35,387 nt of DNA from Nocardiopsaceae bacterium (GTDB lineage Bacteria > Actinomycetota > Actinomycetes > Streptosporangiales > Streptosporangiaceae), in the NCBI GenBank assembly GCA_017354375.1, contig JAFMRC010000006.1, positions 1 to 35,387 of the forward strand, given 5' to 3'. How positions within the stretch are numbered: the stretch's first letter is position 1; the number at the start of each line of letters is the position of its first letter. The position numbers and the translations under genes are program-made. This document shows, one piece after another, positions 1 through 35,387 of the stretch. The notes beneath the pieces were generated by a model, which did not search any database, was not told the origin of the DNA, and saw only the letters and a list, made by a program, of their open reading frames with translations.

Positions 1-247
1 CGCCGCGGACCACGATGGACCACGGCAGGCCCGCGGCGGACAGTTCCCGCGCGAGGCCTTCCGCCCCGTCGGCATCGGCGTCGTGATCGAGGTAGACGGC
101 GTTGAGGATCGACATCGGGATGCCGGAGAACACCAGCCGGATGCCCCGCTCGCCGGCCCGCGTGAAGCCTCCGGGAGTGAGCTCGGCTAGCCGGGTCATG
201 CACTCAAAGTAGGCGTCCGCCGCGGTAGTCGCCCCAGCCTCGGTCAC
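1..247 (-). CDS. Partial CDS (5' part only, runs off window start); possibly GNAT-type acetyltransferase
   Basis: Open frame on minus strand from GTG at 247: VTEAGATTAADAYFECMTRLAELTPGGFTRAGERGIRLVFSGIPMSILNAVYLDHDADADGAEGLARELSAAGLPWSIVVRG; not in ORF track because it is truncated by the window edge. Confidence 0.5.
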   Translation of the reverse strand, partial: MTEAGATTAADAYFECMTRLAELTPGGFTRAGERGIRLVFSGIPMSILNAVYLDHDADADGAEGLARELSAAGLPWSIVVRG

Positions 248-317
248 GGTGCGCGATCCTACCAGCCCGGAACCCGGCCCAGCCCTCCCTCCGAGGAGCC
301 TCATCGGGTCGGTGGCT

Positions 318-1103
318 TCAGTTCCCCTCCGTGACCTGCTCCGCCGTGACGTGCTCCGCGGCGGCCTGCCGCGCCGTCGCGGCGTACTCCGCCCAAGCCT
401 GGTAGGCGGCGGCCTGCTCCGTCGCGGTTCGCGCGGCCTGCTCCGCCGCGACCTGCTCCGCGGCGGCCTCTTCCGCGGCGGCCTGGTAGGCGGCGGCCTG
501 CTTCGCGGCGGCCTTCTGGGCCGCGATCTGCTCCACGGCGCCCTGCTGCGCCGCGACCAGCTTGGCGGCCGCCTGCTGCGCCGTGGCTTGCTGCGCCGTG
601 GCCTGGCGCGCGGCAGCCTGGTACGCCGTGTCAAGCTCGCGCGCCAGCGAACCCTGGGACGCCGGGCTCGGCTGGACCGCCGCAGCCGGATTCGCCGGGG
701 CATCCTGGCGGATCGGGAGGGCCTGCGCCGGAGCAGGTCCCGGGCTGTACTGGTAGTCGGTGATCACGCTCACCACGAGCACGGCTAGGCCCGCGGCGAT
801 GTAGAACACCGTCAGGTGCGGGTCGGTGCGGGTGAAGCGCAGCGAGAACGGGGCAGCGACCAGCAGCGCGACCGCGAGGTAGTCCCCGGCCGAGTGCACC
901 GTGAAGGGCAGCACCTTTACCAGGCCGAGCGGGTAGCGGGTCAGGGCGCTGACCACGGCGACGATAACGCCGACGACGACGCCGACACCGACGGCCAGCA
1001 TCGAGCCCTTGATGACGAAGAGCGGCACACCGATCAGCGCGGCGGCGACGGCGTAGTCCGCGACCGCATGGAACCTGGCGGGCAGGAGCCGGATGAGTGA
1101 CAT
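318..1103 (-). CDS. Multi-TM membrane protein (SPW-repeat-like) with long Ala/Gln-rich C-terminal tail
   Basis: Four hydrophobic segments (RFHAVADYAVAAALIGVPLF..., VLPFTVHSAGDYLAVALLVAAPF..., VFYIAAGLAVLVVSVITDY), then ~110 aa AAAxQ pentad-like tail. Confidence 0.75.
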   Translation of the reverse strand: MSLIRLLPARFHAVADYAVAAALIGVPLFVIKGSMLAVGVGVVVGVIVAVVSALTRYPLGLVKVLPFTVHSAGDYLAVALLVAAPFSLRFTRTDPHLTVFYIAAGLAVLVVSVITDYQYSPGPAPAQALPIRQDAPANPAAAVQPSPASQGSLARELDTAYQAAARQATAQQATAQQAAAKLVAAQQGAVEQIAAQKAAAKQAAAYQAAAEEAAAEQVAAEQAARTATEQAAAYQAWAEYAATARQAAAEHVTAEQVTEGN

Positions 1104-1342
1104 GGACGGAACCTTCCTGACGGATCAGTTTTTCTGGCCGGTTCCTCACCGGTGTCGGGTATTCGCGGCTGCCCGCCCACCGGATCGCCTTATGCAGCAA
1201 AATTTTCGCGAGCATGACATCGCCGGAGCCGTGCGCCTCAAAGGTAACGGTTTGGTAAAGGTGCCCGATCGCATCCGTCCGCGCCGGCGGTCGCTTCGAA
1301 GAGGGGGCGTAACAAGCCGGCACTCCTTGCGGGAAGGACACC

Positions 1343-1693
1343 ATGCCCCCTCAGTACCAGTCTCCTGAGCAGACCCAGACCCAGACCCGGCCCCAGGGCC
1401 AGCCCCCGGTGTCCCGCCGCACGCTACTGCGTGGCGGGCTCGTCGGCGGCGGCATCGGGCTCGCGATCGCCGCGGGCACGGGCGCCGCGGTGGGGCTCAC
1501 CGGTAACCCATCGCTCAAGCCCGTCGGCAAGCCGGTCGTGATGGCCCCGATGGATGCGAACGCGACGAAGGGTCCGATCGTGGTGTACATCCACGACACC
1601 GCCAGCGGGGTGCTTGACGTGTTCGCCGGCACCGGCGGAACCCAGGTTCACAATCCCGCGCTCGTCACCCAGATCCTCACCAACCTGAAGTAA
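1343..1693 (+). CDS. Small exported protein with twin-arginine-type signal (SRRTLLRGGLVGGGIGLAIAAG)
   Basis: RR motif followed by hydrophobic stretch; SD-like gggaagga upstream of ATG; lies directly 5' of DUF4331 gene. Confidence 0.65.
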   Translation: MPPQYQSPEQTQTQTRPQGQPPVSRRTLLRGGLVGGGIGLAIAAGTGAAVGLTGNPSLKPVGKPVVMAPMDANATKGPIVVYIHDTASGVLDVFAGTGGTQVHNPALVTQILTNLK

Positions 1694-1723
1694 CCGCCGG
1701 CCGGATCGAATCGAGGGAAAGCC

Positions 1724-3088
1724 ATGTCGTCACACCGTGAGGCACCGGAGATCACGAAGGATCCGGTCGCCGATAGCACCGACGTATACGCGTTCGTCAG
1801 CCCGGACGCGCCCGGGACGGTCACGCTGATCGCGAACTACATCCCGCTCCAGGGTCCGGCCGGGGGCCCGAACTTCTACAGCTTCGGCGACGAGGTGCTG
1901 TATGAGATCCATGTCGACAATAACGGCGACGCCCGGCCCGACATCACCTACCAGTTCCGCTTCAAGACGGTACTGGGCGACCCGGACACGTTCCTGTACA
2001 ACACCGGGCCGATCACCTCGCTGGACAGCTCCAGCTGGAACAGGAAGCAGTTCTACACGGTCTCCCGCGTGCAGGACGGGCAAACCCGGGTACTAGCCTC
2101 CGGGCTAAGCTGCCCGCCCTGCAACATCGGCCCGCTGTCAACGCCGAACTATCCGACGCTGGCCGGGCAAGCGGTACACAGTATCCCCGGCGGTATCAAG
2201 GTCTTCGCGGGCCAGCGCGCCGAGGGCTTCTACGTTGATCTCGGCGCGATTTTCGACCTCGGCGACCTGCGGCCGTTCGAGCAGTTGCACAACCAGTTCG
2301 GGATGCATGTCTTCTCCGGAGCCGCGCCGGGCGTCAACGCGACGGCCCAGCTTAACGTGCACAGCATCGCCATCCAGGTGCCGGCCTCGCAGCTGACGCC
2401 GAGCGGCCACCCGGTGATCGGCGTGTGGACGTCTGCCAGCAGGCAGACGGCCCAGGTGTGGGACGCGAGCCAGGGGAAGAAGGTGTATACCGGCCCGTTC
2501 TACCAGGTGTCGCGGCTGGCCAATCCGCTGTTCAACGAGGTCCTCGTCCCGCTGGGGAAGAAGGACCTGTGGAACAGCCTGCCGCCGTCGGACGACAAGC
2601 GGTTCGCGTCCGGTGTCACCAACCCGGAGCTGGCCCAGCTGCTGCCGGTCCTCTACCCGGGGGTGTTCCCGAACCTCGCGAAGCTCACCAAGTCCGGCAA
2701 GCCCCGGGCCGACTTGGCCGCGATCCTGCTCACCGGGATACCGTCCGGTGTCGTCCCCGGGTTCCAGAACTACACCGGGTCCGTCCAGGCGGACCTGATG
2801 CGGCTGAACACGTCCATCCCGGCGTCCACCGGCCCGAACCCGCTCGGCATCCTCGGCGGTGACCTCGCCGGATTCCCGAACGGACGGCGCGTGTTCGACG
2901 ACGTGGTCAGCGTGGAACTGCGCGCTATCGCCGGGGCGACGGTCCCGCTGGTGGACAAGACGTTCACCCCGGACGCCGCGGCCAGCCAGGTGACCGACGG
3001 CCTGACGCGGAGCAGTGTCCCGGCCGGGTTCCTCGACTCGTTCCCCTACCTCGGCCACCCCTACAGCGGCTTCGACACGCCGAGTTGA
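1724..3088 (+). CDS. DUF4331 domain-containing protein
   Basis: N-term MSSHREAPEITKDPVADSTDVYAFVSPDAPGTVTLIANYIPLQGPAGGPNFYSFGDEVLYEIHVDNNGDARPDITYQFRF is characteristic of DUF4331. Confidence 0.9.
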   Translation: MSSHREAPEITKDPVADSTDVYAFVSPDAPGTVTLIANYIPLQGPAGGPNFYSFGDEVLYEIHVDNNGDARPDITYQFRFKTVLGDPDTFLYNTGPITSLDSSSWNRKQFYTVSRVQDGQTRVLASGLSCPPCNIGPLSTPNYPTLAGQAVHSIPGGIKVFAGQRAEGFYVDLGAIFDLGDLRPFEQLHNQFGMHVFSGAAPGVNATAQLNVHSIAIQVPASQLTPSGHPVIGVWTSASRQTAQVWDASQGKKVYTGPFYQVSRLANPLFNEVLVPLGKKDLWNSLPPSDDKRFASGVTNPELAQLLPVLYPGVFPNLAKLTKSGKPRADLAAILLTGIPSGVVPGFQNYTGSVQADLMRLNTSIPASTGPNPLGILGGDLAGFPNGRRVFDDVVSVELRAIAGATVPLVDKTFTPDAAASQVTDGLTRSSVPAGFLDSFPYLGHPYSGFDTPS

Positions 3089-3417
3089 TGACCATGAGCC
3101 ACACGCACGCCACCGGTGCCACCGGTGCGGGCAGCGTGATCCTCGAACTGGGCGGGGACATCGGCGTCCTCGTCCTGCACGCTCCCGCCCGGCTGCACGG
3201 CACCGAGATCGAGATCAGCCCGGAGAACGGGGGCCCGCACGGGGGCCATACCCACTCGCTGGTCCGGGAACGGGCCACCACGTCCGGGATCAGCTACGCG
3301 GCGGTCTACCCGGGCATCCCGGCCGGCCGCTATACCATCTGGGGGGATGACGGCGCCGCGGTGGGAACGGTCGTCATCTCAGGGGGGCAGGTGGCCAGCT
3401 TCCGCTGGCCGGGGTAG
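3085..3417 (+). CDS. Conserved hypothetical protein, overlapping DUF4331 stop
   Basis: 111-aa-class ORF with ATGA-type overlap to upstream gene. Confidence 0.6.
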   Translation: MMTMSHTHATGATGAGSVILELGGDIGVLVLHAPARLHGTEIEISPENGGPHGGHTHSLVRERATTSGISYAAVYPGIPAGRYTIWGDDGAAVGTVVISGGQVASFRWPG

Positions 3418-3470
3418 ATGCCGGCGCCCCAGGCTGGCGATGGGCGGCGGAACGTCGTACCGTCTGGCGT

Positions 3471-4046
3471 GTGGGGACCCCCAGTGACCGCGACGCGCTG
3501 CTGGTAACGCGCGTCCAGGCCGGTGATGATTCGGCGCTTGCCGCCGTTTACGACGAGCATGCCGGCCTGGTCTACGGACTGGCCCGCCGGGTGACCCGGG
3601 ATGAGGAGCTCGCCCGCGACATTACCCAGGAAGTGTTCGCGTACTTGTGGGAGAAACCTGACCGGATCGACCTGAGCCGGGGATCGCTCCGTGCCTACCT
3701 CGCGGTTCTCGCGCACCGGCGTGCCGTCGATGAGGTCCGGCGGCACGAGGCGCGATCGCGGGCCGAGACCGCGGCGGGGCCGCCAGAAGATGAGGCCGGG
3801 CCGGAGACCTCGGTGGTCGCCGAGGCCGCGCGGAGCTGGGGCGAGAAGCACTTGTCGCGGACGCTCGGGATGCTGCCGGCCGAGCAGCGGGAAGCGGTGC
3901 AACTCGCGTATTATGAGGGCCTTACGTACGTGCAGGTCGCTAGGGAGCTTGGCATCCCCGAGGGGACGGCGAAGTACCGGTTGCGGGCCGCGCTAGCGAG
4001 GTTGCGGACGCTGCTCACCGACGAGGCGCGGGAGGCGATCTCATGA
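3471..4046 (+). CDS. RNA polymerase ECF-subfamily sigma factor
   Basis: Region 2 YDEHAGLVYGLARRVTRDEELARDITQEVFAYLWEKPDRID and region 4 LPAEQREAVQLAYYEGLTYVQVARELGIPEGTAKYRLRAAL. Confidence 0.93.
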   Translation: MGTPSDRDALLVTRVQAGDDSALAAVYDEHAGLVYGLARRVTRDEELARDITQEVFAYLWEKPDRIDLSRGSLRAYLAVLAHRRAVDEVRRHEARSRAETAAGPPEDEAGPETSVVAEAARSWGEKHLSRTLGMLPAEQREAVQLAYYEGLTYVQVARELGIPEGTAKYRLRAALARLRTLLTDEAREAIS

Positions 4047-4954
4047 CTGACATGTCGCCTGACGATGAGATCATCGCCCTGCTAGCCGAGCCGGCGGTCA
4101 TCGACCCGCCGTCGGCGCTGCGGGCCAGGACCCTGGCCCGTGCCACCTCCGGCCGTCGGCCGGGCCGGCCCGTCGATGCGGCCCGGCCGTGTGATCCGCT
4201 GGCCGCGTTCGACCGCACCGTGGCCGACCTGGACGGCCTGCTGCGCTCGCTCACCGGCCCGGAATGGGACGCGCCGGCTCATGCCGAGCACGGGCGGGTA
4301 CGTGACCTGGTCGCTCACCTGGCCGGTGTAGAGCGGCTGGTGCTGCGCTGGCTCGACCCGCACGACACCGTCCCGGACCTGCCGGACCATGTCGTGGCGA
4401 CGCGATCCGTGGTCGCGGAGCTCGCCGGCACCGATCCGCGTGATGTCGCGCGGCAGTGGCATGAGGGTGCCCGCGCGGTAGCGGACGCGATCGCTACCGT
4501 CGGCGACCGCGGCCGGATGGTGGCCTTCCACGACCTCACCATCAGCGTCAACCAGCTGCTGGTCACGCGTACCGGCGAGCTGTGGGCGCACGCCATCGAT
4601 ATCTGCCAGGCTACCGGGCGTCCGCTGCCGCAGCTGGACATGGAGCGCATGGCGATGCTGTGCGACGAGCTGGTGGCCGCCGTGCCGCTCGCCCTGGCCT
4701 ACCGGGGCAGCAGCGTGCCGGGGCGTGCCGCCCGTGTCGTTCTCACCGGTCCGGCTGGCGGGGCATTCACCGTGCCGCTCGCACTGGAGCATAAGGTCGC
4801 CGACCCGGAAGTCATCATCGTCGCCGACGCCGTGGGCTTCTGCCAGGTCGCCGTCCGCCGGTTGCGGCCGGACCAGCTGGACGCCGCTATCGAGGGGGAC
4901 CTCGCCCTAGGAGATCTTGTCCTTACGTCAATCGACGCCCTCGCCCGGGATTGA
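4043..4954 (+). CDS. Maleylpyruvate isomerase / DinB-type mycothiol-dependent family protein (TIGR03083-like), putative sigma partner
   Basis: DLDGLLRSLTGPEWDAPAHAEHGRVRDLVAHLAGVERLVLRWL ... GELWAHAIDICQATGRPLP; ATGA overlap with sigma factor. Confidence 0.85.
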   Translation: MTDMSPDDEIIALLAEPAVIDPPSALRARTLARATSGRRPGRPVDAARPCDPLAAFDRTVADLDGLLRSLTGPEWDAPAHAEHGRVRDLVAHLAGVERLVLRWLDPHDTVPDLPDHVVATRSVVAELAGTDPRDVARQWHEGARAVADAIATVGDRGRMVAFHDLTISVNQLLVTRTGELWAHAIDICQATGRPLPQLDMERMAMLCDELVAAVPLALAYRGSSVPGRAARVVLTGPAGGAFTVPLALEHKVADPEVIIVADAVGFCQVAVRRLRPDQLDAAIEGDLALGDLVLTSIDALARD

Positions 4955-5073
4955 CCGGCTTTCTGCGCCTACCCGCTGACCAAATTCGTGTGGTGTTCGC
5001 CGATCCGTCCGGTGTCCGCGTGCGAATACTTCCGGGAGCGGAACGCAGGCACTAGCGAACAGCAGGGAGACGA

Positions 5074-6166
5074 CATGACCTCGCACGCCAGCACCCGGAG
5101 CCGCCGGGGACGGAGGATCGCGCTCGGCGCGGCTGTCCTGGCCCCCCTCACGGCCGCGGCCCTCGCCGTGGCCGCCCCCGCGCGGGCCGACGCCGGACTA
5201 GAGCAGCAGCGGCAGCCGATGCCGCGGGCCTTCGGCTCCGTCGCCGGGGCGCCCTCCGCGTCAGCGGCGCCGGGCAGGGAACAGGCGACGGCGTCCCCGT
5301 CCGGCGGCTTCCTCTACCGGAACGGCCGGTACACCGCGCTCGCCAGCGTGGCCGGACTGCCGACGGGTGACGCCGCCGTGAACGACCGCGGCCAGACCAC
5401 CGGCTCCTACTTCTCCGGCGGGACCACGATCCGCGGCTTCATCCGCTACGCCAGCGGGCACGCTACGGGCTTCGACGCCGCACCCGGCGCGACGACCGAC
5501 GCGCTCGCCATCAACGACCAGGGCACGGTTGCCGGCGTCTACGGGGTGACCACGGCACACGGCTTCGAGCGCAGCCCGGACGGCACGATCACCACGATCG
5601 ACGTGCCCGGCGCGCAGGGCACCTACATCCTCGGCATCAACGACCGCGGTGCGGTGGTCGGGGATTACACGGACGCTAGCGGCCTAGAGCACGGCTTCCT
5701 GCTCGAGCACGGCGTGCTCACCATCATCGATCCGCCCGGCGCCCCGGACAGCCCGGCCGCCCGCGACACCGCCGCGACCGGCATCAACGACCGGGGCCAG
5801 GTCGTCGGCTACTACGCCGACGCCAGCGGGACCTACCACGGCTACCTCTACGACCACGGCCGGTTCACCATCATCGACCCGCCCGGTGCCGCCGACGTCC
5901 CTAACTTCGCCACCACCGCTCCATGGGGGATCAACGACCGGGGCCAGGTCGTCGGCCAGTACGTCGACGCGAAGTCGGTGCTGCACGGCTACCTGTGGCA
6001 GCCGGGGCGCGGCTTCGCGACCATCAATGCCCCGCGGATCATCGGCTTCAACCGGGGCGTTCCCGGCGCGGGCACCGTCGCCTCTGACATCAACGACCAG
6101 GGCCAGATCCTCCTGCCGGCCGCCGGAGACCTTTACAAGTCACGGACGGTCCCCGTCTCCAGCTGA
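5074..6166 (+). CDS. Secreted HAF-repeat protein
   Basis: Signal peptide RRIALGAAVLAPLTAAALAVAAPARADA; repeated GINDRGQVVGYYADASGTYHGYLYDHGRFTIIDPPGA units; start at ATG 5074 preferred (agggagacgac SD) over track start 4988. Confidence 0.85.
5365..6120 (+). repeat. Six degenerate protein repeats (xINDxGxVVGxY...HGFL...TIIDPPGA) of the HAF type
   Basis: Visible copies: AVNDRGQTTG, AINDQGTVAG, GINDRGAVVG, GINDRGQVVG, GINDRGQVVG, DINDQGQIL. Confidence 0.85.
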
Positions 6167-6182
6167 TGTCGCCGCCGCCGGG

Positions 6183-6466
6183 CTAGCCGTGCACGGGATC
6201 CGGCGCGTGCCCGGAGAACGCCCTCCCGAGATCGAAGCCGGGATCGGCCTGGGCGCTCAGGTCGGACAGGCCGAAGGGCCGTCCCTGCTCCATGGCGCGG
6301 ATCGCGGGTTCGTGGGCGAGCCATGTCACTAGGTCCGCGCCTGCATGCGAGCGGAGGAACGCCACGTCCTCCTCCGTATGGACCTTGTTCCCGGCGACGG
6401 CCACGGCGACGTCGTACCCGGCGTGGTCTTCCCGCTGCCGCCCTTGCCGGCGAACGCGATCCTCAC
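6183..6466 (-). pseudogene. Remnant of CooC/ParA-like P-loop ATPase (internal deletion plus frameshift)
   Basis: GTG at 6466 encodes VRIAFAGKGGSGKTT (Walker A) and the frame then becomes non-homologous; the other frame continues GYDVAVAVAGNKVHTEEDVAFLRSHAGADLVTWLAHEPAIRAMEQGRPFGLSDL. Confidence 0.75.
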
Positions 6467-6489
6467 CGGATTTTCCCCTTGCCCTTGTG

Positions 6490-6515
6490 CTCCGGGCCCG
6501 CTTGCGGGCCCGGAG
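6490..6515. terminator. Perfect 12-bp inverted repeat, 2-nt loop (ctccgggcccgc-tt-gcgggcccggag)
   Basis: Direct reading; no T-run follows on either strand so terminator vs other hairpin role is undecided. Confidence 0.5.
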
Positions 6516-6530
6516 CGTCAGCTGGTCGCG

Positions 6531-6562
6531 GATAATGATACTGGAATGATTTTCATTTTCAT
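6531..6562. promoter_or_regulatory. AT-rich Fur/Zur-like operator candidate (gataatgatactggaatgattttcattttcat)
   Basis: Contains 5-3-5 inverted repeat AATGA-ttt-TCATT (6545-6557) in a high-GC background, upstream of SCO5389-family gene. Confidence 0.35.
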
Positions 6563-6638
6563 GTAAGGATGAGGGGGTAGCCATAGGAAAACGGTCGGTT
6601 CCGGTTCGCTGGCCGGCCGGGAGGAAGGACACGCCATC

Positions 6639-7025
6639 ATGTCGCTATCGATTCCGTCGGGCCTGCTCGAGCGGGCACAGCAGGGCGAGGTGGACGACGC
6701 CGCATTCGTCGACTGCATCCGCGTCTCGCTTCCGTACGCGTGGTCGGTGATCAGCGGGCTGGTCACCGACCTCAACGAGGGCGGGGCGCAGTTCGCTGAC
6801 AACCAGGTGCCCCCGCCAGACGAGGCGGCGCGCGGCCAGCTGCTGCGGCTCATGGCCAGTGACGCGATGCGCGCCGCGGTCGAGCGATACTACGGAGTCC
6901 GGCTCGGCTTCCAGAACTGCCACCGTGCCGCGGTCTTCCGTCCCGAGGCGACGGTCGCGCTCGCGGAGTTCACCACCGCCAGGTCCCAGCTGCTCAACCA
7001 GAGTCCCGAGCTGGTCGACTGCTAG
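6639..7025 (+). CDS. SCO5389-family protein
   Basis: Matches remembered family pattern: AAFVDCIRVSLPYAWSVISGLV...FADNQVPPPDEAARGQLLRLMASDAMRAAVERYYGVRLGFQNCHRAAVFRP...SQLLNQSPELVDC; SD ggaggaaggac. Confidence 0.85.
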   Translation: MSLSIPSGLLERAQQGEVDDAAFVDCIRVSLPYAWSVISGLVTDLNEGGAQFADNQVPPPDEAARGQLLRLMASDAMRAAVERYYGVRLGFQNCHRAAVFRPEATVALAEFTTARSQLLNQSPELVDC

Positions 7026-7114
7026 CCCCTGCTCACCTCCGCCGCCCCGGACGTCCCGAGCTTGTGACCTGGATGAGTGGTGGCTTAGCCGTTTGTGGGC
7101 CAAAATGAGGGCCT

Positions 7115-9289
7115 GTGAGCGCATACGCGAACTCTTACAGCGGCACGGCGGGCACGGTGATCCAGGCCGGCAATCTCGGGACGCTGGTGCTGGGGGAGGA
7201 CACGCGTCGGACCGTTCGGCTGGTACCCAAGGTCACCTCGGCCTTCCAGGACCGTGACGAAGCGATGGCGGAGCTCGGCGCATGGGCCGAGCAGGCTGAG
7301 GCGGGCGGGAGCCGCCTGTGGGTCATCACGGGGGAAGCGGGGGTCGGCAAGACGACGCTGGCGGTCACCTGGATCAACGAGAACAGGCACCGGTTCACTC
7401 ACGCTCAGATCGCGATGGAGTGCGGCGGCGGTCCGGGAGAAGGGCGCGGCCGGGGGATGGAGGAGGTCTGCGATCATTACTTCACGCAGACCCGCACGCT
7501 GCCGGGCGCGGCGGTGACGCTGACGGCGAAGATGAACCTGCTGGGCTCGCTGATCGACGGGCAGCCTGTCGCCGTGCTGCTGGATGATCCGCAGTCGGCC
7601 GCTCAGGTCGAGCCTTTCCTGTCTAATCTGCCGGGCGTGCTGGTCGTTGTCACCAGCAGGATCCGCCTGCCGGGGCTCGCGCAGCACTCCCCTCGGGTGC
7701 TCGGCCTGTCACCGCTGCCTGATGACGCCGTGAGGGGCATGTTCGAGGAGATCGTAGGGGCGGAGCGGACCAGGGCCGAGCCCGAAGCCCTTGATCAGCT
7801 CGTCCGGATCTGCGCGGGACTGCCGCTGCTCGCCAGCCAGGCCGCCGGGCTGCTGCACGATGATACGGAGCTTGGGCTGGCCGAGCTTGTCCGCCGGATG
7901 ACGGATCAGGGACGATTGGCTGCCCTGGATGCCGGGCACGACGAGAGCATGGTCGGGCCCTCCGAGGTGTTCGAGGTCGTGTATCGCGCGCTGAGCCCGC
8001 CTGCCGCCCGCGTGTACCGCGCGATCGGGCTGCACCCGGCGCGGGACTTCGACCAGGGACTGGCCACCGCGCTGTTCGCTGAGAGCCCCGAGGGCTGGAC
8101 GGAGGGGCTGGAGCAGCTCAAGAGGCGGGGGATCATCAGGTCCGACCGGCGCGGTCGCTATCTGATGGAGGATCTCACCTACGAGCACGCCAGGCTCGCG
8201 GCGGACCGGGACGATGACGCGAGCGAGCGGAGACGGATCCGCGGCCGGATCGCCGACTATTACCTGCGCGGCGCCATCGCCGCGAGCCGCTGCCTGCAGC
8301 AGCGGTGGACGCTGAGCCCGCTGTATGACGAGGAGCCGCCGTTCCCGCTTCCGGATTTCCGGGCTCCCGCGGACGACCGGGCGCCTGGGGACGGGACGGA
8401 CCCGATTGCCTGGACCAGGGAGAACCTCCCTGCGATCATGGCGTGCATGCGTCGTGCGGGCCGGGCATGGGAGACCGCCGGGCCGGTACCCGGCTACCGG
8501 TGGCAGATGGCCGAGGCCACGAACGCGTACTTCACTCGCGAGGGCCCTAGCGACGAGCGGGCGACCATCCTGGCCTGGGCCGAGGAGGACGCGGACGCAT
8601 GCCGAGATGCCGATGCCCAGGCGCGGATCCAGGCGCAGTGGGGGGAGATGTTCCTGGGGCACGGGGAGCTGGATAAGGCTGAGGAAAGGTTCAGGCGTTC
8701 GCTGAGGGCCGCCGAGAGCGGGAGCGAGTACCGCGGGCGGGGCGCGGGGCTGGAATGGCTAGGCATTACCGAGCGCCGACGCGGCCATGCCGCCCGGGCC
8801 CTGGAGTACTTCGACCTGGCCGAGCCTTTCCTCGACCCGGCCCGGCCGCGCAGCCGGGCCTTGCTGCAGATGCACCGGGCCGACGCGCTGGCCCTGCTGG
8901 GCGACCCGGCCGCCCTGCACGCCTACCTGGAGGCGGGCGGGCTGTTCCGCCAGCTGGCGGCTGAGGGCGAGCGTGATCACGCCAACGAGGGCAAGGTCCT
9001 CGCGGGGCAGGCCGAGCTGCTCACGGACTCGGATCCGCGCCGGGCACACGCCCTGCTGGAGGAAGCGCTGTCACTTTTCCAGGCCGCGGACCGCCCCTAT
9101 CAGGAGGCAAAGGCCTGGGAACTCCTCGGGGACCTCGGTGACGGGGCAGGTACCTGGCAGGAGGCGCTTGACCTGTACGAGCGCCTCCGCCTGCAGAAAG
9201 ACGCCGATCGCGTCCGGTCGAAGCTTTCAGCGAAGATCCACCCGGAAGTCAGCCCTGATGCTGCGGGCGGATCCCAGGCGCAGGATTAG
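7115..9289 (+). CDS. STAND/NB-ARC NTPase with C-terminal TPR-like repeats
   Basis: Walker A VITGEAGVGKTTLAV, Walker B VAVLLDD, LVVVTSRIRLPGL (RNBS/sensor), GLPLLASQAAG (GLPL), C-terminal TPR-like helices; N-terminal GTAGTVIQAGNLGTLVLG. Confidence 0.9.
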   Translation: MSAYANSYSGTAGTVIQAGNLGTLVLGEDTRRTVRLVPKVTSAFQDRDEAMAELGAWAEQAEAGGSRLWVITGEAGVGKTTLAVTWINENRHRFTHAQIAMECGGGPGEGRGRGMEEVCDHYFTQTRTLPGAAVTLTAKMNLLGSLIDGQPVAVLLDDPQSAAQVEPFLSNLPGVLVVVTSRIRLPGLAQHSPRVLGLSPLPDDAVRGMFEEIVGAERTRAEPEALDQLVRICAGLPLLASQAAGLLHDDTELGLAELVRRMTDQGRLAALDAGHDESMVGPSEVFEVVYRALSPPAARVYRAIGLHPARDFDQGLATALFAESPEGWTEGLEQLKRRGIIRSDRRGRYLMEDLTYEHARLAADRDDDASERRRIRGRIADYYLRGAIAASRCLQQRWTLSPLYDEEPPFPLPDFRAPADDRAPGDGTDPIAWTRENLPAIMACMRRAGRAWETAGPVPGYRWQMAEATNAYFTREGPSDERATILAWAEEDADACRDADAQARIQAQWGEMFLGHGELDKAEERFRRSLRAAESGSEYRGRGAGLEWLGITERRRGHAARALEYFDLAEPFLDPARPRSRALLQMHRADALALLGDPAALHAYLEAGGLFRQLAAEGERDHANEGKVLAGQAELLTDSDPRRAHALLEEALSLFQAADRPYQEAKAWELLGDLGDGAGTWQEALDLYERLRLQKDADRVRSKLSAKIHPEVSPDAAGGSQAQD

Positions 9290-10888
9290 CGGGCTGAGGG
9301 CCGGAAGGTCGTCCGTTCCGGTGAGGAGACGCTCAGCCAGGACGGCGAACACGAGGCCGGCGTCATCCGGGCTGTCCGTGTCCTCAAGGAGCAGTGAGAT
9401 GACCCGGCCGTCGCGGGTCCGCAACCAGGCCCGCTTCCCGGCCTGGACGAGGGTGAGCCTGGTGCCGGGCCGGTGCTCGAAGACGGCCGCCGACCATTCT
9501 TCCTCGTCCAGGAGCGGGGGGTCGCCGGTCATCTGGATGATGTCGGCCTGGCTCAGCAGCCGGTGGTCCAGTTCGTCGTCGGAGGCGATCAGTATGCCCG
9601 GACGGCAGGGCCCGGTCACGGCAGCGGGCCACCTGCGCACGGACAGCTCGCGTGGATCGGCATCGGCTTGCTCGACCCGCGTCCACAGGGACGCGGGCAG
9701 AGTCCCGCCTACCACTGGCGAGGCGACGGCCAGGACCGCGGGCTCGGTGTCAGGCGGTGGGACGTTCATGATCCGGTAGAGCTCGTCGCGGATCAGGCGG
9801 AGCGAACGTCCCGGGGCGGAACTGACCCATTCGGCGGCGACGGCGTGAGTACGTTCTCGCAGTCCCTCGGCGATGCGCAGCTGGGGCTCGATGGACGCGT
9901 GCGGGTCGAGGGCAGGGGCGACGGCCATGAGCCTGCCCAGGCCGGAGCGCGGGTCGATGGTTTCCCAGGCGGATTTGTCCAGCAGCACAGGTCGCCCCGC
10001 GGCGGCGGCGTAGACACTGACGGACCCATGGTCTGACAGGACCCAGTCGGCGGCGATGACGGCGGCGCGCCATTCTTCCTCGAGGGGAAGCAGGATCAGC
10101 CCCGCGTCCAGAGCCTCGGCGAGCCACGCCCTAACCTGGAAACGGCTGTGAGACGCCCAGGCATTGGGATGAAGCATGAGTGCGATCCGGTACTGGTCGA
10201 ACGGGAGCTCGTTCAGCATGCGGGACACCAGTAGCGGATCAACACCGTAAAGAGAATTCTCCCGCCACGTCGAGGCGACGGTGATAAGCCGCTGGCCGGG
10301 ACGCAGGTGAAAAGCGCGTCGGTATTGAACCCTGCGGGGAATGCTTGCCGCTATTCGGTCATAACACGGATCGCCCGCTATGAATGCCCGCGGCACGGCA
10401 TCGGGGCAGCTCCCCGAGAGCCGCGCGAACTGCTCCGAATGTGAAAGCCCTATAGCAGCCGGGACCAGTCGCCCGTCGTGCTTGAGCGTATCCTCCGACA
10501 ACCCGAACGGCTCCCGGCTCCCGGCTCCCGGCTCCCGGCTCCCGGCTCCCGGCTCCCGGCTCCCGGCTCCCGGCTCCCGGCTCCCGGCTCCCGGCCATAG
10601 CTTATTATAGCCATTACCATGCGGTATGCGCAGTATCGGGGAGTTTATTTCATGCAGATCGTCGCCCAGGCTCGCGCAGATCACCGCATTGAATTCGAGT
10701 TCCACCGCCTGCTCCCATGAAAGGAAATGGAAGCCGCAGGCCTGGATGAAGGATCCGACTCCCTCGGGGAACATGGAGTCCCTGGTCTGCGTGCAGAACA
10801 ATTGCAGGCGCTGGTCCCGGAAAATCGGGATCAGGTCCGCGAGCCTGGTAGCGGCGGTGGCGCTGTGGATCACCAGCAGGACCCGCAT
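9227..10888 (-). CDS. Putative GT-B-fold/CDP-glycerol transferase-like protein containing an in-frame heptanucleotide repeat tract
   Basis: MRVLLVIHSATAATRLADLIPIF...IALMLHPNAW...VLSDHGSVSVYAAAAGRPVLLDKSAWE; start at ATG 10888 seems more natural than ORF start 10972. Confidence 0.6.
   Translation of the reverse strand: MRVLLVIHSATAATRLADLIPIFRDQRLQLFCTQTRDSMFPEGVGSFIQACGFHFLSWEQAVELEFNAVICASLGDDLHEINSPILRIPHGNGYNKLWPGAGSREPGAGSREPGAGSREPGAGSREPFGLSEDTLKHDGRLVPAAIGLSHSEQFARLSGSCPDAVPRAFIAGDPCYDRIAASIPRRVQYRRAFHLRPGQRLITVASTWRENSLYGVDPLLVSRMLNELPFDQYRIALMLHPNAWASHSRFQVRAWLAEALDAGLILLPLEEEWRAAVIAADWVLSDHGSVSVYAAAAGRPVLLDKSAWETIDPRSGLGRLMAVAPALDPHASIEPQLRIAEGLRERTHAVAAEWVSSAPGRSLRLIRDELYRIMNVPPPDTEPAVLAVASPVVGGTLPASLWTRVEQADADPRELSVRRWPAAVTGPCRPGILIASDDELDHRLLSQADIIQMTGDPPLLDEEEWSAAVFEHRPGTRLTLVQAGKRAWLRTRDGRVISLLLEDTDSPDDAGLVFAVLAERLLTGTDDLPALSPLILRLGSARSIRADFRVDLR
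10509..10592. repeat. Perfect heptanucleotide tandem repeat (GGCTCCC)x12 within the CDS on minus strand (encodes GAGSREP repeats)
   Basis: Counted directly: units start at 10509 and every 7 nt through 10586, followed by ggcc. Confidence 0.97.
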
Positions 10889-11155
10889 CGACGTCCGGGC
10901 GGTCCGCCATCCTGGCAGGACCGAACTGATCCGCCGGGCGGCTGGGGGGAGGTCGGGTGCCCAGTCTGCCACAGGCAGGTAAGCATAGCGCTACAGGAGT
11001 GCTAATTGTTCACATCTGGCCCAGTTTGCCGGGAAGCGCCCCAGGTGGTCCGGTCTCATACCACCGTCCCCGGACGCGCTCGGGGCCGCGTGACGCGGAT
11101 CCGGGCTCGCCGGGTTGTTCAATAGAGTGGGTGCCGGCGGTAGGGAGGGCTGGAG

Positions 11156-11866
11156 ATGGGGGAAGGGCGCAAGTCCCTTGTCGACGTCGTCGTCGATGAT
11201 GTGCTCGATCGCATCCTGCGCGGGGACATCGAGCCGCACAGCATGCTCCCGACGGAAGTCGACATCGCCCGCGAGGTTCGGGTCAGCCGGCTAACGGTGC
11301 GCGAGGCGATGAAGGTCCTGAAGTCGCAGAACATCGTCGAGACGCGGCGGGGGCTGGGGACGTTCGCGAATCCGCCGCGGAGCTGGACCGGGCTGGAGGC
11401 GGTCATGCGGGTCGCGTCGCAGAAGTCGGATTCCGGCCAGATCGCCCTGCGCCTGCTGGAGGTCCGGAGGATGGTGGAGGTTGGTGCCGCTGAGCTTGCG
11501 GCCTCGCACCGTTCCCGCGAAGACCTGGACGCCATGGGGGTCGCGATCCAGCAGATGGAGGCGGCGCACCGGGTCGCGGACGTCGATGCCCTCACCAGCG
11601 CCGACATCGCGTTCCACGACACGATCCTGCACGCCTCGGCCAACCCGTTCGTGCCCGCCCTGCTGGGCCAGCTGAGCCCCCTGCTGGTCGCCGCTCGCCG
11701 GGAGACCTCCGCGTTCCCCCAGGTACAGGAGCACGCGATACGGCACCACAAGCTGATCCGCGACGCCATCGCCTCAGCGGCGCCGGATAAGGCGCGCAAG
11801 ACGATGGAGGAGCACATCAACCAGACGTACGCGGACTACCAGAGGTTTATCAGCCCGGCGCGCTGA
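11156..11866 (+). CDS. FadR/GntR-family transcriptional regulator (FCD domain)
   Basis: wHTH: LPTEVDIAREVRVSRLTVREAMKVLKSQNIVETRRGLGTFANPP; FCD: RRMVEVGAAELAASHRSREDL...DIAFHDTILHASANPFV...HHKLIRDAI. Confidence 0.93.
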   Translation: MGEGRKSLVDVVVDDVLDRILRGDIEPHSMLPTEVDIAREVRVSRLTVREAMKVLKSQNIVETRRGLGTFANPPRSWTGLEAVMRVASQKSDSGQIALRLLEVRRMVEVGAAELAASHRSREDLDAMGVAIQQMEAAHRVADVDALTSADIAFHDTILHASANPFVPALLGQLSPLLVAARRETSAFPQVQEHAIRHHKLIRDAIASAAPDKARKTMEEHINQTYADYQRFISPAR

Positions 11867-11911
11867 GGCCGATCGGCCTTCCGGTACGGCGGGGCTTCGT
11901 GGTCTGGTTGT

Positions 11912-11924
11912 GACATCTGATGTC
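11912..11924. promoter_or_regulatory. GACATC-T-GATGTC dyad: candidate GntR operator upstream of kinase gene
   Basis: Perfect 6-1-6 palindrome in the 73-bp gap between the regulator and kinase. Confidence 0.45.
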
Positions 11925-11939
11925 TGATACTCTCCTGGA

Positions 11940-13379
11940 ATGCCTGGTGGCGACCCCCAACCACAGGCCGGCGGCGCTCGGACCCGGCGCGAGATCCGGG
12001 CGGAGCGGATGGCCGTGGGCCGTCGGACCGCGGTTCTCGACGACGATCCGACCGGCTCGCAATCCGTTCACTCCGTGTCCGTGGTCACGAGCTTCGACAA
12101 GGCCGCCTGCGAGGCGGCCCTGTCCGATCCCGGATCGGTGTGCTTCGTCCTGACGAACACCCGCAGCCTTCCCGAAGCCGAGGCCGCGGGCATGAACCGG
12201 TCGATCGGGGCGGAGCTGTTCGAGATCGAGCGGAATACGGGGGCGCCGCTCGACATCGTCAGCCGCAGTGACTCCACGCTTCGGGGGCACGTGATCGCGG
12301 AAGCCGAGACGCTGAACGAGGCCCGCCGGACTGTGCTCGGACGCGGTTTCGACGCCATCCTCCTCGTGCCGAGCTACTTCGAGGCCGGGCGCTTCACGGC
12401 AGGCGACGTCCACTACGCGTGGGTCGGCGGGCGCGCGGTCGGTGTCGGCGAGACTGAATTCGCCGCGGATGCGACCTTCGGCTACCGCTCGTCCAACCTG
12501 AGGGACTTCATCGAGGAGAAGAGCAACGGGCGGATCCCCGCGGACCGGGTCGCCAGCCTCAGCCTCGATGACATCCGCTCGGGCGGTGCCGACCGAGTGG
12601 CGCGGCTGCTCGGCCACACCGGGGGCGGCGAGTTCGTCGTGGTCAACGCGACGGACTACGCGGATCTTGAGACGGTCGTGCGGGGCGTGCAGCGGGCCGA
12701 GGCCGACGGGAAGGCGTTCCTGCACCGTAGCGGGCCGTCCTTCGTCCGGGCCCTGGCCGGCATCGACCCGGTGCCCGAGCTGTCGAGCGCGGACATCTGG
12801 GCGGCCCGGGCGGCGGGCGGGGCGGATGCCCGGGGCCATGGGCTGGTCGTGGTGGGGTCCCACGTGGCGCAGACCGACCGGCAGATCGCGCGGGCGCGGG
12901 AGCGCTGCACCGTCGTCGAGATCGAGCTGCCGGTCGGGCGACTGCTCACCGGGAGCAGCCTCCGCGCCGAGGTCATCGCCGAGACCGCCCGGCGAGTCGC
13001 CGGCGCGCTCCCCGGCGCCGACGTGCTGCTCTACACCAGCCGCGGGCGGGTGGAGGGCGCGGATCCGGCCGGGAGCCTGGCCATCGCCCGCACCATTTCC
13101 GATGCCCTGGTCCAGGTGGTCCGGTCGGTTCGACGGGCTCGTCCCGGCTGGGTGATCGCCAAGGGCGGCATCACCTCTCACGACATCGCCGTCCAGGCTC
13201 TCGGGATCCGCCGGGCGACCGTTCTCGGGCAGCTGTTTCCCGGGATGGTCTCGGTGCTCGTCCCGGAAGCGGCCCCGCCGGATGTCATTGGTGTCCCGTA
13301 CGTCGTATTCGCTGGCAATGTCGGCGATGAGAACGCCCTGGCCGACGCGATGGACCTGCTCCGTCCGAACGCTCACTGA
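11940..13379 (+). CDS. Four-carbon acid sugar kinase family protein (DUF1537)
   Basis: VLDDDPTGSQSVHSVSVVTSF...VLTNTRSL...SRSDSTLRGH...PSYFEAGRFTAGDVHY...AKGGITSHDIAVQALGI. Confidence 0.93.
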   Translation: MPGGDPQPQAGGARTRREIRAERMAVGRRTAVLDDDPTGSQSVHSVSVVTSFDKAACEAALSDPGSVCFVLTNTRSLPEAEAAGMNRSIGAELFEIERNTGAPLDIVSRSDSTLRGHVIAEAETLNEARRTVLGRGFDAILLVPSYFEAGRFTAGDVHYAWVGGRAVGVGETEFAADATFGYRSSNLRDFIEEKSNGRIPADRVASLSLDDIRSGGADRVARLLGHTGGGEFVVVNATDYADLETVVRGVQRAEADGKAFLHRSGPSFVRALAGIDPVPELSSADIWAARAAGGADARGHGLVVVGSHVAQTDRQIARARERCTVVEIELPVGRLLTGSSLRAEVIAETARRVAGALPGADVLLYTSRGRVEGADPAGSLAIARTISDALVQVVRSVRRARPGWVIAKGGITSHDIAVQALGIRRATVLGQLFPGMVSVLVPEAAPPDVIGVPYVVFAGNVGDENALADAMDLLRPNAH

Positions 13380-13395
13380 ACAGGAGGATCATCTC

Positions 13396-14265
13396 GTGCC
13401 CCAGGCAACCTCGCTGGCAAGCATGCTCGGTCGCGCGCGGACCGTCGATCTCACGCTGACGCTGGCCGAAGAACTGCCGGCAGCATGGTCCACCCACATG
13501 CCCTATCAGCAGAAGACCTTCCAGTACTTCACCGGCGTCGATAGCCAGGCCTCGCACCTGAACAAGAACCCCAACGGGCCATACCAGACCCGGTGGCTCC
13601 TCATCGACGAGCACACGGGAACCCACGTGGACGCGCCAGCCCATTTCATCCCCGAGCCGGACACCGGCCTGCCGCATGCCGACCCCGCCGGAACGGTGAC
13701 GGCCGAGCAGATCCCCCTGGAGCAGCTGGCCGGGCCGGCGGTAGTGATCGACGTCCCCAAGGACTTGCCGGGGTCGGCCCCCGGCCGCTCGCCAACCATC
13801 ACGAAGGACCTCATCGCCGACTGGGAGAGCGTGAACGGGCCGGTGGAAGCTGGCGAGATCGTCCTTTTCCGCACGGGCTGGGACCGGCACTACCTGGCCG
13901 GGGACTCCGGCCGCGCCTACTGCTACGACGCGCTCGTGACCGGACGTGGACCAGGATGGCCCGCTCCGGACGCCGAAGCGATGGCGCACCTCATCGAGCG
14001 CGGCGTGACCTGCGTGGGAACGGACGGCGTCAGCATGGGCACCGTCCATGACGGCGCCGGGGTCCACCACTTCGGTCTCGCCAGGCGCGTCGCGTTCATC
14101 GAGGCACTCGGCCATCTCGGCGCGCTTCCCGTGCGCGGCGCGCTCTTCTTCTTCGCGCCGCTGAAGGTCGCCCGTGGCACCGGCGCGCCCGGACGGGCCT
14201 TCGCCCTCCTGCCCGAGGCCGCTCCGCCCGAGGCCGCCACCCCGCCCGAGGCCACGTCATCATGA
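13396..14265 (+). CDS. Cyclase family protein (kynurenine formamidase-like fold, PF04199 type)
   Basis: Metal motif DEHTGTHVDAPAHF (HxGTHxDxPxH) and later LFRTGWDRHY; GTG start at 13396 preceded by aggagg. Confidence 0.9.
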   Translation: MPQATSLASMLGRARTVDLTLTLAEELPAAWSTHMPYQQKTFQYFTGVDSQASHLNKNPNGPYQTRWLLIDEHTGTHVDAPAHFIPEPDTGLPHADPAGTVTAEQIPLEQLAGPAVVIDVPKDLPGSAPGRSPTITKDLIADWESVNGPVEAGEIVLFRTGWDRHYLAGDSGRAYCYDALVTGRGPGWPAPDAEAMAHLIERGVTCVGTDGVSMGTVHDGAGVHHFGLARRVAFIEALGHLGALPVRGALFFFAPLKVARGTGAPGRAFALLPEAAPPEAATPPEATSS

Positions 14266-15578
14266 CCGCCCAGGGATACGCGCCGGCCCGGACCGCCAGC
14301 AGGGGATACCTGGTCTACCTGATCGTGATCGCCCTCCTCGGCTGGTCGCTCGCCTCCTACGACTCGAATCTCCTCACGCTCACGATGCCCGACATCGCCA
14401 AGACCTTCCACCTGTCATCGGCTACGTTGGGCGCCCTCGGCTTCATCATCTTCGCCGCCGAATTCGTCGTCGCGCTCTTCGTCGGCTGGGGGATGGACCG
14501 CAAGGGCCGTCGGTGGATGTGGATGCTCTGCCTGGCGCTGGCCGCCGTGTTCACCGGCCTGACCTTCTTCGTGCAGGCCTTCTGGCAGCTCGCGCTGGTG
14601 CGCGCGCTGGCGTCGGGATTCGCCAACGCCGAGCTCGGAGTGTCCATCACCCTGGTCAACGAGCAGGTCCCTGGCAGGCAGCGCGGCTTCCTCTACTCGA
14701 TCGTGCAGGGAGGCTGGCCGATCGGCGTCTTCATGGCATCCGGCATCTACCTGCTGGTGGGAAGCCACGGCTGGCGACCGGTGTACCTCTTCGGCGTCAT
14801 TCCGCTGGTCCTCGTCGCCATCGGGCGGTTCAAGATCCGTGAATCCGACCGGTTCCTCCACGTCAAGAAGCTGCGCAAGGCCATCGCCCGGGGTGATGAG
14901 GCCGAAGCGGCCCGGTTGCGGGAGGAACGTCCCGTCAACGTCGAGGAATTGAAGCAAGGCTCGGTCAGGGAGATCTTCGCCCGGCCCGGCCCGGTCAGGT
15001 CCGCTCTGTCCCGGCTCAGCATCGCCTGGCTCCTCTATTCAACCGCGTACGTCGCGACGAACTCCTACATCTCCTATTGGCTCGTGAACGCGAAGGGCTG
15101 GACCGCCGGGCAGGCAGCCGAGCTCCTGCTGGCCTGCGGCGGCATCGGCTTCTTCTTCTACCTCCTCGGCGGAGCGCTCGGCGAGAAGTTCGGGCGACGG
15201 AACGTGCTCATCGCCTCCGGCGTGCTGGTCGGCCCGCTGAACCTCGTCGTGCTGCTGGTGATGAACCAGGCCTGGGTGGCGATCATCTTCTTCGTCATCT
15301 ACCAGGCGACCAACGGAACGTGGTCCGGTGCCGGCTACTCCTACCAGGCCGAGTGCTTCCCCACGCGGGTCCGGGGGACCGCGATCGGCTGGATGGCCGC
15401 CATGTTCGTCGGAGGCCTCGCGATCGGCAGCCTGCTCTGGACGGTCCTGAGCGCCACGACCAGCCTGACGATCACCTGGCTGGTCATCGCCGTCGGTGTC
15501 GGAGCCGCCCAGGGAATCAGCACGTTCTTCCTCCCCGGCATCAAGCCGGGGCAGGAGCTCGAGGAGATCATCACCTGA
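14262..15578 (+). CDS. MFS transporter
   Basis: 12-TM-like pattern; GWGMDRKGRRW and GEKFGRRNVL MFS loops; ATGA overlap with preceding gene. Confidence 0.92.
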   Translation: MTAQGYAPARTASRGYLVYLIVIALLGWSLASYDSNLLTLTMPDIAKTFHLSSATLGALGFIIFAAEFVVALFVGWGMDRKGRRWMWMLCLALAAVFTGLTFFVQAFWQLALVRALASGFANAELGVSITLVNEQVPGRQRGFLYSIVQGGWPIGVFMASGIYLLVGSHGWRPVYLFGVIPLVLVAIGRFKIRESDRFLHVKKLRKAIARGDEAEAARLREERPVNVEELKQGSVREIFARPGPVRSALSRLSIAWLLYSTAYVATNSYISYWLVNAKGWTAGQAAELLLACGGIGFFFYLLGGALGEKFGRRNVLIASGVLVGPLNLVVLLVMNQAWVAIIFFVIYQATNGTWSGAGYSYQAECFPTRVRGTAIGWMAAMFVGGLAIGSLLWTVLSATTSLTITWLVIAVGVGAAQGISTFFLPGIKPGQELEEIIT

Positions 15579-15668
15579 GCGCTCAGTCCCTGGTGCTCGG
15601 TATTAAACCGCGCCTCATCAAGGTCATCTACCGCGAGGGCGGATATTGCCGACCTGGAGGAGGAGGCC

Positions 15669-18008
15669 ATGAAGCGCGAAGGGGACCTGGAGCCCAGCGA
15701 GGCGTCGGCGAGGAAGGAGACCAGGCTGGGGGCCACCGTGCTTACGGCCAAGGAGCACACGGAGCTGCCCGCGGGCGCGAAGATCCAGCTGCGGCCGCTC
15801 ATCCGGCTGCAACCGCCGGGCCTGGACGGGGTGATCACCGGGATCGAGGTCAGCGGCCGGACCCCGTCGCCGTTCGGCCGGTCGATGGGCGACCACACCG
15901 TGTCCTGGCAGGTACTGGTGGACGCGGTCCACGCGCGGCTGTCAGGGCGCAAGCTCGGTGACGCCGACGGCGCGATCGCCACTCTCGGGATGGCCCAGCA
16001 GGAGGTCAGCGCGTGGATGAGCCAGCCTGACTCGGCGGGCATGCTGCTGCTGGACGACCTGGAGGACGCCCCCCGTCGGCGGCCCCTGCTGGAGGATGCC
16101 GCCTGGCGCACGGAGAAGGCACTGGAGCTGGCCGCCGGCGAGCTGGGGAAGGGACTGGCCGACAAGGCCGTGGCCCACCTGAGCAGGGCCATGGCCTGCC
16201 ACCTGGCTTACCTCAACTACCTGCCCTTCGCCACCGTGCCGGCCAAGTCGGAGCGGGGCTCGCACGGCTCGGGCGAGGGAACCAAGCGGGGCGTCCTCGT
16301 GGTCTGGGAGCGGAAGCGGCTCTCCGAGATCGCGGAGCTGGCCGATGAACTGGCCATGGAGGAGGATCACGGGCGCCGCGAGGAGGCGGAGAAGAAGGCC
16401 TGGGCCGACGCGGCGAGCCGGGCCGGGCACGTGCCCGAGAGGCTGTGGGGCCTGTTCGACTTCGACGCGGCGCTGCGGGCGGCGCATGCCGAGTACGCGC
16501 TGAACCCCAAGGCCGGCGACGCCGCCCAGGAGGACCTGAACGACCTCAAGGGGAAGGCGGAGGCGCTGCGGGGGCTGGTCAGCACGATGGATCCCAAGGC
16601 GGGGACACTGGCGGTGGATCCGGGGAAGGTCAGGGAGATCGGAGAGGCTGCCAGCCCCAAGAGGGATTCGGCTGTTCCCGCGATAGCGATCCTGGCCTAC
16701 CAGCTCGGGGACGCGGCGCGGACCGTTGCCGACGGCCAGGCGGAGGTGCGGGCATCGACGAGGCTGAAGGTGGCCACGGGCGCCGTGGGGGATAATAGCA
16801 ACCTAGCGTCCGGCCTGAGCGCCGCCGAGCAGGCGGTCAAGGAACTCAAGGTGAAGGTCAGCGCGGCCCCCGAGCGCGCCGCGCGAGTGCTGTCCAGCCT
16901 GCTGCACAAGCACCTGCGGTCCGTGGCCGCCGCCTATCCCCTCAGCGTCATCGACGGCAAGCTCCTGCAGCCCTCGGCGGGTAAGGCCGCCAGCGGCCAG
17001 GCCGAGGCGGCGCTGCGCGCCCGGTACCCCGCGCTGGCGGGCACGGAGGAGGCCGGCAGGGCCATCGGCGCGCTGAAGACGGCGATCGAGGCTGCCTTCA
17101 CCGCGGCGGGCGACACCGCGGCCTCCCCGGCGGGCAACGGCTGGGTACAGGCGGCCGTGAGCCAGCCGCTGGTGGTGACCTGGAGCCTGACCGCGCAGTC
17201 AGGCGAGCAGTGGCTGCGCGTCGATGGCCGGGCGGACGCGCCGGCCGGGGTCGCGGGCATGGGCTCGCACACGACAGCCTGGGTCGTCGAGACCCTGGCC
17301 CTGCAGCGGCTGCTGGCCGGCGCCGCCTCCAACATCGCGGCCCTGAAGGCCATCAGGGGCGCCGTCATCGCGGACCTCGGGCGCGAGGTCATGACGCTGG
17401 ACCAGTTCCTGCCCGCCGACCAGCTCGAGGGCGGCCAGCCGATGGCCGTGCTCGAGGCGGCGGCCGAGGTCATCGCCGCCACCGACCCCGGCGTGAAGGA
17501 TCCTGGCGACACCGGCGTCGCGGTCGCGGCCCGGTCGTACCTGCAGTTCAGGAACCTGCTCCCGTTCGCCACGGTCGATGCCGGGAGCCGGGGGGGCCAC
17601 GGCGAACGGAAGGACGGAACCCTGAAGGACACCTACGACCGGGGGTCCCTCGACGAGGCGGCGGCCCTTGTCACCGCCTCCCTGACGAACAAGCTGGAAT
17701 CCGGGCGCCTGGCGGAGGCCCTGACGGCGATGGGCAACCAGCTCCAGGAGGAGGCCAGCCAGGCCGAGGCCAGCAAGGCCGATGGCGCATGGCCCAAGGC
17801 GATCCGGGAAGCGGCCAGGGCCTCCGGCAAGCGGCTGCTAGCCAGGGCCGCGGAGGTCACGGCGCTCTGGAAGGACTTCATGCCGAAGGACAGGGACGAT
17901 ACCCAGGCCGACGGCCCGACCAGGGCGGACGCGGAGCAGGCGGCCAGGAGGATCCATGATCTCCGCTGGGCCGAGCACAAGCGCGCCTACGCCGAGGCGC
18001 ACCCGTGA
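15669..18008 (+). CDS. Uncharacterised 779-aa protein with internally duplicated module
   Basis: SD ggaggaggagg before ATG; two copies of MG(D/S)HTxxWxV...YL...LPFATVxAxSxRGxHG. Confidence 0.8.
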   Translation: MKREGDLEPSEASARKETRLGATVLTAKEHTELPAGAKIQLRPLIRLQPPGLDGVITGIEVSGRTPSPFGRSMGDHTVSWQVLVDAVHARLSGRKLGDADGAIATLGMAQQEVSAWMSQPDSAGMLLLDDLEDAPRRRPLLEDAAWRTEKALELAAGELGKGLADKAVAHLSRAMACHLAYLNYLPFATVPAKSERGSHGSGEGTKRGVLVVWERKRLSEIAELADELAMEEDHGRREEAEKKAWADAASRAGHVPERLWGLFDFDAALRAAHAEYALNPKAGDAAQEDLNDLKGKAEALRGLVSTMDPKAGTLAVDPGKVREIGEAASPKRDSAVPAIAILAYQLGDAARTVADGQAEVRASTRLKVATGAVGDNSNLASGLSAAEQAVKELKVKVSAAPERAARVLSSLLHKHLRSVAAAYPLSVIDGKLLQPSAGKAASGQAEAALRARYPALAGTEEAGRAIGALKTAIEAAFTAAGDTAASPAGNGWVQAAVSQPLVVTWSLTAQSGEQWLRVDGRADAPAGVAGMGSHTTAWVVETLALQRLLAGAASNIAALKAIRGAVIADLGREVMTLDQFLPADQLEGGQPMAVLEAAAEVIAATDPGVKDPGDTGVAVAARSYLQFRNLLPFATVDAGSRGGHGERKDGTLKDTYDRGSLDEAAALVTASLTNKLESGRLAEALTAMGNQLQEEASQAEASKADGAWPKAIREAARASGKRLLARAAEVTALWKDFMPKDRDDTQADGPTRADAEQAARRIHDLRWAEHKRAYAEAHP

Positions 18009-18071
18009 AGTGAGCTAGGCGCACCGGAAGTCTTGATCGCGGCGAGTGCAACCATTACGTTACTTTGCAGT

Positions 18072-19382
18072 ATGCACCCCATCGCCGCGTCGGTTTTTCC
18101 CCTGGTCCGGGCACCGGAGATCGTCACGTACATCTCGGTGCCCCTGTTCACCGGGATCATCGGATGGGTGACCAACTGGACCGGGGTGCTGATGATGTTC
18201 TACCCGGTCCGGTTCCGGGGGATCCGGGTGCCCGGACTGGCGACGGCGCGGAACTTCCTGCCGCGCAAGGTGCTCCAGGTTCCGATCGGGCTGCAGCTGG
18301 GAAAGTTCGGCTGGCAGGGCATCATCCCCTCGCGCGCGGCCAAGCTTGGCAGCATCGCGGTCGACAACGGGCTGCTCAAGCTGGGCACCCAGGAGGAGTT
18401 CTACAACCAGCTCGACCCGGCCGCCATCGCCCAGCACATCGCCACCAGCTCGCGTGAGGAGATCCACGCCCTGGTGGACCGGATCATCCAGCGCCGGTAC
18501 CCGCGGGTCTGGGGCAGCATGCCGGCGGCGGTGCGCTCGGCCGTGCACGCGCGGGTGGACGAGCAGATCCCCCGCGTCCTGGACAAGATCACCGCCTCGC
18601 TCGGCCCGAACATCGACCAGCTGCTCGACGCCAAGCTGATGGTGATCGGCTTCATGGAGGACGACCCGGAGCTGGCGAACAAGATCTTCGACCGGATCGG
18701 CCACCGCGAGCTGCGGCTGATCACCCACTTCGGGTTCGCGTTCGGCTTCGTCCTCGGCCTGCCGCTGCTCGCGATCACGGTCGCGTTCCCGGCCTGGTGG
18801 CTCCTTCCGGTGCTCGGCGCGCTGATCGGCTACGTCACCAACTGGCTCGCCATCATGGTGATCTTCCAGCCCGTTGCCCCGCGCAGGATCGGCCCGTTCA
18901 CGGTGCAGGGGCTGTTCGTCCGGCGCCAGCCCGAGGCGTCGCTGGTCTGGGCGGACATCATCGCCGACGAGATCCTCACGCTGCGGAACGTGGTGACCGA
19001 GATGTTCAGCGGCCCCCGCGGCGACCGTACCCGCAAGCTGATCGAGACGTACCTGCTGCCGTCCGTGGACCGCGCGGTGGGGGTGGCCCGGACACCGGTG
19101 AAGGCCGCGGTGGGCACCCAGTCCTACACTGCCTTCGCCACGTCGGTCGCCACCGGGGCGACAGACCTGGCCCGCGACGCGCTGCTGGACGACGACTTCA
19201 GCCGCAGCCAGGCGGAGAACATCCGGCGGCTGGTCGCCGAGCGCACCAGGAGGATGTCGTCACGTGATTTCGCCGAGATGCTGCGGGCGGTGATCAGGGA
19301 AGACGAGTGGCTGCTGGTCCTGCACGGCGGCGTGCTCGGCATCGCCGCGGGACTCATCCACGTGCTTATCTTCGGAGCATGA
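18072..19382 (+). CDS. DUF445 family membrane protein
   Basis: Two GWVTNW(T/L)..(M/V)xFxPV motifs (GIIGWVTNWTGVLMMFYPVRFRGI, LIGYVTNWLAIMVIFQPVAPRRIG), GWQGIIPSRAAKLGSI; ATG 18072 chosen (track ORF begins 18033). Confidence 0.88.
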   Translation: MHPIAASVFPLVRAPEIVTYISVPLFTGIIGWVTNWTGVLMMFYPVRFRGIRVPGLATARNFLPRKVLQVPIGLQLGKFGWQGIIPSRAAKLGSIAVDNGLLKLGTQEEFYNQLDPAAIAQHIATSSREEIHALVDRIIQRRYPRVWGSMPAAVRSAVHARVDEQIPRVLDKITASLGPNIDQLLDAKLMVIGFMEDDPELANKIFDRIGHRELRLITHFGFAFGFVLGLPLLAITVAFPAWWLLPVLGALIGYVTNWLAIMVIFQPVAPRRIGPFTVQGLFVRRQPEASLVWADIIADEILTLRNVVTEMFSGPRGDRTRKLIETYLLPSVDRAVGVARTPVKAAVGTQSYTAFATSVATGATDLARDALLDDDFSRSQAENIRRLVAERTRRMSSRDFAEMLRAVIREDEWLLVLHGGVLGIAAGLIHVLIFGA

Positions 19383-19401
19383 CCATGACGGGAGCCCGAC
19401 C

Positions 19402-20376
19402 ATGACGGTCGCCGATCGTGCCGAGCAGTTCCTCAGGTGGGCCGGTCCCGTGGTGAACGCGGCCCTCAACCCGCCACCCCGGGAACCAGCCCGGAATGAA
19501 ACAGCCCGGCCGGCCCCACGGGAACCAGCTACCCAGGACGCGGACGGGTTCCCGCCGGAACTGGTGCTGCGGGCGCTGCCGGACGCGGCGCGCTCGGCCG
19601 CGACCATGCTGTGGCGCACCAGCCAGTGGACGCTGGGCGCCACGCTGCGGGCCGGCAACATCGTCATCCAGGGCACCATCACCGGGCAGTCCGCCGACGC
19701 CATGGCCGGCGCGCTGCTCGGCGAGATCCGCCAGTCGCTGCTGGGCTCGGTCGGCATCGGGGCCTGGGCCGCAGGCCCCGATGGCTGGGCCGGAGGCCCC
19801 AACGGCTGGGGCGGGGCGGAGATGACCCTGGCCGAGCGGATGGGCGCCCTGCTGGATGCCTCCGCGGACGTCGGCGACGCGGACGCCGGCGGCGCCGAGG
19901 CCCGCGCGCACCCCGCCTACGTGCGGCTGCTGTCGGAGCTGACCCCCGACGAGGCTCGCATCCTGCGGCTGTTCGCCGAGCGCGGCCCGCAGCCCGCCGT
20001 CGACGTGCGCACCAGGAAGCTGCTCGGCGCCGGCAGCCACCTTGTCACGCCCGGCCTGACGATGATCGCGCGGTACGCCGGCTGCCGCAACGCCAGCCGG
20101 GTGCCCGGCTACCTGGAGAACATGTCCCGGCTCGGGCTGATCAGGTTCACCGAGGAGCCGCTCGACGACCACAGCGCGTATGACGTGCTCGAGGCCCAGC
20201 AAGAGGTCAAGGAGGCCCTTAAGCGGGCGGGCCGGGGCATGACGACCCGGCGGCGGATCGAGCTGACCGTCTTCGGCCGCAACCTGTGCGCGATGACCGG
20301 CCTGCTACCGGAACAGGCGCCGCTACCGGAACAGGCGCCACGATCCGTTCGGCATAATGACGAGCTGAACCCGTGA
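19402..20376 (+). CDS. DUF4393 / Abi-alpha-like protein
   Basis: AHPAYVRLLSELTPDEARILRLFAERGPQPAVDVR...NMSRLGLIRFTEE...RRRIELTVFGRNLCAMTG. Confidence 0.75.
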   Translation: MTVADRAEQFLRWAGPVVNAALNPPPREPARNETARPAPREPATQDADGFPPELVLRALPDAARSAATMLWRTSQWTLGATLRAGNIVIQGTITGQSADAMAGALLGEIRQSLLGSVGIGAWAAGPDGWAGGPNGWGGAEMTLAERMGALLDASADVGDADAGGAEARAHPAYVRLLSELTPDEARILRLFAERGPQPAVDVRTRKLLGAGSHLVTPGLTMIARYAGCRNASRVPGYLENMSRLGLIRFTEEPLDDHSAYDVLEAQQEVKEALKRAGRGMTTRRRIELTVFGRNLCAMTGLLPEQAPLPEQAPRSVRHNDELNP

Positions 20377-20420
20377 CCTGCCGCGCCCCGGGCGCGGACC
20401 CGAGCCAGAGGAGACCCGCG

Positions 20421-21641
20421 GTGGCCGAGATCAGCGTTCCGGAGTCCTCGCCGTTCGGGCTGGACAACCTCCCGTACGGGGTGTACTCGGCCGGCGCCGC
20501 CGCGCCGCGGGTGTGCGTGCGGGCGGGGGACGCCGTGATCGACCTCGCGGAGCTGCTCGGGGACGACGTCTTCGCCGCGCCGTCGCTGAACCCGTTCATG
20601 GCGGCCGGGCCGCGGCGGTGGGCCTGGGCGCGCGGGCGGATCGGCGAGCTGATCGCGGCGGGGGAGGTGCCGGAGGAAGCGGTTTGGGACGTGGCGGCCG
20701 TGACGATGCGGCTGCCGTTCGAGGTCGCCGACTACGTCGATTTCTACGCCTCGGAGCACCACGCCTCCAACCTCGGCCGCCTGCTGCGGCCGGGCGCGGA
20801 GCCGCTGATGCCGAACTGGAAGCACCTCCCGGCCGGCTACCACGGCCGGGCCGGGACCGTCGTGGTGAGCGGCACCGGCATCACCCGGCCGTGCGGGCAG
20901 CGGAGGGGAGCGGGGGAGCCGGCGCCGTCGTTCGGGCCGAGCGCGAGGCTGGACATCGAGGCGGAACTGGGCTTCGTGGTCGGGGTTCCCTCGCCGCTCG
21001 GCGCCCCGGTCCCGACGGGCGCGTTCGCGGAGCACGTGTTCGGCGCGGTGCTGGTCAACGACTGGTCGGCCCGGGACATCCAGGCGTGGGAGTACGCGCC
21101 GCTCGGGCCGCACCTGGGCAAGTCGTTCGCCACCTCGGTATCCCCGTGGGTGGTGCCGCTCGCGGCCCTGGAGGCGGCGCGGGTGCCGCTGCCCGGCCAG
21201 GATCCGCCGCCGCTGCCCTATTTGCGGGAAACGTCGGACTGGGGGCTGGACATCGACCTGGTGGTGGAGTGGAACGGCGAGGTCGTGTCCCGGCCGCCGT
21301 ACGCCTCCATGTACTGGTCGCCAGCGCAGATGCTCGCGCACCTGACGGCGAACGGGGCGTCGCTGCGGACCGGTGACCTGTTCGCCTCCGGCACGATCTC
21401 CGGGCCATCCCGGGGGGAGCGGGGCGCGTTCATCGAGCTGACCTGGGGCGGGGCGGAACCGGTGACGGTGAAGGGCTCTGCCCGGACGTTCCTCGAGGAC
21501 GGGGACGAGGTCGTGATCTCGGCGACGGCACCGGGCTCCGGCGGCGGGCGGATCGGCTTCGGCGAGGTCCGCGGCACCATCCGCCCGGCTGCGGGATGGC
21601 CCATGGCGGGCGCCCGGGGACGGAAGATGGCTTCGGAATGA
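20421..21641 (+). CDS. fahA: Fumarylacetoacetase
   Basis: SPFGLDNLPYGVYS, VADYVDFYASEHHASNLGRLLRPGAEPLMPNWKHLPAGYHGRAGTVVVSGTGITRPCGQ, LVNDWSARDIQAWEYAPLGPHLGKSFATSVSPWVVPLAAL; GTG start with agagga SD. Confidence 0.95.
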   Translation: MAEISVPESSPFGLDNLPYGVYSAGAAAPRVCVRAGDAVIDLAELLGDDVFAAPSLNPFMAAGPRRWAWARGRIGELIAAGEVPEEAVWDVAAVTMRLPFEVADYVDFYASEHHASNLGRLLRPGAEPLMPNWKHLPAGYHGRAGTVVVSGTGITRPCGQRRGAGEPAPSFGPSARLDIEAELGFVVGVPSPLGAPVPTGAFAEHVFGAVLVNDWSARDIQAWEYAPLGPHLGKSFATSVSPWVVPLAALEAARVPLPGQDPPPLPYLRETSDWGLDIDLVVEWNGEVVSRPPYASMYWSPAQMLAHLTANGASLRTGDLFASGTISGPSRGERGAFIELTWGGAEPVTVKGSARTFLEDGDEVVISATAPGSGGGRIGFGEVRGTIRPAAGWPMAGARGRKMASE

Positions 21642-21678
21642 CCCGATGAAACGTTCCAATCTGACCATCTTCCGTCCC
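21617..21678. terminator. 14-bp perfect inverted repeat (gggacggaagatgg / ccatcttccgtccc) spanning the fahA stop codon
   Basis: Arms 21617-21630 and 21665-21678, 34-nt loop containing TGA 21639-21641. Confidence 0.5.
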
Positions 21679-21742
21679 GAGCCTCGGATTACCCGGCTGG
21701 CTGGGGGTATCAAGCCACCTGGTGTCCATTATATACCCTAAA

Positions 21743-21830
21743 GCCTTAATCTTGGGTTTAAACTCAAGGCGTGCAGGCCGCTTAGCCGTGTCCTTTGGGG
21801 CTTCCTGCGCCCCTAACGACACAGCTAGGC
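21743..21830. ncRNA. AT-enriched, hairpin-rich intergenic segment (possible bidirectional terminator or small RNA)
   Basis: TTGGGTTTAAACTCAA (21752-21767) near-palindrome; extended hairpin 21780-21792/21818-21830 enclosing ggggc/gcccc stem. Confidence 0.3.
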
Positions 21831-21859
21831 AAGATGAATACCTTGCGCGGGTATGCTGA

Positions 21860-23806
21860 CTATCTCCCGGCGGCTGCCGGGGCGGGCTCGGGGTAATCGA
21901 GCAACTTCTGCTCGGCCAGGAATCTCGTGAAGGCCGGGTACTTGCCCGGATCCGGCCCCTGCAGCGGGCCGAAGTCCGGGTCGTGGGAGATCCAGTCGTA
22001 GGGCCGCTCGATCTCCGACGAGCGGTTGCCGACGGCTTGCCGCAGGCTGGCGACGATCCTGTCCTCGCGGGCCAGGTCCTGCTGGACCAGCACGGAATAC
22101 AGGCAGGCCACGGCGTAGGCGGCCTGCCAGGACACCGTGCGGTGCAGCCACGGCAGCCAGCGGACCCGGTCCTCGCTCACCCGCGGCGGCCGGCCCGTCA
22201 GCCGCCATTCCGAGGGCGGGCGCCGGAGCACCGCCGCGATCGGGTCGCTGTCACCGGTGACGGCGGCCGCGATCCGCAGCGCCCGCCGGCAGCCGCGTGC
22301 GGCGAACCGGTCGCCGTTCAGCCGCTGCCTGACGGCCACCAGCAGCAAGCCCGCGTCCGCTCCGTCCCGGAATCCCTGCCGTACCCGCGGTCGCCAGTGC
22401 TGCCTCCAGGTGGCGCGCTCGTCGCGGCGGCGGAACGTCGCCCATGCCACCGCCGGGAACGTCAATTGCCGCCTGATGGTCCGCAGTTCCCGCCGCGCGG
22501 CCTCCAGCAGCACGGCGTCCAGCGACGGCGACAGGATCCACTGCTTACCGCCGTCGTCCCGAGCGACGATCCCGTCCGGCGGGCATTCGGCGATTGGTGC
22601 CAGCCCGCACCGGTGCAAGCTGCCCAGAACCTGGTCGAGCACGCCTCGCACGTAGTCGGGGTCGGGGAACGCGAACCCGGGATTGGCGATCATCTCCAGG
22701 GACATGGCCAGCCGGTACCGGCCCCGGAAGAACCGCGGGTACTGCTCCCGGTCCAGCGCGTGCAGCCGCAGCGCGGCGACATGGCCTTGCCCGAGCTCGT
22801 GCAGCTGGGCGAGCTCGTACCGGACCAGGCCGGCGCACCGGTCGCCTCCGGTCACCTGTCGCAGGATCTCGATCTGCTCACGGCGGGAGCGGTCCACGTC
22901 CCCGGCCGCCGCGACATCGACGCGCTCTTGCCGGGCGAGCTGGAGGACCCCGAGGTCACGGCCATCGGACAAGCCATAGCACCACGCTGGCGTCGCCGGA
23001 TCCCGGGCGAAGACCTGTCGCGCCACGTAGCCGGCCACCATCGAGGCCGCCTCGTCCAGGGTGCTCGCCGCTACGGTCTTGGTCGCGACGGCGGTGCCGC
23101 TCGCGGCGTTGACCAGCTCGACCGTGACCCTCGTGTCCCCGGTCCCGCCCGACTCGACCCAGACCTGGAGCCGGAGCCGCCGCGGTTTCGGCCATACCGC
23201 TCCCGCGAACCGGATGATGGCCCCGGCCAGCCCGCCGCCAGAGGCGCCGCTATGCTCCGCGATCGCGGCGAGCGCGTTCGTCCGGCTGCCGCCCGGCAGG
23301 AGGGAGGGCGAGCGGATGTGGATCGCGGCGAGCCGGAATTCGAGTTCGGCGGCGAGTTGCTGGTGCCGCTGTCCGTCGGTGAGCCCCCGCGCCGCCCCCT
23401 CCGGCCGGATGCTCGGCTGCCCCTCGCCAAGCTTCGAGGTATCCAGCACGGGCGCCTGCCAGCGCAGCGCCCACGCCTCCAGCTCCCGGTAGCCGAGCAC
23501 GATCGCCAGGCAGATGACGATCCACCCCGCGCGCCCTGGCTCGGGAACGCCGTGCCCGAGCCACAGCGGACGGAACAGCGCGGCGGCGACCTGGTCGGCG
23601 CCGCGCGTGAACGCGTTCGCCAGGTCAGGCGGCGCCTGTGCTGGATGCCTTAACCCGTAGCCGGTCACCACCGCGGCGAGGGCCACCGCGGTGAGGCCCG
23701 CGACGGCTCGCACTGTGCGAACGCCGAAGTGATACCCGGTGACTCCCAGCGCCACGGCGACCCCCGCGAACACCGCCCACGTAACCCATATCAACATAAA
23801 GCCCAT
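21860..23806 (-). CDS. Uncharacterised membrane protein with large soluble C-terminal region
   Basis: MGFMLIWVTWAVFAGVAVALGVTGYHFGVRTVRAVAGLTAVALAAVVTGYGL then soluble TPR-like C-terminus; ORF extends to 24313 but upstream part overlaps ppa antisense. Confidence 0.7.
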   Translation of the reverse strand: MGFMLIWVTWAVFAGVAVALGVTGYHFGVRTVRAVAGLTAVALAAVVTGYGLRHPAQAPPDLANAFTRGADQVAAALFRPLWLGHGVPEPGRAGWIVICLAIVLGYRELEAWALRWQAPVLDTSKLGEGQPSIRPEGAARGLTDGQRHQQLAAELEFRLAAIHIRSPSLLPGGSRTNALAAIAEHSGASGGGLAGAIIRFAGAVWPKPRRLRLQVWVESGGTGDTRVTVELVNAASGTAVATKTVAASTLDEAASMVAGYVARQVFARDPATPAWCYGLSDGRDLGVLQLARQERVDVAAAGDVDRSRREQIEILRQVTGGDRCAGLVRYELAQLHELGQGHVAALRLHALDREQYPRFFRGRYRLAMSLEMIANPGFAFPDPDYVRGVLDQVLGSLHRCGLAPIAECPPDGIVARDDGGKQWILSPSLDAVLLEAARRELRTIRRQLTFPAVAWATFRRRDERATWRQHWRPRVRQGFRDGADAGLLLVAVRQRLNGDRFAARGCRRALRIAAAVTGDSDPIAAVLRRPPSEWRLTGRPPRVSEDRVRWLPWLHRTVSWQAAYAVACLYSVLVQQDLAREDRIVASLRQAVGNRSSEIERPYDWISHDPDFGPLQGPDPGKYPAFTRFLAEQKLLDYPEPAPAAAGR

Positions 23807-23810
23807 TATC

Positions 23811-23888
23811 GGGGGTTCCAGGGGGTCGTCCCCCTGGGTTAGCAGGGCCGGGGGTTCCAGGGGGTCGTCCCCCTGGGTTAGCAGGGCC
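23811..23888. repeat. Two perfect tandem copies of a 39-bp hairpin-containing repeat, plus a degenerate third copy to ~23905
   Basis: gggggttccagggggtcgtccccctgggttagcagggcc at 23811-23849 and 23850-23888; each has ccaggggg-tcgt-ccccctgg. Confidence 0.95.
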
Positions 23889-23950
23889 GGGGGTCTAGCA
23901 GGGCCGGGGTTCCTCGCGCGACGGGCGGTCGTCGTGGCATGGTATGGACC

Positions 23951-24457
23951 ATGGACGTTGAGGTGATCATCGAGACCCCGCAGGGCTCGCGGAACAAGTA
24001 CGCGATGGACAGTGAGACGGGCAGGATCAGGCTGGACCGCATGCTGTTCACGTCCACGCGCTACCCGCTCGACTACGGGTTCGTCACCGGGACGCTCGCC
24101 GAGGACTCCGAGCCGCTGGACGCGCTGGTGTGGGTCGAGGAGCCGACGTTTCCCGGGTGCCTGGTCGATGCGCGGCCGGTGGCGGTGTTCTGGATGCACG
24201 ACGAGAGCGGCCCGGACGCGAAGGTGCTCACCGTCCCGGCGGGCGACCCGCGGATGAGCCGCGTCCGCGACCTGCGGGACGTGCCGTCCTACCTGACGGC
24301 GGAGATCGGTCACTTCTTCGACATCTACAAGGAACTGGAGCCCGGGAAGTCCAGCGACGTGCGCGGCTGGCAGGACCGCGCCGCCGCCGAACGAGTGATC
24401 AAGGAAGCCCAGGCCCGTGCGCCCCGTGCCCCGGGAGCCGTGCCTCCCGGGAGCTAG
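23951..24457 (+). CDS. ppa: Inorganic pyrophosphatase
   Basis: VIIETPQGSRNKYAMDSETGRIRLDRMLFTSTRYPLDYGFVTGTLAEDSEPLDALVWVEEPTFPGCLVDARPVAVFWMHDE; ATG 23951. Confidence 0.96.
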   Translation: MDVEVIIETPQGSRNKYAMDSETGRIRLDRMLFTSTRYPLDYGFVTGTLAEDSEPLDALVWVEEPTFPGCLVDARPVAVFWMHDESGPDAKVLTVPAGDPRMSRVRDLRDVPSYLTAEIGHFFDIYKELEPGKSSDVRGWQDRAAAERVIKEAQARAPRAPGAVPPGS

Positions 24458-26388
24458 GAGCAGATGAGGCCGAGGAGGCAGTTCCCCGACGGGGGGTTGC
24501 CGCCGCCCCCGCCGCCGCCTCCTCCGCCGCTGCCGCCCCCGCCTCCGGACGTCGGCGGCGGGCTGGGTGGCGGGTTGCTACTCGGCGGCGATGTCGGCGG
24601 GTGGGTCGCCGGGGGCGGGGCGGCGGGTGAGGACGCGGCCGGCGAGGAGGGCTTGGCGTGCTTGGGCGTGTGCGGCTTGTGATGCTTGCCGGTCTTGCCC
24701 GGGGCCGTCGCGGGGGTGGTGGCCCGGTGCGTGGCGGCCCGCTTCTTGTTGGGGGCCGGCTTCACGGCGGACAGCGGGGAATGGTGGGAGGAGGTGCTGT
24801 TCGACGCCGGGGAGGCGTGCAGCGCCCCTGTGGCGACCACCCCGGCCAGGCCGGCGCCGCTGGCCAGGACGAGGGCGCCGATCCCCATCGCCGCGCGACG
24901 CCGGCCGCGGTTGCGCCCGGTGCTCGCTAGCTGGCCGGTCATGTCGCCGTACGCCGCGAACGAGTCGGTGTCGGACCCGGCATCGTCGAAGCCGAGATCG
25001 TCGTACCCGGCATCGTCGTACCCGGGCGTGTCGTAGCCGTAGTCGTCGTAGCCGTCGTCGTCGTACTCGGGGTCCTCGTACCCGGCGTCCTCGTAGTCGT
25101 ACCCGGGGGGCGTGTCGCGGACGGCCGGGAACCCGCCATCGATGGCCGTTTCGCGCAGGGCCGGCATATCGTGAGGATCCCCGGGCTCGGCAAGCCCGCC
25201 TGGTTCCCAGAGGGCCAGCGCGCCGCCGGGGTCGCGGGCCTCGTCCGGCCCGCCGAAGTCGTCGGGTCCTCCGAAGTCGTCCGGCCCGCCGAAGCCGCTC
25301 AGCTCGTCAAGGTCGTCCGGTTGCCACTCGCCTGGTTCCCAGAGGGCCAGCGCGCCGCCGGGGTCGCGGGCCTCGCCCGGCCCGCCGAAGCCGCTCAGCC
25401 CGCCGGAGCCGCTCAGCCCGCCGGGTTCGCCCGGTCCGCCAAGCTCGTCCGCTTCCCAGAGGGCCAGCGCGCTGCCGGGCGCGGGCACCCCGCTGACGGG
25501 GGAAATCGGCGGCGGGCTGACGGGGGCGCTCAGCGGAGCCTTGCGGTGCCGGGGCATCGGCCTGCCGGACGTGATGGCGCTGCGGACCGCCCGCGCGAGC
25601 CCCGCCAGTTCGCCCGCGTCAGACAGGCGCTGCTCGGGATCCTTCGCGGTCAGCCTGGCGATTAGGTCCGCTACCTCGTAGGGGGTATCCGCGGGCAGCG
25701 GCGGCAGGGGCGCGTAGAGGTGCCCGGCCATCACCTCGGCGGGCGTGCCCTCGTACGGTGGCACCCCGGTGAGGCACTCGTGCATGACGATGCCCAGCGA
25801 GTACAGGTCAGCCGCGGGGGTGCCCGAGCCGCCGGCGATCCGCTCCGGCGCCAGGTACTGGGTGGTGCCCATGACCAGGCTGGGGTCGGTGACCGGCGCG
25901 GACCCGACGGCGTGCGCGATCCCGAAGTCCGTGATCTTAACCTCGCCGTCTGGGCCGAGCAGGATGTTGCCGGGCTTGATGTCGCGGTGCACCAGGCCGG
26001 CCTCGTGCGCGGCGGCGAGCCCGGTCGCCGCGCTGGCCAGCACGTCCAGCGCGTACGCGGGCGTGATCGGCTCGCTGGCCACCACGTCGGCCAGCGACGG
26101 CCCGTCCACGAGCTCCATGATCAGGTATGGCGGTCCCTCGAAGGGGTTGTCCCCGTAGTCGTAGACTTGCGCGATGCACGGGTGAGCGAGGGATCCGGCA
26201 TGCCGCGCCTCGGCCCGGAACCGCGACAGGGTCTCGGGATGGTCCGCGTACTCGGGACGCAGGAGCTTCACCGCGACCGGCCGCTGTAGTACCAGGTCGG
26301 TCGCCCGCCAGACCTGGCCTACGCCACCGGCGGCGATGGGCTCGTCTAGCCGGTAGCGCTCTGCGAGTACTACACCACTTTTCACCAC
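24454..26388 (-). CDS. Serine/threonine protein kinase with repeat-rich linker, TM segment and Pro/Gly-rich tail
   Basis: LAERYRLDEPIAAGGVGQVWRATD, VAVKLL, HRDIKPGNILLG, DFGIAHA, GTTQYLAPE; TM AAMGIGALVLASGAGLAGVVATGAL. Confidence 0.95.
   Translation of the reverse strand: MVKSGVVLAERYRLDEPIAAGGVGQVWRATDLVLQRPVAVKLLRPEYADHPETLSRFRAEARHAGSLAHPCIAQVYDYGDNPFEGPPYLIMELVDGPSLADVVASEPITPAYALDVLASAATGLAAAHEAGLVHRDIKPGNILLGPDGEVKITDFGIAHAVGSAPVTDPSLVMGTTQYLAPERIAGGSGTPAADLYSLGIVMHECLTGVPPYEGTPAEVMAGHLYAPLPPLPADTPYEVADLIARLTAKDPEQRLSDAGELAGLARAVRSAITSGRPMPRHRKAPLSAPVSPPPISPVSGVPAPGSALALWEADELGGPGEPGGLSGSGGLSGFGGPGEARDPGGALALWEPGEWQPDDLDELSGFGGPDDFGGPDDFGGPDEARDPGGALALWEPGGLAEPGDPHDMPALRETAIDGGFPAVRDTPPGYDYEDAGYEDPEYDDDGYDDYGYDTPGYDDAGYDDLGFDDAGSDTDSFAAYGDMTGQLASTGRNRGRRRAAMGIGALVLASGAGLAGVVATGALHASPASNSTSSHHSPLSAVKPAPNKKRAATHRATTPATAPGKTGKHHKPHTPKHAKPSSPAASSPAAPPPATHPPTSPPSSNPPPSPPPTSGGGGGSGGGGGGGGGGNPPSGNCLLGLICS
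25198..25390. repeat. In-frame direct repeat (~60 bp, 132-bp spacing) within kinase linker, encoding ARDPGGALALWEPG
   Basis: tggttcccagagggccagcgcgccgccggggtcgcgggcctcg at 25201 and again at 25333. Confidence 0.85.
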
Positions 26389-26530
26389 GATTCCCCCAGA
26401 TTACCCCCGCGCCACGGACGAAACACGTGTTCCCGGCAAAAGCCATCAGGCCCTTGACGGGTTCGCGCCATCCGCGGCTAGCTGCCCGTCCTCAACAGGA
26501 TCTCACGATTTCCTCTGCCGCGAGGTACTT

Positions 26531-26570
26531 TCTCCTGATAGCCAGGGCACCCTCCTGATAGCCAGGGAAC
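26531..26570. repeat. Two tandem 20-bp direct repeats (Y)CTCCTGATAGCCAGGG(C/A)AC
   Basis: tctcctgatagccagggcac / cctcctgatagccagggaac read directly. Confidence 0.85.
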
Positions 26571-26765
26571 CTCAGCCGTAAGCCGTGCCTCCGGCCAGGC
26601 CGGCGGGTAGCGAGGGACGGACCTGAATCTGAGCGTTTCTCCAGCAAATCATCAGGTTAAGGGTGATCAATAGACTCAGGGTGGGATAGCGAGGCTGCGG
26701 GGGCAAGCCTGTGATGGGTTGATGGCAACGGGTGACTAACACGGACGATTGAGGGGCGAGCGTTG

Positions 26766-28211
26766 ATGAGCGAGGGCAGCGGGCACGGCCCTGAAGGGCG
26801 CGAGCACGGCCCTGAAGGGCATGGTGAACCACCGGTTGGCTACGGCGGCTACGGGTTTCCTCCGCCTCCGCCTCCGCCCCCGCCGCCGAGGCGACGGGGC
26901 AGCGGGGCGCTGAGCCACCTGGCGGTGGCGGTTCTCGCGGCCGCGGTGGGCATCGGCACCACGCTGGCGCTGTACCACCCGGTATCGGACTCGGCGGGCA
27001 TCGGTCGCCCGGCGGCACCCGGCCCCGGGTCGGACCCCGGGGCCAGTCCCCAGTCCCCGGGGGGCGACGGCTCGTCCAGCACGCAGGGGGTGGAGAGCAA
27101 GGTCGAGCCCGGCCTGGTCATCATCAGCACCACGATGCAGTACAACAGCGAGGGCGGGGCCGCCACCGGGATGGTCATCAACAGCGATGGCCTGGTGCTC
27201 ACCAACAACCACGTGATCGAAGACTCGACCAAGCTGTCGGCCACCGTGGTATCGACCGGCAAGACGTACACCGCGACCGTGGTCGGCTACGACCAGACCG
27301 GAGACATCGGGCTGATCAAGCTGAAGGGTGCCTCCGGGCTGCGCACCGTCCCGCTCGGCGACTCCTCGACGGTCAAGAGCGGTGACCCGGTGGTGGCGCT
27401 GGGCAATGCCGAGGGCCAGGGAGACATCAGCCCGGCGACCGGCCAGATCACCGGTGTCAACCAGACCATCACCGCCAGCGACCAGGGCGGCTCGATCACC
27501 AGCGAGACGCTGCACGGAATGCTCCAGACCAACGCCGGCATCGTCTCCGGTGACTCCGGCGGCCCGCTGGCCACCACGTCCGGCCGGGTCATCGGCATGG
27601 ACACGGCCGGCGACAGCGCGAGCACGGGCCAGCAGTCCCCGGGGGCCGCCGGATTCGCCATCCCGATCAACACCGCGATGTCGGTGGCGAGGCAGATCCT
27701 CGCGGGCCACGCGACGCCGAAGATCACGATCGGCTACCCGCCGTTCATCGGGATATGGGTCGCGGACTCCAGTTCGGCCGCGGGCAAGAGCAGCAACCCG
27801 AAGGTCCAGGCCCGCGATCAGCGCAACCAGCAGTCCGGGGCCGGCAGCGGGAACCCGTTCGGCGGCGGCCCCGGTGGCGGCGGCGGCCCCGGTGGCGGTG
27901 GCGGCTCCAGCCAGCCGGCCCCATCCTGCTACACGAGCAACGCCGGGCTGGTCATTCCGTCTGACATCGCCCCGGTCAAGTCCGGCTCGCTGCTGGACGG
28001 CGTGATCTGCGACAGCCCGGCGGAGAAGGCCGGGATGACCAGCGGGTCGGTGATCACAGCGGTCAACGGCCGGGCGGCGGGCACGCCGGACCATCTCACG
28101 AGCATGCTGGCCAAGCTCAAGCCCGGCGACACGGCCGCCATCACCTGGGTGAGCCCGTCGGGCAAGCGGACCACCAGCAACGTCCACCTGGCGGCGGGCC
28201 CTCCCAAGTAA
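26766..28211 (+). CDS. Trypsin-like serine protease with PDZ domain (HtrA/DegP-like), membrane-anchored
   Basis: VLTNNHVIED (His), TGDIGLIKL (Asp), AGIVSGDSGGPL (Ser); PDZ VICDSPAEKAGMTSGSVITAVNG; Gly-rich linker. Confidence 0.93.
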   Translation: MSEGSGHGPEGREHGPEGHGEPPVGYGGYGFPPPPPPPPPPRRRGSGALSHLAVAVLAAAVGIGTTLALYHPVSDSAGIGRPAAPGPGSDPGASPQSPGGDGSSSTQGVESKVEPGLVIISTTMQYNSEGGAATGMVINSDGLVLTNNHVIEDSTKLSATVVSTGKTYTATVVGYDQTGDIGLIKLKGASGLRTVPLGDSSTVKSGDPVVALGNAEGQGDISPATGQITGVNQTITASDQGGSITSETLHGMLQTNAGIVSGDSGGPLATTSGRVIGMDTAGDSASTGQQSPGAAGFAIPINTAMSVARQILAGHATPKITIGYPPFIGIWVADSSSAAGKSSNPKVQARDQRNQQSGAGSGNPFGGGPGGGGGPGGGGGSSQPAPSCYTSNAGLVIPSDIAPVKSGSLLDGVICDSPAEKAGMTSGSVITAVNGRAAGTPDHLTSMLAKLKPGDTAAITWVSPSGKRTTSNVHLAAGPPK

Positions 28212-28229
28212 CCTACGAGGTCATCTAAC

Positions 28230-29900
28230 TCACGGTGTCATCGCCGACGGCAGCACGCCCCGGTAGAACAGGGCGATCAGCAGCAAGTACGCCAGCAGCA
28301 CCAGGGTCCAGGGCAGGTTGTGCCGGATCACCTGGCCCTCGCGGCGGACGAACCTGCTGGTGGCGACGCCCACGCTCGCGGTCTGCGGAGCGACCGGCTT
28401 GCCGACCTCGGCCCCGACCGAGTTCAGCGAAGGCAGCAGCAGGACCGGCATGTGCAGCAGCCCGCCGATCGACCCCTGGAACCCGCCGAACAGCGCGTTC
28501 GTGGACGTGTTGCTGCCGGACAGCGCCACGCCGATCCACCCGACGATCGGAGCCAGGACCAGGAACGCCGGGCCGATCCGGGAGAAGCCGTAGGCCATCG
28601 AGTTCGCCATGCCGGAGTAGTTGAACACGTCCGCGAGGCCGAAGATGATCGGGGCGACCAGCAGCGCTCCCCACATCTGCGACAGCGTGGTGCGGAACGC
28701 GTCGGCGATTTCCCGTGCCCGCACCCGCAGCACCGCGACGATGACGAGCCAGGACACCAGGATCCAGGTGCCGGCCACGGCGGGGGAGAACTCCCACTCG
28801 ACGTCGGTCGCGGCGTGCGGGGCCAGGGAGCTCACCGCGGACACCGCGGGCTTGGCGAAGTCGTAGTTGCTCAGGTGCGACCACGGCCCGGTCGCCGCCA
28901 CCACGACCACGATCAGGATGCCGAACGGGACGAATCCCCGGATCGCCTCCCGGCGGCCAGCCGCCGCCCCGCCAGCCGCCGCCTCGTCAGCCGCCGCCCC
29001 GGCCCCGGCCGGGTCGGGAGTGCCGCCTCTGGCCGCCAGGGGCACGCCGCCGAACCCGAGGGTCTCGCGGGGCCTCCAGAACCGCAGCAGCAGCAGGATC
29101 GCGCCGAACGACACGACGGCGCCGATGATGTCGGGCAGGTACGGGCCGAGGAACTGCGAGGTCGGGTACTGCCCGAGGATGTAGGAGAAGGAGCCGACCA
29201 GCGCGAGCGGCCAGACGCCGCGCAACCCCCGCTTGCCGGTGACCAGCCAGATGAGGATCCACGGCGGCAGCAGGGCGAGGATCGCGACGATCCGCCCGAT
29301 CGAGGCCGACAGCTGGTCGAGCCCCAGCCCGGTCACCGTCGACAGCGCGATGATGGGCGCGCCGAGCGCGCCGAACGACACCGGCGCGTTGTTGGCGATC
29401 GCCGCCACCCGGATCGCGTCGATCTCGGCCACGCCGATGCCGATCAGGATCGGGGCGATCACCGCCCACGGGTAGCCGAACCCCACGAGGCCCTCCAGCA
29501 GCGCGCCCAGCGACCAGGCCAGCAGGATGGTCTGCACCCGGACGTCCGCGGTGGCCTGCGCGACCAGCCACCGACGGAAGTCGCCGAACACCCCGGTGCG
29601 GACCAGCGTGTTGTAGATGACCACGCCCCAGAAGACGATCCAGTCGATCGACCAGACCCCCGTCGCCGCGCCGATCCCGTAGGCGCCGAACGCGTCGGCG
29701 ACCGGGGTCTTCCACACGGTGGCCGCGAGGACGATCGTGACGACCGCGCCAATGATGACCGCCTGCCACGCCGACATGCGCAGCACCGGGAGCAGGATCA
29801 GCAGGACCACGATCGGGACGAGCGCGACGAGCGTGCTGCCGAGCGTAGTGTGCAGCGGGTCAAGTGATTGGACGAAGGACGGCATCGCGGCGGCGATCAT
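28230..29900 (-). CDS. lldP: L-lactate permease family transporter
   Basis: LLEGLVGFGYPWAVIAPILIGIGV, AIANNAPVSFGALGAPIIALSTVTGL, WIGVALSGSNTSTNALFGGFQ...ASVGVATS. Confidence 0.93.
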   Translation of the reverse strand: MIAAAMPSFVQSLDPLHTTLGSTLVALVPIVVLLILLPVLRMSAWQAVIIGAVVTIVLAATVWKTPVADAFGAYGIGAATGVWSIDWIVFWGVVIYNTLVRTGVFGDFRRWLVAQATADVRVQTILLAWSLGALLEGLVGFGYPWAVIAPILIGIGVAEIDAIRVAAIANNAPVSFGALGAPIIALSTVTGLGLDQLSASIGRIVAILALLPPWILIWLVTGKRGLRGVWPLALVGSFSYILGQYPTSQFLGPYLPDIIGAVVSFGAILLLLRFWRPRETLGFGGVPLAARGGTPDPAGAGAAADEAAAGGAAAGRREAIRGFVPFGILIVVVVAATGPWSHLSNYDFAKPAVSAVSSLAPHAATDVEWEFSPAVAGTWILVSWLVIVAVLRVRAREIADAFRTTLSQMWGALLVAPIIFGLADVFNYSGMANSMAYGFSRIGPAFLVLAPIVGWIGVALSGSNTSTNALFGGFQGSIGGLLHMPVLLLPSLNSVGAEVGKPVAPQTASVGVATSRFVRREGQVIRHNLPWTLVLLAYLLLIALFYRGVLPSAMTP

Positions 29901-29987
29901 CCGGCATCACGCTCCTCACGGGTAAGACCGGCATCATTGCACCAATGATCTTGCGCGCCGAAGCGAACGATTGCAATAGGCGGGTTG

Positions 29988-30512
29988 TCAGCCCTTGTAG
30001 CCGGCGGGCGGGCCTTCCTGGGGGCCGGCCTGGGGCTCGAACGCGGCGGAGTAGACGGCGAACCGTTCCTTCCACGCGTCCGGGCGTGCGGGCAGGCCGG
30101 CGAGCCGGTCGAGGCAGTCGTCCCAGCCCGCGGCGTTGCGGGCCGCCCACCCGGGTTCGAGCCGGTCGGTGAGGACGAGCCGCGTGCCCCCGTCGTGCGG
30201 GAAAAGCTCGAATGTCAGGGTTTCCGCCTCGCCCCAGGTGTAGGACAGGAGCCTCGGCTCGTCAACCTCCAGCACCTGGCCGGCCAGCGTCATGTCGATG
30301 ACGTCGGCCGGGAACGGGAACGAGATCGTCGCGCCGACGACCCAGCGGCAGCCCTCCACGATCACGTCGCACGGGAACCAGCTCTTGAGCTCGGCCCGGT
30401 CGGTGATCGCCCGCCACACCACCTCGGGCGGGTCGGGCAGGTGCCGTTCGAGGCGCACCGCGGGCTTGTCGCCGGAGGCGTCGAGCGTGCCAGTGGTCGT
30501 TATGTCCGTCAT
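29988..30512 (-). CDS. SRPBCC (AHSA1-type) family protein
   Basis: VRLERHLPDPPEVVWRAITDRAELKSWFPCDV ... RLVLTDRLEP...GWDDCLDRLAG. Confidence 0.92.
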   Translation of the reverse strand: MTDITTTGTLDASGDKPAVRLERHLPDPPEVVWRAITDRAELKSWFPCDVIVEGCRWVVGATISFPFPADVIDMTLAGQVLEVDEPRLLSYTWGEAETLTFELFPHDGGTRLVLTDRLEPGWAARNAAGWDDCLDRLAGLPARPDAWKERFAVYSAAFEPQAGPQEGPPAGYKG

Positions 30513-30826
30513 GTCTCTCTCCTGCGGTCGAGGTGTGCTTCGAGGCGGTCGAGGCTGGCCTCCCAGAACTTCCGGTACGGGGCCAGCCAGGCGTCCAGCT
30601 CAGCCAGCGGCTCGGGCCGGATCCGGTAGAACCGGCGCTGCGCGTCGGCGCGGACGGTCACCAGGCCGGCGTCCCGCAGCACCCGCAGGTGCTTGGAGAC
30701 CGCGGGCTGGCTCAGCCCGAGCCGTCCCACCAGCTCGCCGACCGGCAGCTCGCCGTCGCGGAGCAGGTCGAGGATCGCCTGTCGGCTCGGCTCGGCCAGC
30801 ACCTGCAACGTGGTGGTCATCGCCAT
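30509..30826 (-). CDS. ArsR-family HTH transcriptional regulator
   Basis: LAEPSRQAILDLLRDGELPVGELVGRLGLSQPAVSKHLRVLRDAGLV; ATGA overlap with SRPBCC gene. Confidence 0.95.
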   Translation of the reverse strand: MAMTTTLQVLAEPSRQAILDLLRDGELPVGELVGRLGLSQPAVSKHLRVLRDAGLVTVRADAQRRFYRIRPEPLAELDAWLAPYRKFWEASLDRLEAHLDRRRET

Positions 30827-30849
30827 GACCGCAAGGATGCCATTCCAGT

Positions 30850-30876
30850 TATATACCTGTCAAGGAATATATAGAG
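30850..30876 (-). promoter_or_regulatory. AT-rich dyad with TTGACA -35-like hexamer upstream of ArsR gene
   Basis: tatatacctgtcaaggaatatatag; imperfect inverted repeat, 24+ nt upstream of ArsR start. Confidence 0.35.
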
Positions 30877-30949
30877 TCGGAATAGCGGCGCCTGACGCGG
30901 GTAGACGGGACGCGACCTTGCAGAGCGGGAGACGTGAGGAGGGCACGCA

Positions 30950-31249
30950 GTGCCCGAGCAACACGAACTCGAATACATCGGCACCGCGCGATCAGGAGCC
31001 GATATCTGGCAGTGCCCGCATTGCGAGCACCGGATGCTGACCCGCTGGTGGCCGTCGTTCCAGGCCGAGGTGCTGAGCGAGGGCGACCGGGGCGTCGCCC
31101 ATTCCGGGAACCTGGGCGCGCCGATGGCTGGCCGTCAAGCGCTGCGCGGCCCGGCCGCGCCACTGACCGCGGGGGAGCGGAACTGGCTGGACAGCCTCGG
31201 CATCGACTGGGACGCCAACGGCTCCGGCCGCGGCGAATCCGCCGCCTGA
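30950..31249 (+). CDS. Small hypothetical protein (CPHC motif)
   Basis: GTG start with gagga SD; WQCPHCEHRMLTRWW. Confidence 0.55.
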   Translation: MPEQHELEYIGTARSGADIWQCPHCEHRMLTRWWPSFQAEVLSEGDRGVAHSGNLGAPMAGRQALRGPAAPLTAGERNWLDSLGIDWDANGSGRGESAA

Positions 31250-31369
31250 CGCGGTCGCGCTACAAGCGGACCGCGCGGCGGTACGCCTCGCCGTGCTCGC
31301 GGCAGCTGACATGGCAACCTTTTGACAGCAATTTGTGATCATGGCGATGCTCGGTGTAGTTTCCCGGGC

Positions 31370-32290
31370 ATGTCCGTTACATCCGAGCATGAAGCGCTGC
31401 ACCGGGTCTTCCAGCATGATCCGGGCCTGTACTCCCGCGCCGTCGAGCGCGCCCTCGGCGTCAAGCTGGCGGTGCCCGACGACCTGTCGGAATTGAGCGT
31501 GGACCTGACCGAGACCCGGCCGGTGGAGCGGCGGGCGGACTCGGTGCTGCGCGCCGAGTTCCCGGCCGGGGACGCCGGGCCGGTCCTGATCGTTGAGTCG
31601 CAGACCGGGGAGGATGAGACCCGGCGCAGGCGGTGGCCGTATTACATCGCCTTCGTGCGGGATAAGTACGACTGCCAGGTCGTACTTCTAGTGGTGTGCG
31701 GCAAGAAGAAAACGGCGCAGTGGGCGCGGGTGCCGATCGAGGTCGGGGAACCGGGCGCGGTCTGCATGACCGTGACCCCGCTGGTGCTGGGGCCGGATAA
31801 CGTGCCGGCGGTGGTGACCGTCGAGGACGCGGTCGCGGACCTGCCGTTCGCGGTGTTCTCGGCGCTGACGCACAGCCGCAGCCGGGGCCGGCAGAAGGAT
31901 GCGATACTAGACTCACTGGCGGCGGCGCTGAAGACGATCGACGTGCGGGCCGCGGCCGAGCTGGCCGAGTTCACCGAGGTCGGCTTGGGTAAGACCGCGG
32001 CCGGGAAGAAGTGGAGGGCACTGATGGCAACCAGGACTTTCCCGTACGCCTCCGAGCAGCGTTCCCAGGGCCGGTCGGAGGGCCGGGCAGAAGGCCGGGC
32101 AGAGGGCCGGGCCGCGGGCAAGGCGGAGAGCCGGGCGGAGGACATCCTGCTGATCCTCGACAAGCGCAAGATCGAGGTGGATGACGATGTGCGTAAGCGC
32201 ATCACGTCCTGCACCGACTTGAAGACGCTGGAGAAGTGGCTGGGCCGTTCCCTGACCGCGGCCAGGGCCGAGGACCTGTTCAAGGACTGA
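31370..32290 (+). CDS. Rpn-family recombination-promoting nuclease-like / PD-(D/E)XK protein
   Basis: RRADSVLRAEFPAGDAGPVLIVESQTGEDETRRRRWPYYIAFVRDKY; C-terminal GRxEGRAEGR repeats and helical tail; ATG 31370 preferred. Confidence 0.7.
   Translation: MSVTSEHEALHRVFQHDPGLYSRAVERALGVKLAVPDDLSELSVDLTETRPVERRADSVLRAEFPAGDAGPVLIVESQTGEDETRRRRWPYYIAFVRDKYDCQVVLLVVCGKKKTAQWARVPIEVGEPGAVCMTVTPLVLGPDNVPAVVTVEDAVADLPFAVFSALTHSRSRGRQKDAILDSLAAALKTIDVRAAAELAEFTEVGLGKTAAGKKWRALMATRTFPYASEQRSQGRSEGRAEGRAEGRAAGKAESRAEDILLILDKRKIEVDDDVRKRITSCTDLKTLEKWLGRSLTAARAEDLFKD
32069..32116. repeat. Four tandem 12-bp degenerate units (ggccggkcrgar), encoding GR(S/A)E
   Basis: ggccggtcggag ggccgggcagaa ggccgggcagag ggccgggccgcg. 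Confidence 0.85.
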
Positions 32291-32310
32291 GGGGCGAAGG
32301 CGGACGCGGA

Positions 32311-33165
32311 TCAGATCTCGGCCAGGAGGCGGCGCAGGATGTCCGGGGTGGCGTCGGCGTCCTCCGCCTGGGTCGTGAGCAGGTTCATCCAGTGCCGGTA
32401 GTACTCCAGGTCGGCGGGCCGGTCGGGGTACACGGCCGTGTTGAGGTGCTCGAGGTAGGCCACGTCGGGAAGATCGGGATCGGGTAGCCGCAGCACCGTG
32501 AACGGGGCCTCGGCCACCGGCCCGAACCGGCGCAACGGCAGCACCTGGATGGTGACGTGCCCGATGTCGCAGGCGTCGAGGAGCCGCTTGAGCTGAGCGG
32601 ACATCGTGGCCCGGTTGCCGAACGCCCTGAGCAGCACGGCCTCGTCGAGCAGCGCCCACAGGTGCGGCGGCCGTGGCCGCGCCAGGATGTCCTGGCGGCG
32701 CATCCGCAGCTCGACCATGCGGTCGACCTCGAACACGTCCGCCGATCCGTGCCCGGACCTGATGACCGCGCTGGCGTAGTCGGGGGTCTGCAGCAGCCCG
32801 GGGACGAACTGGGTCTCATACCCGCGGATCACCGAGGCCGACTGCTCCAGCCCGAGATAGTTCTCGAACCAGCCGGGTATCACGTCCCGGTACGGATGCC
32901 ACCATTCGGCGCTGTTGGCCACCCGGGCCAGCCCCAGCAGGGCGGTCCGCTCCGCCTCGCCCGTGACGCCGTACAGCGTGCACAGGTCGGCCACGTCGCG
33001 GGACTTGAAGCCGGTCCGCCCCAGCTCCAGCCGGCTCATCTTGGAGTCCGAACCCCGGATGGACCGGCCCGCCGCCTCGCGCGTTACCCCGGATGCCTCC
33101 CGCAGCCGGCGTAGCTCCTTCCCGAGCGCCACCCGGGCCAGCATCGGGCTGGTGACTTCCTCCAC
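32311..33165 (-). CDS. XRE-family regulator with DUF5753 domain
   Basis: HTH KELRRLREASGVTREAAGRSIRGSDSKMSRLELGRTGFKSRDVADLC; YLGLEQSASVIRGYETQFVPGLLQTPDYASAVI is typical DUF5753. Confidence 0.93.
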   Translation of the reverse strand: MEEVTSPMLARVALGKELRRLREASGVTREAAGRSIRGSDSKMSRLELGRTGFKSRDVADLCTLYGVTGEAERTALLGLARVANSAEWWHPYRDVIPGWFENYLGLEQSASVIRGYETQFVPGLLQTPDYASAVIRSGHGSADVFEVDRMVELRMRRQDILARPRPPHLWALLDEAVLLRAFGNRATMSAQLKRLLDACDIGHVTIQVLPLRRFGPVAEAPFTVLRLPDPDLPDVAYLEHLNTAVYPDRPADLEYYRHWMNLLTTQAEDADATPDILRRLLAEI

Positions 33166-33167
33166 CG

Positions 33168-33660
33168 CTACGGCTTGCGGCCGACGGCGGCGTACGCGTC
33201 GAGCGCCTCCGGCGGATCCCCGGACGGCGTGGCCTCGGGCCGCCAGCGCGTGATCGAGACCACGCCGGGCTCCACTATCTCCATCCCGTCGAAGAACCCG
33301 GCGAGCTCCGCGGGGGTGCGGTGGCGGCCGGGCGGCGTGCCATGCTGGTTCCAGTACGCGATGGCCGCGGCCATCTTCTCCCCGGTGACCTCCAGGGTCG
33401 GGTGCTCGATCGCCAGGTAGCTGCCTGACGGCAGCGCCCGCATGAGCTGGCCGGTTATCGCGTACGCCTCGTCGTTGTCCAGCACGTGCCACAGCACGCC
33501 GAGCATCGTGACGGCGACGGGCTGGCCGAAGTCCAGCGTCCGCCCGGCGGCGGCGAGGATGCCGCCGGGGTCGTGCATGTCGGCGTGGACGTAATCGGTG
33601 ACTCCCTCCGGGGTGCTGGTCAGCAGCGCCTTGGCGTGCACCAGCACCAGCGGGTCAGAG
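33168..33660 (-). pseudogene. 5'-truncated SAM-dependent methyltransferase (DUF574/Methyltransf_19 type)
   Basis: Homology begins abruptly at DPLVLVHAKALLTSTPEGVTDYVHADMHDPGGILAAAGRTLDF; upstream SAM-binding N-terminal half absent; ORF runs to 33746 in unrelated sequence. Confidence 0.8.
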
Positions 33661-33708
33661 GTGTTCGGGTTGTTCACACGGACGGACAACCCCCGCACCA
33701 CAAGGGGA

Positions 33709-33879
33709 ATGACCCACATGACCAGCTCATACACGGTAACGACCACCTACACCGACGGCACTGTCAGCCGCTACGGCACGACGCAAGATGCCGCTTACCA
33801 GCGTATTTGTACCGAAATCAGTCGTCCGACGCCAGACGTCACCGCCGTAGACATCCGACCTGCCATGCCTGGCAAGTAA
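33709..33879 (+). CDS. Small hypothetical protein of the integrative element
   Basis: ATG 33709 with aagggg SD: MTHMTSSYTVTTTYTDGTVSRYGTTQDAAYQRICTEISRPTPDVTAVDIRPAMPGK. Confidence 0.5.
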   Translation: MTHMTSSYTVTTTYTDGTVSRYGTTQDAAYQRICTEISRPTPDVTAVDIRPAMPGK

Positions 33880-33920
33880 ACCCGAAATCTATACTTGACC
33901 AGCAGGAATCAGGAGCGACA

Positions 33921-35354
33921 GTGACGGATTACGGATTTACCCGCGTATCTGCCGGAAGCCAGGATGCGCAGACGCAAGAGCGAGATATTCTCAGGTTCAG
34001 CCCGGGAGCGATAATCGTGCGGCCTGAGACTAAAGCCGCATCAGCATCAAAAGGGGAACAACTCGACGCGCTTGATGCGGTTATAGCTCAGCTTCGGCCC
34101 GGTGACCGGGTTATCGTCACCGATTCATCCCGGCTTGACCGAAGGGATAACCTGACGTCTCAGGTCCGCACCATGCTTGCTATCCGGGAGACCGGAGCGG
34201 AAATCGTCTCGCTTGCTCCGGGAGAGGATAATTTCGGCAGCGGGGACGATCTCGGCTCATGGGTAACAACCCTGGTCAAGCAGAACGCGAACGCGGAGAA
34301 GTCCAAGACGGTGAAAACGCAGACGTTCCGGGGCGTCTCACAGATATGCGAGAACAGGGCGCATCATGGTCCGCTCCCGAAGTTCTGGGAAACCGAAGGT
34401 GAACGGTACCGCAAGCAGGCTTATTGCGCCGACCCTGGCAAGGTCGCAGACATTTACGAACGTGTCGCCAAGCGCGAATCGCTCTCATCGATCGGGCGGA
34501 TCTACGATATGTACCCGAAGGGCATCAAGCACCTGATACGGTTCTCGCCGAATCACACCGGGGTTGAGGAGTGCAGCTACACCGACGACATTCACGGCAA
34601 GCTGGAATGGACGCACACGGTGACTCCGGTAGTCGATTCACCGCTCTGGTGGCGCGCGAACAAAGTGCTAGACGCGAACCTGACGGACGCGCGCGGGAAT
34701 AAGGGCGGCCGCCCGGTAGCCAAGCCGGCCAACTGGATTTCCGGTATTCTCGACTGTCCCTCGTGCGGCGGCAAGCTGTACGTGAATGACAGCCTCACCC
34801 CGGCGGGAAATCCGAGGACACCGAAACTGCGGTGCAGCGGCACCGGAAAGAGGCGGCTCTCCTGCGGAGAATTCAAGGGCATCGACGCTCAGCCGGTCAT
34901 TGACCGCATCTCTCGCATATTCACCAGCGCAACGAAGACGAAGATTCTCGCGTTTCAGCGGGTGACGGGGAACGCTCACGAACTGGAGGAGCTGAAAGCG
35001 GGACTCCGCAAGATCCAGGCGCGTCTTTCCGCCACCGAAGATGACGACGCGCTAGACGCGCTGGTGGCAGAGCGCAAGCAGGTTAAGGCGCGCATAGACG
35101 GATTCGAGATCGTTCCCGACACCTTCGACTACGCACCGACCGGCCAGACGGTAGCCGAAAGGTGGAATGACGGGGACGACGCCGAAAAGCGGAGGTTCGC
35201 TCGTGCGATCAAGAACGCATGGGGGATGATCCTAGCGGAACGCGGCGGGGAATGGGTGATCACATTCATGGCGGATAAATCAGCGGAAACGAGGGGCGCG
35301 GGGGATATCGTAGATCTCGGGGACGGCTTGTGTTTTCCCCGCCCGGCTGAGTAA
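33921..35354 (+). CDS. Large serine recombinase / site-specific integrase
   Basis: GTG with AGGAG SD; YGFTRVSAGSQDAQTQ catalytic motif, VIVTDSSRLDRRDN, zinc ribbon CPSCGGKLYV...LRCSGTGKRRLSC, C-terminal coiled coil. Confidence 0.9.
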   Translation: MTDYGFTRVSAGSQDAQTQERDILRFSPGAIIVRPETKAASASKGEQLDALDAVIAQLRPGDRVIVTDSSRLDRRDNLTSQVRTMLAIRETGAEIVSLAPGEDNFGSGDDLGSWVTTLVKQNANAEKSKTVKTQTFRGVSQICENRAHHGPLPKFWETEGERYRKQAYCADPGKVADIYERVAKRESLSSIGRIYDMYPKGIKHLIRFSPNHTGVEECSYTDDIHGKLEWTHTVTPVVDSPLWWRANKVLDANLTDARGNKGGRPVAKPANWISGILDCPSCGGKLYVNDSLTPAGNPRTPKLRCSGTGKRRLSCGEFKGIDAQPVIDRISRIFTSATKTKILAFQRVTGNAHELEELKAGLRKIQARLSATEDDDALDALVAERKQVKARIDGFEIVPDTFDYAPTGQTVAERWNDGDDAEKRRFARAIKNAWGMILAERGGEWVITFMADKSAETRGAGDIVDLGDGLCFPRPAE

Positions 35355-35387
35355 CAGCGGAACGCAGAGCGCCCCGTGGCCGAATAC

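Follow-up and report, generated by a model that had tools for sequence, protein, structure and literature searches.

A heptanucleotide tract as the very probable switch of a phase-variable two-gene module widespread in mycelial actinomycetes

Slipped-strand mispairing is the standard cause of unit-number change at tracts of simple sequence repeats (SSRs), and the contingency loci at which such changes switch a reading frame are, to our knowledge, known almost entirely from host-adapted bacteria with small genomes. The G-tract of pglX is the one textbook case from an actinomycete. Described SSR contingency loci include those of Haemophilus influenzae, Neisseria and Campylobacter, among them tetranucleotide tracts in the lic and lgt glycosyltransferase genes and heptanucleotides at hmw1A, one of which lies inside hmw1A with a frameshift (PMC2651432). 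The locus described here resembles these in its intragenic short repeat and in frame switching by unit number, which in the known loci often affects surface-glycan genes. Their unit, however, is as a rule 1-4 nt long and close to the 5′-end of the gene, is far less variable and belongs to small, host-adapted genomes, whereas the actinomycete repeat is a 7- or 8-mer in mid-gene, is spread over a class of soil bacteria of high GC content and lies in a gene that has a STAND NTPase as its partner. The phase-variable pglX locus is part of a defence system with an ATPase component (PMC4365076), but its tract is a homopolymer in a methyltransferase gene, neither a GT-B protein nor a heptamer array is involved, and the proteins are unrelated.

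Heptamer repeats have been reported from Xanthomonas, Nostoc (GGGAATC and GGGGA(C/T)T) and Calothrix (PMC4692102), and these are likewise abundant 7-bp tandem units of varying copy number. They are, however, dispersed and mainly non-coding, consist of one or a few fixed units and have a proposed G-quadruplex role, whereas the actinomycete arrays sit at one conserved site in one gene family. Conflict systems based on STAND or NLR-like proteins have been described in multicellular bacteria, with glycosyltransferase effectors noted in conflict systems (PMC7159879, PMC8195603), as have NB-ARC NLR-like bacterial proteins with N-terminal amyloid motifs (BASS; PMC12261475). These proteins share with our locus the NB-ARC/TPR architecture in multicellular actinomycetes; in the excerpts of these papers considered here, phase variation, a GT-B or TagF-like partner and convergent pairing were not found.

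The literature searched yielded no earlier account of the gene family, of the heptamers in it or of its pairing with an NTPase. Frame switching by SSRs is already known; the same-site 7/8-bp switch in a TagF-like family is previously unreported. The comparisons presented here make it very likely that the tract switches one gene of a phase-variable pair, a two-gene module that is widespread in mycelial actinomycetes.

The repeat tract and its gene

The tract lies in a 35,387-nucleotide stretch of DNA from a Nocardiopsaceae bacterium (the window), the source assembly of which is of the metagenome type (5.6 Mb in 580 contigs, 87% complete). TRF finds in the window a single perfect array of period 7 (10508-10595; 12.6 copies, 100% match, score 176), which stands out because most of the other tandem arrays are imperfect, with period lengths that are multiples of 3. 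Twelve full units (10509..10592), read as GGCTCCC on the plus strand, fall inside a minus-strand open reading frame of 581 aa (9227-10972), where the coding strand reads GCCGGGA/GGGAGCC and the 84 bp form 28 in-frame codons that specify the heptapeptide PGAGSRE four times. The first-pass annotation had described a perfect repeat within a coding region, and TRF and the reading-frame coordinates confirm that description. Its expectation for copy-number change also agrees with our recomputation: the product is full-length at 9, 12 and 15 units (574, 581 and 588 aa) and truncated at 10, 11, 13 and 14 units (199, 171, 206 and 178 aa, respectively). In the predicted OFF frames the N-terminal half (10601..10972, minus strand) is the sole part translated, together with an out-of-frame tail, and the C-terminal half (9227..10508, minus strand), a nucleotide-sugar-type domain with a DHGS motif, is absent from the products.

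Several other features of the window were recorded. A perfect 39-bp tandem repeat at 23810-23894 (2.2 copies, CGGGGGTTCCAGGGGGTCGTCCCCCTGGGTTAGCAGGGC) may form a hairpin, and a 147-bp tandem repeat at 5632-5970 (2.3 copies, 76% match) is apparently coding. At 11156-13379, a GntR/FCD regulator is followed by an SBD_N + NBD_C gene of the four-carbon acid sugar kinase type, with transcription running away from the tract-bearing gene. The sole other place in the 5.6 Mb assembly with at least three GGCTCCC units is an intergenic array, (TCCCGGC)x4.3 at C215:6280-6309, with the same unit as the window and about 30 bp upstream of the ATG that starts an apparent gene.

The protein encoded at 9227..10972 has no match in Pfam or NCBIfam, and three homologues score 10-14 bits against PF04464, under the cut-off of 22.1. 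Fold comparison was used because a sequence search of the PDB gave only a meaningless match. The AlphaFold2 model is confident (pLDDT 88.8), and its top fold match by Foldseek is the wall teichoic acid polymerase TagF (E 7e-11, target TM 0.56), followed by UDP-GlcNAc 2-epimerases; the fold is of the GT-B type and most like that of TagF. Profile-profile comparison with PF04464-type proteins gives a probability of 93% and an E-value of 2.4e-7 over 132 columns, all in the C-terminal domain. The motif pairs HGxGYNK/HGTPLK (the latter the catalytic histidine motif of PF04464) and DHGS/DYSS (within TDYSS) appear to correspond, with the profile alignment covering the C-domain only. The CDP-glycerol glycerophosphotransferases TagF and TarL (PF04464) resemble the window protein in their GT-B fold and apparently also in the placing of HG-x-K and D-[HY]-[GS]-S motifs (HGNGYNK before the tract, SDHGS in the C-terminal half), whereas the window protein is without a Pfam match, has an N-domain that does not align, and has an extra C-terminal domain, the repeat loop and a convergent STAND partner. 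On the evidence of the model, the window protein is built on a TagF-like GT-B scaffold, although formal Pfam membership failed, and it is a putative transferase whose donor would be an activated polyol phosphate or sugar and whose acceptor would be a surface polymer. The tract starts two residues past HGxGYNK, and the loop that it encodes is disordered in the model (residues 129-149, pLDDT<50).

Arrays at one codon site across actinomycetes

A genus-level search found an orthologue with 79-84% protein identity that is split over two contigs, both of which end within the same repeat; this genus-mate assembly (G002) breaks exactly in the tract. At the family level (343 genomes) many orthologues were found, with matches starting exactly past the tract, and nearly all close orthologues have a tandem array of differing unit at the same codon position, between HGxGYNK and FGLS. 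Units at other loci include GATCAGC, GACCGGC, GGATCGGC, GGGAACA, GGAACCA, CAGGAGT and CGGAAAC. A scan of 84,980 named genomes yielded 80 loci in Streptomyces, Amycolatopsis, Saccharopolyspora, Nocardiopsis, Lentzea, Frankia, Nocardia, Nonomuraea, Actinomadura and other genera; a class-wide search with a motif pattern was too strict and gained only a few extra cases.

Removal of duplicates left 102 unique homologous loops from Streptosporangiaceae, Streptomyces, Amycolatopsis, Nocardiopsis, Lentzea, Frankia, Nocardia and others. A perfect array is present at the same place in 75 (period 7 in 67, period 8 in 8), no array in 26, and a weak 12-bp array of 2.8 copies in one more, making the switch common, but not universal, among homologous loops. 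The arrays are 24-157 bp long, recur in isolate genomes and complete plasmids from many laboratories, and represent about 40 distinct units. A unit is almost never common to different genera; site and period persist. The locus is larger than the earlier finding implied. Two other readings were rejected on these counts: an in-frame variable-repeat protein, since not one of the 75 arrays has a period divisible by 3, and a conserved DNA-binding or regulatory motif, given about 40 different units at one site.

A scan of 1.78 Mb of these loci recovered 91 loop arrays (duplicates included), none elsewhere within the gene, and 12 perfect arrays of any period from 4 to 12 outside the family sites; of these 12, 2 prove to be loop arrays of the family as well, located at contig ends. 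The probability of a chance array at this site is negligible because the background amounts to only these 12 arrays. On this background density, and on recurrence in isolates, chance or artefact was rejected as the source of the arrays. That the locus reflects sequencing or assembly error, or decayed pseudogenes, is scarcely credible: the window assembly is fragmented and 87% complete and the genus-mate assembly breaks at the tract, but arrays that differ by whole units recur in isolates and in complete plasmids sequenced by many laboratories, and both halves of the OFF genes described below are open and constrained.

Units have been replaced many times at the retained site. On a tree of the flanking protein, at least 46 changes of unit, 11 changes of presence and 7 changes of period are required, and the window's four-member clade has four different units. 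Intermediates are seen as arrays in which one mutated unit type is spreading (L075, L142, L068), and in two Streptomyces plasmids that are about 95% identical (L190, L191) GCCGGGA has turned into GCCGGAA in every copy. These observations bear on the proposal that a permissive loop simply gathers heptamer arrays, which mutation commonly produces in bacteria, with no selection for switching. Such neutral tolerance is compatible with the disorder of the loop in the AlphaFold2 model, with the over-representation of heptamers among bacterial SSRs (PMC4692102) and with the GGCTCCC arrays that lie outside the gene family. It would, however, lead one to expect harmless periods divisible by 3, which are seen in 0 of 75 arrays (a chance of about 6e-14 given equal likelihood of periods 4-12). 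These loci have almost no background arrays of period 7, and the site has been retained through at least 46 unit replacements, so that neutral tolerance is improbable and strongly disfavoured.

The arrays outside the family, (GGCTCCC)n of 4-15 units, occur in Streptosporangiaceae genomes (L036, L042, L047 and others of L036-L051) with no similarity to the gene family in the surrounding 3 kb, and GGGAGCC may be prone to slippage in Streptosporangiaceae bacteria generally. A dispersed mobile-type GGCTCCC repeat was considered and set aside: although some arrays do lie outside the family, what marks the site is its position and not the unit that it contains.

Between 1 and 7 copies of the family were counted per sampled genome, and heptamers are also found near the start codon of some copies. 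Two such copies belong to the window's own genome. In one (G000:C546, L017, 2951-3045) the ATG is followed by (GCCCGTC)x13.6 and the in-frame body of the gene; in the other (G000:C527, L019, 3076-3155) (GGTTCCT)x11.4 occupies the leader, downstream of a -10-like box and upstream of the start. Both have a convergent STAND gene. Relatives of the C527 copy in three genomes (G002, G092, G235) have heptamers in the leader just ahead of the start codon. The family has therefore recruited heptamers at two more places, in the leader and after the start. In Nonomuraea antri a perfect (TCGCGTGG)x16 array (L056 4506-4633 and L084 8575-8702) lies just upstream of a second family copy and is probably another leader-type switch.

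ON and OFF alleles among close relatives

The two halves of the gene are in different frames, each of them open, in 9 of the 75 array-bearing loops and in 0 of the 26 repeat-free loops, an excess that is marginal (one-sided p=0.06) and is drawn from a sample in which retrieval favours ON copies. In Streptomyces anthocyanicus, strain NBC 01668 has 17.6 units (OFF) and strain NBC_01372 has 9.6 (ON). The plasmids that carry the gene are linear and show 99.06% identity over 13.6 kb; all 54 substitutions lie outside the switched gene, which differs by 8 units alone. Lentzea albidocapillata NRRL B-24057 (7.4 units, ON) and subsp. violacea DSM 44796 (8.4 units, OFF) are 96% identical, and their arrays differ by exactly one CCGGAAA unit. 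Two Nocardiopsis pairs (L062 and L069; L064 and L074) have a unit common within the pair, with one allele ON and the other OFF. The window's own lineage is represented by one metagenome-type assembly with a single unit number.

No stops were found in either half of the OFF alleles. In pairs with an OFF allele, the out-of-frame C-terminal half has a dN/dS of 0.12-0.34, similar to that of ON/ON pairs, and the OFF copies are therefore not decaying pseudogenes. Automatic annotation calls these genes "hypothetical protein" and, in OFF alleles, sets the start downstream of the repeat, which hides the switch. The locus thus combines what is seen at contingency loci elsewhere: a perfect repeat within an open reading frame with a unit not divisible by 3, frame-changing variation in unit number among close relatives, and OFF alleles that are intact except for frame. 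The phase variation proposed at first pass is supported by unit numbers that differ between close relatives within S. anthocyanicus, Lentzea and Nocardiopsis, and the contrary outcome named at first pass, differences solely in multiples of three, is not what is found (8 units in S. anthocyanicus, one unit in Lentzea). At the level of sequence comparison, switching by unit number is well supported, and its cause is probably slipped-strand mispairing, which would be reversible and of high rate.

It might be argued that selection acts on the length and sequence of the loop, with in-frame peptide variation near the active site altering antigenicity or specificity and frameshifts arising as a by-product. 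ON loops do vary widely in length and sequence (a gap of 39-177 nt in array-bearing loops), directly after the conserved HGxGYNK motif. However, periods divisible by 3, which would be better suited to such tuning, are absent, and OFF alleles are present in natural isolates and annotated genomes, so we regard it as unlikely that tuning maintains the arrays. There is very little prospect that programmed translational or transcriptional slippage over the repeat yields both products from any copy number. A 7-bp array is open in all three frames, with the same heptapeptide cycle, which speaks for such slippage, but no known slippery heptamer or stimulator is conserved, and the units are of about 40 unrelated sequences. 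A shift of 7 nt in register would also be needed, and we know of no ribosomal or polymerase slip of that kind.

Under frame switching by unit number, slipped-strand mispairing would gain or lose 7-bp units (8-bp in some relatives) in the disordered loop past HGxGYNK. Two of the three length classes would put the C-terminal domain out of frame and leave a truncated N-terminal fragment (OFF), and in the third the whole protein would be made, its loop lengthened or shortened by a few residues (ON). Because a 7-bp unit gives the same heptapeptide cycle in each frame, any stop-free unit would be tolerated; the unit itself would drift, by point mutation and then homogenisation of the array, since the loop tolerates any sequence. 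Selection would retain the site and a period other than a multiple of three. Heptamers are over-represented among bacterial SSRs in general (PMC4692102), which may be why the periods are 7 and 8 and not 1-4.

The convergent STAND NTPase

Facing the tract-bearing gene is a convergent gene (7115..9289, plus strand) for a 724-aa protein with AAA_16/NB-ARC-like and TPR domain matches, and the two genes share 63 bp at their 3′-ends. The overlap is 38 bp in three Streptomyces plasmids. The matches of the window partner are all below gathering thresholds (AAA_16 4e-5, TPR_16 8e-5, NB-ARC 0.001), and those of relatives' partners reach 8.5e-11 for NB-ARC; the order of a P-loop NB-ARC/AAA module and then TPRs is that of STAND proteins. 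A facing STAND NTPase in the same unit had been suggested at first pass, and support comes from the family at large: a convergent STAND NTPase gene (NB-ARC/AAA and TPR) adjoins 84 of the 87 homologues with enough flank, array-bearing or not, as well as all five family copies examined in the window's own genome.

The N-termini of the NTPases are of two kinds, a glycine-rich "SGxvxGxvvQAxxIg" type, which may resemble bacterial amyloid signalling motifs, and a MLDPxSxxAISAVLGAVG type found in many Streptomyces. In both S. anthocyanicus plasmids (L187, L189) the STAND gene is in fragments beside a switched gene that is intact except for frame, and the two genes can therefore part. PADLOC gave no convincing match to a catalogued defence protein for either protein, and no phage matches were found, so that a phage origin is not upheld.

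The conserved site and period, the turnover of units, the ON and OFF alleles within species, the constraint on both halves and the STAND partner are all read from sequence, and on this footing we conclude that the two genes very probably form a conserved phase-variable module. In functional terms, the module may consist of a surface-polymer transferase that is guarded by, or coupled to, an NLR-like receptor. The NTPase would sense, or be coupled to, the presence or the product of the switched protein, and switching would split the population into groups that differ in surface or immune state, with phage or kin conflict the probable source of selection. That the module is a new conflict system is a possibility. 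A more specific version, tentative and rather doubtful at present, is a class-wide module for self/non-self recognition or phage conflict in which a hypermutable TagF-like glycopolymer transferase is switched (as a guarded or antigenic component), the tail-to-tail STAND/NLR-like NTPase acts as sensor or executioner, and several copies per genome switch independently. If this were true, the independently switching copies would give mycelia a combinatorial individuality.

In Streptomyces, Amycolatopsis, Nocardiopsis, Nonomuraea, Frankia and others, a 7/8-bp switch has been retained at one codon site while the repeat sequence has been repeatedly replaced, which offers a natural experiment in selection on mutability (period and place) and not on sequence. 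The obligate-looking pairing with a convergent STAND NTPase points to an undescribed phase-variable module of immunity or kin conflict in antibiotic-producing bacteria.
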